Part shown: one piece after another, positions 1 through 64,000 of the stretch
Numbering within the stretch: the stretch's first letter is position 1
Layout of the letters: each line of letters begins with the position of its first letter
NCBI RefSeq assembly: GCF_020091585.1
Contig: NZ_CP083582.1
Span: 6,768,536-6,832,535 of the forward strand
Origin: Kovacikia minuta CCNUW1
Lineage (GTDB): Bacteria > Cyanobacteriota > Cyanobacteriia > Leptolyngbyales > Leptolyngbyaceae
Direction of reading: 5' to 3'
Length of the DNA: 64,000 nucleotides
The notes under the pieces: model-generated
The model's database searches: none
Seen by the model: the letters and a program-made list of their open reading frames with translations, nothing else
What the model was told of the DNA's origin: nothing
Position numbers and translations under genes: made by a program

Positions 1-1
1 T

Positions 2-409
2 GTTCGCAACATTCCGCAGACTAAGGAGTTTTATGTCAACGGTTTGGGTTGCGAACCGGGGCGCGAAGGTCCCAGTTCATTGATTCTCAATTTGTACGGG
101 CATCAGCTTGTTGCCCATATGACAGACGAACCGTTGATTCCTCAAAAAGGGATCTATCCCAGACATTTTGGGTTGATTTTTATACAGGAATCTGATTGGG
201 AAGCCCTGTTAGAACGGGCACAGCAAAAGGGGCTTCAGTTCTATCAGCAGGCTAAATTACGCTTTCCAGGTCTACCACTGGAGCATCGGACTTTCTTTTT
301 ACAAGACCCGTTTGAGAACTTTCTGGAGTTTAAGTTTTACCGTCATGCTGAAGCAATTTTTGGCAGTCAGGAATTCACTCAAATCGGCGATCGGGCAACG
401 GTCAATTGA
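2..409 (+). CDS. VOC (glyoxalase/bleomycin resistance) family protein, 5' truncated by window edge
   Basis: The frame is open back to base 2, so the gene begins outside the window; the last 135 codons are present. Just inside the edge it reads IPQTKEFYVNGLGCEPGR, the usual opening helix-strand of a beta-alpha-beta-beta-beta VOC module, followed by a strand with HQLVAHM and a closing FFLQDPFENFLEFKFY, where the last Glu is the customary metal-ligand position. VOC proteins are small metal-dependent isomerases, dioxygenases or resistance proteins; nothing here fixes the substrate. An internal TTG at 44 could be mistaken for a start, but the upstream residues belong to the fold. The gene is followed by AT-rich heptad repeats of the agttttg type and then a small separate gene. 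Confidence 0.8.
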   Translation, partial: VRNIPQTKEFYVNGLGCEPGREGPSSLILNLYGHQLVAHMTDEPLIPQKGIYPRHFGLIFIQESDWEALLERAQQKGLQFYQQAKLRFPGLPLEHRTFFLQDPFENFLEFKFYRHAEAIFGSQEFTQIGDRATVN

Positions 410-638
410 AAATTATGAATTATGAGTTTTGAGTTTTGAGTTCTGAGTTTTGGCGTTTCCTGGCCTGCTGAGGGATACCCCATAGTAATCCCAGATTAAT
501 TTTCTTTGGCTGCCGAAATGAGGCGATCGTGGACTGTATCACACCCCAGGCCCAAATCATTTTGGCTTAACCAGGGTATGCATCGCGAGCGACGTTTGTC
601 ATCCAATTGCCTACAGCCACAGATCAGGAGTCGTAATT

Positions 639-797
639 ATGATTTTTGGATTGATTGTTATTTCCGTTGTAGCAATGATGCTTGTAACCGATGCACTGCC
701 TAAACCCGGTAAAACGCCTGAAGAGGAAGTTGGGGAAGCAATTTCCAAGTATCTCAAGAACGTTAAGGAAGGTAAGGAAAAGGGCAAAGATAAGTGA
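639..797 (+). CDS. Small single-pass membrane protein, 52 aa, unknown function
   Basis: A short frame starts at ATG 639 behind a good Shine-Dalgarno AGGAG (626-630, 8 nt spacing). The product begins with a hydrophobic segment, MIFGLIVISVVAMMLVTDAL, that would span the membrane once, followed by a charged tail rich in Lys and Glu (TPEEEVGEAISKYLKNVKEG) likely to lie in the cytoplasm as a helix. I do not recognise a family. The RBS, the hydrophobic-then-charged layout and a strong terminator about 100 bases downstream argue that it is real. It could belong to the many small thylakoid or plasma-membrane peptides of cyanobacteria; that is inference only. Confidence 0.55.
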   Translation: MIFGLIVISVVAMMLVTDALPKPGKTPEEEVGEAISKYLKNVKEGKEKGKDK

Positions 798-896
798 TTT
801 AGCGAAAGGCAGAAGGCAAATGGCAGAAGGCAAATAACTGATATAGAGTCGTTTCAGCCGTTCAATCTGTCCTAGTCTTATCTGTAGCGCCATAGC

Positions 897-937
897 AAAA
901 TCCCTGGCTTTTCCAAAAAGCCGGGGATTTTGTTTCT
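897..937. terminator. Bidirectional-looking hairpin terminator
   Basis: AAAATCCCTGGCTTTT and AAAAGCCGGGGATTTT form a near-perfect stem with a short loop, with one G-T wobble, and the 3' side runs into TTTTG TTTC. It follows the small membrane gene on the plus strand; the A/T arms make it plausible on either strand. Confidence 0.7.
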
Positions 938-1079
938 TGAACAGGACTGAGAACCCTGGTTACTGCAACTGCTGCAAGATTGAAAAATCTCTTATTTATA
1001 ACCATCGCCACAAAGGTTAGGACATTGAATATTGCCGAAACTTCTGGTTGCTGGCTGTTTCTTCCCTAACACCTGTCAC

Positions 1080-1394
1080 CTAACACCTGTCACCTGTGAT
1101 GCCTGTGTAGTAATGCTGCTCGATCCATGCCCGCATGTCATCTTCAGAGTCAAGCGAGACAGATGTTTTCGTCAGCGGATCGAAGGCATGCCACCGCAGG
1201 TTGCCCCGGCGATCGCGCTCGTGCCAAACTTTCAGGTCGTTGTTCACGATCAACATTGCCAGCAAACCCCGCCAAAGTTTCTTCAGAAACGCTGCAATAG
1301 ACGTGGGTTTTCTAGAACGATTGAGAGTTGGATTGACCTGACCAATCCGCTGATTCAGTACTCCAGGGTGATGGAGTCGAATTGGAGCTTTCAT
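1080..1394 (-). CDS. Conserved hypothetical protein, 104 aa
   Basis: The start ATG at 1394 is preceded by AGGAGA with 7 nt spacing, which supports this frame over the plus-strand frame covering the same bases. The C-terminal half contains LKVWHERDRRGNLRW, HAFDPLTKTSVSLDSEDDM and RAWIEQHYY, a charged and aromatic-rich segment that looks like a small soluble globular domain. The N-terminal half is basic. I recognise the style of a small cyanobacterial hypothetical protein but cannot name a family or function. The last codons run into a tacaccTGTCACC heptad repeat, so the natural C-terminus may have been changed by repeat spread. Confidence 0.6.
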   Translation of the reverse strand: MKAPIRLHHPGVLNQRIGQVNPTLNRSRKPTSIAAFLKKLWRGLLAMLIVNNDLKVWHERDRRGNLRWHAFDPLTKTSVSLDSEDDMRAWIEQHYYTGITGDRC

Positions 1395-1703
1395 CGCGGT
1401 TCTCCTGTGTGTCCTTTATTTTTTGCTACCTCTTTACCCTACCGATTCCCCCAGGCTCAAACAAATCAAAGCTTTCATCGCTTCCATGAATAGAATTCAT
1501 ACAACCGGGGGACGCTGATTCATCGCTTTTCCATCAAGATGGGCAGAGGGATGAAGGGAATAGGTGGTAGGTGGTAGGTGGTAGGTGGTAGGAAAGGATA
1601 AAGGATGAAGGATAAAGGATAAAACAATTTCATCACCTCATCATCCAATCACCTCTCCCCTATCTCCCCCATTCCCTACTCCCCACTCCCCACTCCCTTC
1701 CCA
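1395..1703. repeat. Gene-free stretch with heptanucleotide repeat arrays
   Basis: From about 1560 the sequence is tandem heptamers: gtaggtg units (1560-1592), then aaggata/aaggatg units (1595-1625) and ccccact/tccctac units (1662-1700) that run up to the LysR start codon. The first 160 bases hold nothing that I recognise. Confidence 0.8.
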
Positions 1704-2591
1704 ATGAACCTGTCTCAATTGCGATCGATGGTGGCAGTTGCTGATCGCGGCAACTTCAGCGAAGCGGCTCTGTTTCTGGGGCTGACGCAATCAAGTATCA
1801 GCCACGCGATCGCCGGGTTAGAAGAAGAGTTGGGCGTTCCCCTATTTCTCAGAGGTCGGCATGGGGCAACCCTGACTCCCGCCGGAGAGCGGATCGTGGA
1901 CTATGCGCGTCAGATCTTGCAGCTTTTGGAGCAAATGCAGCAGGAAGCGAATCTGCAAAAAAGCTTGAAGGGTGGACAGGTCAGGTTGGCAACAATTCAA
2001 AGTGTGGCAACCCACGTTTTGCCGACTGTCATTGCCCGCTTTCGGCATCAATTTCCAGATATCAAAATTGCGATTATGGAATGTCCGGGGTATCTCGAAG
2101 TTGAACAAATGCTGCGGGAAGGTCGGGCTGATATCGGGTTTACCCATCTGCCGACTACGGAAGAGTTTGAAACCTGGGAAATTATGCGGGATGAATACGT
2201 GGTTCTCGTACCGCCAACCATTCATATCAACCATGAAAGCCTCTCCTGGAATGACATTGCCGACTATCCGCTGATTTTGCCGCCTGATGAACAATGCTCG
2301 GAAATCGCCTTCTATCAGCATTTGGAACGTTTGGCACCGCCCTTAAAGATTGCCCACAAGATCTACCAGGGGGCGACGATCGTCGGGATGGTGGCGCAGG
2401 GTTTGGGCATCGGCATCCTTCCCCGGCTAACTGCCGAACCGATTCCCCCGAATGTGCGCGTGTTTAATTTACCTGCTCCTTACGAACGGGTCATTGGCGT
2501 TGCCATTCTGTCTCATGCGTTGCACGTTCCAGCGGTGTTTGCTTTTTTGGATCTGCTGAAGCACTGCGATCGGAAACAAGTTACTACCTGA
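1704..2591 (+). CDS. LysR-family transcriptional regulator
   Basis: A 295-residue LysR-type regulator of normal family length. Residues 1-60 form the winged helix-turn-helix (MNLSQLRSMVAVADRGNFSE ... QSSISHAIAGLEEELGVPLF), and residues 90-290 form the two-lobed periplasmic-binding-like effector domain. LysR proteins bind DNA as tetramers and switch a target promoter in response to a small molecule. Normally the target is a divergent neighbour; here the upstream 300 bases are repeats and the gene upstream points away, while the downstream gene is convergent and overlaps the last 8 bases. The regulated target and effector therefore cannot be read from context. Confidence 0.95.
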   Translation: MNLSQLRSMVAVADRGNFSEAALFLGLTQSSISHAIAGLEEELGVPLFLRGRHGATLTPAGERIVDYARQILQLLEQMQQEANLQKSLKGGQVRLATIQSVATHVLPTVIARFRHQFPDIKIAIMECPGYLEVEQMLREGRADIGFTHLPTTEEFETWEIMRDEYVVLVPPTIHINHESLSWNDIADYPLILPPDEQCSEIAFYQHLERLAPPLKIAHKIYQGATIVGMVAQGLGIGILPRLTAEPIPPNVRVFNLPAPYERVIGVAILSHALHVPAVFAFLDLLKHCDRKQVTT

Positions 2592-3321
2592 CAGCCCGTT
2601 CAGCCAATCGCTTCAATACTTGCAAAACAATTTGCAATTCATTTTCTGCACGAAACAGCGAAAACTCCGTTGGATAAATCTCATTTACATCATGATTTTT
2701 AAGAGAGATACATCCCCACGTCCAATTCGAACGGTTCTCAATTAAATCATCTCCCCCAGATGGCACTCCATGAATACCTACCTGACCGCCAATGGGAAGG
2801 AATAAATTTACCGTACCTCCTAACTTTGCCTGAAAGTGTTCTCGCCACGAATGGGGTGTTGGATAATCTAACCAGATAAATTTTGACCAATCTGGGTGAG
2901 AATAGAGGTCGCGAATATGATATAAACCCTCAGGAGTTTTCTGATCTCCTTCATAAAGCTTGTCTCCATTGGGGTTACTGCCAAAAACTACTGGATAAGA
3001 TTTAATGGGTTTAAAGTTGTAAAATAACGTCAATTTGTACTTGGATTTCTCAATAAGAATCGAAACTTTCTTCGAATCGATATTATTTCCCAAGAGTTCT
3101 CGTAACGATCGCCCATTGTTTAAGAGTTGCTTACCTCGGACTACAGGATGCACAGGTCGTTCAGGTGAACAGGAATTTAAGCAAAGTACAGATGGTAGTT
3201 CTGACAACGGCATCAGAAGTCCAAGCCGAGTTAATAAAAAATAGAAGGTAGAGCCACAAACACTAAGAAGAATTAGAGTCACCAAATGTTTTCTTTTTTT
3301 GCTTATATTCCTGACAACCAT
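2584..3321 (-). CDS. L,D-transpeptidase (YkuD) family protein
   Basis: Peptidoglycan cross-linking or lipoprotein-anchoring L,D-transpeptidase acting on the periplasmic side. I place the start at ATG 3321 (245 aa), because GGAGG lies 10 nt upstream; longer starts at 3333 or 3360 lack spacing. A membrane anchor follows (VTLILLSVCGSTFYFLL), then the YkuD domain from about residue 85 (SILIEKSKYKLTLFYNFKPI), with the conserved HGVPSG and the catalytic-Cys block WTWGCISLKNHDV near the C-terminus. Its 3' end overlaps the convergent LysR gene by 8 bases, and sfsA lies 20 bases upstream on the same strand, so the two may be cotranscribed. Confidence 0.88.
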   Translation of the reverse strand: MVVRNISKKRKHLVTLILLSVCGSTFYFLLTRLGLLMPLSELPSVLCLNSCSPERPVHPVVRGKQLLNNGRSLRELLGNNIDSKKVSILIEKSKYKLTLFYNFKPIKSYPVVFGSNPNGDKLYEGDQKTPEGLYHIRDLYSHPDWSKFIWLDYPTPHSWREHFQAKLGGTVNLFLPIGGQVGIHGVPSGGDDLIENRSNWTWGCISLKNHDVNEIYPTEFSLFRAENELQIVLQVLKRLAERAVR

Positions 3322-3379
3322 TTCCTGTCTCATCCTCCACTGACAATCTGCCATCTTCAATCTAAAATCTCCAATCCTG

Positions 3380-4105
3380 TCACAGCTTGAGTTCTGCTAA
3401 TCCCAGGTAGCGAATTCCTAGGGGTGAAACTTCAAAGCGGCAGGGCAGAACTCTGACGCCAAGGGCGATCGCTTCTCGAAATAACACGCCATAAACTGGA
3501 TCAGCACTATCTCCGGGTGCAAAATAGGGACAATCCCCCCGATTGATGAAATAGAGCATGACGCTATCAGCTTCTGGTAGTAACGCCATCAGTTCCCGCA
3601 GGTGCTTTTGTCCCCGCGTTGTCACCGTATCGGGGAACAACGTCAGATTCCCCTGCACCCAGGTGGTGTTCTTCACCTCGACGTAAATGGGTTTTTCAGA
3701 CTCGTTACCCGTCAGCAAAAAATCAATCCGGCTCTTGCGATCCACACCGTAGGGCACCTCAAACCGGATCTGATGGTAATTGCCCAGTTCTGGGATCAGC
3801 TTTTTTGCTAATGCCAAATTCACGACTCGATTGGGCAAGCTCGTATTCACCCCTGCCCAGGTCGCCCCATTGTCGTGAACTTCTATCATTTCCAACGTGT
3901 AACGGAGTTTGCGATTGGGATTATCGCTGGAAGACAAATAGACCGCACTTCCCACGGCGCAAACCCCCGTCATCGGACCTGTATTCGGGCAGTGGGCTGT
4001 TACCACTTCTCCCGTTGCCAGTTCCACATCCACAAAAAACCGTTTGTACCGCTTGAGTAAAATTCCAGGATAAAGCGTTGGATATTGATAAAGAAAGTCG
4101 GTCAT
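3380..4105 (-). CDS. sfsA: SfsA, sugar fermentation stimulation protein homolog
   Basis: A 241-residue member of the SfsA family, close to the usual family length. Conserved blocks include AHCPNTGPMTGVCAVGSAVY near residue 40, an N-terminal OB-like DNA-binding region (ILLKRYKRFFVDVELATGE), and the nuclease-like core RKSRIDFLLTG ... YVEVKNTTWVQGN, whose D-x(n)-E-x-K spacing resembles PD-(D/E)XK nucleases. The E. coli protein binds DNA nonspecifically and affects maltose metabolism genes; its real biochemical role is not settled. It is upstream of the L,D-transpeptidase gene and downstream of queC, all on the minus strand. Confidence 0.92.
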   Translation of the reverse strand: MTDFLYQYPTLYPGILLKRYKRFFVDVELATGEVVTAHCPNTGPMTGVCAVGSAVYLSSSDNPNRKLRYTLEMIEVHDNGATWAGVNTSLPNRVVNLALAKKLIPELGNYHQIRFEVPYGVDRKSRIDFLLTGNESEKPIYVEVKNTTWVQGNLTLFPDTVTTRGQKHLRELMALLPEADSVMLYFINRGDCPYFAPGDSADPVYGVLFREAIALGVRVLPCRFEVSPLGIRYLGLAELKL

Positions 4106-4163
4106 TTATGGCAGGTGGTAGGTGGCAGGTGGCAGGGAAGAAACAGCTTATCTCCCAGTTCCA

Positions 4164-4868
4164 TCATTCAAAAGCTGAACTGCGAAACTTCCAAATTGGG
4201 TCGGGAATGCCTGCTTGGGTAAAACCACGATCGCGGAGTAAACATGCATGACAGTTGCCACAACCCCCTTTGACTCCGGCATAACAAGTATGGGTTAGCT
4301 CGAATATGTCTGGGAAGCGATCGCCCAATAGGCTCATTGCTAGTTTGACACTTTCGGCTTTGGTTAATTGCATTAAAGGGGTGTGGATTGTGAATGCCTT
4401 GGGATTGCCCCAAACCCCTTCTCCAAGGGCTTTTGACATGGCATCAATAAACACCTGACGGCAGTCGTAGTAACCGGCAAAGTCGGTTTCGCAAACGCCC
4501 ATAAAAATGTCTCGAATATTCAAAACAGTTGCCCGGTTGGATGCCAGGGTCAGAAACAAAATATTTCTGCTGGGAATGAACGTGGATTCTACACCCCCAG
4601 GCAACTCTTCCGTAGAGTTGTAGTGTTCCAGGGGTGTGTCGGCGACGAGCGGCGAGGTGCTTTTTAGAATGGAACCGATTTCAATCACTTCATGGCTGGC
4701 CAGGTTGAATGCTTTGGCAATCGCGATCGCACTTTCCAGTTCAATCCGATGCCGCTGTCCATAGTCGAATGTAATCGCATGAACCTGGTCAAACTGCTGA
4801 ATGGCAAGGGCTGCACAGGTCGTCGAATCCTGCCCCCCACTCAGCACGCACAACGCTTTTGTAGTCAT
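4164..4868 (-). CDS. queC: QueC, 7-cyano-7-deazaguanine synthase
   Basis: Converts 7-carboxy-7-deazaguanine to preQ0 with ATP and ammonia, in the pathway to queuosine or archaeosine-type modified guanines. The 234-residue protein has the PP-loop SGGQDSTTCA at residues 10-19 and a C-terminal zinc site, CYAGVKGGCGNCHACLLRDR, with four cysteines in the QueC pattern. Length is normal for the family. No other queuosine gene is nearby. The start ATG is followed immediately upstream by heptad repeats (4877-4909), so the promoter must lie within or beyond them. Confidence 0.95.
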   Translation of the reverse strand: MTTKALCVLSGGQDSTTCAALAIQQFDQVHAITFDYGQRHRIELESAIAIAKAFNLASHEVIEIGSILKSTSPLVADTPLEHYNSTEELPGGVESTFIPSRNILFLTLASNRATVLNIRDIFMGVCETDFAGYYDCRQVFIDAMSKALGEGVWGNPKAFTIHTPLMQLTKAESVKLAMSLLGDRFPDIFELTHTCYAGVKGGCGNCHACLLRDRGFTQAGIPDPIWKFRSSAFE

Positions 4869-4876
4869 ACAGCAGT

Positions 4877-4909
4877 AAGGATGAAGGATGAGGGATGAAG
4901 GATGAAGGT
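4877..4909. repeat. Heptad repeat array (aaggatg type)
   Basis: Four to five tandem copies of aaggatg/agggatg lie directly upstream of queC. The same unit recurs near 1600, 20350 and 40540. Confidence 0.75.
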
Positions 4910-4910
4910 G

Positions 4911-5046
4911 GTTATTTAACCCACAATCCTAAGGAATGGGAATTAAATAAGTTCGATGTTTGGTAGGGGCGGGTTTGGCTGTTAAATCCGTTGCAGGGTG
5001 CAGATAGGTCTGCTAAAGCCGCCCGTACAGTTTGCGGATCGATTCA
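4911..5046. repeat. Palindromic dispersed element, family A copy 1
   Basis: An element of about 130 bp with outer arms TTATTTAACCCACAATCCTA / GGAATGGGAATTAAATAA next to each other on the left, and inner inverted arms GTAGGGGCGGGTTT ... GCCGCCCGTAC. Related copies lie at 10391, 23403 and 28913. It has no coding capacity and looks like a MITE-type element or extended palindrome. Confidence 0.7.
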
Positions 5047-5056
5047 ATTCGTGCTC

Positions 5057-6028
5057 CTAAGCAAAAACATCATACCGACTCGTAACCACAGATTTGTGTT
5101 TCCCGTACCACTCCATTGTCTGCCGAATCCCATCCTGTAAGGAGATTTGAGGTTCAAAGCCAATTGCCCTGGCTCTGGAAATATCCATAATTCGCTTCTG
5201 GTCACCGCTGGGCTTAGAAGTATCCCAAATCACCTCTGGCTTGTGGTCTAAGTTATCGATGATTGTGTGAACCAGTTGCTGAATCGAAGTGCCCACTCCG
5301 CTAGCGAGATTGATCGGTTCACAATTTGCCTTTTCTGCCGCCAGAATCATGCCTCTGGCGACATCCCTGGCATGGATAAAGTCCCGTTGGGGAGAACCAT
5401 CCCCCCAGACCGTTAACGGATTTTCACCATCCATTGCCCGCTTAATCAGAGACGGCACGACCATTGCATTCTCCAGGTCAAAATTGTCGTAGGCACCATA
5501 AACATTGGCTGGACGCACGATCGCAATCCTGTCCCAGCCGTACTGAACTCTGTAGGCTTCTGCCTGGAGTTCACCCATCCGCTTTGCCCACCCCGCAAAC
5601 CGATCGTTGGGGGAAGGAAAGGTGCGCCAGACATCCTCCTCGTAAAACACTTCAGCCGGAGCGTAAACACCAACCGAGCTGGTGAACAGAAAACCCTCTG
5701 CCCCTGCCTGACGGGCAGCCTCCATCAAGTTAGTGTCCAGCGTAATGGTAGGTACGAAAAAACTGGCAGGTTTGGTGGTCGTCACCGCTGGAGACCCTTT
5801 AACCCCCAGTAGATTAAAGACAAATTCCATCCCCTGGCACATCTTGAGACAGTTCTCAAACGGCATCAGGTTGATGTGGTGGAACTCTGCCTCCGGGTGC
5901 GATCGAGCCGGATCATCCAGAGAGGCAATTCGCACTTGCGCTCCCTGCTCAACCAGCATCTCCACTAATGGGATACCGATCATGCCTGTTCCCCCAGCAA
6001 CTAAAACTTTCTTTCCTTTGAAGTACAT
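5057..6028 (-). CDS. NAD-dependent epimerase/dehydratase (extended SDR), last gene of the sugar cluster
   Basis: A 323-residue extended SDR with the Rossmann motif GGTGMIG (residues 12-18) and a C-terminal substrate domain ending in a DFIHARDVARGM helix and an IMDISRARAIGFEP repeat, as in NDP-sugar epimerases and reductases. The SSVGVY strand carrying the catalytic Ser is present, but the expected YxxxK reads AGWAK: the catalytic Tyr is Ala (codon GCG near 5594). The second SDR of the cluster (8042) has the same type of change. It lies 33 bases after the radical SAM gene and is probably cotranscribed. Likely substrate: a GDP-keto-deoxy sugar; reaction uncertain because of the missing Tyr. Confidence 0.88.
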   Translation of the reverse strand: MYFKGKKVLVAGGTGMIGIPLVEMLVEQGAQVRIASLDDPARSHPEAEFHHINLMPFENCLKMCQGMEFVFNLLGVKGSPAVTTTKPASFFVPTITLDTNLMEAARQAGAEGFLFTSSVGVYAPAEVFYEEDVWRTFPSPNDRFAGWAKRMGELQAEAYRVQYGWDRIAIVRPANVYGAYDNFDLENAMVVPSLIKRAMDGENPLTVWGDGSPQRDFIHARDVARGMILAAEKANCEPINLASGVGTSIQQLVHTIIDNLDHKPEVIWDTSKPSGDQKRIMDISRARAIGFEPQISLQDGIRQTMEWYGKHKSVVTSRYDVFA

Positions 6029-6060
6029 TTCCGTCTACTGCGGTTTGCAAATGAACAATT

Positions 6061-8049
6061 TTACAGGGCAACTGGAACATCGGGTTGCAGCATCCTATCG
6101 GGAGTAGGCGTTACATTCCGGTATAAGTAGGCTCCTTTTTTATTGCCGTACCAGACAACTTCTCGATACCAGTCTTCCCAACTTTTTTGAGTATTGGAAG
6201 TGCGATCGATACCATAGCGTCGCGGTTGATTCTCCAGGGGAATTTGAATTCCTCGCCGGATCGCCTGGTAAAACTCCCACAGGTTATAGGACAGATCCAG
6301 GGTCAGGTCCTCAGTTTGAAACGGTTGATTGACCAGGTTTTGATTGAGGAGAACCGCTTCATGCAGGATGACAGGAATTTGAATGAAGCGATCGCTTAAA
6401 AACTGATTCAATAGCTTCTCCGCTTCCCGGTAGAACTGATTCAGTTTTCCTTCCACACTTAATTTGATAAAGATATACTCATCAGCGGGCCACCAGATAT
6501 TCAACCACTCTGCTGACTTGCAGTACTCCTCCCCACCATTCTGGATGTCCTTTGCCTTGTCCCAGAAAAATTGCCGAATCTCATTTAGCACCGGGAAGGA
6601 GGAGAAATCCCGCTCCATGAACACCTCAAAAATTTCGCGGTAGCTAAAAGAGCAGACCTCGCGCAGGACGATGATCGGAATTTGCAAAAGCTTGTCAAAG
6701 TGAAGCAGGGCAACCATCCAACTGAAGGCTCTGGTCTTGCACCAATCCTCCTTAGGGGTTGCGCTGGTGGCAATTACAAGCTGTTGTGTTTCGTAAATCT
6801 CATCCTTAGACTCAACTAGGGAGCCATGAATATTGACAATGCGCGATTCTACGGTGACCATGCCGTACTCCTGCTGATACTCTGGGTCACCCATCTCGGC
6901 ATTGGGCAGAATGGACAGGTTATTGAACTGAATCCGGTTATGTTGACCATTCTCGATCGCCCGTGAAACCCCTTCCACAAAGGAATCGTAGGTTTCTCCT
7001 GGCAATCCTAAAATAATATCGGTGTAGGTCTCCACATTGTCCTGGGTGAAGCGGCGTTGCAACTCCTGGAAGGATGCCAGCGAAATGTTGTGCCGCTTGA
7101 TGCTTTTTAAGGTTTCGGTATCGAGGGACTGCATCGCGATCGTCACCCCTTTGTTCAAGCCAGAGTCTGCCAGGAGCTTTTGCACCTGGTAGGAACGTTC
7201 GGTCGCGTTCTTGGTATTCTGCACCGACAGGGCAGCAGGATAACCATATTTGCGCTTTGTGTCTGCGACATACTGGGCAATGTCCAGATCCCTGGGCAAA
7301 ATCCCAAAGTTGGCATCACAACAGAAAACAAATTGAATTTTTTGTTGGGCGAACCAATCGACTTCCCGTTGCAAGCGTTCCAAATCAAACTTATATACCT
7401 TACTCTGGGTTGCCGAACCCCAGTCACAAAAAGCACAGGAAAAGGGACAGCCCCGGTTGGTTTCCCAGAGTGCGATCCATTGCTCCTGTGGGTTTGCCTC
7501 GATTAAGGGTTCAAATACACCCTCCAGATAGGGAGAGGGAATCAGGGATAGATCCTCAATCCGATCGCGGCGGGGATAGTGGACAAACGTACCCTCTGGC
7601 AGCAGAAAACTGATCGAACCAATCCCGTCCCAGGTATTGGCTGGGTAGTTCTCCAAAATATCCAGAAAAACGGCTTCTCCTTCGTTGTGGCAGACCAGAT
7701 CAATAAAAGGATGTTGGCGTAGAAAGGCTTCAGCTCGATCGGGAACCTGGGGACCACCAAACACTATCAGTGTTTCGGGTGCCTGTTGCTTGAGGCGTTT
7801 CGCAATTTCCAGGGAAATTTTGATGTTCCAGACGTAGGTACTGAAGGCAACAATGTCCGCCCCTTCTAGGTGTTGCACCGCCGCATCGATGGGCAACCGG
7901 CGGTAAACGGGCAACAGAAACTCGTAGCGATCGGGGGTGCGGGCGTACTTCTGAGCATAAGCCTGGAGTAGCCCCACCGAATAGGGCAAATAATTTTGGT
8001 TGGAAAAGCTGTTATTGATCTGAACTAATCCGACACGCACATCACCCAT
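6061..8049 (-). CDS. Cobalamin-binding (B12-binding domain) radical SAM enzyme
   Basis: A 662-residue protein: N-terminal B12-binding-type Rossmann domain (about 1-160), then a radical SAM TIM barrel with the 4Fe-4S motif CPFSCAFC (Cys201, 205, 208), and a C-terminal region of about 200 residues. This layout is the class B radical SAM family, which includes C- and P-methyltransferases as well as ring-modifying enzymes. No DxHxxG is visible. I set the start at ATG 8049, not 8292: GGAGG lies 7 nt upstream, the fold begins there, and the ATG overlaps the preceding SDR stop by 8 bases (translational coupling). The 243 extra upstream bases belong to that SDR. In a sugar cluster, C-methylation or another radical change of a keto-sugar or glycan is a reasonable guess. 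Confidence 0.9.
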   Translation of the reverse strand: MGDVRVGLVQINNSFSNQNYLPYSVGLLQAYAQKYARTPDRYEFLLPVYRRLPIDAAVQHLEGADIVAFSTYVWNIKISLEIAKRLKQQAPETLIVFGGPQVPDRAEAFLRQHPFIDLVCHNEGEAVFLDILENYPANTWDGIGSISFLLPEGTFVHYPRRDRIEDLSLIPSPYLEGVFEPLIEANPQEQWIALWETNRGCPFSCAFCDWGSATQSKVYKFDLERLQREVDWFAQQKIQFVFCCDANFGILPRDLDIAQYVADTKRKYGYPAALSVQNTKNATERSYQVQKLLADSGLNKGVTIAMQSLDTETLKSIKRHNISLASFQELQRRFTQDNVETYTDIILGLPGETYDSFVEGVSRAIENGQHNRIQFNNLSILPNAEMGDPEYQQEYGMVTVESRIVNIHGSLVESKDEIYETQQLVIATSATPKEDWCKTRAFSWMVALLHFDKLLQIPIIVLREVCSFSYREIFEVFMERDFSSFPVLNEIRQFFWDKAKDIQNGGEEYCKSAEWLNIWWPADEYIFIKLSVEGKLNQFYREAEKLLNQFLSDRFIQIPVILHEAVLLNQNLVNQPFQTEDLTLDLSYNLWEFYQAIRRGIQIPLENQPRRYGIDRTSNTQKSWEDWYREVVWYGNKKGAYLYRNVTPTPDRMLQPDVPVAL

Positions 8050-9019
8050 ACTGATCCTCCCTAAACCACTGAATCGTATCAGCCAACCCCGCTTCCAGGC
8101 TAAGCGTTGCTCTAAAGCCCAGTTTTGCTTCCGCTTTGCGGGTATCAACCAGACGCAGCGGAATCGTTGAAGGTTTGTCGGCGGCAAACTGGAGGGCAAC
8201 GGGATGGTTGGCAAGGCGGGTAATGGTTTCCGCCAGTTGGGCGATCGAGACCGCTTGCCCGGAACCCAGATTGACCGCATCACACTCGGCATACCGCTCT
8301 AAGGCTAACAAACATCCCCGTGCAACATCGGTCACATGGAGAAAGTCCCGCACATCCTTACCCGTCCCCCAGACCTCAAACGGGTTTTGTTTTTCTACAG
8401 CTTTGCGGATCAGTGCCGGGATCACATGGCAGGTTTCAAAGTCAAAGTTGTCGTAGCGACCAAAGAAGGGAACCGGACGGACGATCGCCACATTCAGCCC
8501 GTACTGGTCATGGTAAAACTTTGCCAGCGTCTCGACGTACCGCTTCATATTGCCCACCCCCTGATAGGCGGGATGGGGCTGTTCCAAAAACCCCTCCTCC
8601 TCCTGCACGGGTCGGGAATAGGCGGGATAGACTGTGGTGCTGCTGACCAGCAGGACGCGCTTTGCCTTGGCTAAACAGGCTGCTTGCAAAGAACGGGCTG
8701 CCATTACCAGGTTAGAGGTAACTGCCAGCATTGGATTCTTGACTGCCTGGGCTGCCCCTACCGTAACTGAGGCACAGAGGCAAACCAGATCCATACCTGC
8801 CATGACCCGATCGCAGTCCGCTTCCTGGGTCAGGTCGGCGGAAACAATCTCCAGGTTGGCATGGGAGGAAAGATACGAGGGCAGCGATCGGCGATGGATG
8901 ACTGCCCGCACCAGGGCACCCGCCTCCAGAAGTGCGGTTACCAGATGGTAGCCCAGCAACCCGGATGCCCCGGTGACGACCACCCGCTGATTTTGGTAGA
9001 AATTCGTTGGCTGATTCAT
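8042..9019 (-). CDS. NAD-dependent epimerase/dehydratase (extended SDR)
   Basis: A 325-residue extended SDR with TGASGLLG near residue 17 and a DFLHVTDVARGCLLAL helix in the C-terminal domain. The Ser/Thr strand VSSTTVY is kept, but the YxxxK position reads VGNMK, so the catalytic Tyr is Val. The gene at 5057 is a relative with Ala there. A frame from 9091 exists, but the first 24 codons do not resemble SDR sequence and ATG 9019 begins six residues before the first beta strand. Its stop overlaps the start of the radical SAM gene. Role: probably epimerisation, reduction or a binding role on the GDP-deoxy-heptose made upstream in the cluster (inference). Confidence 0.87.
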   Translation of the reverse strand: MNQPTNFYQNQRVVVTGASGLLGYHLVTALLEAGALVRAVIHRRSLPSYLSSHANLEIVSADLTQEADCDRVMAGMDLVCLCASVTVGAAQAVKNPMLAVTSNLVMAARSLQAACLAKAKRVLLVSSTTVYPAYSRPVQEEEGFLEQPHPAYQGVGNMKRYVETLAKFYHDQYGLNVAIVRPVPFFGRYDNFDFETCHVIPALIRKAVEKQNPFEVWGTGKDVRDFLHVTDVARGCLLALERYAECDAVNLGSGQAVSIAQLAETITRLANHPVALQFAADKPSTIPLRLVDTRKAEAKLGFRATLSLEAGLADTIQWFREDQYG

Positions 9020-9144
9020 CAACTGACCGACCACCCCTCCGATGGAATCCATTTTGTAAAGGAGACACCATTTTGTGTCCGGGCATAGCATTTGGGCACA
9101 AACTCTGAAACTCAGTCACAATCTCTCTGCCGAATGCTATGTCC

Positions 9145-10326
9145 CTACTCGATATGATTCAGTATTTCACAGAGTGTTAAGATTTTTTCCTTTTCCAGAT
9201 CCGGGTAGTTGCCAATGTAAAAGCCGTAGAAGTGGATGTGATCAACCTGGGGATAGGCTGCAAAGGCATTTCCCATTAACTGCCGCAAATACGGTTGGCG
9301 CAACTGATTGCCCCCCCCCGAAGTTCCCCGTCGAAACTCTACCCCGTGCTGGCGCAGCGTTTCCATGACCCGGCTACACCGCTCCGGGTCAGCATGTTTC
9401 AGGACCAGGGTAAAGGCGTAATTGCAGCTTCCCTCCGTCGAAAAGTCTGTCCAGTACTGGGTTGAGTCTAGATTTTGGAGAAACAACTGCAAATTCTCGC
9501 TCCGGATCTGATTATTGGTGTCCAGACGCTTGAGTTGCGATCGCCCAATCACCGCATTGATTTCCGTACTTCGGACGTTATAGGCAGGAAAAGCAAAAAT
9601 AAAGTCCGGGTTCAGATCCGGGTGGTTTTCAGCATAGGTCTGCTTTAAGTGAGCAGAGGTAGATTCCCGCACCATCCCGTGCGATCGCAGCATCCGCAGC
9701 GTCTCGTAGAGATCGGAATCATTGGTGGAAATCATGCCACCCTCGATCGTGCTCATGTGGTGGGCGTAATAGAACGAGAAATTAGACATCCACCCGAAGG
9801 TACCTAACTTTTTGCCTCTAAAGGTTGCTCCATGCGATTCACAAGCATCCTCAATCAGGGGAATGCGGCGAGTTGCCAGTTCATCTAGCAACTCCTGAGT
9901 CAGGGCGTTATAACCCAGCACATGGGTCAGAAAAACCGCTTTTGTGTCGGGGGTCAGTTTGGCGATGACCTGTTCCGTATCCATGCCCAGGGTATGTGGG
10001 TTAATGTCCACAAACACTGGCTCAAAGCCATAGTGCAGCACGGAAGCAATGTCCGAAACCCACGTCAGAGTTGGGACAATGATTTCTCCCAGACCCGCAT
10101 GGTGCTTGAGCGCAGCGATCGCCAGTAAATTGGCAGACGATCCTGAATTAACAAAGACGCTGTGCTGGACTCCCAACCATTCTGACCACTCCTGCTCAAA
10201 TGCCCGCACCTGTTGAGATTGCGTCAAAATCGGATCGTCCTGCTGAAGAAACTCAATCAACCCATCCAGGTCAGCACGGGTGATATTGTTCTGCATCAGT
10301 CGCCAGTTGAGATTGGGTTCCATCAT
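9145..10326 (-). CDS. DegT/DnrJ/EryC1 PLP enzyme of the ColD type: predicted GDP-keto-sugar 3-dehydratase
   Basis: A 393-residue fold type I PLP enzyme. The PLP-phosphate Ser region SGSSAN (61-66) and the Asp of IEDACESHGA (Asp160) are present. Where sugar aminotransferases carry the PLP-binding Lys, this protein reads SFYYAHHMSTIEGG with His189. A His in that position is the hallmark of the sugar 3-dehydratases (ColD on GDP-4-keto-6-deoxymannose; RfbH/E1 on CDP sugars). ColD uses PLP with glutamate to remove the C3 hydroxyl. No Fe-S cysteine cluster of the RfbH type is visible, so ColD is the closer match. Predicted reaction here: C3 deoxygenation of a GDP-4-keto-6-deoxy-hexose or -heptose. 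A start at the second Met (10323) is equally possible. Confidence 0.85.
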   Translation of the reverse strand: MMEPNLNWRLMQNNITRADLDGLIEFLQQDDPILTQSQQVRAFEQEWSEWLGVQHSVFVNSGSSANLLAIAALKHHAGLGEIIVPTLTWVSDIASVLHYGFEPVFVDINPHTLGMDTEQVIAKLTPDTKAVFLTHVLGYNALTQELLDELATRRIPLIEDACESHGATFRGKKLGTFGWMSNFSFYYAHHMSTIEGGMISTNDSDLYETLRMLRSHGMVRESTSAHLKQTYAENHPDLNPDFIFAFPAYNVRSTEINAVIGRSQLKRLDTNNQIRSENLQLFLQNLDSTQYWTDFSTEGSCNYAFTLVLKHADPERCSRVMETLRQHGVEFRRGTSGGGNQLRQPYLRQLMGNAFAAYPQVDHIHFYGFYIGNYPDLEKEKILTLCEILNHIE

Positions 10327-10641
10327 AGGGATTTTAGATTGCAGATTGTAGATTTTAGATTGGCAGGAGGGATTGTAGATTTTAGATTTTAGGCATGGGA
10401 ATTAAATAAAGTCGGTCGTAGGGGCGGGTTTGTTCGAGATTTGCTGACTTCGGGTAAGTCTATTGGCAAAACCCGCCCGTACAAAATCCGGAGGTTATTT
10501 AATCCACGATCCTTAGATTGCAGATTAAGTAGAGGGTAGAAGGCAGGAAAGGAAACAGGAAATAGGGGGAATCAAAACAATCTTCCATCTTCAATCTCCA
10601 ATCCTCAATTCCTTCCCCACACCCCGCACCCCACACCCCAA
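10327..10641. repeat. Gene-free stretch: family A element copy 2 plus heptad repeats
   Basis: A family A palindromic element spans 10391-10516 (left GGGAATTAAATAA, inner GTAGGGGCGGGTTT ... AAACCCGCCCGTAC, right TTATTTAATCCACGATCCTTA). On its left and right are gattttagatt repeats and cacccca/caatctcc heptads up to 10640. No promoter or gene is evident; the interruption does not prevent the flanking minus-strand genes from being one transcript. Confidence 0.75.
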
Positions 10642-12745
10642 TTAAAACGGCCCCTTAAACTCAATATCCTTCAAATCCGATTGTTCCTCTGGTAGCCAGT
10701 CGGTTTTTCCGGTAACCATTTCGTAGGCAGTAGCGGCGATCGTGCAGCCGTTGGGGTAAAAGAGGTCTTCTAGAACGGGGGTGGTGGGGCAGGTGGTGGG
10801 CGCAAACCCCATCCGACGAACCTGGATTGGACGGATGCCCTGGAGTTGCTCAATCACCTGGGTGACAATTTCGGCACTGGCTCCGCAGGTCATCCAGCCA
10901 TTATCAACCACACAGAGCCGTCCAGTTTTTTGAACGGACTGGGCGATCGTCTCAATATCCAATGGACTTAACCAGATCGGGTCTATCAGCCTGGGCTCGG
11001 ATTCCCTTTTCCTCCAGATATTTTTGGGCGCGCAGGCATTCAACTTGCATGTAGGAAATACCCACCAGCGTCAGGTCTTCGCCAACGACTGTGATCCGTG
11101 CCTTGCCCGCAGGGGTGAGATAACTGCCCTCCGGCACGGGTCCCTTTTGATAACACAGAATCCGATGTTCTACAACCATCACGGGATTGTTGTCCTGAAT
11201 GGCAGCCAGCAGGCAACCTTTGGCATCGTAGGGAGTGGTGGGTGCCACGACCTTTAAACCAGGAACATGCATAAAGAAGGAATGCAAACCTTGAGAATGC
11301 TGTGCCCCCTGCCCCCAACTTTTGCCAATCATCGATCGCACTACCATCGGCACTGAAACCTGTCCCCCAAAGGTATAACGGCTTTTGGCTGCCATATTCA
11401 CCAGTTGGTTCATTGCCAGCATCAGGAAGTCCATTCGAATGTGAACGTGGATCGGACGTAGCCCTGCCAACGCCGATCCGATCGCCACCCCCGTCATCGC
11501 ATCCTCCGAGAGCGGTGTCCCAAAGACCCGTTGTGAACCATACCGATTCAGCAGTCCCTGGGTAGTGCCCAGAATCGCTTTGGGATCGTCCACATCCAGA
11601 CCGAACAGGAACACGGATTCGTCCTCTGCCATTGCCAGGTCGGTGGCTTCCCGAATGGCTTCGATGTAGGAGAGGGTGCGGGAGGGGGAAGCATTTTGAA
11701 TTTTGAATGTTGAATTTTGAATTAAATCTGAGGACTGAGGACTGAGGACTGAGGACTGAGCGCTATCTTCTGACTCCTGACTCCCTTCCTGCTGCCCTCT
11801 GCCCTCTGCCCTGTCAAACACATCCTTCCATAGTTCTTCCGCGCCTGGGAATGGGCTACTTTCCGCGAAGTCGAAGGCAGCCTGGATTTCGGCTTCAACT
11901 TCTAATTCGATCTGCTGGCGACGAGAGGGGTCGAGGTGCAGTGCTAACTTTTTGATCGGGTCGTTCTGAATCCAGGGTTCTGCTTCTGCTTTGGTGCGGT
12001 ATCCGAGGTGAAAGTCGTCGTTGGGTCCGACATGCTCTTTCCAACGATAGGTCATGCACTCAAAGAAGCAGGGGCCAGATTCTCCCCGTCGCAGGGCACT
12101 GACCGCCCCACTCGTTTTCTCATAAAGGGTGAACAGGTCATTGTCTCCAATCCGTTCTGTGGGGATACCGTAGGGGCGAACCCGATCGCAAATATCGCCA
12201 ACGGATTGACGCGATCGCTGGTGGGTATGGATCGCATAGGAGTTATTTTCGCAAACAAAAATAATCGGTAATTGCTTCAGGGCAGCGAAATTGATGCTTT
12301 CGTGGAATACTCCTTCCTCAACTGCGCCATCCCCAAAAAAGCTAACGACAACCGAATCTTTGCCCTGGTACTGGAGAGCATAGGCATACCCAACTGCTTC
12401 CGGAATCGTGGTCGCAACCACTGCTGAAGTTCCCATCACCCCCGCTGGAGTATCTATCAGATGCATTGACCCACCTTTACCACGGGCACATCCCGTTACC
12501 TTGCCATACAACTCGGCAATCATCTGGTTCAAATCGCCGCCCTTTGCCAGGTATAGGGCATGTCCCCGGTAGGTGCCAAACACCACATCATCAGGACGCA
12601 GGGCTGCACAAACCCCGACTGATATAGCCTCCTGCCCGATCGACAGGTGAATCGGACTTTTGATTTTGTCCGTTGGGTAAATCCGGGCAATTTCTTCCTC
12701 AACCCGACGGATGCGGTAAAGCGATCGATAAAACAGTTCGTGCAT
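10642..12745 (-). pseudogene. Fused E1 alpha-beta thiamine-diphosphate dehydrogenase-like enzyme, frameshifted near 11000
   Basis: Pyruvate/acetoin-dehydrogenase E1-like protein with alpha and beta subunits on one chain. The alpha part (1-310) has the ThDP motif GDG (138-140) ... ENN (166-168); residues 311-354 are a linker translated from heptad repeats (11691-11815); the beta part starts at about 355 (RTLSYIEAIREATDLAMAED). The first frame stops at 10952, while the conserved beta C-terminus (LIDPIWLSPLDIETIA ... GFAPTTCP) continues in the next frame to 10642. Deleting one C in the ATCCGAG at 10996-11002 joins them. So this is either a real pseudogene or one base error; an intact enzyme would have about 700 residues. 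No E2 or E3 gene is near. In this cluster it may transfer a two-carbon unit to a keto-sugar, as E1-like pairs do for branched sugars of some antibiotics. Confidence 0.8.
11691..11815. repeat. Heptad repeats inside the E1 fusion gene
   Basis: ttgaatt-type units, five copies of ctgagga (about 11727-11762), tgactcc units and ccctctg units (11795-11815) lie in frame between the alpha and beta domains. The same units fill intergenic spaces elsewhere in the window. Confidence 0.85.
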
Positions 12746-12861
12746 GGGGAAGGGGGAGTAGGGAGTAGGGAGAAAGAATTAAGAATTATAAATTAAGAAT
12801 CATGAATTATTCTAGCCCCACACCCCACACCCTACACCCCCACACCCCACACCCCACACCT
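12746..12861. repeat. Heptad repeats between the E1 fusion and the dehydratase gene
   Basis: tccctac/ccccctt units directly before the E1 start codon (read on the minus strand as GGGAGTAGGGAG ... GGGGA, which may serve as a purine-rich ribosome-binding region) and cacaccc units at 12814-12861. Confidence 0.75.
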
Positions 12862-13851
12862 CTATAAGAACTTGTCCGCCTGCCCCCGCCAGTAGTCCAG
12901 CAGGTACTTCATACTCTCCTCAAAGGAATACTGAGGCTGCCACCCGGTGGCATTAACAAATTTTTCTACGTGGGGAATTTGCAGGGTAACATCGGCAGGT
13001 CTTAACAGCGCAGGGTCGCAGCGGGTGGGAATAGGAACGGAGCTAAGGGCAACGAGTTGATCCAGGAATTCGCCCACTTTCATGGTTGTGGTGCCGCCAA
13101 TGTTATAGGTTTCACCGGGTTCGCAATAGAGCAAGGCTTCCCAGTAAGCTCGCATGGCATCCCGGACATCGATCAGGGTGCGGACAGAATCTAAGTTGCC
13201 GTGCACAACTTCCTGTTGCAAGCCTCGCTCGATCCATGCCACCTGACGGGCAAAGGAGGTGGCAAACAGATCTGTTCGCCTGGGGTTGAGGTAGGTGAAC
13301 ATGCGGGTGCGGATAATCCGCAGTTGATAGCTGAGAAAATAGGTCAATCCCAACATATCCTGCGCCACTTTAGAAACCGCGTAGGGGCTGGCAGGGCGCA
13401 GGGGGGTTTCTTCGGTAATCGGCACGTATTTTGGATCGACCTGACCATAAACTTCTGAGGTACTGCAAAGCTGGATCAAAGGGTCGAGTTTAGCCAGACG
13501 AATCGCTTCAAACAGGTTACTGGTGCCGAGAATGTTATTGCTTAAAACTGCATTGGGGGTAGTAAAAGATGCCCGCACATTGGCGTGGGCGGCAAGGTGA
13601 AAAATGGCATCGGGTTGAACCGCTTGCAAAGCCGCGAAAACAGAGCCAAAGTCCATCAAATCACACTCATGAACCGTGATCCGATCGCGAATCGCCCTCA
13701 AATTGTCCGTGGTGGTGGTACTGTGCCAGCGTGCCAACCCGTGAACTTCCACCCCCGGTTGGTGATTCACAATATACTCTGCCAGATAACTCCCACCCGA
13801 ACCCGAAATTCCGGTAATCAAAACCCGCTTAAAAGGACTACCGTTACTCAC
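12862..13851 (-). CDS. GDP-mannose/GDP-heptose 4,6-dehydratase family SDR
   Basis: A 329-residue extended SDR of the GDP-mannose 4,6-dehydratase branch: TGISGSGGSYLAEYI at the N-terminus, AHANVRASFTTPNAVLSNNI, CSTSEVYGQV, and an intact catalytic PYAVSK. The Gmd family uses bound NADP to convert GDP-mannose to GDP-4-keto-6-deoxymannose; homologues act on GDP-D-glycero-alpha-D-manno-heptose (DmhA/WcbK type) or reduce the 4-keto product (Rmd). Because the four GDP-heptose genes lie directly upstream, the heptose 4,6-dehydratase role is the best fit, but sequence alone does not separate the three activities. The active site is complete, unlike the two divergent SDRs further along the cluster. Confidence 0.85.
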   Translation of the reverse strand: MSNGSPFKRVLITGISGSGGSYLAEYIVNHQPGVEVHGLARWHSTTTTDNLRAIRDRITVHECDLMDFGSVFAALQAVQPDAIFHLAAHANVRASFTTPNAVLSNNILGTSNLFEAIRLAKLDPLIQLCSTSEVYGQVDPKYVPITEETPLRPASPYAVSKVAQDMLGLTYFLSYQLRIIRTRMFTYLNPRRTDLFATSFARQVAWIERGLQQEVVHGNLDSVRTLIDVRDAMRAYWEALLYCEPGETYNIGGTTTMKVGEFLDQLVALSSVPIPTRCDPALLRPADVTLQIPHVEKFVNATGWQPQYSFEESMKYLLDYWRGQADKFL

Positions 13852-13856
13852 CGAAT

Positions 13857-13945
13857 CACTCCCTATTCCCTACACCCAACACCCCACATCGTTCAGCTGA
13901 GCGCTCACGTCGAAGCCCCACACCCCACACCCTACACCCCACACC
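13857..13945. repeat. Heptad repeats (cacaccc/tccctac types)
   Basis: tccctac and cacaccc units lie between the dehydratase and hddA. A 22-base segment here, GCTGAGCGCTCACGTCGAAG (13896 onward), recurs in the opposite orientation near 45484. Confidence 0.7.
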
Positions 13946-15031
13946 CTACTCCCTCCTCCCCACTCTCTCCTCTACCAGATGATTCAGTTCCTGAAACCGC
14001 TGCACTGACTGCTGGGCACGTTCTGTTTCTTCAACCTGGTAGTCTACTTCTGGTTCAAAAAAGATAATTTGACTCCCCGAAAACTCGAACCTAAACGGGA
14101 CATGAATCAGGTGCTTGAGGGCACTTTTGACACTGCTCTGACGCGAGGGAGGGACAAATAGCAGCAGAAATCCACCGCCGCCCGCACCCGTCAGTTTGCC
14201 ACCCAATGCCCCAGCGGTGATCGCCTGCTCATAGAGGGCATCCACATGGGAATTAGACACCTTTTCACTCAGGCTGCGCTTGGTTTGCCACGCCTCGTGC
14301 AGCAGTTCCCCAAACGGGGTGATATCTCGACCGCTGCTGAGGATTGCCACGCTTTCTTCCACCAGATCCCGGATGATACGAAGCTGACGCTTTTTATCTT
14401 CAATCCCGTTGACATAGCTATCGGCAACATCGGAAGCAGTTCGTTTGATGCCCGTGTAGAACAGCATCAGATGATTGTTGAGTTCGTGCAGGCGATCGGA
14501 GGGAAGGGTGAGGGGTCTGACGGAGATTTCCCCACTGGTCATGAAGTTGATATAGTTCAACCCACCATAGGCAGCCGAAACCTGATCCTGGGAGCCAACC
14601 GTCTCCCGCAAGCATTCCTGTTCAACATAAATGCTGTCCTGCATCAATTGCCGTTTGCTCGGCATTTGCCCTTTGAGCGCATATAAGGCGTGCAGTAACC
14701 CAACGGTAAAGGCAGAACTCGACCCCATGCCACTACGGGCGGGCAAATCACCATCATGGTGAATTTCAATGCCCCGATCGATGTTGAGAAAGCGCAAAAT
14801 TTCCCGTACCGAAGGATGGGTAATCTCATCAATGGTTTTGCAAGTCTCAATTTTAGACCAGACAACCCGAATCCGGTGGTCAAAAAAGGGGGGCAGGTGG
14901 CGACAGGTGAGGTAACAGTATTTGTCGATCGTGGCAGCTAATACGGCTCCTCCATGCTTGCGGTACCAGCCGGGATAATCTGTCCCACCCCCAAAAAACG
15001 AAATCCTAAATGGAGTTCTACTAATAATCAG
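13946..15031 (-). CDS. hddA: HddA, D-glycero-alpha-D-manno-heptose-7-phosphate kinase (GHMP family)
   Basis: Phosphorylates C1 of D-glycero-D-manno-heptose 7-phosphate. The fold begins at IISRTPFRISFFGGGTDYP, codons from 15028 downwards; the GHMP ATP loop PARSGMGSSSA and the C-terminal GALGGKLTGAGGGGFLLLF glycine motif are present. Full length is 361 aa. There is no ATG where family members have MIISRTPF: the codon is CTG (15029-15031), 9 nt after an AGGAG (15042-15046). Removing one C turns the local ACTG into ATG, so this may be a true CTG start or a single inserted base. The last dozen residues (LVEERVGRRE) are encoded by heptad repeats. A TTG at 14797 would give a kinase lacking its first strand and is not credible. 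Confidence 0.88.
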   Translation of the reverse strand: MIISRTPFRISFFGGGTDYPGWYRKHGGAVLAATIDKYCYLTCRHLPPFFDHRIRVVWSKIETCKTIDEITHPSVREILRFLNIDRGIEIHHDGDLPARSGMGSSSAFTVGLLHALYALKGQMPSKRQLMQDSIYVEQECLRETVGSQDQVSAAYGGLNYINFMTSGEISVRPLTLPSDRLHELNNHLMLFYTGIKRTASDVADSYVNGIEDKKRQLRIIRDLVEESVAILSSGRDITPFGELLHEAWQTKRSLSEKVSNSHVDALYEQAITAGALGGKLTGAGGGGFLLLFVPPSRQSSVKSALKHLIHVPFRFEFSGSQIIFFEPEVDYQVEETERAQQSVQRFQELNHLVEERVGRRE

Positions 15032-15036
15032 TGATC

Positions 15037-15118
15037 TCTCACTCCTTTATTTCCCCACTCCCTACTCCCTACTCTCCACTCCCTACTCCCTACTCTCCAC
15101 TCCCTACTCCCCCCTTTC
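15037..15118. repeat. Heptad repeats (tccctac/ctccact types)
   Basis: About ten tandem units of ccctact/ctccact between hddA and the next upstream gene; they include or adjoin the ribosome-binding site of hddA. Confidence 0.8.
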
Positions 15119-15119
15119 C

Positions 15120-16058
15120 TCAAACATTCTTGAACACCCCTCGTCCCAGCATCCGATAGCCTTTCAGTAGCTCTTGAATCCCCATATCCAGCGATCGCTG
15201 GGCTTCAAACCCGGCTTCCCGCAAGCGCTGGTTGGAAACGATGTAATTTCGCTTGTCTGGATCACTGCCGATCGCGGCGAAGTGGAGATAGAAGTTGGGC
15301 ACGTGTTCCTTGACCGTCAATGCCAGTTCCTCCTTCGAGAGGTTTGCCGCATCCAAACCTGCATTGTAAGGGCGACCAATCATCTTGTCCCGATTCTGAA
15401 TGCAGTGCAACATACACTCTGCCACATCTCGAATGTGAATGTAATTGCGCTTAAAGTCCTTCTCAAAAATAACCAGGTAGCCATCCGTGACAGCGGCATA
15501 GACAAAATGGTTAACCAGCAAATCTAGTCGCATCCGGGGCGACATGCCAAACACCGTAGCCAGCCTGAGCGTAATCGTATTGGGGCTATTCAGGAGTTCC
15601 TGTTCAGCCTGAGTCTTGGTTTGACCGTAGAGCGAGATCGGCTCCAGGGGCGTTTCTTCGGTGCAATAGAGATTGCCCGACTGGGTGCCATAGCCGCTAT
15701 TGGTCGTTGGGAACAGAACCAATTGTTGGGGACTGCGCAGACGGTTAATCAACTGTACCGCGTCAAAGTTGACCGATTTTGCCAACCAGGGGTCACGCTT
15801 ACAGGCGGGTGCTCCAACGATCGCGGCCAGCGGAATGATCACATCTACCTTCTCCACGACTTGCTGCATCAAATCAGCATCGCGCACATCCCCCAAAACA
15901 AAGTCAAAATTGGGGTTGGCACAAAAGTGGAAGAGAGAATTTTGCCCATAGGTGAGATTGTCTACAACGGTGACCCGGTAACCTGCCCCCAGCAAATGCT
16001 CACACAGGACAGAACCTAAATAACCTGCACCACCCGTAATCAGAATGTGTTCTTTCAT
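15120..16058 (-). CDS. NAD-dependent epimerase/dehydratase (extended SDR), intact active site
   Basis: A 312-residue extended SDR with TGGAGYLGSVL at residue 8, the Thr-Thr strand FPTTNSGYG, and an intact SLYGQTK catalytic Tyr-Lys. The C-terminal domain contains FKRNYIHIRDVAECMLHCI and a YNAGLDAANLSKEEL segment typical of NDP-sugar epimerases and 4-reductases. Its ATG overlaps the gmhA stop (ATGA), so the two are translationally coupled. In GDP-heptose pathways such enzymes act as 3-, 5- or 4-epimerase/reductases after the 4,6-dehydratase; I cannot choose among these. It is the only one of the three accessory SDRs in the cluster with a canonical YxxxK. Confidence 0.88.
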   Translation of the reverse strand: MKEHILITGGAGYLGSVLCEHLLGAGYRVTVVDNLTYGQNSLFHFCANPNFDFVLGDVRDADLMQQVVEKVDVIIPLAAIVGAPACKRDPWLAKSVNFDAVQLINRLRSPQQLVLFPTTNSGYGTQSGNLYCTEETPLEPISLYGQTKTQAEQELLNSPNTITLRLATVFGMSPRMRLDLLVNHFVYAAVTDGYLVIFEKDFKRNYIHIRDVAECMLHCIQNRDKMIGRPYNAGLDAANLSKEELALTVKEHVPNFYLHFAAIGSDPDKRNYIVSNQRLREAGFEAQRSLDMGIQELLKGYRMLGRGVFKNV

Positions 16059-16675
16059 GCCTGAATTTCACCGAACAATTGTTTTTCTACCAGCTCGCAC
16101 AAAATATGCTCGATCGCCAGATGACCTTCTTGAATGTACTGGGTGTTAGAACTGGGCACTGCAATCACGACCTCCGCCAGGTCTGCCAGTTTGCCCCCAT
16201 TCCCGCCGGTCAGCCCGATCGTTCGCATATCCAACGCCTGAGCTGCCTCGATCGCCCGAATCACGTTGAGCGAGTTCCCACTGGTGCTAATGCCAAGCAG
16301 GGCATCCCCCGGTCTACCCAGGGTTTGCACCTGACGTTCAAACACATGCTCCAGTCCACAGTCGTTGGCGATCGCACTGAAGAGAGAACTGTCCGTCGTG
16401 AGGGCGATCGCTGCCAGCCCCGGACGCAGAAAATCCTTGGTTAAATAATTGACCAATTCTCCTGCCATGTGCTGGCAATCAGCAGCACTACCGCCATTGC
16501 CACACAACAACACTTTGCCGCCATTCCGAAACGTTTCCGCCAGAATTTGGGCAGTCAACAGAATGGAATCGGTACATTGCTGGACAATCTGCCGTTTAAC
16601 CTCAGCACTTTCTAGCAGATGGGTTTGCACCCGCGATCGCAAATTACTGGCAACTAAGGGCGTTTGTTGTTTCAT
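16055..16675 (-). CDS. gmhA: GmhA, sedoheptulose-7-phosphate isomerase
   Basis: First step of heptose synthesis: sedoheptulose 7-phosphate to D-glycero-D-manno-heptose 7-phosphate. The 206-residue SIS-domain protein has the family block CGNGGSAADCQHMAGELV (substrate and zinc site), LTTDSS, the phosphate-binding STSGNS, and the C-terminal HLAIEHILCELVE with the metal-binding His residues. A longer frame from 16717 adds 14 residues that are only translated heptad repeat; ATG 16675 has GGAG 7 nt upstream and is preferred. The stop overlaps the start of the following SDR by 4 bases, and the HddC-GmhB fusion lies about 50 bases upstream, so all are probably one transcript. Confidence 0.95.
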   Translation of the reverse strand: MKQQTPLVASNLRSRVQTHLLESAEVKRQIVQQCTDSILLTAQILAETFRNGGKVLLCGNGGSAADCQHMAGELVNYLTKDFLRPGLAAIALTTDSSLFSAIANDCGLEHVFERQVQTLGRPGDALLGISTSGNSLNVIRAIEAAQALDMRTIGLTGGNGGKLADLAEVVIAVPSSNTQYIQEGHLAIEHILCELVEKQLFGEIQA

Positions 16676-16724
16676 CTCCACTCCCCACACCACGACCTGA
16701 CACCTGACACCTGACACCTACCCC

Positions 16725-18224
16725 CTACTCAACCTCTGCCAAAAGTCTCTGTTGGATCACCTCTGCTGCCTCTGCCAGATTTTCCACTATAGCGTCAGGC
16801 TTAACCGTACCCTGCGCGGCTACTTCCGCCCCGTACCCCGTTTTGACCAACAGGGTTGTTGCTCCCACCCGTTGTCCTAACTCAATATCACATGGCTTAT
16901 CCCCAATCACAAAGCTATTGAACGGATGAAACCCTAATTCTACCGCTGCTTGCTGAATCAGTCCGGTTTCTGGCTTGCGGCAAATACAGCGATCGTCCGG
17001 TGTATGGGGACAGTAGTAAATCCCATCCAGTTCAACCCCCTCCGCTGTTAGCAATTCTCGCAGTCGCCAATGAATTTCCTCTAGCTGCGTTTTGTCAAAA
17101 AAACCCCGTCCAATCCCGGACTGATTCGTCACTAGAATTAACCCCAAACCCAGCTGCCGCATATGGCGCAAGCCTGCACCCACACCCGGTAGCAACTCCA
17201 CCTGATCCGGCTGCGAGAGATAGTGCCGCTCAATGATCAGGGTGCCGTCGCGATCGAGGAGGACGAAACGGGGAGTGGGGAGTGGGGAGTGGGGAGTGGG
17301 GAGGGAGTTTTGAGTACTAAGTTCTAAGTTTTGAGTTAAAAGTGAGTGCTGAGTGCATTGATTCTCCGCGTCTCCGTGTCCCCGCGTCCCCCTGTCCTCC
17401 TCCCCTTCTGCCCTCTGCCCTCTGCCTTCTGCCTTGCTCCTCCCTTTCATCCCCCATCCCCCATCCCTCATCCCTTCTTTGCCTTCGGCCCTCTGCCCTC
17501 TGCCTTCTGCCTTGCTCTCCTCTACCAAAAAAGATTCAGCCTGGGCATAGGACTCTGGCGTGCCAATATCCAGTAAGGTGCCAGTACCTGTGAAGGCATA
17601 CAAACCTCTGCCTACTTGCTGGGGGAAAAATTCGGTTTCAATCGAAAGCGCCTGGTTGGGAGGAATTTGCTCGATCGCCTGTCTTTCCAGGAGGTAAACC
17701 CCCGCATTGACCCATCCTGCCCCCAGCCCAACCTGTTTTTCCCGAAAGGACTGGACGGCCCCCTGGGAATCCATCACCACGGAACCGTAGCGGCTACAGT
17801 CCTCCACCAGGACGAGCTGTAGCGTTGCGCTGGCGTGTCGTTGTCGATGAAACGCAAGTAGCGAAGCAAGCTCTAATCGACAGTAGGAGTCGCCATTGAG
17901 CACCAGACAACGATCGCCCTTTACCTGAGCCAGCGCCAACCGAACTGCTCCCCCCGTCCCCAGGGGCACTGCTTCCTGGGAGTAGGTAATCTCTACGTCC
18001 CAGCGATCGCCCGTGCCAAAATAGGCTGCCACCTGCTCTCCCAGATAACCCGTGCTAAAAATAATCCGTCGAATCCCCTGAGCTTTCAGCGCGATGACCA
18101 GATGTTCCACAAACGGCTTGCCCGCAACCTCTGCCATCGGTTTGGGGCGATCGCAGACCACACTCCGCAAGCGCGTCCCCTCCCCCCCCACCAAAATGAT
18201 CGCTTCGAGTTCCTGATTGAGCAT
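16725..18224 (-). CDS. hddC-gmhB: HddC-GmhB fusion: heptose-1-phosphate guanylyltransferase plus heptose bisphosphate phosphatase
   Basis: Two enzymes of the GDP-heptose pathway on one 499-residue chain. Residues 1-232 are a nucleotidyltransferase of the HddC type (LVGGEGTRLRSVVCDRPKPM, GTGGAVRLAL, VLNGDSY). Residues 319-499 are a HAD-IIIA phosphatase of the GmhB type: LLDRDGTL, TNQSGIGRG, the zinc-loop residues CPHTPDDRCIC and IGDKPCDIELG. Between them, residues 236-318 are translated heptad repeats (17271-17517), including two copies of KAEGRGQRAEG, and the phosphatase part has no Met of its own. GmhB removes the C7 phosphate and HddC adds GMP, giving GDP-D-glycero-alpha-D-manno-heptose. 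The linker is probably disordered; the fusion may have arisen by read-through of a stop-free intergenic repeat. Confidence 0.92.
   Translation of the reverse strand: MLNQELEAIILVGGEGTRLRSVVCDRPKPMAEVAGKPFVEHLVIALKAQGIRRIIFSTGYLGEQVAAYFGTGDRWDVEITYSQEAVPLGTGGAVRLALAQVKGDRCLVLNGDSYCRLELASLLAFHRQRHASATLQLVLVEDCSRYGSVVMDSQGAVQSFREKQVGLGAGWVNAGVYLLERQAIEQIPPNQALSIETEFFPQQVGRGLYAFTGTGTLLDIGTPESYAQAESFLVEESKAEGRGQRAEGKEGMRDGGWGMKGRSKAEGRGQRAEGEEDRGTRGHGDAENQCTQHSLLTQNLELSTQNSLPTPHSPLPTPRFVLLDRDGTLIIERHYLSQPDQVELLPGVGAGLRHMRQLGLGLILVTNQSGIGRGFFDKTQLEEIHWRLRELLTAEGVELDGIYYCPHTPDDRCICRKPETGLIQQAAVELGFHPFNSFVIGDKPCDIELGQRVGATTLLVKTGYGAEVAAQGTVKPDAIVENLAEAAEVIQQRLLAEVE
17271..17517. repeat. Heptad repeats inside the HddC-GmhB fusion gene
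   Basis: In-frame arrays: ggggagt units (17271-17303), agttttg-type units (17310-17335), ccccgcg units, and two blocks of ccctctg/ccttctg (about 17402-17440 and 17488-17515), with ccccatc units between. Same repeat vocabulary as the intergenic arrays. Confidence 0.85.
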
Positions 18225-18225
18225 T

Positions 18226-18419
18226 TCGATTTGGTAGTAGGTGGTTGGGGGTAGAAGGCAGAGGGCAGAAGGAAGGAATTCAGGAGTCAGAAGTCAGGAG
18301 CCAGGAGCTAGATTCAATTCAAAACTTAAATCTCAAAACTCTCTCCCCACTCCCTACTCCTCACTCCCCCCCTTACAATTCAAAACTTAAAACTTAAAAC
18401 TCAAAACTCTACTCCCTCC
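18226..18419. repeat. Heptad repeat array between transporter and hddC-gmhB
   Basis: gcagagg, caggagt/ccaggag, aaaactt and tccctac units fill the 195 bases between the ABC ATPase stop and the fusion-gene start. I see no promoter in it. Confidence 0.8.
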
Positions 18420-19184
18420 TCATCCATGCTTCAACCCAATATCCAACCCCTGTTGAACCGCCTCCAGATAGGCTGCCGTAGTTTCGTCGACGGTACCCAT
18501 GAGGCGAATTTTACCCCGGTCTAACCAGATGGCGCGGTTGCAGGATTTGATAATGTCCTCCAAGTTGTGGGAAACCAGCAGTACGGTGGCATTACTATCC
18601 CACAGTTGCTCCATCCGGCGCTTACTCTTGTGCTTGAAGCTTTCGTCTCCAACCGCCAGCACCTCATCCAAAATCAGAATATCCGGGTGCACATCCGTGG
18701 CGATCGCAAACCCTAATCGGGCAATCATCCCAGAAGACAAAGACTTCACCGGAGCAGAAGCATAATCCTCCAACTCAGCAAACTCCAGAATATAGGGTGC
18801 TCTGGCAATCATTTCATCTCGCGGGTAACCCAAAAGAACCCCATAAAGGGCGATATTTGACATCACGGTCATATCGGCATCAAAACCTGCGCCCAACTCA
18901 ATCAGCGGCGAAATCTGCCCCCTGACCCGCAGCGTTCCCTCTGTCGGTTGCAGAATGCCAGAAATCAGCTTCAGCAGGGTTGATTTCCCCGATCCGTTTG
19001 CGCCAATGATGCCAACCCGCTCTCCGGACTGCACCGATAAACTGATCTTGTCTAACACAAGCTTTCTGGCTGGCTTACGGTACTTCCCCTCCAGCAGGGA
19101 CAAAATTGTTTTCTTTAGATCGTAGGAAAATTCCTCTTGGGTTCGTCGAAGCAACGAAACCTGATCCAGCCGTATAACTTCCAT
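18420..19184 (-). CDS. ABC transporter ATPase for polysaccharide export (Wzt/KpsT/TagH type)
   Basis: A 254-residue ATPase with Walker A GANGSGKST, signature SSGMIARLGFA, Walker B ILILDEVLAVGD and the H-loop VSHN. The first 40 residues (LRRTQEEFSYDLKKTILSLL ...) are the N-terminal strand characteristic of O-antigen, capsule and teichoic-acid exporters. It lacks the C-terminal carbohydrate-binding domain of long Wzt proteins, so substrate selection would not rely on a terminal sugar cap read by this subunit. It begins at the base after the permease stop, indicating a two-gene transporter unit. Together they would export an undecaprenyl-linked glycan, or a glycan chain carrying the special heptose made by the rest of the cluster. 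Confidence 0.93.
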   Translation of the reverse strand: MEVIRLDQVSLLRRTQEEFSYDLKKTILSLLEGKYRKPARKLVLDKISLSVQSGERVGIIGANGSGKSTLLKLISGILQPTEGTLRVRGQISPLIELGAGFDADMTVMSNIALYGVLLGYPRDEMIARAPYILEFAELEDYASAPVKSLSSGMIARLGFAIATDVHPDILILDEVLAVGDESFKHKSKRRMEQLWDSNATVLLVSHNLEDIIKSCNRAIWLDRGKIRLMGTVDETTAAYLEAVQQGLDIGLKHG

Positions 19185-19991
19185 TTAGAGTAAATCCATA
19201 AACTGCGATCGCCACAATTGGAAGCAACTCCATCCCAACCCAAAAACAATAAAACTACCCACTAAAGCACCAAAGATTAAACCAATATCAGGTAGATGCC
19301 CTGACAGGACAATTTGACGGGTACTTTCAACAATAGGTGTGAGCGGATTGAGTGCCAAAAATTGCTTAACCTGAGGTGGAACAATACTGGCTGGGTAGAA
19401 TACGGGAGTACTCATCCACAGTACAAAAACCACCAATTCATAGAAGTAGGGCAAATCCCGAAAGAACACGTAGAGTGTACTGACGAATAACCCAACCCCT
19501 AGGCTAAAAAGTGTGAGGGCGAGCAGCGGTAGCAACAGAGCTAAGACGTTTAGCGGATTTTTGGAAATAACCAGGGTGGTAACCGCCAACAATGGCAAAG
19601 GACCAACAGCAAACTGAAACACATTTGCCACATTAGCAGCGACCGGAAAAACGCTAACGGGTAACCGAATCTTATTTAGGAGAGAACCATTCGCAACAAC
19701 GCTGGTCAATGCCTGGGTTGTTGCCGCCGAAAAGAAGTTGACAATCACCAATCCAGAAAATGCTGCTAGAGCATAATTGAGAATGGAATTACCATAGGCA
19801 CTGGCAAAGGCTGTACCAAAAAGTGCCGTATAAAGTGCGGTCATGGTCAAAGGATTGAGCAAAGACCAGAACACGCCCAGGAAAGATCCCCGATACCGCG
19901 CACTCAAATTTCTTTCAACGAATACACGCAGCAGTTCCCAATACCGCTGTGCCGGAGAGAGGGACAGTTTAGACTGCATTGAGACTGCCAT
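19185..19991 (-). CDS. ABC-2 type permease for polysaccharide export (Wzm/KpsM/TagG type)
   Basis: A 268-residue integral membrane protein with about six hydrophobic segments. The N-terminus has the family feature RVFVERNLSARYRGSFLGVFW followed by LLNPLTMTALYTALFG, as in ABC-2 polysaccharide exporters. It is the first gene of the minus-strand cluster; immediately upstream lie about 440 bases of repeats, in which the cluster promoter probably lies. Its partner ATPase follows without a gap. The exported molecule is not identified; the cluster has no glycosyltransferase, so the chain must be assembled by enzymes encoded elsewhere. Confidence 0.92.
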   Translation of the reverse strand: MAVSMQSKLSLSPAQRYWELLRVFVERNLSARYRGSFLGVFWSLLNPLTMTALYTALFGTAFASAYGNSILNYALAAFSGLVIVNFFSAATTQALTSVVANGSLLNKIRLPVSVFPVAANVANVFQFAVGPLPLLAVTTLVISKNPLNVLALLLPLLALTLFSLGVGLFVSTLYVFFRDLPYFYELVVFVLWMSTPVFYPASIVPPQVKQFLALNPLTPIVESTRQIVLSGHLPDIGLIFGALVGSFIVFGLGWSCFQLWRSQFMDLL

Positions 19992-20430
19992 AGGAAAAAT
20001 TAGAACCGGAATTGTTTCTTCGTAATTGCTAATCTAAGTTCCCTGGTATCGGTACTAATGTCAACTACCTGGGGGAAAATTAGGTGGTAGGTGGTAGGTG
20101 GTAGGTGGTAGGGGGTAGGTGGTAGGGGGTAGGGGGTAGGTGGTAGGTGGTAGGGGAAAAGAGTTTTGAGTTGAAAGTGGGGGGTGGGGAGTGGAGAGTA
20201 GGGAGTAGGAGAAGAGATTTGAATTTTGAGTTGCGAATTGAACTTGGGGAGAGAGGAGATAGGGGCGAAAAGGCGAAGGGGTGAGGAGGTGAGGAGGTGA
20301 GGAGGTGAGGAGGTGAGGAGATAATTTTTTGGAGATAAATTTTTATCCTTCATCCTTTATCCTTCATCCTTCATCCTTTATCCTTCATCCTTTATCCTTT
20401 CCCTACCACCTGACACCTGAAACCTGCTCC
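19992..20430. repeat. Long heptad repeat region upstream of the export cluster
   Basis: About 340 bases of arrays: ggtaggt (20081-20155), gtggggg/gagtagg (20178-20215), gaggagg-tgaggag (20278-20322), and atccttt/atccttc (20342-20400) ending in cctgaca units. A minus-strand frame covers part of it but is entirely repeat-derived. The first 90 bases (19992-20080) are the most likely place for a cluster promoter; I cannot identify one with confidence. Confidence 0.8.
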
Positions 20431-20985
20431 CTAGCCTGACGTTTCCAACAGTCCTGCTTGTTCCAGGGCGGAAAGCATCGCCTGCTTTTGCGCCAAATCA
20501 TAGCTCCAGCGCTCTAGAAAGAGCTGATATTCTCCGCTTCCTGTACGAATGCTGGTAGCCAGGTGATGGGCTTGCTCTTTTAGCTGGGGCAAGGGAAGGG
20601 CCTGGATTAATTGCAATGTCCGCGATCGCACCTGGTCTGACCCCTGAGCCATTGTTTCATCCTGGTTGCGGCGGTGAGTCATCGCCATTGCAGTAGACAT
20701 AACCAGATTTTTTACCAGCAGTGGCGAAACCACATCGGCAGAGGTTTTCAGTGCTTCGATCACAACCGTCCTGAGTTGCTCGACGAGAGGACGCGGATCG
20801 CTGAGATAGGTGACAAAAAACCCCCTTGCCCCATTTTCGGTTTGAACCAGATCGCTTAGCGTGGGCTGAAAGACAGCCTCAGAAATTTCATGCTGCTCAA
20901 CCCTATTCAGCAAAGACTGGGTGAGGGCGATCGCCTCAGCAAAACTAATTTCATTGGGAACAGAAAAAATAGATTCAACCATCAT
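20431..20985 (-). CDS. Conserved hypothetical protein, 184 aa
   Basis: An acidic-to-neutral, helical protein without membrane segments or recognisable catalytic motif. Features visible: EAIALTQSLLNRVEQHEIS near residue 15, FFVTYLSDPRPLVEQ, and a long helical stretch VVSPLLVKNLVMSTAMAMTH. A C-terminal helix WSYDLAQKQAMLSALEQAGL closes it. Composition and codon use match neighbouring genes, and the size and steady pattern of hydrophobic residues suggest a real protein. It is monocistronic, divergent from ruvB with 150 bases between them. I do not recognise the family. Confidence 0.7.
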   Translation of the reverse strand: MMVESIFSVPNEISFAEAIALTQSLLNRVEQHEISEAVFQPTLSDLVQTENGARGFFVTYLSDPRPLVEQLRTVVIEALKTSADVVSPLLVKNLVMSTAMAMTHRRNQDETMAQGSDQVRSRTLQLIQALPLPQLKEQAHHLATSIRTGSGEYQLFLERWSYDLAQKQAMLSALEQAGLLETSG

Positions 20986-21137
20986 CGCTCAGAATTTCTC
21001 AACAGGATTGGCACAGCTACGAGCTATTAGCTATTAGCTATTTGTCTATAGTTTATGTTTGTAGTAAGTCAGAAGCAGTATATTTGTTCGTAACCTGCTA
21101 GTCCCCAGCCTCTAACCTCCAATCGCTGCTATTAAGT

Positions 21138-22301
21138 ATGGCAATAATTTCTTCTAAGAAACAGCCACCAGAACCGGATGGGCAAGGGCAGGGGAATTTA
21201 TTATCAGCAGATAATTCGCCTGTGCAGGGTGAAACTGCCAAAAGTAAAGCTGCTCAACCCATCGGCTCTCAAAAACCAGCTCCCGGAGCTTTACTAAAGC
21301 CAGAAGCGGAACCCGCAGAGCACGGGAAACAGGAGGAACGGTTGCGTCCCCGCCGGTTGGCGGAATACATCGGGCAACGGGATTTAAAAGAGGTTCTGGA
21401 TATTGCCATTAAGGCGACCCAAGCCCGCAAAGAAACCCTGGATCATTTGCTGCTCTATGGCCCTCCCGGCTTAGGCAAAACCACGATGTCGCTGATTCTG
21501 GCGGCGGAAATGGGAGTTGGGTGCAAAATTACCAGCGCTCCTGCGTTAGAAAGAACTCGCGACATCGTAGGGCTGCTGGTGAATTTGCAACCGGGTGATA
21601 TTCTTTTTATCGATGAAATTCATCGTCTCCCTAAAGTGACGGAAGAAATTCTCTATCCGGCAATGGAAGACTTCCGGGTGGATGTGACGATCGGCAAAGG
21701 TTCCAGTGCCCGAACTCGATCGATTCCCCTTAACCGCTTTACCCTGGTCGGTGCGACAACCCGTGTGGGTGCCCTCACTTCCCCCCTCCGCGATCGCTTC
21801 GGGTTAATTCAACGGCTGCGCTTCTACGAACTGGATGAACTCACCCAAATCGTGCTGCGAACCGCTGCCCTCCTGAATACCCCCATCACTCCTGAGGGTG
21901 CTGTTGAAGTTGCCCGCCGCTCCCGTGGTACCCCCCGGATCGCCAATCGTCTGTTAAAGCGGGTGCGGGACTATGTGGAAGTCAAAGCGTCAGGGACGAT
22001 CACTGAAGCGATCGCCGCTGAAGCTCTGGAACTCTACAAAGTAGACCCCTGCGGACTGGATTGGACGGATCGCTGCCTCCTGAGCTACATGATTGAGCAT
22101 TTCAACGGGGGACCCGTCGGGCTAGACACGATCGCCGCCGCCACCGGCGAAGATGCCCAAACAATTGAAGAAGTCTATGAACCCTATCTGATGCAAATTG
22201 GCTACCTCAGCCGCACTCCTCGCGGACGAGTCGCCACACCTTCCGCCTGGAAGCATCTGGGGTACCAACCTCCCGATAATCAACTTTCTCTTCTATCCTG
22301 A
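21138..22301 (+). CDS. ruvB: RuvB, Holliday junction branch migration helicase
   Basis: A hexameric AAA+ motor that drives branch migration with RuvA during recombinational repair. The 387-residue chain has an N-terminal extension of about 55 residues rich in Gln, Pro, Ala and Lys before the conserved [12 protein letters not shown], then Walker [11 protein letters not shown], Walker B FIDEIHRL, the sensor-1 region [19 protein letters not shown] (arginine finger region), and the C-terminal winged helix ending [14 protein letters not shown]. The extension is usual in cyanobacterial RuvB. No ruvA or ruvC is adjacent. Confidence 0.97.
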
Positions 22302-22441
22302 AGAAAGTAAATCCCAGAATTGGGGAATTGTAGATTTTGGATCTTACGATTTTTAGATTGTGGATTGCACTCAAAATTTGCCGTCCCAACAATCAATTCA
22401 AAATTCATAACTCATAATTCATAATTCCTCCCTCCCCTCCT

Positions 22442-23395
22442 ATGCTCTCTCAAATCCTCAAACCCCTTCTTCCCCTCCTGCTGGTTGCATTAACCTGGCT
22501 AGGGTGTGGGTTGCCTGCAATGGCTGTTTCGTCTCCCGCCACGCCCCCTGCTGCTGCGCCCTCCGCCTCTCCCAATCCTTATGGCAGAGCAGAAACCCCC
22601 GATCCTGTAGCCAAACCTGAAACGGAAGCTTCAAATTTGTCCCAGCCCTCGGTTCTTGATCTGTATCAGAAGGTCGATGCCCTGTTTGACAAAGCTTTCG
22701 AATCAACCCAAAAGGGGAACTTTAAAGCAGCAGAAGATGATTGGACTCAGATTATTGAAGGGTTTCCCGAAAATGCCGCCGCCTGGAGCAATCGGGGAAA
22801 TGCAAAAGTGAGCCAGAATAAGCTACAAAGCGCGATCGCAGACTACAACAAAGCAATTGAATTAGCGCCCGACGCGCCGGATCCTTACTTAAACCGGGGA
22901 ATTGCCCTGGAAGGTTTGGGCAAGTATGAGGAGGCGATCGCCAGCTACAACCATGTCCTGGAAATTGACCCCAAAGATCCCCTTGCCTTTAACAATCGCG
23001 GTAACGCCAAGGCTGGCATGGGACAATGGGACGAAGCACTGACCGACTACAAACAAGCCGTTGATCTGGTGCAGGACTACGCCTTTGCCCGTGCCAACTA
23101 TGCTCTCGCCCTCTACCAGACGGGAAAAACAGACGAAGCTATTCGTTATATGCGTAATTTGGTACGCAAATATCCCAAATTTGCAGACATGAGAGCCGCC
23201 CTGACTGCTGCCCTTTGGACTCAAGGTAAGCGGGGAGAAGCCGAAAGCCAGTGGGTTTCGGCTGTAGGATTGGATTCTCGCTACAAAGACCTCGACTGGC
23301 TAACCAAAACGCGCCGTTGGCCTCCGGCAATGGTCACCGCTATGGAAAGCTTTCTTACCCTGAAGCCCGGACAGGTAGAATCGAACAAAGCATAA
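22442..23395 (+). CDS. Secreted or membrane-attached TPR-repeat protein
   Basis: A 317-residue protein with a signal peptide (ILKPLLPLLLVALTWLGCGL, cleavage probably after PAMA) and a Pro/Ala-rich spacer to about residue 65, then at least four tetratricopeptide repeats: FESTQKGNFKAAEDDWTQII, WSNRGNAKVSQNKLQSAIAD, YLNRGIALEGLGKYEEAIAS, and FNNRGNAKAGMGQWDEALTD. TPR arrays hold protein complexes together; a lumenal or periplasmic scaffold role is likely. The LGCG could be read as a lipobox, but the AMA-type cleavage site fits equally. Partner unknown. It is 140 bases after ruvB, with repeat-like sequence between. Confidence 0.88.
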   Translation: MLSQILKPLLPLLLVALTWLGCGLPAMAVSSPATPPAAAPSASPNPYGRAETPDPVAKPETEASNLSQPSVLDLYQKVDALFDKAFESTQKGNFKAAEDDWTQIIEGFPENAAAWSNRGNAKVSQNKLQSAIADYNKAIELAPDAPDPYLNRGIALEGLGKYEEAIASYNHVLEIDPKDPLAFNNRGNAKAGMGQWDEALTDYKQAVDLVQDYAFARANYALALYQTGKTDEAIRYMRNLVRKYPKFADMRAALTAALWTQGKRGEAESQWVSAVGLDSRYKDLDWLTKTRRWPPAMVTAMESFLTLKPGQVESNKA

Positions 23396-23402
23396 CTTAA
23401 TT

Positions 23403-23532
23403 CAGGATCATGGATTGAATCAATCCGCAAACTGTAGGGGCGGGTTTAGCACCCCAATCTCACCTGGTAATGGATTTGACGGCAAAACCCGCCCCTACCA
23501 AATGTTGGACTTATTTAATTTCCATTCCTAAG
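23403..23532. repeat. Palindromic dispersed element, family A copy 3
   Basis: Inner inverted arms GTAGGGGCGGGTTT (23434) and AAACCCGCCCCTAC (23486), outer right arm TTATTTAATTTCCATTCCTA. It lies just before the methyltransferase gene. Confidence 0.75.
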
Positions 23533-23560
23533 GTGAACTTGTAGAGCAGGCGTCCGGTGC

Positions 23561-24334
23561 ATGACTCGTTTTACAAAAGCTTATGAAAGCTTGAAAACCA
23601 GGCTAAAGTGGTTGCTCAACAGGAGTTTATATTCGTTTAACAGCGCACTTTCCCATCAAAGTGTGGTTAAAAGATATCTTTCTGGCAGTGGCATTGAAAT
23701 TGGCGCTTTACACAATCCACTGCAAGTTCCTGCTTCAGTCAACGTTCGCTATGTTGACCGGATGTCTACTGCTAACCTTCGAAAACATTACCCGGAGTTA
23801 GCCAATAAAAATTTGGTTGATGTCAGTATTTTAGATGATGGGGAACAGCTTAAAAGCATTGAGAATGAGACTCAGGATTTTGTGATTGCTCATCAATTTC
23901 TTGAACATTGTCAAGATCCAATCACAGCAATTAGTAATATGTTGAGAGTTCTCAAACAGAATGGAATTTTATATTTATCCATTCCAGACAAACGTTATAC
24001 GTTTGATGCGGCTCGACCCACAACAACCATTGAACATCTCTTAAAAGATTACGAGGAAGGTCCTAAGCGATCGAGGGAAGAACATTTTCGAGAATGGGTG
24101 ACGTTTGTTAACTTGGGCTATTCCCACCCCAACCAAGCCAAAGATTCCCTCCAGATCGAAACAGAGATGAATCGTTTAATGGCGTTGAATTATAGTATTC
24201 ACTACCATGCATGGACTCAATCTGAAATGCTTGAACTCGTTCTGGCCTGCAAGAAAAAACTAAACTTTACCTTTGAAATAGAGTTATTCCTAAAAAATAG
24301 TGACGAAGCCATTCTAGTCCTTAGAAAACAGTAA
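23561..24334 (+). CDS. SAM-dependent methyltransferase, class I, unknown substrate
   Basis: A 257-residue protein with a Rossmann-like SAM-binding fold: GSGIEIGALHNPL (motif I region), then SQ..FVIAHQFLEHCQDPITA, the FLEH-type post-motif typical of methyltransferase type 11/12 proteins associated with glycan genes, and NGILYLSIPDKRYTFDA (motif III region). Codon use is more AT-rich than its neighbours, and a dispersed element lies just upstream, so it may have been acquired. Proteins of this kind are common near sugar and surface-glycan genes, but this one is on the opposite strand and 3.5 kb from the export cluster. Confidence 0.78.
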   Translation: MTRFTKAYESLKTRLKWLLNRSLYSFNSALSHQSVVKRYLSGSGIEIGALHNPLQVPASVNVRYVDRMSTANLRKHYPELANKNLVDVSILDDGEQLKSIENETQDFVIAHQFLEHCQDPITAISNMLRVLKQNGILYLSIPDKRYTFDAARPTTTIEHLLKDYEEGPKRSREEHFREWVTFVNLGYSHPNQAKDSLQIETEMNRLMALNYSIHYHAWTQSEMLELVLACKKKLNFTFEIELFLKNSDEAILVLRKQ

Positions 24335-24793
24335 ACGGCTACCCATTAAACGCAGGACAACTGAAGTAGCCACAAAGCCAGAAGCCAAATTTAAAAATAG
24401 GATAGTCCTATTGAGGAAAGGATAGAGATTAAGGGAGCGATGGTGGGAGGGTAGGTGCGTGGGCATTTCGCACTCTCCCTCCCTCCTTCCCTTCAGAGCA
24501 CTACCGAAAATAGAAGCCAGAATTCAGGGGCCAGAATTTAGGAGCCAGAATCCAGAATGGTTGTCTCCTCCTGAATCCTGACTCCTTATTTTTCCTGGGG
24601 GCTTGTTAGGGGCTAATGATTTATTTATAAAATTGGAACCGCTTCCCGTCGATACAGAAAAGTTAAGGATTGTAGGGTTGGCACCTGGCTTAACTTTTCC
24701 TACCTTTTGACTTAACTGTTGCTATCCCTTTCCAAACAACCCCAATTCCTGGACAATCAAAGCGGTAGAATCACTTTCTTGAAGCTGTCAACT
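24335..24793. other. Gene-free stretch with weak heptads and one perfect inverted repeat
   Basis: Contains ctccctc and ccagaat/ccaggag heptads (24470-24590). A perfect 10-base inverted repeat, AAAAGTTAAG (24658-24667) and CTTAACTTTT (24689-24698), with a 21-base loop, lies about 95 bases before the permease start; it could be a terminator of a leader RNA or an operator. Nothing else is recognised. Confidence 0.5.
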
Positions 24794-25663
24794 ATGGACC
24801 CCCAACTCGCGCAACTCTTTGTCAATGGCATTGCTGTAGGCAGCATTATTGCCCTCGGAGCCGTTGGGTTAACGTTGACTTATGGGATTCTGCGCCTCTC
24901 TAACTTCGCCCACGGCGACTTTATGACCCTGGGTGCCTATCTGACCTTGTTAGTCAACGCTGCCGGGGTGAATATCTGGCTCGCAATGCTGGTGGGTGCA
25001 GCGATGACGGTGGCTGGAGTGCTATTTAGTGAAAAGGTTATCTGGTCTCCAATGCGTGCCCAACGCGCCTCTTCAACAACACTCATTATTATTTCCATTG
25101 GGCTGGCGCTATTTATTCGCAATGGCATTATTTTAATTTGGGGTGGCAATAACCAGCGCTACAACCTTCCTGTTGCGGAAGCGTTATCGATCGCAGGTAT
25201 CCGAATTCCCCTTTACAACCTGATTGTCGTTTTTCTGGCGGTGATTGCGATCGCTGCCCTGCACTACCTGCTGCAAAACACCCGGATTGGGAAGGCAATG
25301 CGGGCAGTTGCGGATGACATTGACCTTGCCCGCGTCACTGGAATCAACGTAGACTGGGTGATTCTCTGGACCTGGGTCATTGCTGGATGCCTGACTGCTT
25401 TGGGAGGCAGTATGCTGGGACTGGTTCAGGCGGTTCGTCCAAACATGGGTTGGTTTCTAATTCTGCCCCTATTTGCCTCGGTTATCCTGGGGGGAATTGG
25501 CAATCCCTACGGCGCGATCGCGGGGGCATTGGTTATCGGTATTGTGCAGGAAGTCAGCACCTACTGGCTACCAACGGAATACAAGTTGGGAGTTGCCCTG
25601 TTAGTGATGGTTCTGGTGCTCCTGATTCGCCCTCAAGGTTTATTTAGAGGCACACTGTCGTAG
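24794..25663 (+). CDS. Branched-chain/neutral amino acid ABC transporter permease (LivH/NatD type)
   Basis: A 289-residue permease of the LivH family with about eight membrane segments. Opening QLFVNGIAVGSIIALGAVGL and the LTYGILRLSNFAHGDFMTLG block are diagnostic; the C-terminal half has YGAIAGALVIGIVQE and the family ending LLIRPQGLFRG. The start at ATG 24794 fits the family; a longer frame from 24719 adds 25 non-conserved residues. Cyanobacterial amino acid uptake systems often have scattered subunit genes, and no LivM, ATPase or binding protein is near, so its partners are encoded elsewhere. Confidence 0.93.
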   Translation: MDPQLAQLFVNGIAVGSIIALGAVGLTLTYGILRLSNFAHGDFMTLGAYLTLLVNAAGVNIWLAMLVGAAMTVAGVLFSEKVIWSPMRAQRASSTTLIIISIGLALFIRNGIILIWGGNNQRYNLPVAEALSIAGIRIPLYNLIVVFLAVIAIAALHYLLQNTRIGKAMRAVADDIDLARVTGINVDWVILWTWVIAGCLTALGGSMLGLVQAVRPNMGWFLILPLFASVILGGIGNPYGAIAGALVIGIVQEVSTYWLPTEYKLGVALLVMVLVLLIRPQGLFRGTLS

Positions 25664-25746
25664 AAGTTCGTTCAGTGATCAGTTGATCAGTCACCAGTTG
25701 ATCAGTCACCAGTGCTCAGTCATCAGGTTTCCGTTGATTAGCTTTT

Positions 25747-25820
25747 GTAGGTTGGGTTGAGTTCGCGAAACCCAACGCCCTCGCAGATGTTGGGTTTCAT
25801 ACTTCAACCCAACCTACACA
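25747..25820. repeat. Palindromic dispersed repeat, family B copy 1
   Basis: GTAGGTTGGGTTGAG ... CAACCCAACCTACA arms with an internal CGAAACCCAACGCCC; a widespread type of cyanobacterial intergenic palindrome. Other copies lie at 28124, 31937, 41881 and 42951. Confidence 0.75.
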
Positions 25821-25850
25821 GGTTATTTAATCCTGATCACTGAAAAGAGC

Positions 25851-25964
25851 TTATTTCAGGTAACCGTAGTAGTAGGCTGCAACAATAAAGTTGATTGCCA
25901 GCAGCAGCAGTGCCCAGCTTGCACGAAATACGTAGGTAGGCTTGGACTGTTTGGTTGTTGCCAT
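25851..25964 (-). CDS. psaX: PsaX, photosystem I small subunit
   Basis: A 37-residue, single-span thylakoid membrane protein. The sequence starts MATTKQSKPTYVFRASW, followed by the span ALLLLAINFIVAAYYYGYLK, which closely matches the known PsaX of thermophilic cyanobacteria (KPTYAFRT..., INFLVAAYYFGILK from memory). PsaX sits at the edge of the PSI complex and contacts a chlorophyll. GGAG lies 9 nt before the ATG (GAGAGGAGAGTCTATG on the minus strand). A longer, different frame across the same bases makes no sense and should be ignored. It lies between the permease gene and lipA as an independent unit; PsaX is found in only part of the cyanobacteria. Confidence 0.9.
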   Translation of the reverse strand: MATTKQSKPTYVFRASWALLLLAINFIVAAYYYGYLK

Positions 25965-26113
25965 AGACTCTCCTCTCAAAAAATGAATGATTAACTTTGG
26001 AATATACCGATTTTGCGAAAGCAGGCAGAGCCAGTTTCAGCAAATGGCTAACGGCATACACCTAACCATCTTAAGAAATAGCAAAGAATGTTCCCCTCTA
26101 CCGTAAAGTTCAA

Positions 26114-27019
26114 TTAACCTTCCTCTTCCCCGGCATGGTAGGAACTACGAACCAGAGGACCGGAACGGACGTGGGAGAACCCCATTTCACGGGCGATCGC
26201 CCCCATCTGATCAAATTCTTCAGGCGTCCAGTATTTCTGAACAGGCAAATGCTCCAACGAAGGGCGCAGGTATTGTCCTAAGGTCAGGCGATCGCATCCC
26301 ACTGCCCGTAAATCCGCCATTGCTTCTACTACTTCTGCTGGGGTTTCTCCATGCCCCAACATTAATCCTGATTTGGTGGGAATGGCAGGGTTCAGGTCTT
26401 TAACAATCTGGAGTACCCGCAGCGATCGCTCATATTTAGCGCCCCGCCGCACCGGCCCCTGTAGTCGTCGCACGGTTTCAATATTGTGGTTGTAACAGGC
26501 GGGCAGACCCGCCACAACTGTTGCAATCCGCTGGTGTTGCAGATCCTCAGGTGCAATGGTGCCCTCCCGTCCACCCCAAAAGTCGGGCGTCAAAACTTCA
26601 ACCTGGGTTCCAGGGTTGAGGGTGCGAATCTGGGCGATCGTGCGTACAAACCACCCAGCTCCCCCATCTGGCAAATCATCCCGCGCTACCGAAGTTAGCA
26701 CCACATAGCGCAAGCCCAGCAGCTTCACGGATTCCGCCACCTTCTGCGGTTCTTCCGGATCAAGGGGCATGGGTGCGTGTCCTTTATCCACCTGGCAAAA
26801 GCCACAGGCACGGGTGCAGGTTGGTCCCATCAGCAAAAAAGTCGCGGTTTTCTGGGCATAGCACTCACCCCGGTTGGGACAACGCCCCTCCTCACAAATC
26901 GTATGGATCTGACGCTGCTTAATAATCCGCTGTACGGTTGAAAGCTCACTCGCTTTACCGATCGGACGTTTGAGCCAGACAGGTAAACTCTCAATTGGTT
27001 CTCGTTTCTGGGAAATCAT
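26114..27019 (-). CDS. lipA: LipA, lipoyl synthase
   Basis: Radical SAM enzyme that inserts two sulfurs into protein-bound octanoate to make lipoate for 2-oxoacid dehydrogenases and glycine cleavage. The 301-residue protein has both Fe-S motifs: the auxiliary cluster [12 protein letters not shown] and the radical [11 protein letters not shown], plus the C-terminal [15 protein letters not shown] with the conserved Ser ligand. Length is typical. It stands alone on the minus strand. Cyanobacteria frequently have two lipA copies; whether this is the sole one cannot be judged from the window. Confidence 0.97.
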
Positions 27020-27566
27020 TTAGATCTGCGGTTCTAACTTGAAAAACATCTCATCACCCCATCACCCCATCACCTTTACCCTCTGCCTCCTGTGAGGACT
27101 GAGGACTGAGTGCTGCCCTCTGCCTTATTTATCCTTCACCCTCTCCCTGACACCTAACACCTGACACCTATTCTCTTCTGCCCTCTGTCCTCTACCTTTC
27201 GCCCTATTACTGCTGTCATTCATCTGGCTCCAATTTGCTAGAAATTGCCGAAAAACCCGTTCCAGTCCACCAAAAGTTGGGAACACTAGCCGTTGGACAG
27301 GGGACATGAAAAAACGGTTACACAACCGATTGTAAGCACCATTCTTCTCTATAGCAGCTAAACTAGTTGATGCTGTAGAAAAGACACCACTTACCCTAAA
27401 GCTCCGACCTTCGGTAAATTATTAGTATTTACTACAACCATAGAAACAGTTTGTTTGTCTCGTCAGGGTTCCATCCTCCATCCGGATTGAACATTCGTCA
27501 TGGTGAAAACCATGACCTTTTAACCCTACCAATAATCCTTGCAGTCACTACCAGAGGAGTTCAGTT
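27020..27566. other. Gene-free stretch: heptads, then the leader region of the response regulator
   Basis: 27045-27200 holds atcacccc, tgaggac and cctgaca/tctgccc heptads. 27200-27330 has a short minus-strand frame of doubtful value. 27330-27555 is AT-rich, non-repetitive, and probably contains the promoter and long 5' leader of the response regulator gene, since its start is preceded by a good AGGAG at 27555. Confidence 0.55.
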
Positions 27567-28109
27567 GTGGCAAGTCACAAGATCCTGGTCATCGATGATA
27601 GCAACGTCATCCGGAATATGGTTCGCGACATGTTACCGAAAGGTAATTTTGATGTGCTGGAAGCAAAAGATGGCGTTCAGGGGCTTGACCTGATTCGTCA
27701 AGAGCGCCCAAACCTGATCATGCTTGACTTCTTGCTGCCTCGCTTGAGCGGATGGGAAGTCTTTCAGCAAATTCAAGCCAACCACGAACTTCAAGCAATT
27801 CCGCTGGTGTTAATGTCTGGTCGCAAGGAAGAGGTGACCGAAAAGCTCCAGGAACCCTTTGAATATTTTGAATTTGTCCAGAAACCCTTCGACCAGAAGG
27901 AATTGATTGATGCCATCAAATCTGCGATGGCAAAATCAAAACGGCGTCCCGCTCCGGTGGCAACAATGGCTACGGCTGCAACTGGCACTGCCCCCGCTGG
28001 CGACATTCAAGCCCTAAATGAGAAAATCGCCAAAATGCAGACCGAAATTGACAGCCTCAAGAAGCAGATGGGTCAGATTTTGGCGTTTATTAAGCAAAAA
28101 CTGAAATAG
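27567..28109 (+). CDS. Response regulator, single receiver domain with C-terminal coiled coil
   Basis: A 180-residue CheY-like protein. Receiver residues: acidic pair in LVIDDSN, phospho-acceptor Asp in LIMLDFLLP (about residue 51), Thr/Ser in LMSG, and Lys in VQKPFDQ. After residue 125 comes an Ala/Pro/Thr-rich linker, then a 35-residue amphipathic coiled coil (NEKIAKMQTEIDSLKKQMGQ) in place of a DNA-binding domain. It therefore probably signals by protein contact or oligomerisation. The start is GTG with AGGAG 7 nt upstream. No kinase gene is adjacent, so the partner kinase is unknown. Confidence 0.92.
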   Translation: MASHKILVIDDSNVIRNMVRDMLPKGNFDVLEAKDGVQGLDLIRQERPNLIMLDFLLPRLSGWEVFQQIQANHELQAIPLVLMSGRKEEVTEKLQEPFEYFEFVQKPFDQKELIDAIKSAMAKSKRRPAPVATMATAATGTAPAGDIQALNEKIAKMQTEIDSLKKQMGQILAFIKQKLK

Positions 28110-28123
28110 GTTTTGTAGGTTTT

Positions 28124-28190
28124 GTAGGATGGGTTAGCGTCAGCGTAACCCATGCGGGTGTTGGGTTTCGTTCCTCAACCCAACTTACAA
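28124..28190. repeat. Palindromic dispersed repeat, family B copy 2
   Basis: GTAGGATGGGTTAGCG ... GCGTAACCCATGCGGG plus TTGGGTTTCG ... CAACCCAACTTACAA; lies between the response regulator and the membrane protein. Confidence 0.7.
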
Positions 28191-28206
28191 CGCATTCGCA
28201 TTCATT

Positions 28207-28905
28207 TTGAGTTGTATGGCTGGGTGGAAGTTCTGGCTCCAGTGGATCATTATGAGCGCGATCGGCTGGATTGCGGGCTTGATTGGCGCGTTGTTGCTCA
28301 ACTATTCATTGATTAAGCTCATCAAATTCTTGATCGTCCTGACACTTACTGATTCAGGCACTTCGGGGCTGAACGAAGTGATGCAAGACAACATCGGCGA
28401 TGGAGTTCCAGGGCGCTTTATCGATCCTGGAGTTGCATTGGTCTGTGGCGCTATCTTTGGCTCCCTCTATGGAGTTACATTTGGCGCGATCGGAGGAATT
28501 GCCCAATGGGTTATCCTTCGACGCTACATTTCCAAAGCTTATTTGTGGATAATAGCAAGTGCTTCCGTGTGGGCTTGCATTTGGGGAGCGATATGGGCAA
28601 ATGCTTGGGCGATCGGCTGGACTGCTCCCATACTCGCCATTAAATCTACTTACGGATTAATCGGTGCCATTGGAGTGGGGGTGTTTCAGTGGCTTGTTCT
28701 CCGCCACCAAGTTGCAAGAGTCTACTGGTTGATCCTTGCCTGTGTTATGACTTGGACAATCAGCAGATTTATTGTGATTGAGCTTGCCTGGAAATTCTTG
28801 TTTTTTCCGTATATATGGTTGTGGTTTTTGGTAGGCGTTGGGAATGGAGCGATTAGCGGGTATCGTTTTAGCGGTGCTATTACAACCATCGAATGTTCAA
28901 TCTAG
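28207..28905 (+). CDS. Integral membrane protein with a repeated QW-L-LR motif, unknown function
   Basis: A 232-residue protein with about six hydrophobic segments, rich in Trp, Ile and Gly. Two internal copies of a motif are visible: GGIAQWVILRRYISKAYLW (near 98) and GVGVFQWLVLRHQVARVYWL (near 160), each followed by a Trp-rich membrane segment. Such repeats occur in a group of poorly characterised membrane proteins in cyanobacteria and actinobacteria. No catalytic residues stand out. It has its own short upstream region with a family B repeat, and a family A element directly follows. I cannot assign a function. Confidence 0.72.
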   Translation: MSCMAGWKFWLQWIIMSAIGWIAGLIGALLLNYSLIKLIKFLIVLTLTDSGTSGLNEVMQDNIGDGVPGRFIDPGVALVCGAIFGSLYGVTFGAIGGIAQWVILRRYISKAYLWIIASASVWACIWGAIWANAWAIGWTAPILAIKSTYGLIGAIGVGVFQWLVLRHQVARVYWLILACVMTWTISRFIVIELAWKFLFFPYIWLWFLVGVGNGAISGYRFSGAITTIECSI

Positions 28906-28912
28906 ATCCAAC

Positions 28913-29043
28913 TAAGGAACGGGAATTAAATCAGTTCGAGATTTGGTAGGGGCGGGTTTTACGGTCAAATCTATGACGGCGTGCAGTCTGGTCTGCTAAA
29001 CCCGCCCCTACAGTTTTCGGTTTTATTTAATCCACGATCCTAA
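28913..29043. repeat. Palindromic dispersed element, family A copy 4 (most complete)
   Basis: Outer arms TAAGGAACGGGAATTAAAT and TTTATTTAATCCACGATCCTA; inner arms GTAGGGGCGGGTTT and AAACCCGCCCCTAC, 55 bases apart. A decayed fifth copy may lie at 29879-29945 (aaggaacgagaac ... gtaggggcc). Confidence 0.8.
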
Positions 29044-29108
29044 GTTTTGTAGAATGCATGACCGATCGCATCATACGGTGGTAGGTGAAGATCATTGCCT
29101 TAAATTCA

Positions 29109-29645
29109 TTAAGGTTGGTGGCTACGACGAAGTTCGGTGATCTGATCGGCAACATCAAGGAGCGATCGGGGCATCTCTGGTCCGGTCAGAATAATATCCA
29201 CATGGCGAGGACGTTGACTCAAAAACGCCAGCACCTCAGTTTCCGACAACAACCCGAAGTTAATCGCTAAACTCAACTCATCCAAAACCACCAGATCATA
29301 CTTCCCACTCAACACCACTTCCTGCGTGTAAAGCCACAACCCCTTCAAAGCATCTGCCTCCTCCTCATCTAAAAGTGGTGTATCAATGCAACGGGGTAAA
29401 TTGCAGCGCACCCAATCCAGATTTTGCCCCAACTGAACCGGATGGTCGTATCCCTGGGCGATTCCACCTTTCAAAAACTGAACCACGAGGACGGGTGCCC
29501 CTTGTCCCGCAATCCTCAATGCCTGCGCCATCACATTGGTAAAGAAACTGCGATGGGGGCAGGTAAACACCTGCACCAATCCCTCAATCCGATGGGTCAA
29601 AGGCTGGGTTGAGGTGAGGGAAGGAGCTTCTACTTGCGAAACCAT
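29109..29645 (-). CDS. CobA/BtuR-like cob(I)alamin adenosyltransferase homolog with degenerate P-loop
   Basis: A 178-residue protein matching the BtuR/CobO fold: ALRIAGQGAPVLVVQFLKGG, DEEEADALKGLWLYTQEVVL, the Walker-B-like YDLVVLDELSLAINFGLL, and LTGPEMPRSLLDVADQITEL. Genuine enzymes have a P-loop GNGKGKTTAA directly before the first helix; here that place reads TCPHRSFFTNVMA, with no GxxGxGK[ST]. ATP-dependent adenosylation of cobalamin is therefore doubtful. This may be a cyanobacterial paralogue with a structural, binding or regulatory role. It is a single gene facing a repeat-filled spacer; no cobalamin synthesis gene is adjacent. Confidence 0.82.
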   Translation of the reverse strand: MVSQVEAPSLTSTQPLTHRIEGLVQVFTCPHRSFFTNVMAQALRIAGQGAPVLVVQFLKGGIAQGYDHPVQLGQNLDWVRCNLPRCIDTPLLDEEEADALKGLWLYTQEVVLSGKYDLVVLDELSLAINFGLLSETEVLAFLSQRPRHVDIILTGPEMPRSLLDVADQITELRRSHQP

Positions 29646-30046
29646 ACCGATTTCCTAAATAAGTTGAACAGCAGCGTCTCTATTTAAGCACCAGAACACC
29701 TGTTCAGATAAACAAAATATAGCGTATTTCTCAAGATTGCTTCTCGACAGAACACTATATGTAACTTATCTGTTAAGCAGGAGCCAGGAGGTAGGGTTTA
29801 GGAGCCAGGAGCTAGGAACTGGGAACGGGAAATTTGGTAGGTTAGCAGATAGGGCTAAAGAGCGGGGATTCTAGATTCTAAGGAACGAGAACAAAACAAA
29901 CCCAGTGATCCGTAGGGGCCTAGTATTCAGGCGAAAACCTTTGGATGACCGCAAGCACCTGCCAGATGCCAAGCCCTAACTCCTAGCCCTTAACCCCTAC
30001 CCCTACCCTCTCATGTATCCTAATCATGAGGTTTTGAGGCAGAGAT
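29646..30046. other. Gene-free stretch with weak repeats upstream of rph
   Basis: 29646-29770 is AT-rich unique sequence (probable promoter region of the BtuR-like gene). 29775-29840 holds ccaggag/gctagga heptads, 29879-29945 a decayed family A element, and 29970-30010 cccctaa-type heptads. No gene seen. Confidence 0.5.
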
Positions 30047-30775
30047 ATGGCTTGGCAGCGTCCCGATGGTCGGAGATCGGATCAACTACGTCCGGTTCGC
30101 TTTACGCGAGACTTTACTCGATTTGCAACCGCATCGGTTCTGGCATGCTGCGGGGATACTCAAGTTCTGTGTAATGTGTCAATTCAGCCGAAAGTGCCGC
30201 GCTTCCTGGAAGGCAAAGGACAGGGTTGGCTGACGGCAGAATATCGTATGTTGCCGGGGGCAACTCCGGAGCGCCAGGAACGGGAGTTTATGAAGCTTTC
30301 TGGACGCACCCAGGAAATTCAGCGGTTGATTGGGCGCAGTCTACGATCGACCCTCGACATGGTGGCGTTGGGTGAACGGACGATCGTCATTGATGCGGAT
30401 GTGTTGCAGGCAGACGCAGGCACGCGCACCACTTCAATTACGGGCGCATTCGTCGCTCTCCAGAGTGCGATCGATAAGCTCATCGAACGGGGGGAACTGG
30501 AGCGATCGCCCCTGATCCATCAGGTTGCGGCTGTCTCTGTTGGACTACTGCACAACGAACCCTTCCTTGACCTCAACTATCCCGAAGATGTTGCCGCTGA
30601 AATTGACTTCAATGTGGTGATGAATGAAAAGCTGGAACTCATTGAAATTCAGGGCACCGCCGAAGCGGGCAGCTACAGCCGCACCCAACTGAACCAGATT
30701 CTAGATCTGGCAGAGAAGGGAATTCAAGAGTTGCTAGAATCACAGCGTCAGGTGTTCCAAAATCCTGGAGGTTAA
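30047..30775 (+). CDS. rph: RNase PH (tRNA nucleotidyltransferase)
   Basis: Phosphorolytic 3'-5' exoribonuclease that trims tRNA 3' ends; works as a hexamer. The 242-residue protein has the family landmarks [13 protein letters not shown] at the N-terminus, [35 protein letters not shown], the phosphate-binding and catalytic [18 protein letters not shown], and C-terminal [16 protein letters not shown]. Length is typical. Its stop lies close to a following small gene whose RBS (CTGGAGG) overlaps the end of rph. Confidence 0.97.
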
Positions 30776-30781
30776 GATTCA

Positions 30782-31021
30782 ATGGTTGGAATTGAGTAGG
30801 ATATTCGCCGTAAAGGACGCGCATGGAGGGACGATGAAACTCAACAGCGCCTTGATCTGATTCCAGCCAGAATCGAGATCGGTGGAGGCAAAATGTTTAT
30901 GTCTCAGCAAGAACGCCTGACAATGCTGGCTTTACTACTTGAAAACGTTGGCATTGATGAAGCCATTAAACTTGGAAATTCTGAAGTTTGGCACGAGGCA
31001 ATTTTCAACCCAAAGGATTGA
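30782..31021 (+). pseudogene. Small hypothetical gene with an in-frame amber codon
   Basis: ATG 30782 is preceded by GGAGG with about 11 nt spacing at the end of rph. The frame reads MVGIE, then TAG (30797-30799), and continues open with DIRRKGRAWRDDETQQRLDL, IPARIEIGGGKMFMSQQERL and TMLALLLENVGIDEAIKLG to the stop at 31021. The C-terminal part resembles small cyanobacterial proteins in which an IE...G.....E(D)R..ML.LLLENVG.D.A block is common. The internal ATG 30893, also with a GGAGG-like RBS (ggtggaggcaaa), could still start a 42-residue product. So this is either a pseudogene with a nonsense mutation or a shortened small gene. Confidence 0.45.
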
Positions 31022-31171
31022 GACAAACTTGGGCTTGTCACTTAAGACGGGAAAATTTCAACAAGCCAAGCTGGAATTGAACGCGATCGCGATCGGATAA
31101 ATCGCCTGGAACAATACTGAGGAAGCATCACCCTAGCCCAGATAAAATAGCGGAATGAGCGATAGCAGCGT

Positions 31172-31867
31172 ATGACGACACTCTTACCCAACCTTAGATC
31201 TGCTGAGCCTCTTTATCCGACTGGGGATGGTGAACCTGTGGCGGAAACCTTTGACCATCTCTATGCCCTGCTGATTGTCCTGGAAGTATTGCGTCAATTT
31301 CTTGCAGGTCGTCAGGCAACCGTATTGGGGAACCAGTATCTCTACTACGCCCAGGGGTTTCCCCGCCTACGCACTGCCCCCGATGTGATGGTGATTTTGG
31401 ATGTCGCCCCCGGTGGACGGGACAACTACAAAATTTGGGAAGAGGGGCAGGTGCCTGCGGTGATTTTTGAGATGACCTCTGAAGGCACTCGGCAACAGGA
31501 TGAGGGCTTTAAGAGAACCCTGTATGAGCAGTTGGGGGTTCAAGAATACTGGCAGTTTGACCCGAAGGGGGAATGGATCGCAGAACAGTTGCGGGGCTAT
31601 CGGTTGCGGGGAGAGATTTACGAACCAATTACTGATTCTCAAAGTCAACCCTTACAGTTGCGGCTGGCGGTGGAGGGGAGGCTGATTGCGTTCTATCGGC
31701 TGGACACCGGGGAGAAGTTGTTAATACCTGAGGAATTAGCTGCTGCCTTAGAGCAACAAACGATCGCTCGACAACAGGCGGAAGAACAGGCAGAGCAGGA
31801 ACGTCAACGGTCTGAACGACTAGCAGCACGACTACGGGAGTTGGGAGAAGACCCGGATACTGTTTGA
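31172..31867 (+). CDS. Uma2 family (DUF820) endonuclease-like protein with coiled-coil tail
   Basis: A 231-residue member of the Uma2 family, which is expanded in cyanobacteria and has a PD-(D/E)XK nuclease-like fold. Visible core: FPRLRTAPDVMVILDVAP (the P-D of the active site), then VPAVIFEMTSEGTRQQD, and YEQLGVQEYWQFDPKGEWI. From residue 185 a Gln/Glu/Arg-rich helix (QQTIARQQAEEQAEQERQRS) forms a coiled coil, as in many members. Biological role is unproven; a mobile-element origin is often suspected. The upstream 150 bases are unremarkable. Confidence 0.9.
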   Translation: MTTLLPNLRSAEPLYPTGDGEPVAETFDHLYALLIVLEVLRQFLAGRQATVLGNQYLYYAQGFPRLRTAPDVMVILDVAPGGRDNYKIWEEGQVPAVIFEMTSEGTRQQDEGFKRTLYEQLGVQEYWQFDPKGEWIAEQLRGYRLRGEIYEPITDSQSQPLQLRLAVEGRLIAFYRLDTGEKLLIPEELAAALEQQTIARQQAEEQAEQERQRSERLAARLRELGEDPDTV

Positions 31868-31936
31868 GGAACTGGCAATTTCTTCAATGGTTCGTTGCAA
31901 AACAGGAGAGGGATTCATAGAAGTGTCTTAACTCGT

Positions 31937-31973
31937 GTAGAAGTTGGGTTTCCTGCGTCAACCCAACCTACAA
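31937..31973. repeat. Short family B repeat fragment (copy 3)
   Basis: GTAGAAGTTGGGTTTCCTGC and GTCAACCCAACCTAC arms form a short palindrome between the Uma2 gene and the next gene. Confidence 0.6.
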
Positions 31974-32129
31974 ATATCTAAAACTGAAGAGCCATCACCT
32001 TAGAATTGGTTCAACATGAAGTAAGAGACTGGTATCAACACCAGCAAAAGCACCTCAAGCCAGCTAATTTTCTTTGTGACTCTCATAAAAATTGATCTCA
32101 TAAAATCAATAAAAGATTAAGCTATTTAC

Positions 32130-32906
32130 TCATAGATAAACCATATCTGATTCGACCGTTGCCTCAGTTGGCTTGAACTTCATACCTGAAGGTAAAACCT
32201 TGACTGAATCAGGGATTTTTTCAAGTGGAATAGGACGATTAATTTCAAAAATTGCTAAAGCGGTTGTGGATGTGATTGATACACACTCACAAGATAGGAA
32301 ACTGCTCATCCAGAATGGGGATTCTTGAATTTTGATGCCTGCGAACCCCTCACTGATTTGTTTGTAAAGGATTGTTTTTGTGTCACCCTCTTGACTAACT
32401 AAAAAATTACTGGGTTTTTCGCGATAGTTCCGATAAACAGAGCCTTTGATGAAAGATACATCCAGTAAGTAGCTCAAAAGCGCTTCTGTATCTCTAGCAT
32501 ACCGCTTCAAAATTTTGCCCTGTTTTGCTCCAAATTCCCATCTATATAATTTCCCATTGATCGTAGCGTAATTAATAGGTCGATCTTTTTGGTCGCTTTT
32601 TTCATGAAGTACAAACAGATTACCCCTGGAGTAATACATATTTCCAGATGTCAAAATCTGTTTAGAGTTTCCTTTCTCAATAAATGCACTAAATGGTATT
32701 TTCACTGCTTTAGGGCCAAGAACTGCATTTTCTATTTGTTTCCCTTCAGTGCTCAAATCTATTTCTGAATTGGATTCTTTTGAAGTTGATGGCTCAGACT
32801 GAGTTTGAGCTGCAAGTATTTTCTGATGAGTTGTCTGCGTAATCATTACCCCAACGCTCATTAGTGACAAGATCGCCAACGCCCAAAAAATCCGTTTCAT
32901 CTGCAA
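32130..32906 (-). CDS. Hypothetical exported protein, 258 aa
   Basis: Starts with a signal sequence or anchor (MKRIFWALAILSLMSVGVMI, after two residues), followed by a Ser/Gln/Glu-rich spacer and a mostly beta-type domain: VLGPKAVKIPFSAFIEKGNS, NMYYSRGNLFVLHEKSDQKD, YRWEFGAKQGKILKRYARDT, FLVSQEGDTKTILYKQISEG. Codon use is AT-richer than the neighbours, so horizontal acquisition is possible. No family is recognised. The gene is isolated, between the Uma2 gene and the chlB promoter region. Confidence 0.65.
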   Translation of the reverse strand: MQMKRIFWALAILSLMSVGVMITQTTHQKILAAQTQSEPSTSKESNSEIDLSTEGKQIENAVLGPKAVKIPFSAFIEKGNSKQILTSGNMYYSRGNLFVLHEKSDQKDRPINYATINGKLYRWEFGAKQGKILKRYARDTEALLSYLLDVSFIKGSVYRNYREKPSNFLVSQEGDTKTILYKQISEGFAGIKIQESPFWMSSFLSCECVSITSTTALAIFEINRPIPLEKIPDSVKVLPSGMKFKPTEATVESDMVYL

Positions 32907-33249
32907 TTACTTCCTAAACAACCTCAAACCAAGCCATAGACCTACTTAAGAGAATACCCAAAACCAGATTCAGCCCAACCTTTCCGAACTGTTGCGAAGC
33001 ATCAAGAATCGTTAAAAGTTGAAGCGACGATCCTAGTTCGCGTCCCCCTTCAATCATGACGAAGTCAGGGTTTGAGGTGGCTTTGTTGATTCGTAACACA
33101 ACTCAACATTCACTGACCCACTCACCACAACGACTCAATGTTTGAGACAATCGTTAAGCGTTAAAACCAACCAAACTTAAGTAGGGAAAGGATCAGGAAC
33201 ACCCTGACCCCTGACCCCTGACCCCTGACCCCTGATTTAAGAGGCACCT
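32907..33249. other. Gene-free stretch upstream of chlB
   Basis: A minus-strand frame (32914-33099) exists but has no RBS or recognised motif. 33200-33238 carries four ccctgac heptads immediately before the chlB ribosome-binding site AGGCAC. The chlB promoter is probably between 33090 and 33200. Confidence 0.5.
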
Positions 33250-34776
33250 ATGAAACTGGCTTACTGGATGTATGCAGGCCCCGCCCACATTGGCACCCTT
33301 CGGGTTGCCAGTTCCTTCAAAAACGTCCATGCCATCATGCATGCCCCCCTGGGCGACGACTACTTTAACGTCATGCGATCGATGTTGTCGCGGGAGCGAG
33401 ACTTTACCCCCGTCACCACCAGCGTGGTCGATCGCAACGTGCTGGCCCGCGGTTCCCAAGAAAAAGTGGTGGATAATATCACGCGCAAAGACGCGGAAGA
33501 ACATCCCGATTTGATCGTGCTGACACCGACCTGTACCTCCAGCATTCTGCAAGAGGATTTGGAAAATTTTGTCCAGCGTGCCCAACTGGAATCGAAAGGC
33601 GACGTGTTGCTGGCAGATGTGAACCATTACCGGGTGAATGAGCTTCAGGCGGCCGATCGTACCCTCCAGCAGATCGTCCAGTTTTATATTGAGAAAGCCC
33701 GCAAGAAGGGTGAGTTACCAGCAGGCAAAACCGAAAAGCCTTCCGTAAATATTATCGGCATTTCCACCCTTGGCTTCCACAACAACCACGACTGTACCGA
33801 ACTAAAGCGCCTGATGGCGGATCTGGGGATTGAAGTGAATGAAGTCATCCCCGAAGGAGCTTCGGTTCACAACCTCAAGAATTTACCAAAAGCCTGGTTC
33901 AACCTCGTCCCGTACCGGGAATTGGGCTTGATGGCAGCCAATTACCTGCAACAGGAATTTGACATGCCATTTGTAGACATTACCCCGATGGGCGTCGTGG
34001 AAACGGCTCGCTGCATTCGCAAGATTCAGGAAATCATCAACGCGCAGGGTGCCAATGCTGACTACGAAGACTTTATCAACGAGCAAACCCTGCACGTATC
34101 CCAGGCTGCCTGGTTCTCCCGATCGATCGACTGCCAGAATCTGACCGGTAAAAAAGCGGTGGTTTACGGCGACAGTACCCACGCCGCGGCAATTACCAAG
34201 GTATTGTCTCGCGAGATGGGCATCCATGTCGTTTGGGCAGGCACCTTCTGTAAGTACGACGCTGATTGGTTCCGGGAGCAGGTGAGCGAATACTGTGATG
34301 AGGTGATTATCAGTGAGGATCACGGCGCGATCGGAGACGCGATCGCCCGCGTGGAACCCTCCGCCATCTTTGGCACCCAGATGGAACGGCACGTCGGCAA
34401 ACGCCTGGATATTCCCTGTGGTGTAATTTCGGCACCGATCCATATTCAGAATTTCCCGATCGGTTACAAACCCTTCCTTGGCTACGAAGGCACCAACCAA
34501 CTGGTAGACCTGATCTACAACTCCTTTACCCTGGGCATGGAAGACCACCTGTTGGAAATCTTCGGCGGTCACGACACCAAGGAAGTCATCACCAAGGGTG
34601 TTTCTGCCGACTCTGACCTCAACTGGAGCAAGGATGGACTGGCAGAACTGAACAAAATCCCTGGCTTTGTACGTGGCAAGGTGAAGCGGAATACGGAAAA
34701 ATTTGCCCGCGAACGGGGCATCGAATCCATTACGGCTGAGGTGCTATACGCTGCGAAAGAAGCAGTAGGAGCTTAA
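33250..34776 (+). CDS. chlB: ChlB, light-independent protochlorophyllide reductase subunit B
   Basis: Subunit of the nitrogenase-like ChlN-ChlB complex that reduces protochlorophyllide in the dark, with ChlL as electron donor. The 508-residue protein has the family opening [20 protein letters not shown]; Asp36 in HAPLGDDYF, the unusual fourth ligand of the shared 4Fe-4S cluster; [13 protein letters not shown]; and the C-terminal [20 protein letters not shown] with the ChlB-specific tail. Length is normal. chlL and chlN are not in the window, so it is a single-gene locus here. A hairpin terminator follows. Confidence 0.98.
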
Positions 34777-34802
34777 GTCATCAATTAGCTTTAAGGGATT
34801 CT

Positions 34803-34829
34803 GGGGTAGCCTTTGGGTTACCCCTTCTT
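34803..34829 (+). terminator. Terminator of chlB
   Basis: GGGGTAGCC TTT GGGTTACCCC forms a stem with one mismatch and is followed by TTCTTG; 27 bases downstream of the chlB stop. Confidence 0.7.
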
Positions 34830-34979
34830 GTTGAAAGAAGCAATCCTAGGACGTGCTTTAAAAGCGCTGAGGACTGAGGACTGAGTGCTGAGAAAAGGCG
34901 AATACTCAGTCCTTAGCCCTCAGCACTCGCCTAACCCAATTTGATAGTAAAGCAGAGCCTAGACAGTATCCGGATTGCC
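34830..34979. repeat. Heptad repeats (ctgagga type)
   Basis: gaggact/tgagtgc units at 34868-34890 and the complementary type at 34908-34930 could pair with each other across about 20 bases. Confidence 0.6.
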
Positions 34980-36119
34980 TTAGGAAGCCTTCGTCGCTCC
35001 GCTGGGGCATTGCTCCTGGTTCGCGATACCCGAAACAGGAATGATGGGAGGGATCATGGAGGGTGACTTGGATTCGCAGATGGTAGAATCTGGTTTTTCC
35101 GCGCCCGATTCCGGTTGGGTTAGAAACACAATGGCAGTAAAACTATTTAAGCCTTTTGCTTTTGGAGCGGCGGTTAGCTGAGCTTGTTTTTTATTTAAGA
35201 GTGTCAGTTTATAGGTGTAATTGTAGCTCTGGGAAATGATCGAAGCCGATCGCTCCAAATCCTCCAGATTCGTGGCAAATCGATTATTTTTTGTGTAGTA
35301 ATCAACCTGCGCTTGATTCATTTTTTCCAAATAGGTTTTGGCTGCTTTCTGTTGCTTTAAAGCATCCTGATCGACAGCCGAATCGGCAGGTGACTGGGCA
35401 GCTAAATTACTGGCTTGCAAAGCACCCGATTTTCCAGAAAAACCTCCTGCGTAGGCAGCAATGACCGCAAAGATGACTCCCAGGAAAAATGCTGGAAGGG
35501 TAATGAGGGTTAACGCTGCTAGAAACCGGGAAGGACGGACTCTAGGTGGGAAAACACCTTTGGGTAAAGGGATTTGGGAAGTAACCCGTTCTGTTGCCGT
35601 TAACAGATGATTAAGTTGAGATTGCATGCGGGGAACCAGACCTCCAGATGTTTTCCGGAGGCGCTTTAAATACCCGTTTGGGAGGATACCCTGATGATTC
35701 AGGGCGTTGTGATTAACTGACCTGCGCCCACGGGGCTGGATGGTTTCAGGAGCATCGGCAACCCTAGCCTGAGTCTCGGTTTGAAGGGTATCCTTTGTTA
35801 AAAAGTCTTCAGAATTCCTGGATATTGAAGAAACTTCAAACTCTTCAGTCCAAATCGGTAAATCTTCCCCAACTTTTTTTCCGTAAACCTTTACGACCTG
35901 AATTGATTGAAGCCCCAAATTGATTAACCCTTTACGGGTAAAACTGACCAGAGTTTGTTGATTTAAAAGTCGGGTCGAACTTAGAAAGACATGCAGACAA
36001 TTATTCCTGATCTCTGCTTCGGCGGTCACACCTTTGGGTTGAAGGGCAAGATTCATCAGTGTTGCGATCGCTTCTGGATCACCCTGTTTCGCAAATTCCA
36101 GGAGGTTAGGCTGAGTCAT
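34980..36119 (-). CDS. Membrane protein with type IV pilin-like G/H C-terminal domain
   Basis: A 379-residue protein with a soluble N-terminal region (ANQ-like FAKQGDPEAIATLMNLALQP, then beta strands to about residue 90), a basic linker, one membrane segment (FLAALTLITLPAFFLGVIFA, near residue 205), and a C-terminal domain with AKTYLEKMNQAQVDYYTKNN, RFATNLEDLERSA and SYNYTYKLTL. The last pattern matches the type IV pilin-like G/H family of cyanobacteria, where an N-terminal pilin helix normally comes first. Here the pilin-like part is placed at the C-terminus after a separate domain. The start at ATG 36119 is preferred to GTG 36131. Localisation: inner membrane with the pilin-like part outside (inference). 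Confidence 0.72.
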   Translation of the reverse strand: MTQPNLLEFAKQGDPEAIATLMNLALQPKGVTAEAEIRNNCLHVFLSSTRLLNQQTLVSFTRKGLINLGLQSIQVVKVYGKKVGEDLPIWTEEFEVSSISRNSEDFLTKDTLQTETQARVADAPETIQPRGRRSVNHNALNHQGILPNGYLKRLRKTSGGLVPRMQSQLNHLLTATERVTSQIPLPKGVFPPRVRPSRFLAALTLITLPAFFLGVIFAVIAAYAGGFSGKSGALQASNLAAQSPADSAVDQDALKQQKAAKTYLEKMNQAQVDYYTKNNRFATNLEDLERSASIISQSYNYTYKLTLLNKKQAQLTAAPKAKGLNSFTAIVFLTQPESGAEKPDSTICESKSPSMIPPIIPVSGIANQEQCPSGATKAS

Positions 36120-36341
36120 AGGAAAGACCACGAAAAAAAGTCGGAGTGAACAACTTCAAACAGCGAATTTACTATTCAGAATACTCGCAAAATTGAAATT
36201 GGTTCATCTATATTGCTAGACCCTGATGTTAGTTTAGTAACCCGTTTAGAGAAGGATGAGGCAGGGGGGATAAGAACTCAGGTTTGGGGTGAACCCTTAC
36301 GGCGGTAGAATTCTTCTTGGTAACTCCATAGGGCTACTCGT

Positions 36342-36797
36342 ATGGTGATTGATCCGCAAGAGGTTCCCGATAGCACAGGTACACTTTACCCAGAACCATT
36401 CAAGTCACGGGTGGCAGGACGGGTGAAGAAACGCCTGGGCAATGCCGTCGGGCTAAAGAACTTTGGTGTAAATTTGACTACACTAAAGCCAGGAAACTGT
36501 TCTGCTTTGAGGCACTGGCATACCAAACAAGATGAGTTTATCTATGTTCTAGACGGTGAAATAACCCTCATTACCAATGATGGGGAGCAGGTCTTGAAAC
36601 CAGGGATGGTAGCGGGGTTTCCAGCAGGGGAGGCAAATGGGCACCATTTAATCAATCGTTCTGGTACTACGGCTGTTTATTTGGAGGTGGGCGATCGCAC
36701 TGCCGACGATGAAGTGACCTATCCTGATGACGATTTAATTGCAAACTACAGCCCTAATGGGTGGGTCTTTACTCATAAAGATGGGAGTGCCTACTAG
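36342..36797 (+). CDS. Cupin-domain protein
   Basis: A 151-residue single-cupin protein. Metal-binding residues of motif 1 are visible in SALRHWHTKQDEFIYVLDGE and the second motif in GFPAGEANGHHLINRSGT. The fold is the conserved six-stranded beta barrel. Cupins of this type bind a metal and act on small substrates or sense them; nothing identifies the substrate here. It lies between two divergent spaces; 110 bases separate it from the GH57 gene on the same strand. Confidence 0.88.
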   Translation: MVIDPQEVPDSTGTLYPEPFKSRVAGRVKKRLGNAVGLKNFGVNLTTLKPGNCSALRHWHTKQDEFIYVLDGEITLITNDGEQVLKPGMVAGFPAGEANGHHLINRSGTTAVYLEVGDRTADDEVTYPDDDLIANYSPNGWVFTHKDGSAY

Positions 36798-36945
36798 CCT
36801 ACTAATATCAAAATCCTACTGAATGGGCCTTTAACGTTGACAGGTTCATTCATCACTCCTTGAGTCGCCATTTCGCTTTACAATCTTGGGCAACCCTTGA
36901 TTTTCATTGATTTACATCAAGACCATTCCCTACCGCCGAGTCCCT

Positions 36946-38535
36946 ATGAGTATTGGATACCTTGCCCTTGTTCTGCATGCCCATCTGCCCTTTGTTCGCC
37001 ACCCGGAGAGTGACTATGTGCTCGAAGAGGAATGGCTCTATGAGGCAATTACAGAAACCTACATTCCTCTGCTCCAGGTCTTTGAAGGATTGAAACGGGA
37101 CGGGGTAGACTTCAAGATCACGATGAGCATGACACCCCCCCTGGTGTCCATGCTGCTCGACCCGCTGTTGCAAGAGCGCTACGATGCCCACCTCGCCAAG
37201 CTGGAAGAACTGGCAGAGATGGAAATGGAGCGCAATGCTTTTAATGGGCACCTGCGCTATCTGGCGGAGCACTACGCTAAAGAATTTAACCAGGTGCGTG
37301 TGGTCTGGGAGAAGTACGATCGCAACCTGGTCAAGGCATTTAACCAATTTGCCGAAAGTAATAACCTGGAAATTATTACTTGCGGTGCAACCCACGGTTA
37401 TCTGCCCTTGATGAAAATGTATCCCCAGGCGGTCTGGGCGCAAATCAAGGTTGCCTGTGAGCACTACGAGCAAACCTTTGGGCGTCCGCCTAAGGGCATC
37501 TGGCTACCAGAGTGCGCCTACTACGAAGGCGTCGAACGGATGTTGGCGGATGCCGGACTGCGCTATTTCTTAACCGATGGACATGGGATTCTTTATGCTC
37601 GCCCCCGTCCCCGCTTTGGCACCTACGCCCCTATCTTCACGCCTACAGGGGTTGCCGCATTCGGGCGAGATCACGAATCTTCCCAGCAGGTGTGGTCCTC
37701 AGAGGTAGGCTACCCCGGCGCGATCGAATACCGCGAATTTTACCGGGATTTGGGTTGGGATGCCGAGTATGAATACATCAAACCCTACGTCATGCCGAAT
37801 GGTCAGCGGAAAAATGTGGGGATTAAATACCACAAGATTACCGGCAAAGGCTTGGGTCTGGGCGACAAGCAACTTTATGATCCCTACTGGGCACGGGAGC
37901 GGGCGGCAGAACATGCCAGTAACTTTAACTACAACCGGGAACGCCAGGTAGAGCACCTGTACGGCATCATGCAGCGTAAGCCCATCATCGTTTCACCCTA
38001 TGATGCGGAACTATTTGGGCACTGGTGGTATGAGGGTCCCTGGTTCATCGATTACCTGTTCCGCAAATCCTGGTTTGACCAGCACACCTTTGAAATGACC
38101 CACCTGGCAGACTACTTGAGAATGAACCCAACCCAACAGGTGTGCATGCCATCCCAGTCCAGTTGGGGCTTTAAGGGTTTCCACGAATACTGGTTGAATG
38201 ATACCAACGCCTGGATTTATCCCCATCTGCACAAAGCAACCGAGCGCATGATCGATCTGGCAATCCAGGAACCCGCCGATGAGCTGCAATGGCGGGCAAT
38301 GAACCAGGCAGCACGGGAACTGTTGTTGGCACAATCGTCTGACTGGGCATTTATTATGCGAACCGGGACAATGGTTCCCTATGCAGTGCGGCGCACCCGA
38401 TCGCACCTGATGCGCTTCCACAAGCTCTATGACGAAGTAAAGCAGGGCAAGATCGATTCTGGCTGGTTAGAAAAAGTTGAGGCGATCGATAACATCTTTC
38501 CCCAGGTCAACTATCGAGTTTACCGACCTGTGTAA
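36946..38535 (+). CDS. GH57 alpha-1,4-glucan branching enzyme
   Basis: A 529-residue glycoside hydrolase family 57 protein, typical of the branching enzyme group with a C-terminal DUF1957 domain. GH57 motifs: HAHLPFVRHP (motif 1), CGATHGYLPL (motif 2), the nucleophile Glu in GIWLPECAYYEGVE (motif 3), and PYDAELFGHWWYEGP with the acid/base Asp (motif 4), then QPSQSSWGFKG-type and WIYPHLHKATERMI in the C-terminal helical part. It makes alpha-1,6 branches in glycogen. A frame 13 codons longer exists, but ATG 36946 begins the family sequence MSIGYLALVLHAHLP. It follows the cupin gene and ends before a repeat-rich stretch. Confidence 0.93.
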   Translation: MSIGYLALVLHAHLPFVRHPESDYVLEEEWLYEAITETYIPLLQVFEGLKRDGVDFKITMSMTPPLVSMLLDPLLQERYDAHLAKLEELAEMEMERNAFNGHLRYLAEHYAKEFNQVRVVWEKYDRNLVKAFNQFAESNNLEIITCGATHGYLPLMKMYPQAVWAQIKVACEHYEQTFGRPPKGIWLPECAYYEGVERMLADAGLRYFLTDGHGILYARPRPRFGTYAPIFTPTGVAAFGRDHESSQQVWSSEVGYPGAIEYREFYRDLGWDAEYEYIKPYVMPNGQRKNVGIKYHKITGKGLGLGDKQLYDPYWARERAAEHASNFNYNRERQVEHLYGIMQRKPIIVSPYDAELFGHWWYEGPWFIDYLFRKSWFDQHTFEMTHLADYLRMNPTQQVCMPSQSSWGFKGFHEYWLNDTNAWIYPHLHKATERMIDLAIQEPADELQWRAMNQAARELLLAQSSDWAFIMRTGTMVPYAVRRTRSHLMRFHKLYDEVKQGKIDSGWLEKVEAIDNIFPQVNYRVYRPV

Positions 38536-38788
38536 TTTTAGCGATAGCAGGTGATAGGTGGCAGGGAACCAAGATCCCATCTATTCCCTAGCCCCTAATT
38601 CCTAGAACGCCGGTACAGAAACCGGGTTTCTTCTCTGAGATGCTCAAGTTTTGTTGAATATCCTCACCAGAAACCCGGTTTCTCGAAATACTGTACCGAT
38701 GCTCTAGCCCCTAACTCCTGACCCCTAACGAGTACTGGACCCCCCAGTTCCCTTGCGGGGTCCCCCTTTGTTAGGAGGACTGTAAGCG
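38536..38788. repeat. Gene-free stretch with a large palindromic element (family D)
   Basis: 38610-38699 has arms CGGTACAGAAACCGGGTTTC and AGAAACCCGGTTTCTCGAAATACTGTACCG, about 35 bases apart, flanked by ccccta-type heptads. 38730-38770 holds a second small palindrome of GGACCCC/GGGGTCC type. Confidence 0.7.
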
Positions 38789-39018
38789 ATGACCGAAGCA
38801 TCCTTTAAGGTGTTGCCCTCAGGGTTAGAACCGCTTTCAGCTTGCCATCCTTCCCCCAGGTGGCTGCTTGCGGCTGGAGCGGTGTCAGAAAGGGCACTGT
38901 CTACCAACGCAATATCCCTGGTGCGAATAGCGACCTTAAACGCTACCCCCATCCCAAGCATGCATAGCTGTGAACCGAGCACTAATACCGTTACACCCAC
39001 TCCAGAGAAGGCACCCAT
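38725..39018 (-). CDS. Possible small membrane protein, 97 aa (uncertain)
   Basis: From ATG 39018 the frame gives MGAFSGVGVTVLVLGSQLCM, LGMGVAFKVAIRTRDIALVD, then an Ala/Ser/Gly-rich hydrophilic tail. The first 35 residues would form one or two membrane helices. The last 25 residues (SPPNKGGPRKGTGG) are encoded by a palindromic repeat of a kind that is usually intergenic. There is no good RBS, and a plus-strand frame covers the same bases. It is listed because it is the only plausible gene in a 900-base gap, but I would not rely on it. Confidence 0.3.
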   Translation of the reverse strand: MGAFSGVGVTVLVLGSQLCMLGMGVAFKVAIRTRDIALVDSALSDTAPAASSHLGEGWQAESGSNPEGNTLKDASVIAYSPPNKGGPRKGTGGSSTR

Positions 39019-39039
39019 AAAGGCAAACAATCACAATTA

Positions 39040-39341
39040 ATTGATTCAATTGTATGGGTTGCTTTCTTGATTGACCAGGTTTTACTGAATTTCACCGATG
39101 TTTTTTGTGCCCAAGATCGCTAGTGGGTCATGTAAAACCGAGGAAACTCGTGAGTGGGATTACAATTACCCGACCGGGTACTTGACGATTACAGAAATCC
39201 TTTGATACGGTCAGAATACACAAGGCAATGAATGCCTCCCAGTTTTCCACCCGTTTCCCAAATGTTTAGCAACCGATTTTATTTTTGGCGTCCTACGGTT
39301 CACTTGGAGTGAAGCCAGTTTCAACTGAGCATTTCCCAGGT
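39040..39341. other. Gene-free stretch, possible small RNA before a terminator
   Basis: Unique, non-repetitive sequence with a short ACCCGACCGGGT palindrome at about 39167. Possible -35/-10-like words (TTGACG at 39182, then GATACG) would start a transcript that ends at the terminator 39343-39374. No coding frame seen. Weakly supported. Confidence 0.35.
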
Positions 39342-39342
39342 G

Positions 39343-39374
39343 AGCCGCAGTAACCAGTCTGCGGCTTTTTAATG
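39343..39374 (+). terminator. Hairpin terminator upstream of the aroF leader
   Basis: AGCCGCAG TAACCAGT CTGCGGCT followed by TTTTAAT. Perfect 8-bp GC-rich stem, 8-base loop. It ends a transcript that lies before the aroF leader. Confidence 0.8.
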
Positions 39375-39428
39375 CCCCATTTCAATGCCCCAGGCATGTT
39401 TCTCCAAATTTTCCTCAAGCAAAGCGCA

Positions 39429-39491
39429 ATGACAAAGTTAATGAGTTGGTTTTTTGGCTTTTATTTTTGGACCAGGGAACATTCCGGGTAG
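39429..39491 (+). CDS. Aromatic-rich leader peptide of the DAHP synthase gene
   Basis: A 20-codon frame whose product is MTKLMSW followed by FFGFYFWTREHSG: two Trp, four Phe and one Tyr within residues 7-14, a concentration of the three end products of the pathway that aroF starts. ATG 39429 and an in-frame ATG 39441 are both possible starts; the RBS is weak. The stop is at 39489-39491. Immediately downstream are an alternative pair of stems and a terminator (39482-39545). This is the arrangement of ribosome-mediated transcription attenuation: stalling at aromatic codons favours the antiterminator, while reaching the stop codon covers it. Confidence 0.65.
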   Translation: MTKLMSWFFGFYFWTREHSG

Positions 39492-39545
39492 ATTTTTCAC
39501 GCATGTGTTTGTCTAGCCCGGAGCCAAAAAGGTTTCGGGCTTTTT
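39482..39545 (+). promoter_or_regulatory. Predicted attenuator: antiterminator and terminator of aroF
   Basis: Terminator: AGCCCGGA (39515-39522) pairs with TTTCGGGCT (39533-39541), one wobble, followed by TTTTTG. Antiterminator: TTCCGGGT (39482-39489), which overlaps the end of the leader peptide gene, pairs with AGCCCGGAG's core (39516-39523; six Watson-Crick and two G-T pairs) and so uses up the left arm of the terminator. A ribosome at the leader stop codon would block this pairing; one stalled at the Trp/Phe/Tyr codons would not. Confidence 0.6.
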
Positions 39546-39596
39546 GTTTTGCTCCCTGTCCCCTACCCCCTACCCCCTACTTACAAGGAGTTTCAA

Positions 39597-40475
39597 ATGT
39601 TGGAAGCTAAATTAGTCAGTCAATCCCACCCCAATCATCGCAGCCTGATCCGTCTGTCTGAGCAGGTTGCGATCGGGGGCAATGGTATTGTCATCATCGG
39701 CGGTCCCTGTACGGTCGAGAGTCAGGAACAGATGGAACAGATTGCCAGCCGTCTTGCCAGCGTTCCAGTTCAAGCCCTGAGGGGAGGTGTGTATAAGCCA
39801 CGCACCTCCCCTTATTCGTTTCAAGGGCATGGTGTAGATGGGCTGAAAATTCTGGCGCAGGTGCGCCAACGGTATGGCATGCCTGTGGTGACAGAGGTGA
39901 TGTCGATCGCCCAAATTGAACCCGTCGCTGCCTACACCGATATGCTCCAGGTCGGCAGTCGCAACATGCAAAATTTCGAGTTGCTGAAGGCGTTGGGTGA
40001 AGTCAACAAGCCGATTTTGCTGAAGCGGGGGCTGTCGGCAACCATTGAGGAATTTGTCATGGCAGCGGAGTACATCCTGGCACACGGCAACCCAAATGTG
40101 GTGTTGTGCGAACGGGGAATCCGCAGTTTCGATCCCTACACCCGCAATGTGCTGGATCTGGGAGCGGTGGTAGCTTTGCGCCAGTTGACCCACCTGCCGG
40201 TGATTGTGGACCCCAGCCATGCCGCTGGCAAGCGGGAACTGGTGCCCGACCTGGCACGCGCCGCGATCGCCTGTGGGGCAGATGGTTTGATTATCGAATG
40301 CCACCCGGAGCCGGAAAAATCGGTTTCCGATGCCCGTCAGGCACTTTCGTTGGAAGACATGGTGGCGCTGGTGGAAAGTGTGGAGCCGATCACCACAGCG
40401 GTTGGACGCACATTAAGCAGAAATAACCTCCAACCCATCACCGGGTCTAATCTTCCCCAAATACTCGCTGCTTAA
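39597..40475 (+). CDS. aroF: 3-deoxy-7-phosphoheptulonate (DAHP) synthase
   Basis: First enzyme of the shikimate pathway: phosphoenolpyruvate plus erythrose 4-phosphate to DAHP. The 292-residue protein belongs to the short AroF/KdsA-like (Ibeta) group: GGPCTVESQEQM, LRGGVYKPRTSPYSFQG (PEP and E4P site), LLKRGLSATIEEFVMAAEYI, and the metal ligands in VIVDPSHAAGKRELV and IECHPEPEKSVSD. No ACT or chorismate-mutase regulatory domain is attached. The start at ATG 39597 has AAGGAG 6 nt upstream; a longer frame from 39549 is repeat-encoded. It lies downstream of a leader peptide and attenuator that predict control by aromatic amino acids. Confidence 0.95.
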   Translation: MLEAKLVSQSHPNHRSLIRLSEQVAIGGNGIVIIGGPCTVESQEQMEQIASRLASVPVQALRGGVYKPRTSPYSFQGHGVDGLKILAQVRQRYGMPVVTEVMSIAQIEPVAAYTDMLQVGSRNMQNFELLKALGEVNKPILLKRGLSATIEEFVMAAEYILAHGNPNVVLCERGIRSFDPYTRNVLDLGAVVALRQLTHLPVIVDPSHAAGKRELVPDLARAAIACGADGLIIECHPEPEKSVSDARQALSLEDMVALVESVEPITTAVGRTLSRNNLQPITGSNLPQILAA

Positions 40476-40677
40476 TGGTTGACCTGTTCCAGGTTAAACG
40501 TTTCCACAAACTGGGAAAACTATGGCAGTAAGGATGAGGGATGAGGGATGGGGGATGAGGGATGAAGTCAAAGACGATAACATCAAGGCGATTGGGTTCG
40601 CTCAGGAAAATCTCAAGCATTTTGCGAATCGGAATCGCAGATTGGAAATGAAGCTGAGCGAACCCCAGAGGGCACTG

Positions 40678-41841
40678 ATGAAGCGAACGTTTTTGATGGG
40701 AATGGCGATCGTGCTGTGCAATGGCATTTTTGCCCTATCTTTACCCATTTTGTCTTTGGCAGACGAGTCCAATCCCAAGCAAACGGATCAGGCAAAATCC
40801 CAACCTGAGATGATTTACGCCGGAGATTTTTCTGAGGGATTAGCAGCCGTAAAAATTGGCGAAAAATATGGCTATATCGATCGCACAGGAAACCTGATTA
40901 TCCAACCCAAATTCGATTATGCCGGAAGCTTTTCTGAAGGTTTGGCTGTAGTAGGAAAAGAAGGAGAGCCTGAAAAGTGGGGATACATTGACAAAGCTGG
41001 AAAACTTGCAATTCCCTTCAAATTTGATGAGGCAGGTAAATTCTTTGAAGGTTTAGCACAGATACGAGTTGGTAAAGACTATCGTTCCACTACTTATATT
41101 AATAAATTCGGAGAAATTGTTCTTCGCATTGAGAAAGAGGTTTTCGGTTTTTCTGAAGGAATCGCAAGGGTTTGCGAACCTCCGAAATACCCTAAAGCAC
41201 CTTGTCAATACAGCTATATTGATAAATCCGGAGCATCAGTTTTTTCCCCTCAAGTTGATGCATTTGGGAGATTTTCTGAAGGGTTAGCAGAGGCAAGAGG
41301 AAAGAATGGTGGGATTGGTTACATTGATAAGACAGGTAAGTTTATTGTACAACCAAAATTTTTACGCACTGACTCATTCTCTGAAGGTTTAGCAAAAGCT
41401 GCAATTTCTGTAGAGCAAGTGTGTCAGCGAGGGGGAGGGCTTTGTATGAATCAGGAGAAATGGGGGTATATCGACAAGACAGGCGAGTTTGTTATCAAAC
41501 CTCAATTTTTTGAAGCAGAGAAGTTTTCTAATGGATTAGCGCGAGTCAGAGTAAATGGTCGGTGGGGCTACATCGATAAAACTGGAACCTTTGTGATTCC
41601 ACCTCAATTTGATCAGGCTCAGGATTTCTCGGAGGGTTTAGCCTTCGTCCTACAAGAACCAGATTGTCCGGGTAATTCGGTTGATCATAAAACCAATAAA
41701 GAAGGCTTTATTGATCAAACGGGAAAGGTTGTGATTCCTGTTAAGTATGATCGCGAGATGGATATTCGCTGGGCATTCGGCTGCAATCCAGACTTTACTG
41801 AACCACCAAAAACCGAAGTATCCAAAAGCCCTTTCTTTTAA
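40678..41841 (+). CDS. Exported WG-repeat protein
   Basis: A 387-residue protein with a signal peptide (TFLMGMAIVLCNGIFALSLP) followed by about eight WG/KWG beta repeats, each with a core such as FSEGLAAVKIGEKYGYIDRTG, WGYIDKAGKLAIPFKFDEAG, GYIDKTGKFIVQPKF. WG repeats form beta-sheet proteins of unclear function in bacteria. The chosen start has AGAGGG 7 nt upstream and begins the signal sequence. A frame 52 codons longer (from 40522) starts with translated heptads (MRDEGWGMRDE) and is probably not used. It lies 200 bases after aroF and may have its own promoter. Confidence 0.85.
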   Translation: MKRTFLMGMAIVLCNGIFALSLPILSLADESNPKQTDQAKSQPEMIYAGDFSEGLAAVKIGEKYGYIDRTGNLIIQPKFDYAGSFSEGLAVVGKEGEPEKWGYIDKAGKLAIPFKFDEAGKFFEGLAQIRVGKDYRSTTYINKFGEIVLRIEKEVFGFSEGIARVCEPPKYPKAPCQYSYIDKSGASVFSPQVDAFGRFSEGLAEARGKNGGIGYIDKTGKFIVQPKFLRTDSFSEGLAKAAISVEQVCQRGGGLCMNQEKWGYIDKTGEFVIKPQFFEAEKFSNGLARVRVNGRWGYIDKTGTFVIPPQFDQAQDFSEGLAFVLQEPDCPGNSVDHKTNKEGFIDQTGKVVIPVKYDREMDIRWAFGCNPDFTEPPKTEVSKSPFF

Positions 41842-41850
41842 GCTGATTTG

Positions 41851-42040
41851 AGCAAAATTAAGTAAGTAGGCTTAATTTTCGTAGGATGGGTTAGCGTAGC
41901 GTAACCCATGCGGGTGTTGGGTTTCATTCTTCAACCCAACCGGCGTTATAAAGACAGGGGGCTACCCTATTTCTACCAAAGCATTGATGATTATAACCAG
42001 GCTGTTGACAACCCATTTGGTTGTATAGACAGGGGGCTAC
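41851..42040. repeat. Direct repeat E copy 1 (left of the MazEF module)
   Basis: About 190 bases: GCAAAATTAAGTAAGTAGG ..., a family B palindrome at 41881-41943, then two tandem units containing AGACAGGGGGCTAC. It matches 42919-43105 closely over its full length in the same orientation, so the toxin-antitoxin genes lie between two direct repeats. Confidence 0.8.
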
Positions 42041-42338
42041 TTGCCAGGTCTATCACTAAGTTTTCTCTGGTAGATTAACATTCGTGGATATGCGTTTCTC
42101 ATAAGACGTAAAGTCAAGGCTATTCGCGAAATGGAGAAATATCTTTCCTTCTATTCTTGTCGCCTAGCGGAGGCTTTATGGAGGGAAGAAATTCGCGAAC
42201 GCTTCACTAAATCGTTAAGAATATCACCCACTGAGCAGTTTGTTTCAATAGTTTTTGGTGCTGTATTTTTGGCAGTAACAAGCCGCCTTCCCACCTATTG
42301 CGCTACTATTGGTAGGAAGATAGTTGCTTACCAACGGT

Positions 42339-42569
42339 ATGACCATGCAGGCTGAAAAACTATCCGTTTCGTTGCCCAGTCCTTTAGTTCAGTTTATTGA
42401 AGACTACAAAATGGCTCACCACTGCCGATCTCGTTCTCAAGTGATTGAACTCGCCTTAGAATTGCTGCGGCTGCAAGAGTTAGAAGACGCTTACCGACAG
42501 GCAGCTCAAGAAGTTGAGCCAACCTGGGATGCGGCGATCGCAGATGGGTTGAGCGATGAAACGTGGTGA
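42339..42569 (+). CDS. Ribbon-helix-helix antitoxin (MazE/ParD-like)
   Basis: A 76-residue protein from ATG 42339, six residues after an earlier possible start. The N-terminal beta strand EKLSVSLPSPLVQFIEDY and the helix QVIELALELLRLQELEDAY match an RHH DNA-binding fold, and a C-terminal acidic tail (EPTWDAAIADGLSDETW) would cover the toxin. It would repress its own operon with the toxin as co-repressor. It overlaps the toxin gene by 14 bases, the usual order for such modules (antitoxin first). Confidence 0.85.
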   Translation: MTMQAEKLSVSLPSPLVQFIEDYKMAHHCRSRSQVIELALELLRLQELEDAYRQAAQEVEPTWDAAIADGLSDETW

Positions 42570-42894
42570 AATCTACTATGCCAACCTTAATCCAACAGTT
42601 GGCTCTGAAACAGCAAAACGGCGTCCGGTTTTGCTGATTAGTAACGATGCGAACAATCGCGCTGCCAATACAGTGACCATCTTGCCAATCACCTCGAATG
42701 TGAATCGGGTTTATCCCTTTGAGGTACTGATCCAGCCGCAGGATAGTGGTTTACCCAAACCTTCAAAGGTTCAGGCACAGCAGATCCGAACCATTTCCAC
42801 TCAACGCCTTGAAACAACGGTGGTAGGTAGCTTGAGTGAAGAAACAATGGCATTGATCGATGCTGCACTGAAACTCCACCTGGCACTCGATTAG
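42556..42894 (+). CDS. mazF: MazF/PemK family mRNA interferase toxin
   Basis: A 112-residue toxin with the MazF core MKRGEIYYANLNPTVGSETA, KRRPVLLISNDANN, VTILPITSNV and KVQAQQIRTISTQRLE. MazF proteins cleave single-stranded mRNA at short motifs; the cognate antitoxin is the RHH protein 14 bases upstream. Reading frame is intact, in contrast to the second toxin (56303). The module is bounded by two direct repeats, so it may have been inserted or could be excised by recombination between them. Confidence 0.93.
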   Translation: MKRGEIYYANLNPTVGSETAKRRPVLLISNDANNRAANTVTILPITSNVNRVYPFEVLIQPQDSGLPKPSKVQAQQIRTISTQRLETTVVGSLSEETMALIDAALKLHLALD

Positions 42895-42918
42895 AGTTTG
42901 GACGTTATGGAATGAAGC

Positions 42919-43105
42919 GCAAAATTAAGGAGGTGGGTTTAATTTTTGGAGGATGAGTTAGCGTAGCGTAACCCATGCGGATGTTGGGTTTCATTCTTCA
43001 ACCCAATCTACGTTGTAAAGACAGGGTACTACCCTACTTCTACCAGGACATTGATGATTATAAACAGGCTGTTGACAACCCATTTGGTTGTAGAGACAGG
43101 GTGCT
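42919..43105. repeat. Direct repeat E copy 2 (right of the MazEF module)
   Basis: Close copy of 41851-42040. Its minus strand encodes the last about 45 residues of the neighbouring hypothetical protein (RVLAPCLYNQMGCQQPVYNH, CPGRSRVVPCLYN). Confidence 0.8.
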
Positions 43106-43671
43106 AGCACTCTATTTCTACTAGAGTATTGATTGTTATAAGCATGATCGCTCTCCGCCTTGTATGCCGATCGTGCTAACAAACCGCTAATAACTTGTCT
43201 GATTCTTCTGCTACCTAAGATGAGTTCCAAAAAAGTTAGAAAAGCACTTTCCGACTTAGCCTGGAGGTAATATCTCTCATTATCAATGTGATAGTATTGA
43301 GCCTGCATTTTAATTTCTTCCCAAACCAGTTGCTCAAAACCAATTGAGACTGGGTAAAGAAAGTCTTCGTAATAAATGGTCAGTAAGGGAGATTTGTGGT
43401 CTAAGTTCTCGGCTCTAATGTTTAATGCGTAATTGTATTTGAAGGAAGTTTGAGTATCTGGATTGATTTTTGGTGTTTCCTGATCAACGGTGATATAAGG
43501 TTTGCCATTTGCCCTTAAGTGGGAATTCAACCCTTGATAGAGGAATACCTGAGTCAGAATATCCAACTTTACATTGGAGTCTAAAGGTTCTTCTAACAGG
43601 ATTTCCGAATTCAGTTTGAGTTCCTTCTCGCGTAAGATCGCATCCGGGAGTTTTACCTTCTCAAAACCCAT
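42991..43671 (-). CDS. Hypothetical protein with repeat-derived C-terminus, 226 aa
   Basis: From ATG 43671 the first 165 residues look like a real soluble protein: KVKLPDAILREKELKLNSEI, ILTQVFLYQGLNSHLRANGK, TSFKYNYALNIRAENLDHKS, FEQLVWEEIKMQAQYYHIDN, LTFLELILGSRRIRQVISGL. The remaining 45-60 residues are encoded in direct repeat E copy 2 and include two related units ending in PCLYN. The natural gene probably ended near residue 175 and lost its stop to the repeat, or the repeat tail was captured. Family unknown. Its DNA is AT-rich. Confidence 0.6.
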   Translation of the reverse strand: MGFEKVKLPDAILREKELKLNSEILLEEPLDSNVKLDILTQVFLYQGLNSHLRANGKPYITVDQETPKINPDTQTSFKYNYALNIRAENLDHKSPLLTIYYEDFLYPVSIGFEQLVWEEIKMQAQYYHIDNERYYLQAKSESAFLTFLELILGSRRIRQVISGLLARSAYKAESDHAYNNQYSSRNRVLAPCLYNQMGCQQPVYNHQCPGRSRVVPCLYNVDWVEE

Positions 43672-43865
43672 ACATTTACCCTTTGATTCCAGGATTTTCT
43701 GAGGCGATCGCTTTACCTCGATCGCCTTTCATCAGGGCTTGATATTTATTCTGTAGCCATGACTTAAATCACTGTTCATCCTTGCTCAGGGAACGATCCG
43801 GACGCCGTTCAGCTCTTCCAGAGATATTTACTTGCGTGGCTTTTTTGCTAGCAAAACGATGATTT

Positions 43866-44805
43866 TTACGGGCTATTTGCCCTGTCGCTACCCGTTGGTG
43901 CTACGCTGACCGCTTTCCTCAAATTCCCCTGGTGCGCCGCCAAAAGCCGATCGCCCTCATCCTTGCCCAAGCCCGTCCAGTGCATCAGGAGTGCCAGCTT
44001 TACCTTGCGTCCGCTTTGTTCCAACAGGTAGCCCGCATCCTCCCGGTTCAGGTCAGTCAGATCTTGCAGAATCCGGAGGGCGCGATCGTGCAGCTTTTTG
44101 TTCGTCACCGCCACATCCACCATGCGGTTGCCGTAGACCTTGCCCAACTGCACCATCGACCCGGTTGAGAGAATATTTAGCGCCAGCTTTGTGACCGTGC
44201 CCGCCTTCAGGCGGGTGGAACCTGCCAGAATTTCGGGTCCGACCAGAAGGCGAATATCCACATCCACCTGGGCGCTGACCTGCTCCGCTGGAACACAGGC
44301 AATGAAAATGGTAGTAGGCTACCCGTTGACGGGCTGCTTGCAGTGCACCATGCACATAGGGGGTGGTGCCGCCTGCGGTGATTCCAACAACCACATCCAG
44401 TTCGGTAATGTGACGATGGGCGATCGCCTCCATCCCGTCTTCCGCCTGGTCTTCCAGTTGTTCGGAACTGCGGATTAGTGCCCCTGCCCCCCCGGCGATG
44501 ATGCCCTGTACCTGTTCTGGCGGTGTGCAGAAGGTGGGTGGGCATTCTGCCGCATCCAGCACTCCCAACCGCCCACTGGTGCCTGCTCCCACATAAAATA
44601 ACCGTCCACCCTGATGCATCGCAGCAGCGATACGGTCAATTGCCGCCGCCAGGTCAATCCGGGCAGCGGCGATCGCCGCAATCACCCTGGCATCCTCCCG
44701 ATTAAACAAATCCACCAGTTCCAACGAACTCAACTGGTCGAGATTGTGACTTTCAGGATTCGCCTGTTCCGTCAGGAGGTGTCCCCGTTCTTCCAAGTTT
44801 TGCAT
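43866..44805 (-). pseudogene. murQ: MurQ, N-acetylmuramic acid 6-phosphate etherase, frameshifted near 44316
   Basis: MurQ recycles peptidoglycan by cleaving the lactyl ether of MurNAc-6-phosphate. N-terminal frame (44805 down to about 44316) has the SIS core AIDRIAAAMHQGGRLFYVGA, GTSGRLGVLDAAECPPTF and HRHITELDVVVGITAGGTTP. The conserved continuation (LLVGPEILAGSTRLKAGTV, LNILSTGSMVQLGKVYGN, HDRALRILQDLTDLNREDAG) lies in the next frame, which ends at 43866. Deleting one T in GCCTACTACC (44311-44320) restores the frame. So the gene is broken or there is one base error. It stands alone; no murNAc transport genes are nearby. Confidence 0.85.
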
Positions 44806-44882
44806 ACCGCTCCTGATGGGTAAGGATAAAGGATAAAGGATAAGCGATAAAAAGGTGTATTTAGCCTTTATCCTTCATCCTG

Positions 44883-45299
44883 TTACAACAGCCCCTCCAA
44901 CTGACGCCGAATTCGTTCTAAGTCGGCATCTGCCATTGGTTCTTCGTCTTCTAAACCGAGATCTTTGTCCTCCAGTTCTGACTCAACACTCCAGTCTGGT
45001 TTGTCAACATTCGTTTCAGGGGGAACCATCAGCAACCGTTCGGCATCGCTTTGCGGTACGAAGCCTTTGGGCACCAACTGGGAGTGATATCCGGCGCTTT
45101 CGCAGAATTCTTCAATCTCCTGCTGATCCAATGCTTCTATCGTAGAGGTTGGAAAATCCTGCGCCTCCAGTAGAAGCGCATAGCGGGTTGCATCATCCTC
45201 GTCTTCAAACATCAGAACCAGATTGCGATCGCCAACCCGGATGGTGTGGATACCTTCGTTTTCCGTTCGAGCGTTGAATAGTAGAACAAACACCTGCAT
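44883..45299 (-). CDS. DUF3110 domain protein
   Basis: A 138-residue cyanobacterial protein. From ATG 45299 the sequence MQVFVLLFNARTENEGIHTI, VGDRNLVLMFEDEDDATRYA, LLLEAQDFPTSTIEALD is the compact DUF3110 domain found in cyanobacteria and some plant plastids; a Glu/Asp-rich tail follows. Function unknown. A longer frame (from 45419) is repeat-encoded and lacks RBS support. It lies immediately downstream of the murQ pseudogene on the same strand, with 80 bases of heptads between. Confidence 0.85.
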   Translation of the reverse strand: MQVFVLLFNARTENEGIHTIRVGDRNLVLMFEDEDDATRYALLLEAQDFPTSTIEALDQQEIEEFCESAGYHSQLVPKGFVPQSDAERLLMVPPETNVDKPDWSVESELEDKDLGLEDEEPMADADLERIRRQLEGLL

Positions 45300-45727
45300 G
45301 ATATGAGATTTTGTTTGAGGGAGTAGGAGGGGGGTAGGGGCTAGGAGAGTTATGAGTTTTAAGTTATGAGTTTTAAGTTGAAGGAAAAGGGAGAGGAGAC
45401 AAAGGGTTGAAGAAATCAAGGAATGGATAAACCTTTCATGGATTTGTCAAAATTCCTGTGTCAGATCTGAAAGGCAGTCAAGGCTTCGACGTGAGCGCTC
45501 AGCCAAACGGAATCAAGGGAGAGTCAGACATGGATTTCTGAACAAACCCGTTTTCATCCTTTATCCTTTCCTGACACCTGACACCTGACACCTGACACCT
45601 AACACCTAACACCTTCTTAATCTTAATGAAGTTCGCGTCCACTAATGTGGAAATCACTCAAGCAAATTCACCCATCCCGCTTAAAAATAGACTAGTCTGG
45701 CTGTAAATTTTCTTGGAGGGAAGGGCT
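45300..45727. other. Gene-free stretch with heptads and shared 22-mer
   Basis: 45355-45385 agttttaagttatg repeats; 45480-45510 holds GGCTTCGACGTGAGCGCTCAGC, the reverse complement of a segment near 13896; 45565-45613 has cctgaca/acaccta heptads. 45620-45700 is unique and probably holds the promoter of the DUF3352 gene. Confidence 0.55.
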
Positions 45728-47620
45728 TTGCTGCGTTGTTTTTCTGTGTTGATGCTGGCTACGATCGCACTCCCTGGTTATGCGGTTGCTCAGACTCCCG
45801 CCCCCAAAGCTCCCCCCCAGGCTGCGACTGCGCTACCAGCCAATACCCCTGGTGTGTTGCTGCTCAACACAGATGCGGCAGCGTGGCAAACGCTGAGTCG
45901 CTTTAACCCCTTCCCGACAAAATCTTTGTTACCCTTCACGTTGCCGCTGGCGGCGGCTGGTCAGGATATTCAGTCCTGGTTGGGAGATCAAGTGGCGATC
46001 GCACTTTTGCCCACCACTTCCAGCGATGACTCCTTTGGTAGCAACATCGTCATGCTGGCACCCATTAAAAATACCAGCAATTTCAATACCTTTTTGACCA
46101 AGCTCAAAGCGATTCAGGGACAACCTCAAATTGAGCGCGATTATAAAGGTGTCACTATTTTGCAATGGTCATTGCCGAGTTTTGCCCCAGAGGCTCCCCA
46201 GCCTGAGAGTCCGGAAGACCCGGATACTGAATCGGAGCAAACCTTCTTGCCCCAGTTCAGGCAGGCGTTCCCTGGTTCAGCGCAGAGGCAATTCGTCCCC
46301 CTGCCAGCTACAGGTTTTACCCTCCAAACTAAAGCCATCAAACCCGGCGGCAGCCTACTTAAACCTGGAGTGGAGAATCTTCCACCATTTCCTGCCATCC
46401 CCCAACCTGGGGGAAAGGGGAGAACACGGGTTTTGGCGATCGCGCTGTTACCAGACAATGTGGCGATCGCCAGTCAGTCTGTGACGTTGGAACGTCTAAT
46501 CGATGCCCGCCTGGAGGGAGGCACTTCCCTGGCACAAAATCCATTGTTTCTGCGGACAGTGAACCATCCCCAGTTTGGGCGATCGCTCCTGGTTGGCTAC
46601 GGTGAAATTGCCAGCTTTACTCGACTTCTCGCCAACTTCTATAAGAGCATTCCTGGACTGTCCCCGGTGTCACCGATCCTGAGTGAGAGCCAAATTAATA
46701 AGTTCACTCAGGTTTACAACACGATCGATACCCATCTCTGGGTGCAACCCGAAGGAATTCACGGGCAAACCAATCTCTACTACACAAAACCCCAACCCCA
46801 GTGGGTAACCTCTGCTGAACCCAATGCAAACCAGATTTTGAGCCGTCTACCTGCTGCTACCTATGTTTCGGCAAATAGTCGTAACTTCAAACAACAGTGG
46901 CAAAACATGGTTGAGGCAGGGCAGTATGACCCGGTTAGCCAGGATTTTGTCGTGAGTATGCGAAAAACCGTTCCGTCCCTGATTGGACTCGACCTGGAAA
47001 AGGATTTGCTGCCCTGGATGGATGGGGAGTACACCTTTTTCCTATTTCCGACCCAAGGGGGGTTATTTAATTACATTTCTCCCGACTTCAATCTGGGTTT
47101 GGGGTTGATGGTGCAAACCAGCGATCGCCCCGCTGCTGAAGCCGCCCTCAAGAAACTCGATCAATTTGTTCAGTCCCAATCGCGAGGAGAGGTGTCCATT
47201 GTGCCACGCTTGATCAAAGGACAACCCGTGGTGAGTTGGGAGGGCAGACAAAAAGACAAAATTCTGAGTATTTTTTCCCACGGTTGGGTCGGTCGCGACA
47301 CACTTGTGGTCACGACGGGGACGGGACCAATGGCAGCACTAAACCCAAAACCTTATCTGCCGTTGCACCTCAATTACACGTTTAAAACAGCAACTGAAAG
47401 TTTGCCAGCTCCCAATGATGGCTACTTTTACATCAACATGGGGTCTTCGCTGGCACTCCTCTATGGGTTGATCCTGCCTTCGGTACCCCAAACCTATGCA
47501 CCCTTTGTGCAACAGGTGCAACAAGTTTTAGGTACACTGCGCAGTGTTAGCACAACTACCTCCGCCACCGCTGACGCACAACGCGTTGATTCGCTCTGGG
47601 TGTTAAAGACGGTCAAGTAA
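45728..47620 (+). CDS. DUF3352 domain exported protein
   Basis: A 630-residue protein. I choose the TTG at 45728 because GGAGGG (45715-45720) is 7 nt upstream; another TTG at 45713 would put the RBS inside the gene. A signal peptide follows (CFSVLMLATIALPGYAVAQ). Then a mostly beta/alpha domain: LPANTPGVLLLNTDAAAWQT, QSWLGDQVAIALLPTTSSDD, NIVMLAPIKNTSNFNTFLTK, LLVGYGEIASFTRLLANFYK, LLPWMDGEYTFFLFPTQGGL. DUF3352 proteins are common, secreted and uncharacterised in cyanobacteria. No interaction partner is evident from the neighbourhood. Confidence 0.85.
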   Translation: MLRCFSVLMLATIALPGYAVAQTPAPKAPPQAATALPANTPGVLLLNTDAAAWQTLSRFNPFPTKSLLPFTLPLAAAGQDIQSWLGDQVAIALLPTTSSDDSFGSNIVMLAPIKNTSNFNTFLTKLKAIQGQPQIERDYKGVTILQWSLPSFAPEAPQPESPEDPDTESEQTFLPQFRQAFPGSAQRQFVPLPATGFTLQTKAIKPGGSLLKPGVENLPPFPAIPQPGGKGRTRVLAIALLPDNVAIASQSVTLERLIDARLEGGTSLAQNPLFLRTVNHPQFGRSLLVGYGEIASFTRLLANFYKSIPGLSPVSPILSESQINKFTQVYNTIDTHLWVQPEGIHGQTNLYYTKPQPQWVTSAEPNANQILSRLPAATYVSANSRNFKQQWQNMVEAGQYDPVSQDFVVSMRKTVPSLIGLDLEKDLLPWMDGEYTFFLFPTQGGLFNYISPDFNLGLGLMVQTSDRPAAEAALKKLDQFVQSQSRGEVSIVPRLIKGQPVVSWEGRQKDKILSIFSHGWVGRDTLVVTTGTGPMAALNPKPYLPLHLNYTFKTATESLPAPNDGYFYINMGSSLALLYGLILPSVPQTYAPFVQQVQQVLGTLRSVSTTTSATADAQRVDSLWVLKTVK

Positions 47621-47653
47621 TCGAGGAAATGAGTTTGTCATTGGTCATCTGTC

Positions 47654-48269
47654 ATGAAAATTGCCATTGTCACATTTGAGGGCTTCAACGAAATCGATTC
47701 GTTTGTAGCGCTCAATCTTTTGAACCGTGTCAAACAGGCAGGATGGCAAGCGGTTATTGTTGCCCCCAGCGATCGCGTTACTTCCATGAATGGAGTCACG
47801 ATCCACGACCCAGCAGCCACTCTCGGTTGTGAATCAAGCGGATGCTGTGTTGTTTGGGAGTGGCAAACTTACCCGAACCGTCGTTCAAGACCAGCAATTA
47901 ATGTCCAGGTTTCACCTTCAGCCATCGCATCAACTCATTGGTTCACAATGTTCCGGGGCATTGATCCTGAAGCACCTGGGCTTAGTCGAAAATACCTCCA
48001 TTTGTACCGATCTGGTCACACGATCGTGGCTGCTTGAGTTGGGTGCCGATGTCCTGAATCAGCCCTTTGTCGCGACAGGGAATGTTGCCACTGCGGGTGG
48101 TTGCTTCTCTGCTTTATATCTAGCTGGATGGGTAATTTATCGAAGTTTGGGGCGAGAGGCTGTCCTGGAAGCTCTCAGTTACGTCGCACCTGTTGGTGAT
48201 CAACAAAGTTTCATTGCGTCTGTTATTGCTGGCGTTGAACAGGGAATCTTTCGATTCCCTGCCACCTGA
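47654..48269 (+). pseudogene. DJ-1/PfpI family protein, frameshifted near 47808
   Basis: The N-terminal half (MKIAIVTFEGFNEIDSFVAL, VIVAPSDRVTSMNGVTIH) is in one frame; the C-terminal half (QPLSVVNQADAVLFGSG, QLMSRFHLQPSHQLIGSQCS, GGCFSALYLAGWVIYRSLGR) continues in the next frame to 48269. The nucleophile-elbow CS-G is in the second part (SQCSGAL). Removing one base from CACGACCCAG (47804-47813) joins them as VTIHAQQPLSVVNQ. PfpI-like proteins include chaperones, deglycases and amidotransferase-like enzymes. Convergent with the CYTH gene. Confidence 0.8.
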
Positions 48270-48291
48270 AACCGCCCACCCAGCATCTACT

Positions 48292-48756
48292 CTAGTTCCA
48301 GCGACTAAAGGGATGCTTTGCCAGATTGGCGTTGAAGTAGCGGGAGTCATGGGAAACTTCCTCACCAATCCAGTCGGGGAGGGCTATCGCCTGATTGGGG
48401 TCAGTTAACTCAACCTCTGCCACAATTAAACCCTGATTTTCACCCTCGAATTCGTCAATTTCCCAAATGAACCCTTCCCACTCCACCCTGTACCGCATTT
48501 TCTCAATTAAAGGGGGGGCACACAGGGATTGCAGCATCTCCAGGGCGTCTGCCAGCGGAATCGAATATTCATATTCAAGTCGAGCAATTCCCGTGGTTGG
48601 CCCCTTAATGGTCAAATATGCCTGATTCCCAACAACCCGCACCCGCACCGTTTTTTCGCCCGCAGCAATGTAGCCCTGGCAATAGCGCGAACCAGCCCCC
48701 AGAGATCGCCAGCGATCGCCCTTAACCAAAAATTTGCGCTCAATCTCGACAGACAC
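48292..48756 (-). CDS. CYTH domain protein
   Basis: A 154-residue protein of the CYTH superfamily (adenylate cyclase CyaB/thiamine triphosphatase type). The signature EIERKFLV is at the start, followed by a series of beta strands with conserved Arg/Lys/Glu (KTVRVRVVGNQAYLTIKGPT, YEYSIPLADALEMLQSL, RYRVEWEGFIWEIDEFEGEN, VAEVELTDPNQA), which line a metal- and triphosphate-binding tunnel. Likely activity: hydrolysis of inorganic triphosphate or a nucleotide triphosphate. Short and complete; downstream of the kinase gene on the same strand with heptads between. Confidence 0.9.
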   Translation of the reverse strand: MSVEIERKFLVKGDRWRSLGAGSRYCQGYIAAGEKTVRVRVVGNQAYLTIKGPTTGIARLEYEYSIPLADALEMLQSLCAPPLIEKMRYRVEWEGFIWEIDEFEGENQGLIVAEVELTDPNQAIALPDWIGEEVSHDSRYFNANLAKHPFSRWN

Positions 48757-48798
48757 CTACTCCCTACCCCCTATCACCTGCCACCTATCACCTACCAC
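48757..48798. repeat. Heptad repeats (cctatca/ccaccta type)
   Basis: Six tandem units between the CYTH gene and the kinase gene. Confidence 0.75.
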
Positions 48799-49782
48799 CT
48801 AACTTGGCTGCTGTTTCAGGTACAAAAAAGCTTCCACCTCAGCGGCGGTGGGTTGGGCGGCAATTGCCCCCGGTTTGGTGGCGGTTAAAGCACCCATTGC
48901 GCTGGCATATTGCACAATTTCGGAAGCAATGGTGGGGTCGCTAAGGCTACGGATACCATGCTGGCAGAGTTGGTGCAGCAGCCCAGCGACGAAACTATCC
49001 CCCGCCCCTGTCGTGTCTTCCACTTCCACAGCAAATGCGGGCAGTTTACCCTCATTCTCCCCCAGGTAATACGCACAACCCTTCTCACCCGCGGTCACAA
49101 TCACCCCCTCAAGATTACCCACACGATGGGCAATTACCCCTGGTTCCGTAGTGCCATACAGCCATTCGGCTTCTTCTTCGGAGAGTTTCAGAAAATCAGC
49201 ATAGCTGACCAAATCGTGAATCATGGCTGGAGCGATCGCAGGATCTTTCCAAAAAACGGGTCGCCAGTTCACATCGATCAGGATTTTGACGTAATTTTGA
49301 TCGGCTAAATCTAGTGCTTGCAGAATTGCCGATCGAGCTTCCGGGTATGCCAGTTCCAGGGTGCCTAACACCAGAAATTCAGCCTTTTCAAAGGACGCTA
49401 CTGGTAAATTGGCTGCCTGCAAATGGGTATCTGCAAAGGTGGCTGTATCGTTCTCACCAAACCCCGCAAAGTGGCGCTCACCCGTCTCCGATCGCACCAC
49501 GTAAACAGCCCGGGTTGGAGCCGTTGGATGCCGCTGAATACCCGTTTCATCCACCCCAATTTCCTCTAGAAGCTTCACCAGAGACGCTCCCAAATCGTCC
49601 TGCCCAACACAGCCAATAAACCCTGCCAGGGTTCCCAACTTCGTCAACCCACACGCCACGTTGGCAGGCGCTCCTCCTGGATAAGGCGTCCAGGATTTTA
49701 CCTGTTCCAGAGGCAATCCTGGTTGATCAGAAAGGAAATCATACAAAATTTCACCAAGGCAGAGAACGCGGGGTTGAGTCAC
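48799..49782 (-). CDS. PfkB-family carbohydrate kinase, probably fructokinase
   Basis: A 327-residue ribokinase-fold kinase. Motifs: LCLGEILYDFLSDQPGLPLE, the PfkB signature 1 PGGAPANVACGLTKLG, VGQDDLGASLVKLLEEIG, and signature 2 with catalytic Asp DTTGAGDSFVAGLLHQL. The sequence is closest to bacterial and plant fructokinases, judging from RAVYVVRSETGERHFAGFGE. It phosphorylates a hexose (fructose most likely) with ATP and may feed glycolysis from sucrose cleavage. No sucrose gene is near. Confidence 0.9.
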   Translation of the reverse strand: MTQPRVLCLGEILYDFLSDQPGLPLEQVKSWTPYPGGAPANVACGLTKLGTLAGFIGCVGQDDLGASLVKLLEEIGVDETGIQRHPTAPTRAVYVVRSETGERHFAGFGENDTATFADTHLQAANLPVASFEKAEFLVLGTLELAYPEARSAILQALDLADQNYVKILIDVNWRPVFWKDPAIAPAMIHDLVSYADFLKLSEEEAEWLYGTTEPGVIAHRVGNLEGVIVTAGEKGCAYYLGENEGKLPAFAVEVEDTTGAGDSFVAGLLHQLCQHGIRSLSDPTIASEIVQYASAMGALTATKPGAIAAQPTAAEVEAFLYLKQQPS

Positions 49783-50079
49783 AGCAGCATTCCTTATGGG
49801 TCTTAAATTCCTTGCTTCATGACTGTAAACTTTCCTCTAGCCTGAAGTCGAGATTTTGTGTCTTTATCAACATTATCTAATGCCATGCTCAATATTCCTT
49901 CATAATATTTAATCTCCCATCCCCAATTTCCCCAACCACCTGCCAACCTACCACCTGTAGCATGGCCGACCAGGGTTAGAACCATTGAACGTTGAACTGG
50001 CTCCATATGGGTCATTCACCTTCTGTGCTCTACCTTCTGTCTCCTGCCTTTCGCTGTCTCACTTATCAGTTCCAATAAA

Positions 50080-50103
50080 AAAGAGGTCAAAAAAGACCTC
50101 TTT
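50080..50103 (-). terminator. Terminator of the apc operon
   Basis: AAAGAGGTC and GACCTCTTT form a 9-bp stem with a 6-base loop. On the minus strand the stem is followed by TTTATTGG after an A/T pair-rich arm, 50 bases downstream of apcC. Confidence 0.85.
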
Positions 50104-50152
50104 CGGTTGCATCGGTGAGTTGAAACTTGAGCCAGAACGTCTGAATCGTGAA

Positions 50153-50359
50153 CTAAAGTAATCCGGTATTGGTTCCGGGCTTGCCAGTTGCCAGTTCAAC
50201 CTTGACAATTTTGCCGCCCATTTTCATAATGCGTTGCTGTTCCCGGAACCAGTTATCGTAGGGAACTAGTTTGGTAAAGTAGGTGTTCTGAAGTTCCCGC
50301 TGGGTGCGAATACGGGTTTGGCTGGGAACACAGGCAGTCACCTTAAACATGCGCGCCAT
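50153..50359 (-). CDS. apcC: ApcC, phycobilisome core linker LC7.8
   Basis: A 68-residue core linker: ARMFKVTACVPSQTRIRTQR, ELQNTYFTKLVPYDNWFREQ, QRIMKMGGKIVKVELATGKP. It sits inside an allophycocyanin trimer of the phycobilisome core and tunes its absorption. It is the last gene of apcA-apcB-apcC, separated from apcB by 317 bases, which is longer than usual, and has its own good RBS (GGAG). Terminator follows. Confidence 0.97.
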   Translation of the reverse strand: MARMFKVTACVPSQTRIRTQRELQNTYFTKLVPYDNWFREQQRIMKMGGKIVKVELATGKPGTNTGLL

Positions 50360-50676
50360 AAGAATTATCTCTCCTGGGTTGGTTAAGAAATTTTGGATCT
50401 GAAGAAAAAGTCGGTAATGGTTTAAATTGATTCAGTGCGTCTAATTCAGTGCGTCTAATTCAGCAAGCCTGAAATACGCTGCAACCGAGTTAAAAGCAAG
50501 GACTGAAAGTCGAGAATCAATATTAGACCGTTAAAGCAAGCCTACCAGATGAAGGAGCCTTTGGCGAGCTAACACTCATTCCAGACTTCCAGACCTCACA
50601 AAAATTAGGTTGTAGGTTGCAGGTTGTAGGTTGTAGGTTCTCCCCTAACACCTAACACCTGTCACCTGACCCCTAA
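50360..50676. other. Gene-free stretch between apcB and apcC
   Basis: 50610-50670 holds ttgtagg and ctaacac/ctgacac heptads. 50430-50560 is unique with ttcagtgcgtctaa repeated twice (about 50432 and 50447). It may contain a processing or attenuation element that sets the lower apcC level, but no clear hairpin terminator is visible. Confidence 0.5.
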
Positions 50677-51165
50677 TTAGCTTAAGCCAGAGGAGATGTA
50701 GTCGAGGTAAACACCGAGTTCCTTACCCGCATCGGAACCAACCAAACCTGCTGCAACTTCTTTGATTGCTTGAATGGCATTCACGGTAGCACCAACAGGT
50801 ACACCCAGAGAATTGTAGGTTTCCTTCAAACCGTTGAGTACACGCTCATCGAGGATGGAAGGATCGCCAGCTAGCATGGCATAGGTTGCATAGCGCAGGT
50901 AGTAGTCGAGGTCGCGGATGCAAGCAGCATAGCGACGGGTGGTGTACATGTTGCCACCGGGACGGGTGATGTCAGAGTACAGCAGCGACTTGGCAACAGC
51001 TTCTTTGATGATTGCTGATGCATTTGCACTGATGGTGCCTGCTGCCCGAACGCGCAGTTCACCGGTACCGAAGTAAGCTTTCAGCTTATCTAGAGCGGTG
51101 CTGTCCAGATATTTGCCCTGAACGTCGGCAGAGTTAATAACAGAAGTGATTGCGTCTTGTGCCAT
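50677..51165 (-). CDS. apcB: ApcB, allophycocyanin beta subunit
   Basis: A 162-residue globin-like phycobiliprotein: [20 protein letters not shown], with the chromophore Cys in [20 protein letters not shown] (about Cys82) and the methylated Asn in GGNMYTTRR. Pairs with ApcA to form the allophycocyanin core of the phycobilisome. Length is standard. RBS is weak but the start is fixed by homology. It follows apcA by 75 bases. Confidence 0.98.
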
Positions 51166-51239
51166 GATTTTGAATCCTTAGTGTTGCGTACTTAGAGTTG
51201 CGTAATCTTCAAATACTTAGCGATGTGCAGAAACAATCA

Positions 51240-51725
51240 TTACTGCAAAGCACCAATGATGTAGTCGAAATAAGCACCTGCTTCAGCCGCATCTTCACCA
51301 GAAAGGAGAGAGCTAGCAACGCTCTTGAGACCACGAACACCTTCGCCAACCGCAGCGATCGGGGTACCCAGGGAGGAGTACATTTCACGCACGCCCACGA
51401 TACCGATTTCTTCGATCGGGGTGATGTCGCCGGAAACGATTCCGTAGGTAACCAGACGCAGGTAGTAGTCCAGGTCACGCAGGCAGGTAGCGGTCATTTC
51501 TTCGCCATAAGCGTTTCCACCGGGAGAAACAACATCAGGGCGCTTTTGGAACAGTTGATCGCCAGCTTGCTTCACGATCCGCTCACGAGAGTCGGTCAGG
51601 GTTTGAGCGATCCGCAGGCGCTTTTCACCACTGGTAACAAAGCTCTTGATCCGATCGAGTTCACCGGGGCTGAGGTAGCGAGCTTCAGCATCTGCATTCA
51701 CGATTGATTTCGTGACAATACTCAT
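51240..51725 (-). CDS. apcA: ApcA, allophycocyanin alpha subunit
   Basis: A 161-residue phycobiliprotein: [20 protein letters not shown], chromophore Cys in [20 protein letters not shown] (about Cys81), and C-terminal [19 protein letters not shown] lies upstream. First gene of the operon as seen here; apcE, which often precedes apcA, is absent and the next gene upstream is map in the opposite direction, so apcE must be elsewhere. The 319-base divergent region with map contains the promoter. Confidence 0.98.
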
Positions 51726-52044
51726 TGATGGATTCCTCCAGAAGAATGTAACCGATTATGTTACTGATTGTTTTTAAGGAAATGGGAATTCCCCATTTAG
51801 GCTTCTAAGCCTACCTTTAGACTTAGTTGCCTTCCGGAAATCATTTTGCGGCATTGGGTTCACCCTCCTGATTGGCTCGCAATAGTTTGTAACATTTCTC
51901 CTCAGGTTTATGAATCTAAACCCATCTTTAAAGAAGTGTGCTTCCCCTAAGGAGATCCATTTTCCCGTCTTCTGTAGGGACAGGGGCAATTTAAGTTACG
52001 GTATAAGGAAGCAGCCTCTTTGAAACTCCCTCCTAAGAAATCGC
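51726..52044. other. Divergent promoter region of apcA and map
   Basis: 319 bases of unique sequence with no repeat array and no convincing gene. A short ATTCCC/GGGAAT pairing lies near 51785. Light-responsive phycobilisome promoters often have long leaders; I cannot mark the boxes safely. Confidence 0.45.
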
Positions 52045-52869
52045 ATGAATTTTCTCACCCAGTTGCTTAGCCAACCTGCGCTTCCTTCACTGAAAAAAAG
52101 CCGCCGCGGAGGTGAAATTAAATCTCCAGCTGAAATCGAAATCATGCGGCAGGCAGCCAAAATTGTGGCAACTGTGCTGAAGGAAATTTCTGAACTGGTT
52201 AAGCCTGGCATGACAACGGCTGATCTGGATGCCTATGCCGAAAAGCGGATTCGTGAAATGGGCGCAACCCCTAGTTTCAAGGGTTATCACGGGTTCCCCG
52301 CCTCAATTTGCTCCAGCATCAACCATGAGGTCGTTCATGGGATTCCCAGTCGGAAGAAGGTAATCCGTCCAGGGGATGTGTTGAAGGTGGATACGGGTGC
52401 CTATTTTGAGGGCTTCCACGGTGATTCTTGTATCACGATTCCGGTTGGCAAAGTTACGCCTGAAGCTGCCCGCTTAATTAAAGTGGCGGAGGAAGCCCTC
52501 TATAAAGGCATTGAACAGGTGCGGGCAGGGGCTTATTTATTGGATTTGGCAGGGGCCATTGAGGATCATGTCAAGGCTAACGACTATACGGTCGTCGAAG
52601 ATTTTACTGGGCATGGGGTGGGTCGAAATTTGCATGAAGAACCGTCGGTATTTAACTTCCGTACCCACCAGATGCCTAACGTCAAACTGAAGGCGGGGAT
52701 GACTCTGGCGATCGAACCCATCGTCAATGCAGGTTCCAAATTCACCCGCACCCTCTACGATCGCTGGACTGCGGTAACGGTGGATAACGCCCTTTCTGCC
52801 CAGTTTGAACACACTGTTCTGGTTACAGAAGACGGCTACGAAATCCTTACCGATCGCACCGGGCTATAA
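52045..52869 (+). CDS. map: Methionine aminopeptidase, type I
   Basis: Removes the initiator Met from proteins. The 274-residue protein has the metal ligands of a pita-bread fold: [19 protein letters not shown] (two Asp), [12 protein letters not shown] (His), [11 protein letters not shown] (Glu) and [12 protein letters not shown] (Glu), and the substrate loop [20 protein letters not shown]. An N-terminal extension of about 30 residues precedes the catalytic part ([16 protein letters not shown]), as in some cyanobacterial forms. It is a single gene. Cyanobacteria often encode several maps. Confidence 0.96.
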
Positions 52870-52909
52870 CGGGCTAGAAACAGTCAATCTTCTGCCCTCT
52901 GCCTTCTTC

Positions 52910-53311
52910 CTAAACCGGATTGCGCGTCCGTTCTTCAATCTCCTCCAGGGTAGAGAGAACCAGTTGCTTTGCCTGGAGCCTCCACCCGCGACGTTGAATG
53001 AAAATGGCGATCGCGCCACCTGCGATGGTGGCCAAAAAATCCAGGGGTTGCATGGACGAAATCCCCAACAGCAACCCCAACCCGGCAATTCCCCAAAAAG
53101 GCAGTGCCACCGTTTGCCGTTGCTCGCAGAGCAGTTTACTAATGGCATCCGTTGGCATTTCCGCTAACAGTTCTTCCTTAACCTTGCGTTGCTCCGCCAG
53201 GGGCACCGACAAACCAATTTTTTGACGCAATTTTTCAATCTTGCGGGCATCGGTGCTGTATTGGGTTAACTCATCCTCAGCCATTAAAATTAATCGTTCA
53301 AGTTCAGGCAT
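52910..53311 (-). CDS. Conserved hypothetical protein, 133 aa, with two short hydrophobic segments
   Basis: N-terminal helical part MPELERLILMAEDELTQYST, DARKIEKLRQKIGLSVPLAE, then VALPFWGIAGLGLLLGISSM and PLDFLATIAGGAIAIFIQRR as two membrane-like segments, and a helical end QLVLSTLEEIEERTRNPV. No catalytic motif. It could be a small inner- or thylakoid-membrane protein. Convergent with map, 40 bases apart. I do not recognise the family. Confidence 0.68.
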   Translation of the reverse strand: MPELERLILMAEDELTQYSTDARKIEKLRQKIGLSVPLAEQRKVKEELLAEMPTDAISKLLCEQRQTVALPFWGIAGLGLLLGISSMQPLDFLATIAGGAIAIFIQRRGWRLQAKQLVLSTLEEIEERTRNPV

Positions 53312-53439
53312 TGCAAAATTAGTAGGTGATAGGTCGTCAGGTGTCAGGTGATAGGTGTCGGTTAAATTAAGTGAGGGGTGAGGGGCATCATAAAAAAGAT
53401 GATTACACCAGCGCGATTGATGTAGTCATCCTTTTTGAT

Positions 53440-53868
53440 TTAGTTTACATCGCCAAGGTAAATCAGCTTATCGTCGGTTGTTAGCAGTGCTTGAGCGATG
53501 GGGCGAGGATAAAACCGACTGGTTGCGAGTTGATCGAACTCAAGCCATTTCCATCCAATTTGTCCTGGATCAGGATTGGTCGGTGAACTGGAAGTGCGAT
53601 CGCGCTCTACATCGCACTCAAAAATAATTGAAACTCTATGCTGGTCATCGGCAATGAACTCGCGGACAAAGCGCACCTCTCCCACTGTAATATGCAGCCC
53701 GGTTTCCTCCAAAATTTCGCGTCGAACGCAAGTAATTAAGTCTTCTCCATACTGCTGCCCGCCTCCAGGCAAGGTATACCAGATCCCTGCTTCATCTTTG
53801 TACTCTATAACCAGAACCGCATTATGCTTAACAATCAGTGCCCGCGCAGAAATCCGGGGAGTTTTCAT
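53440..53868 (-). CDS. NUDIX hydrolase
   Basis: A 142-residue NUDIX protein starting MKTPRISARALIVKHNAVLV; a longer frame to 54036 contains only repeat-derived sequence. The Nudix box is complete: GGQQYGEDLITCVRREILEE followed by TGL. Substrate: a nucleoside diphosphate derivative, not identified. RBS GGAAG about 7 nt upstream of ATG 53868. The repeats that follow (53945 to 54190) separate it from the rearranged locus. Confidence 0.9.
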   Translation of the reverse strand: MKTPRISARALIVKHNAVLVIEYKDEAGIWYTLPGGGQQYGEDLITCVRREILEETGLHITVGEVRFVREFIADDQHRVSIIFECDVERDRTSSSPTNPDPGQIGWKWLEFDQLATSRFYPRPIAQALLTTDDKLIYLGDVN

Positions 53869-53944
53869 GCCATTCTTCCCTGTGTTTGAACCACAACAGG
53901 GAATAAATACACTCCTTTCCTTACTTTTCCTGGTTTTGAAGGTT

Positions 53945-54190
53945 GGCGGCAAAGATCCCCGACTTCTTGATTGAGACTTGGGGGATGCAGCGGGGTTTGA
54001 TACAGAAGTCGGGAATTTGGGGTGGAGTGGCGGCATAGATCCCCGACTTCTTGGGCTGAATGTTGAGTGCGATTGACTAAGTGTGAACAGAAGTCGGGGA
54101 TCTGATGGGGTGGCGACAAAGATCCCCGACTTCTTAGCTGAAACCCTGGTTAGTAGCTGAATTTAGTGCAGAAGTCGGGGATCTGGTGGT
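53945..54190. repeat. Three tandem palindromic units, family C
   Basis: GATCCCCGACTTCTT and AGAAGTCGGGGATCT alternate three times (53954, 54004, 54038, 54089, 54121, 54170), each pair able to fold into a hairpin. A related fragment lies at 56662-56678. Repeats of this kind are common in cyanobacterial intergenic DNA; here they lie next to a rearranged gene junction. Confidence 0.8.
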
Positions 54191-54198
54191 CAAAATCC

Positions 54199-54516
54199 CT
54201 ACCTCTGTTGCTTCAACCATTCTTCCACACGAGCCATGCTAACGGCATAGTTTTCAGATCCAATTCCGGTAGTCTGGTCTATGTTGCCTCCTGCAACGTG
54301 AACTGCGACAACATAGGGTTGGTCATCAATCCATCCCATGATAGAACTCCCAGAAGCACCGCCTCTCGTGTCACAGTTGTGAATCAGCACTTTGTCGTTT
54401 TGTTCATTCAGGAAACTACACTTTTCATGAAGTCCGGGAGTCAAGCCTTTACCCGCTTTGAATTCACTGTACTTCTCTGGATCGGGGAAATCGCCGGAGT
54501 ATCCAACCAGAAAGAA
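54199..54516 (-). pseudogene. C-terminal fragment of a trypsin-like serine protease
   Basis: On the minus strand a frame reads FLVGYSGDFPDPEKYSEFKA, GLTPGLHEKCSFLNEQNDK, then CDTRGGASGSSIMGWIDDQP, with the catalytic Ser in GGASGSS, and ends at 54199. Only the second half of an S1-type domain is present; the His and Asp of the triad would lie upstream but are missing. In its place the frame changes to the TPR protein at about 54515. The start given here is the estimated junction. Confidence 0.6.
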
Positions 54517-55792
54517 CTTCTTCTACCTGTACTTTAGAAATCTGCGCCTCTGCGCTTTTAACAGTAAATAATCGGCTGCGTTCCGTTTCTCTAGCATTCA
54601 GCTTTTGTTGCAAGGCGATTCCTTCTAGTCGTCGTTCTTCGCTAATGCCTTTGTGGATGTCAGCACGGGATTCGGTGAGGAGTTCGATGAGAGTGCGGGC
54701 GCGGGTGCGATCGGCGGTTTCTAATGCTTCAGCCTCACGCCCCATCTGCATCAATAAATCGATTTTGAACTGGTAGATGGCTTGAAGACTAGAGAAAAAT
54801 GAGGTTCGTAAATCTTTACTGCTAATTTTGTTGCGCAGTTCTCCGATAATACTGGTTGCGGCGTTGATTGCTTTCAATGCTGCCTTTAAATCACCTTGAT
54901 TACGATATTCAAGCGCGATGTTGCTGAGGATCAAAGCTTCTTCTCTACGATAACCTCCTGTACGAAGCAAAGACAGTGCTGCATCGTAGCGATTCAATGC
55001 TTGTTGATGATCTCCGTGAAGAGCATAGCGTCTGCCAATGTTGTTAAGAACGATGGCTTCTCCAAATTGATCTCCTGATGCATGAACCTCCTTTAATAAT
55101 TGTTCGTAGATATTCAACGCATTTTGATAATCTTCTGGAGCATCAAAAAGTGTTTGGACAATTCCATTAACAGCAGAGATTGCTACCTCGTGGTAATCTA
55201 TTTTTCGAGCTAGTTGCAATGCCTCATAAAAAATTCGTGCTGCAAAATCCTTAGCTCCCTTATCAGCGAAAAGTAAGCCTATATTAAGGCGAATTGTCGC
55301 TTCCAGTCGTTGATCAGGGTCTTTCTCCAAAAGCTGTAGCGCCTCATTGTATCTTTCCGATGCTTTCTCTGGTTCTCCTGAGAGATAGTAAACTCTGCCA
55401 ATGCGATTTAGGATTCTAGCTTGTGCTTTTTGATCGCCTAAATCACGAAATAATTCTAGTGCGTTGGTAAAAGAGGTCAAAGCTTGTGCGTTATCTTCTA
55501 AATCGAAATAGTTTTCACCAAGTCTTTCATAAATAAGAGCTTGCTTTTTTCGATCGCCTTCTTCTTCCGCTATGAGCAGTGATACTTGCTTGTTTCCTTT
55601 CTCAGCCATCTGCTTTGTTGTGGCATCTAGCTGTTGTCCAGATAAATTTGGCTGTTGCAATGCTATCGGACTTGCCAATGTCATCTTAGACAGCCCCACT
55701 GCCATCAGCCCACTGGCAACCAGCACCAGACCTTGCCACCCAAACCGGAGCAGCCAGCGGGAAAGAGAGGGGTTGAGGGGTTGAGGGGGCAT
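54464..55792 (-). pseudogene. TPR protein of the TPR-CHAT type, 3' truncated by rearrangement
   Basis: From ATG 55792 the protein starts with an anchor (LLRFGWQGLVLVASGLMAVG) and an array of TPR repeats: YERLGENYFDLEDNAQALTS, NRIGRVYYLSGEPEKASERY, VLNNIGRRYALHGDHQQALN, ALEYRNQGDLKAALKAIN. Then comes TADRTRARTLIELLTESRAD, the linker that in cyanobacterial TPR-CHAT proteins precedes a CHAT caspase-like peptidase domain; here it continues only to about residue 427 before the sequence changes to remnants of the trypsin gene. The start must be downstream of the 56027 antitoxin on the other strand, which excludes the longer frame. About 442 aa remain. Confidence 0.7.
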
Positions 55793-56026
55793 AAGGCGAA
55801 AAGAGGGGTAGATGGAGAGATGACCTGTCAGAGAATCGACTGATTTCTGAAATGCTGTCGCTTGAGCATTTTCCTTTTCTCGCCTATTATCCAGCAAAGA
55901 TACCCAGGGCGCATCAGCGGTTACGGTTTGTGTAACCAATTCAGCTAGGATTCGATTTGGCGGTGTTTCAGTTATGCTGAAACAGAACTCTGTAGACCCG
56001 CAACTCTGGCATTGGGCACCCGCGAC

Positions 56027-56302
56027 ATGGAAAATCAGAACATTTCCACAACCTTCAATCTGCCCAGTGACCTCCTGGCGGCAACGGATCAAGCGGTGCA
56101 GTCCGGCAAAGCAAAGAGTCGGGATGAATTTGTGGCACTCGCCTTGCGCCATGAACTGGCAGCCTTAAAACGGACCGAAATTGATGTGGCTCTGGCAGAA
56201 ATGGCAAGTGACCCAGACTATCAAGCTGAAGTCCTTCAGATGGAATCAGAATTTGCTAACGCCCAATGGGAGGCGAAGGCTTCGATCGGGAGAAGTGTCT
56301 GA
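56027..56302 (+). CDS. Antitoxin of a second toxin-antitoxin pair (ribbon-helix-helix type)
   Basis: A 91-residue protein from ATG 56027: ENQNISTTFNLPSDLLAATD, QAVQSGKAKSRDEFVALALR, HELAALKRTEIDVALAEMAS. The beginning fits an RHH or similar DNA-binding antitoxin. It ends directly before the toxin start (TGA then ATG with no gap), indicating a two-gene module. An upstream start at 56012 adds five residues and is possible. Confidence 0.75.
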   Translation: MENQNISTTFNLPSDLLAATDQAVQSGKAKSRDEFVALALRHELAALKRTEIDVALAEMASDPDYQAEVLQMESEFANAQWEAKASIGRSV

Positions 56303-56660
56303 ATGAACCGGGGAGAAATCTACGATGCGCGTCTCGATCCAACGGAGGGATCTGAACAAGGTGGAATTCGTCCTGTCATTAATTGTCAGCCGTGATGTGA
56401 TTAATGCTTCCAGCCCAGTAGTTCTGGCAGTTCCCTGCACTACCTATCGTCCAGGAAAGCGGATTTACCCAACACAAGTTCTGATTCAATCACCGGATGG
56501 AGGTTTGACTCAGGATTCAATTGCAATGGCAGGTCAGGTCAGGGTGTTGTCCAAGTCCCGCCTTCTCCGTTTGCGAGGTACCCTTTCTGATGGGAGCATC
56601 TCGCAATTGAATCAGGCTCTTTTAATCGCTTTGGATCTGCCAGAACAGGATAATCAGTAA
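56303..56660 (+). pseudogene. MazF-like toxin, frameshifted near 56381
   Basis: ATG 56303 gives MNRGEIYDARLDPTEGSEQG and GIRPVIN, then stops. The conserved continuation, IVSRDVINASSPVVLAVPCT, YRPGKRIYPTQVLIQSPDGG, LTQDSIAMAGQVRVLSKSRL, is in the next frame and ends at 56660. Removing one A from ATTAATTG (56378-56385) restores RPVIIVSRD. The toxin is therefore inactive, or one base is wrong; if it is inactive, the antitoxin is an orphan. Confidence 0.8.
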
Positions 56661-56709
56661 GAAAGTCGGGGATCTGTGGAGTGGTGCGATCTCTGACTAC
56701 ACAAAAAAA

Positions 56710-56734
56710 GTAGGGTGGACATTGCCCACCCTAC
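56710..56734 (-). terminator. Terminator of the rbc operon
   Basis: GTAGGGTGG and CCACCCTAC, 9-bp perfect stem, 7-base loop. On the minus strand it is followed by a run of seven T, 20 bases after the rbcS stop. Confidence 0.9.
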
Positions 56735-56754
56735 CATCCCACGAATGAAAGCGA

Positions 56755-57114
56755 TTAGTAGCGGTAGTTGCTGCCGCCGCTGCTGCCGCTCGTACCAGGC
56801 TTGTGGACAATAAAGCTCATCACCTGGCACTGCTTGATATTGTCAAAGGCAACAATCCGAATGTAGGAATTGCCGTATTCTTGGCGGCACTGCTGCACTT
56901 CATTCAGCACTTCTTGAGGGCTAGAGCAGTTAAACAAAGGTAACTTCCACAATGTCCAGTAGTAGGTTTCTGCATTTGAGTCTTCGTTAAACTCAACCGC
57001 CGGGTGGTAGCCCTGGTCAATGGTGTACTGGATTTGACGAGCGATTTGGGCATCGCTGAGCGGAGGCAGATAGGAAAAAGTCTCGTAACGACGCTCTTTA
57101 GGTAGGGTCTTCAT
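56755..57114 (-). CDS. rbcS: RbcS, RuBisCO small subunit
   Basis: A 119-residue form IB small subunit: [81 protein letters not shown] Gly/Ser-rich tail ([13 protein letters not shown]) ends it. Forms L8S8 with RbcL in the carboxysome. Last gene of rbcL-rbcX-rbcS. Confidence 0.98.
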
Positions 57115-57173
57115 GATGTCCTCAAAATTACATTGGAGTGATAAGCGTTAGGTGGCAAACTGATACCGATTAA

Positions 57174-57596
57174 CTACCACCGATCGAGTTCGGAGTCAGA
57201 TTCTGGCTCCACTTCGGAGTCGGATTCTACTTCAGGGTGCTGATTGGAAGCCGTCGGATCGATCTGCGTCATGCGTTCTAATTGCTGAGTTCGCTGCTGC
57301 AAATTTGCCTGCTGAATCCCACTGCGAAGCATTTCCGGCAAATAATCAGCAACCTCTTCAGCAATATGCTCGCGCACAGTCAGCAAGCGAAAGGCTAACC
57401 GTTGCTCTTCTTTAAAGAGGGCTGCCAGGTAGGCTTCGCTATCTTGAATACTGACCCGATGAGTAAACTGGCGTAACCAGTAAGCTCGCTTCGGTTCAGT
57501 TTCATCCAACTGGGCAATTACCACCCGCAACGCCTGATAGGTCACGTAACTGACCAGCGTTTTGGTTGTGTCTTTGGCAATCTGCTTGAGATCCAT
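57174..57596 (-). CDS. rbcX: RbcX, RuBisCO assembly chaperone
   Basis: A 140-residue RbcX: DLKQIAKDTTKTLVSYVTYQ, LRVVIAQLDETEPKRAYWLR, SIQDSEAYLAALFKEEQRLA, TVREHIAEEVADYLPEMLRS. It binds the C-terminal tail of RbcL ([12 protein letters not shown] in this genome) to promote assembly of the L8 core. An acidic C-terminal tail (EVESDSEVEPESDSELDRW) follows. Upstream are heptads and rbcL. Confidence 0.96.
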   Translation of the reverse strand: MDLKQIAKDTTKTLVSYVTYQALRVVIAQLDETEPKRAYWLRQFTHRVSIQDSEAYLAALFKEEQRLAFRLLTVREHIAEEVADYLPEMLRSGIQQANLQQRTQQLERMTQIDPTASNQHPEVESDSEVEPESDSELDRW

Positions 57597-57599
57597 AGG

Positions 57600-57748
57600 G
57601 GGAAGGGATGAGGGCGGCGGAATGAGAGATGAAGATGTTGTTTGAAGCCTGGGAGATTTAGAGCCGAGATGAGCATTCTATTTGTCCCCCATCTCCCCTG
57701 TCTCATCCCATTTTTCATCCCCCATCCCCTATCCTTCATCCCTTGTCA
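57600..57748. repeat. Heptad repeats between rbcL and rbcX
   Basis: ccccatc/tcatccc and gggatga units fill most of the 152 bases; located in the transcribed rbc operon, so they are in the mRNA. Confidence 0.8.
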
Positions 57749-59179
57749 TCAGACGGTATCAACAGCCTCAAACTCGAACTTGATTTCCTTCCACAGTTCA
57801 CAAGCAGCAGCTAGTTCAGGACTCCAGCGGCAAGCATCACGGATGATATCGCCACCTTCGCGCATCAGGTCACGACCTTCATTCCGGGCTTGAACGCAAG
57901 CTTCCAGCGCAACCCGGTTTGCCGTTGCACCGGGAGCATTGCCCCAGGGGTGACCCAGCGTCCCACCACCAAATTGCAATACGGAGTCATCGCCAAAGAT
58001 TTCTACGAGGGCAGGCATGTGCCAAACGTGAATACCGCCAGATGCTACTGCCATGACACCGGGCATGGATGCCCAATCTTGGGTAAAGAAAACACCGCGA
58101 GAACGATCCTGCTCGATGTAGTTTTCCCGTAGCAGATCGATGAAACCAAGGGTGATTGCCTTGTCGCCTTCCAGTTTGCCGACCACAGTTCCAGTGTGGA
58201 TGTGGTCACCACCGGACATCCGCAAGCACTTTGCCAGCACCCGGAAGTGAATCCCGTGGTTCTTTTGTCTGTCGATGACAGCGTGCATAGCGCGGTGAAT
58301 GTGGAGCAATAGCCCATTGGCACGGCACCATTTCGCCAGTGAGGTGTTAGCGGTGAAGCCTGCGGTTAAAAAGTCATGCATGATAATGGGCATTTTCAGT
58401 TCTTTGGCAAACTCTGCCCGCTCCAGCATTTCTTCACAGGTGGGAGCAGTCACATTCAGATAGTGACCTTTGATTTCACCGGTTTCTGCCTGGGATTTGT
58501 GAATGGCATCGGCAACAAACAGGAAGCGATCGCGCCAGCGTTGGAATGGTTGCGAGTTGATGTTTTCGTCATCCTTGGTGAAATCTAGACCTCCACGGAG
58601 ACACTCATAAACGGCACGACCGTAGTTCTTCGCAGATAGACCTAGTTTGGGCTTGATGGTGCAGCCCAGCAGAGGACGACCGTACTTGTTAATTTTGTCA
58701 CGCTCAACTTGAATTCCGTGGGGAGGACCTTGGAACGTCTTGAGATAGGCTACGGGAATCCGCAAGTCTTCCAGACGTAGTGCTTTCAGCGCTTTGAACC
58801 CAAATACATTGCCCACTAAAGAAGTCAGCAAGTTGGTGACAGAGCCTTCTTCAAACAAATCGAGAGGATAGGCAATGTAGGCAAAAAACTGGTTATCTTC
58901 ACCAGGAACGGGTTCGATGTCATAGCAACGACCTTTGTAGCGGTCAAGGTCAGTTAAGAGGTCAGTCCAAACAGTGGTCCAGGTACCTGTAGAGGACTCA
59001 GCTGCAACTGCTGCTGCTGCTTCTTCGTAAGGTACTCCAGGTTGTGGCGTAACCCGAAACGCGGCCAGAATGTCCGTGTCTTTGGGCGTGTAGTCTGGAG
59101 TGTAATAGGTTAGCCTGTAATCCTGAACCCCAGCCTTATACCCAGCTTTGGCCTGGGTTTTGGTTTGAGCGTACGACAT
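57749..59179 (-). CDS. rbcL: RbcL, RuBisCO large subunit (form IB)
   Basis: A 476-residue form IB large subunit. The carbamylated Lys lies in [17 protein letters not shown]; other active-site parts are [60 protein letters not shown]. The C-terminal tail [12 protein letters not shown] is the RbcX-binding motif. GGGAG 8 nt before ATG. First gene of the operon; divergent from the sensor kinase with 318 bases between. Confidence 0.99.
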
Positions 59180-59497
59180 AATCTCCCTTCCTATCTAACT
59201 TAACTTAGTGCAATTTGGGCGATCGCATTTGCCTGGAATAGCCCGAACAGTGCCTCCGGGCAAATCCTGGAAACTTTATCAAGAACCCTTTTTCAATGGG
59301 AATATAGCTAGGCTGCGCCCCAGGATGAATATTTTACCAGCCTGGGATCAACATTGCTGAGCTGTACTCACTCAGTGCGTATGGTTATGTTCACACAAAT
59401 AGTATCAGCATTCAATAAGCTAAGCTTTAGAGATCCTGTTTAGTTAAATAAACTAAAATTATGTTTTTAGTAGCCAAATGTGATTTTGTAAACAATC
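59180..59497. other. Divergent promoter region of rbcL and the sensor kinase
   Basis: AT-rich unique sequence without repeats. It contains a possible palindrome at about 59380-59400 and must hold the rbcL promoter and 5' leader; I cannot place -35/-10 boxes or regulator sites confidently. Confidence 0.45.
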
Positions 59498-60955
59498 TTG
59501 TTCCAAACTACCCGCCGTCAACTTGCCCTCTGGTACACCACCGTTACAGCAGTGCTGCTGCTGCTGTTTGCCACTGGATTCTACTGGTATGTACGCGATA
59601 CTTTAATTGAGCGGATTGATGACACATTGAACCATGTCGTAGAAGTCGTCGGGCGATCGCTGGTGATTGAACCCGTCAACCTTCATTCTGAGGGTGGCCC
59701 TTTGCGGGTCAATGTGGAAGCAAGCTTTCGAGACAATGCCGCTACAGACGAAGATGATCATATTGACCTGGAATGGTTCAGTTCAACTGGAGAACTGCTC
59801 TGGTCTACCTTTGCCGAGCCGCTTGCGTTGCCACTGCATCCAAACAGTGATGGAGAAACCGTCCAGGTGTTTAGGAAGGCAGAGGGCAGAGGGCAAAGGG
59901 TAAAAGGGCAGGAGATAGGGAACGGGGGACAGGGGACAGGGGGAGATGCATCCATTACCCATTACCCGTCAGCTATTTCCCAAACTCAGAATTCTAACAG
60001 TCAACATTCAGAACGAACTCAAAACCCTTCTTCCTCTGATCCGCTGATCTTGCGGCAGGTGACGCATCGCATCGAAATTGGGCGTCAGGTGCTGGGTTAC
60101 TTGCGCGTTAGTCATCCCTGGTTTGAAGTGACTAAGCCAACCCGTCAGTTGGTTTTTGACCTGCTGTTGTGGACTGCATTAATTGTGGCAGCAGTGGGGG
60201 CGATCGGCTGGTTCCTTTCAGGGCTGGCAATGGAGCCGGTACGGGAGTCCTATCAACGGCTCAAACAATTTACTGCTGATGCTTCCCACGAGCTACGGAG
60301 TCCGATTGCAATTATCCAGACCAACGTGCAGGTTGCCTTAGCTGATCCCGATCCGCAGCCCCAAACCCAAGCACACCACCTGCGGGTAGTAGAACGCCTG
60401 ACTCGACGACTGGGGCGGCTAGTGGATGACCTACTCTTCCTGGCCAGACAGGACAGCAGTATGGTGCAGTTGCAATACACCTCAGTGGCCCTGGATGAAC
60501 TGCTCAAGGAAGTGATTGAAGAACAGCAAATTCCTGCAAAGGAAAAAGAAATTCATCTGACGTTAGATCTGGTGGAACCGTCTACCCATACTCTTCAGGG
60601 CGATCGGGATCAACTGGCTCGCCTGATGACGAATCTAGTCGGTAATGCCGTCAAGTACACCCCCGTTGGAGGGCAGGTTGAGGTTGAGCTACAGAGACTT
60701 GGACGCCAGGGAACTGCCTCGCTTCAGATTGTTGTCAGAGACACAGGAATTGGAATTCCACCCGAAGCGTTGCCCCATTTGTTCGATCGGTTTTACCGGG
60801 TTGATCCTTCCCGTAGCCAAAACGCAGCAACGGGATCAGGTTTGGGGTTAGCGATCGCCCAGGCGATCGTCGAAAACCACCACGGCACCATCCACATCGA
60901 CAGCACTCCCAATCAGGGCACAACGGTCACTGTTACCCTGCCCCAACGAAGCTAA
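59498..60955 (+). CDS. Sensor histidine kinase with a repeat-derived periplasmic insertion
   Basis: A 485-residue membrane kinase. N-terminal membrane segment (TVTAVLLLLFATGFYWYV), periplasmic sensor region from about 35 to 220, second membrane segment (LLLWTALIVAAVGAIGWFL), HAMP-like stretch, then H-box DASHELRSPI (His264), N-box LMTNLVGNAVKYTP, G1 VRDTGIGIP, F-box DRFYRVD, and G2 GSGLGLAIAQAI. Residues 126-181 of the sensor region are translated heptad repeats (59873-60045) with KAEGRGQR as in the HddC-GmhB linker. The start is TTG 59498. No response regulator is next to it. The sensor function may still tolerate the insertion as a loop. Confidence 0.92.
   Translation: MFQTTRRQLALWYTTVTAVLLLLFATGFYWYVRDTLIERIDDTLNHVVEVVGRSLVIEPVNLHSEGGPLRVNVEASFRDNAATDEDDHIDLEWFSSTGELLWSTFAEPLALPLHPNSDGETVQVFRKAEGRGQRVKGQEIGNGGQGTGGDASITHYPSAISQTQNSNSQHSERTQNPSSSDPLILRQVTHRIEIGRQVLGYLRVSHPWFEVTKPTRQLVFDLLLWTALIVAAVGAIGWFLSGLAMEPVRESYQRLKQFTADASHELRSPIAIIQTNVQVALADPDPQPQTQAHHLRVVERLTRRLGRLVDDLLFLARQDSSMVQLQYTSVALDELLKEVIEEQQIPAKEKEIHLTLDLVEPSTHTLQGDRDQLARLMTNLVGNAVKYTPVGGQVEVELQRLGRQGTASLQIVVRDTGIGIPPEALPHLFDRFYRVDPSRSQNAATGSGLGLAIAQAIVENHHGTIHIDSTPNQGTTVTVTLPQRS
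59873..60045. repeat. Heptad repeats inside the sensor kinase gene
   Basis: gcagagg units (59878-59899), aaagggt/acagggg units (59900-59942), ttaccca units (59955-59970) and ttctgag-like units; in frame with the kinase. Confidence 0.8.
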
Positions 60956-60957
60956 GG

Positions 60958-61050
60958 AGGGAGAATTAGAAATTAGGAATTAGGTTGTTGGTCAGTAGCT
61001 GTTGGGCGCTGATGACTGACACCTGACACCTAACACCCGACACCTGACAC
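60958..61050. repeat. Heptad repeats between the kinase and the hydrolase
   Basis: taggaatt units and then about six tandem acacctg/acaccta heptads (61012-61050), directly after the hydrolase stop codon on the minus strand. Confidence 0.75.
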
Positions 61051-61830
61051 CTAACAAAAGCCTTGCTGCTTCAAAATTTCATAGAGATTAACATCCGACT
61101 CCAACAAACAGGCATGCCCACTGTTTGGCAACACGACCATCTTGGCTTTAGGGATCTGTTTAACCAAGCGGAGAACCTCATCCAGGGAGGGCAGCAGGCG
61201 ATCGCGGGCACTGGCAAGGAGCAAGGTTGGTTGGTTGAGTTGGCGCAGTTGAGCATTAGAAAAGGTGAACTCACTTAAAAGTGATAACCGCCACAGGGTT
61301 GTTTCCTGCGGAACCGATTGCACCGCTTGCCAGAAGGCCTGGCGATCGTCTGCTGAGATTTGCTCCATATTTCCCAACAGTGGCATCAGGGCTTCCGAGG
61401 TCAATCGAAAAAATGGTTCGGGTAACCAGCGACCAACCTGTGCTCCCCAGGCAATCCACGGTCTGCTGCTGAAGGATGAAGCAGGATTAATCAGTATCAT
61501 TCGATCAAATAGGTGGGGTGCAGCGAGGGCTACCTTCAGCGCCAAACATCCCCCAAACGACTCACCACACAGGTAAACCAGGCGCTTAGGCGATTTAGCG
61601 ATCTCAGTTTCAATCAACGCCACCACCTGTGCCGTCAAGATCTCCCATCTATTCAAGTCATTAGCGGGGATCGCTAGACAGCGGACATCAAATGCCATTT
61701 CCAGTCCAGCAGTTTGGACTCTAAGAAGCTGACCAGTTCCATCCATTCCTGAAAAAAATATAAACAGCGGGTAATCCAGCTGTAGCTTTCGGGGGGTTAG
61801 GAAACAAAGACTTCCAGGAATCTCAGCCAT
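61051..61830 (-). CDS. Alpha/beta hydrolase
   Basis: A 259-residue alpha/beta hydrolase. Oxyanion region FIFFSGMDGTGQLL, nucleophile elbow CGESFGGCLAL with Ser93, acid in LLASARDRLLPSLDEV and His in PNSGHACLLESDV. Similar proteins include the hydrolase domain of phytyl or fatty-acyl ester synthases, because of the GMDGTG opening, but a specific role is not provable here. It is a single gene convergent with the sensor kinase. Confidence 0.88.
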   Translation of the reverse strand: MAEIPGSLCFLTPRKLQLDYPLFIFFSGMDGTGQLLRVQTAGLEMAFDVRCLAIPANDLNRWEILTAQVVALIETEIAKSPKRLVYLCGESFGGCLALKVALAAPHLFDRMILINPASSFSSRPWIAWGAQVGRWLPEPFFRLTSEALMPLLGNMEQISADDRQAFWQAVQSVPQETTLWRLSLLSEFTFSNAQLRQLNQPTLLLASARDRLLPSLDEVLRLVKQIPKAKMVVLPNSGHACLLESDVNLYEILKQQGFC

Positions 61831-62645
61831 GCTTGGTTCTCTTAATTGGCGTAGTAAGGATTCATTTCAACAGATTGAGAAATTTTTCAGACAAAGCATC
61901 ACTTGCAACAAAGGAGCGATCGCTCACTCCGCAATAACTTAAATTCTAAATTTGATAAGAACCTGGGACTAGCATGGCAACCTGAATCGCGAATTATTTT
62001 TGCACACGAAAGACTGTGAAGTCTCACCCAAAGGACACAAACCCCTCTAAAATGTTAATATATCTTTACAACACGCAATCAGAACATTGATTGATCATCC
62101 TGAGGCAGTTGGATAGCAGTTGAATAAAGGATTCCTCACTTTGCCCCTTTACCCCCCCTCGTTAAAAATTAGCCCATTTTAAGCAAAAGAAAAGTTGGCG
62201 GTTGCACATAGCCTGCACAATTTATTTTCTGTCTAAAGTTTTCCAACTAAGCAATTGCTTTTCCTGATTAAGAGGGGGTTTAAAAGTTTTGATTTGATGG
62301 GTTGGTATTTAAGGACGGAGTGTTCCATCAACCATTCTTCGAGCCTTTTGGGACGCGCTTTGGCGATGCTTGCCCTGACCAGAGATGATTCTTCAAGATT
62401 TAATTTATGTTCGATTAATTTAAAGATTTTCTTAGAAACCTGAATCTAGTTTACAGTTAGGATTGACTAATGTTTATTTATGTCGTTTTCACGCAACTTC
62501 TCTAATCAATCTTGGGTTTGACTGTTACAAGTAACTTATAGAAAAGATTAGTGTTTTTTATTGTTCGAATCTACTTTTTGAGATTTGTAACCATCTTTAG
62601 GGGTTTCTAGCCACTTTCTAAGCAAGTTTCTGGTTTTTGTAGTGT
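61831..62645. other. Gene-free stretch of 815 bases upstream of metG
   Basis: AT-rich and unique. Contains a GCGATCGC-type site at 61915, the usual run of pyrimidines at 62141, and TTTAAAGATTTTCTTAGAAA at 62420. A 62-residue plus frame at 62255 has no RBS. No RNA gene was recognised. It probably holds the metG promoter and the upstream region of the divergent hydrolase. Confidence 0.5.
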
Positions 62646-64000
62646 ATGGATTTTAGGACAACCGATAACAATCGATTTACCGTCACAACCCCGCTTTATT
62701 ATGTAAACGATTTGCCCCACGTTGGTAGCGCTTATACCACGATCGCAGCGGACGTTTTGGCTCGTTTTCATCGACTTCAGGGAAAGTCTGTGCTATTAGT
62801 CACAGGCACCGACGAGCATGGACAAAAGATTCAGCGTACCGCTGAGGGGTTAGGACGCACACCCCAAGCGCATTGCGATCAGGTCGTTGCTGGGTTTGAG
62901 GCGCTCTGGCACCAGTTGGATATTAAATACGATCGCTTCATTCGTACAACCAACCCCCGCCACGAGGCAATTGTGAAGGAATTTTTCCAGCGGGTCTGGG
63001 AGCGGGGGGATATTTTTCTGGGTCAGCAAAAGGGCTGGTATTGTGTCTCCTGCGAGGAATTTAAAGAAGAACGAGAGTTGCTGGAAGAGCATCGCTGTCC
63101 CCTCCATCCGAATCGGGAAACAGAGTGGCGAGATGAGCAAAACTATTTCTTCCGGCTATCCAATTACCAGGAGCGCTTGCAGGCATTTTATGCGGAACAC
63201 CCCGGCTTCATCCAGCCGGAGATTCGCCGGAATGAGGTGTTGAGCTTTGTTAACCAGGGGTTGCAAGACTTCTCCATTTCTCGTGTCAACCTGGACTGGG
63301 GAATTCCGCTACCCACTGATCCCAGCCATACTCTTTACGTCTGGTTCGATGCCCTACTGGGTTATGTAACGGCTCTTCTAGAACCGGAGCAGGAACCGAC
63401 CCTGGAAAATGCCCTGGCCCATTGGTGGCCCATCAATCTACACCTGATTGGTAAGGATATTCTGCGGTTTCATGCCGTATACTGGCCTGCAATGCTAATG
63501 TCAGCAGAATTACCGATCCCCAATTGTGTTTTTGGACACGGCTTTTTGACTAAGGATGGTCAAAAAATGGGGAAGACGCTCGGTAATGTTCTCGATCCGG
63601 TTGAGCTGGTAAACCGCTATAGCTCAGACGCCATTCGTTACTATTTCTTCAAAGAAATTGAGTTTGGCAGGGATGGGGACTTTAACGAAACCCGGTTCGT
63701 TAATATCTTGAACGCAGATTTAGCCAATGATTTGGGGAATCTGCTCAACCGGACGCTAAAGATGGTGCATAAATACTACGGTGCTCAGCTACCAGCCATT
63801 CCTGAGGAAGGTTCCCTGGCAGAGAATTCATTGATAGGGGCAGGTCGGGAACTGGGCGATCGTGTTGGGGACGCCTATCGTTCCCTTGCATTCAGTGAAG
63901 CTTGTGAAGCCATTCTGACCCTGGTCAGGATGGGGAATAAGTTCATTGATGAGCAGGCACCCTGGTCCCTCTATAAGCAGGGACGGCATTCGGAAGTTGA
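62646..64000 (+). CDS. metG: Methionyl-tRNA synthetase, 3' part cut by window edge
   Basis: Class I aminoacyl-tRNA synthetase that charges tRNA-Met. From ATG 62646, 451 codons remain open to the window end. HIGH-type motif LPHVGSAYT near residue 20, the zinc knuckle CVSCEEFKEERELLEEHRC, the Rossmann core LVTGTDEHGQKIQR, VGKDILRFHAVYWPAMLMS, and the KMSKS-type motif GQKMGKTLGNVLDP (residues 306-319). The missing C-terminal part would contain the anticodon-binding domain and perhaps a tRNA-binding module. Confidence 0.97.
   Translation, partial: MDFRTTDNNRFTVTTPLYYVNDLPHVGSAYTTIAADVLARFHRLQGKSVLLVTGTDEHGQKIQRTAEGLGRTPQAHCDQVVAGFEALWHQLDIKYDRFIRTTNPRHEAIVKEFFQRVWERGDIFLGQQKGWYCVSCEEFKEERELLEEHRCPLHPNRETEWRDEQNYFFRLSNYQERLQAFYAEHPGFIQPEIRRNEVLSFVNQGLQDFSISRVNLDWGIPLPTDPSHTLYVWFDALLGYVTALLEPEQEPTLENALAHWWPINLHLIGKDILRFHAVYWPAMLMSAELPIPNCVFGHGFLTKDGQKMGKTLGNVLDPVELVNRYSSDAIRYYFFKEIEFGRDGDFNETRFVNILNADLANDLGNLLNRTLKMVHKYYGAQLPAIPEEGSLAENSLIGAGRELGDRVGDAYRSLAFSEACEAILTLVRMGNKFIDEQAPWSLYKQGRHSEV

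Follow-up and report, generated by a model that had tools for sequence, protein, structure and literature searches.

The window, by which we mean the whole 64,000-nucleotide stretch of DNA analysed, encodes a DAHP synthase (aroF), and the DNA upstream of this gene holds two short open reading frames rich in aromatic codons, each accompanied by a predicted antiterminator stem and a hairpin of the intrinsic terminator type. The features are the following:

39182 to 39211, + strand: likely promoter for the entire leader (-35 TTGACG at 39182-39187, -10 TACGGT at 39206-39211), from motif conservation
39262 to 39312, + strand: leader peptide 1 ORF, MFSNRFYFWRPTVHLE, stop codon TGA, from the letters and the conserved aromatic codons, with no Shine-Dalgarno (SD) sequence seen
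39297 to 39307, + strand: 5' arm of antiterminator 1, GGTTCACTTGG, over the last codons of leader 1
39336 to 39346, + strand: 3' arm of antiterminator 1, CCAGGTGAGCC, with 39342-39346 common to terminator 1
39342 to 39367, + strand: terminator 1, 9-bp stem with an 8-nt loop and a T run at 39366-39370, from scan, fold and alignment
39429 to 39491, + strand: leader peptide 2 ORF, MTKLMSWFFGFYFWTREHSG, stop codon TAG, from the letters and the conserved aromatic codons
39482 to 39489, + strand: 5' arm of antiterminator 2, TTCCGGGT, over the last codons of leader 2 and the first base of its stop codon
39516 to 39523, + strand: 3' arm of antiterminator 2, GCCCGGAG, within terminator 2
39515 to 39541, + strand: terminator 2, an 11-bp stem and, after it, a T run, from terminator scan, fold and alignment
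39597 to 40475, + strand: aroF, type I-beta DAHP synthase of 292 aa (Pfam DAHP_synth_1), with an SD sequence AAGGAG at 39585-39590

Directly after aroF lies an ORF of WG repeats (40522-41841; PF14903, six stretches).

In the unit directly before aroF (unit 2), leader 2 runs over 20 codons from the ATG at 39429 to the TAG at 39489-39491 and contains the stretch WFFGFYFW, that is, seven aromatic residues in eight. Short ATG ORFs with at least 7 of 8 aromatic residues occurred once in the 64-kb window and were absent from 60 first-order random sequences. An in-frame ATG farther upstream would yield a 39-codon leader 2, but the 20-codon start was preferred because an ATG is found at that position in 41 of 53 relatives. 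Eight base pairs are formed between TTCCGGGT (39482-39489) and GCCCGGAG (39516-39523), and the terminator scan gave terminator 2 a total of 11 pairs, 7 of them G-C, and a T tail, the end of its stem being 55 nt from the aroF ATG (39597). When folded, RNA truncated before the 3' side of terminator 2 (39482-39530) adopted antiterminator 2 (-18.9 kcal/mol), RNA including that side (39482-39541) adopted the terminator (-23.9 kcal/mol), and the segment 39505-39545 folded with -19.5 kcal/mol. The initial annotation had placed this leader ORF, antiterminator and terminator at the same positions ahead of aroF, and all three proved to be real and correctly located. Its proposal of ribosome-mediated attenuation is supported by the codons, stems and covariation described below, but was incomplete, since unit 2 is the second of two units in series. 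A joint response of unit 2 to Trp, Phe and Tyr, as the annotation also predicted, would follow from the codons of its leader.

The other unit (unit 1; 39262-39370), of like design and absent from the initial annotation, lies just upstream and was discovered by scanning the DNA upstream of relatives' aroF for aromatic ORFs. Terminator 1 has the arms GAGCCGCAG and CTGCGGCTT (39342-39367) and is followed at a distance of about 60 nt by leader 2. Leader 1 reaches 5 aromatic residues in 8, and such ORFs number 3 in the window versus a mean of 1.7 in random sequences, so that by composition leader 1 is not statistically striking and the case for it rests on conservation. Antiterminator 1 takes only the first five terminator bases, and competition between the two stems is limited to this 5-nt overlap. 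When the full unit 1 of the window was folded, most of the antiterminator helix persisted beside terminator 1, which counts against the model. The fold of the window sequence also shows a weak hairpin that may correspond to the protector (1:2) hairpin of E. coli trp.

To follow both units in relatives, 103 distinct short-aroF loci were assembled from the best 30 of a search of 58 related genomes and the top 80 among 351 hits in named genomes, which included Nostoc, Calothrix, Microcoleus and Leptolyngbya, seven duplicates being removed. Covariance models R1 (unit 1) and R2 (unit 2), built from 57 and 53 dereplicated sequences, were used for the counts instead of text patterns, which found fewer units (98 and 88 of 103). 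R1 matched unit 1 in 100 and R2 matched unit 2 in 102 of the 103 loci, and both units were present in 100, figures to be read considering that the model-building sequences match by construction, that relatives are non-independent samples and that the structures were read from the same sequences. Among loci outside model building, the matches were 43 of 46 for R1 and 49 of 50 for R2. One locus (L051) had neither unit and its contig ends close upstream, another (L011) had a partial unit 1 at a contig end, and two more (L072 and L107) had unit 2 with no unit-1 match.

For the phylum as a whole, 244 genomes drawn evenly were searched with stricter filters, at the cost of some weak matches. A short AroF was found in 26 of them (at least 416 bits, 69-100% identity; next best, 311 bits), accompanied by unit 2 in 25, unit 1 in 25 and both in 24, the latter spanning nine families (f1, f13, f18, f24, f26, f27, f28, f29 and f33). 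G165 (f37) had unit 1 only and G192 (f27) unit 2 only. The 218 sample genomes without a short AroF produced zero unit-2 matches and a single unit-1 match (G084), continuing into the remains of a broken short aroF. At this locus (family f28; L193, G084:C48, near 74044-74164), unit 1 is kept with a damaged terminator and is fused to the remnant, and leader 2 is gone, indicating decay of the locus.

The initial annotation had asked for conserved aromatic codons and stems in related aroF leaders, and both were found, the stems with covariation. The proportion of paired cells was 90.0% for antiterminator 1, 99.8% for terminator 1, 93.9% for antiterminator 2 and 94.0% for terminator 2, with double changes at 9 of 13, 4 of 9, 2 of 9 and 5 of 11 pairs, respectively. 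All four stems beat every one of 500 shuffles on cells paired, double-change cells (for antiterminator 2, 14 versus 3.1 in shuffled alignments) and covariation score. For antiterminator 1 no shuffle came up to the real alignment on any of the five measures used, and for terminator 2 the number of further pair types was reached by 2 of 500. Antiterminator 2 was no better than shuffles on pairs with a double change (372/500) and on further pair types (496/500), and terminator 1 was no better on further pair types (490/500). With the partner shifted by 1-3 columns, pairing dropped to 62.5% or less; the shifted antiterminator 2 showed up to 4 pairs with double changes versus 2 in register and, at +2, 18 such cells versus 14. 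Where stem and coding sequence overlap, pairing was kept although the peptide changed, with Arg replacing His in leader 1 and Pro replacing Ser in leader 2.

Promoter motifs, gaps and SD sequences were counted on pattern-based sets (98, 85, 88 and 95 loci), from which loci missed by the patterns had been dropped beforehand. All 98 loci examined carry the motif TTGAC-N(17-19)-TAnnnT within the 150 nt ahead of leader 1, where base shuffles would yield it in about 1.0; in the window its -10 element is preceded by TGA (TGn, extended -10). The same motif was present in none of the 85 stretches examined from terminator 1 to leader 2 and in none of the 88 from terminator 2 to aroF, the place where a promoter would, according to the initial annotation, have spoken against attenuation. 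Therefore, at the level of motifs, both units seem to be read from one promoter upstream. Ahead of leader 2, 40 of 88 loci show an SD-like motif (9.3 expected); ahead of leader 1, an SD-like 4-mer occurs in 2 of 95 relatives (3.9 expected), and the window region 39240-39262 has none. This suggests that the two leaders have different ways of starting translation.

The lack of an SD sequence before leader 1 would suit an arrangement in which only unit 2 works and unit 1 is the relic of a tandem duplication, as would G192, L072 and L107, which match unit 2 and not unit 1. R2 moreover gives weak matches (E 0.00025-0.0073) to unit 1 of 17 of the 103 loci, and also of G165; these fit a common origin and hint at duplication, or else convergence, of the two units. 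A relic, however, would hardly show clearer covariation than unit 2 in its antiterminator, a Trp codon of leader 1 in 57 of 57 rows or a promoter motif ahead of it in every one of the 98 loci, nor would unit 1 be expected in G165, which has no unit 2 of its own; we regard a non-functional unit 1 as improbable.

The seven aromatic columns of leader 2 hold an aromatic residue in 51/53, 46/53, 52/53, 52/52, 48/52, 53/53 and 52/53 rows, and the order Phe-Tyr-Phe-Trp is kept in both leaders. Synonymous Tyr codons are mixed in the conserved columns (TAC 28/TAT 11 and TAC 24/TAT 20). Counted from the first base of the last Trp codon (in a few rows of unit 2, a Phe codon), the 5' antiterminator arm begins at a distance of 11 nt in 54 of 57 rows of unit 1 and of 14 nt in 52 of 53 rows of unit 2, where it reaches the stop codon. 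According to PMC3641672, a ribosome occupies 12-15 nt from the P site, so a ribosome waiting at the last Trp codon would reach about +9 to +12, near or short of the arm, and one at the stop codon would cover it. Leader 1 has an additional Phe or Tyr past the Trp in 39 of 57 rows, about 8 nt from the arm, and a ribosome stalled there might cover the arm, which fits the model less well.

These distances would allow each unit to act as a switch. A ribosome would translate a peptide of 16-20 codons ending in the Phe-Tyr-Phe-Trp run. With charged aromatic tRNAs plentiful, it would arrive at the stop codon and cover the 5' antiterminator arm, and the intrinsic terminator would form. When Trp, Phe or Tyr is short, it would stall at the codon of that amino acid and leave free the arm, which starts about where the stalled ribosome ends and could pair with the 5' side of the terminator, letting RNA polymerase continue.

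The strict Phe-Tyr-Phe-Trp order, beyond what codon counting demands, raises the alternative that the leaders are arrest peptides, whose nascent chain holds the ribosome in response to free aromatic amino acid, in place of a stall for want of charged tRNA; an arrest at the stop codon, which would leave the arm covered as well, agrees with the stems. Yet from the aromatic run to the stop the residues are highly variable except at stem overlaps, exchanges between Phe and Tyr and between Trp and Phe occur, and arrest at the aromatic run under plenty would free the arm, the wrong direction for a biosynthetic gene, so that arrest peptides appear unlikely here. Even less credit can be given to the idea that the short ORFs are incidental companions of ordinary terminators or of RNA elements under protein control: translation of the leaders is indeed only predicted, but the mixing of synonymous Tyr codons, the fixed spacing between codons and arm, the mutually exclusive and covarying stems and the failure of any Rfam family to match at gathering score make it very improbable.

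Taken together, the leader of aroF combines clustered end-product codons in both short ORFs (57 and 53 rows), an intrinsic-type terminator, as judged by sequence, between ORF and gene, an antiterminator arm that would lie under a ribosome at the stop codon and be free upon an earlier stall (in unit 1 competing through 5 nt only) and, at motif level, a promoter before the leader with none after the terminator. We consider it likely that in this leader one promoter serves two ribosome-mediated transcription attenuators arranged in series, which sense charged aromatic tRNAs. Since aroF is reached only by RNA polymerase that gets through both terminators, repression by the two should multiply. Anatomy, conservation, covariation, spacing, the shared upstream promoter motif and the missing enzyme domain discussed below were computed; from them we infer translation, stalling, termination, the response to amino acids and the replacement of feedback inhibition.

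The domain scan revealed that the AroF of the window is devoid of the N-terminal ferredoxin-like regulatory domain (PF18152), which was present in 4 of 4 long paralogues scanned and in 0 of 4 short AroF proteins scanned, namely that of the window and those of three relatives scanned over the matched range. Among the matches listed are many paralogues, about 50-57% identical and encoded in longer open frames, and in two of the 26 short-AroF genomes (G046 and G260) the short AroF is the sole match among those listed. The AroF of the window aligns from residue 70 of the 338-residue solved DAHP synthase 1rzm, which we take to be the T. maritima enzyme. The Tyr sites of T. maritima DAHP synthase are formed by two ACT domains (PMC5493349). 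Only one other DAHP synthase of this kind was found in the genome of the window (L186; G000:C1:75400-78400); its start resembles, by eye, that of the long, domain-bearing paralogues, and it is split over two frames, either by an assembly error or by real loss, with intact copies in relatives.

When the DNA before the 103 short-aroF loci was scanned for an aromatic short ORF plus a terminator, 101 loci gave one or more such ORFs and 77 gave more than one. None was detected upstream of 10 long aroF and 13 pheA loci, and weak candidates appeared at only one (L223) of 12 trpE loci, the scan having left out L186 and 7 of the 19 PF04715 loci, each of these 7 being the second match of its genome. Aromatic ORFs lacking a terminator were common upstream of the pheA, trpE and long aroF loci scanned. 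Together with the domain scans, these results indicate that, in the loci and proteins scanned, the attenuators accompany the enzyme lacking the domain. Given the absence of an allosteric domain from the short AroF, the leader probably stands in for feedback control of this enzyme, and aroF is probably switched off by it when Trp, Phe and Tyr are plentiful. With somewhat less assurance, we also favour a broader reading, a widespread cyanobacterial element in which two attenuators of the same specificity in series would form a multiplicative switch replacing the absent allosteric domain of this DAHP synthase.

In cyanobacteria, as the initial annotation remarks, feedback inhibition is the form of control usually stressed. 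If the proposal is true, ribosome-mediated attenuation operates in these bacteria too, and the enzyme at the entry of a pathway, devoid of its allosteric domain, is instead under the control of its mRNA leader. The succession of two attenuators with like specificity would then be a natural test of why tandem switches evolve, be it for dynamic range or for a sharper response, and engineers of cyanobacteria would have in the leader a ready-made part with which to steer the shikimate pathway.

With the ribosome-mediated attenuators that govern amino acid operons, of the E. coli trpL and pheL type, the aroF leader shares a leader peptide of end-product codons, an antiterminator over the end of the peptide and an intrinsic terminator before the pathway gene; it differs in having two complete units in series, with all three aromatic amino acids in each. 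We know of no earlier tandem ribosome-mediated attenuator with one shared signal set. In the open-licence literature of PubMed Central we found neither a cyanobacterial aroF attenuator nor any other ribosome-mediated attenuator in cyanobacteria, and as far as that literature goes this would be, if true, the first one described there. Neither riboswitches, T-boxes nor other leaders of Rfam matched the window at gathering score, and in 39150-39620 there were only chance-level matches (E 0.9). Closest by gene is aroF of Corynebacterium glutamicum, where a putative Phe-Tyr-Phe leader peptide precedes the DAHP synthase gene; that organism belongs to another phylum, and the source mentions one leader (PMC4046766). 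The uORFC-13-1 motif before Acholeplasma aroF likewise has a uORF with Phe codon(s) and a terminator, but only one uORF, and is represented by 24 sequences from Acholeplasma and environmental samples (PMC8632094). Tandem riboswitches such as that of Bacillus clausii metE also place two switches in series before one gene, with expected intrinsic terminators (PMC3641672); there, however, the RNA senses metabolites directly, whereas the aroF units would read translation. PMC3641672 also presents Salmonella mgtCBR as a singular example of tandem attenuators with different signals. Like the aroF leader, that of mgtCBR has two short ORFs and alternative stems, but its ORFs sense ATP and proline and its stems are unlike intrinsic terminators (PMC3641672), whereas both aroF units have intrinsic-terminator hairpins and leaders with the same kinds of codons, those for Phe, Tyr and Trp, so that, as judged by codons only, the two ORFs do not differ in their signals.
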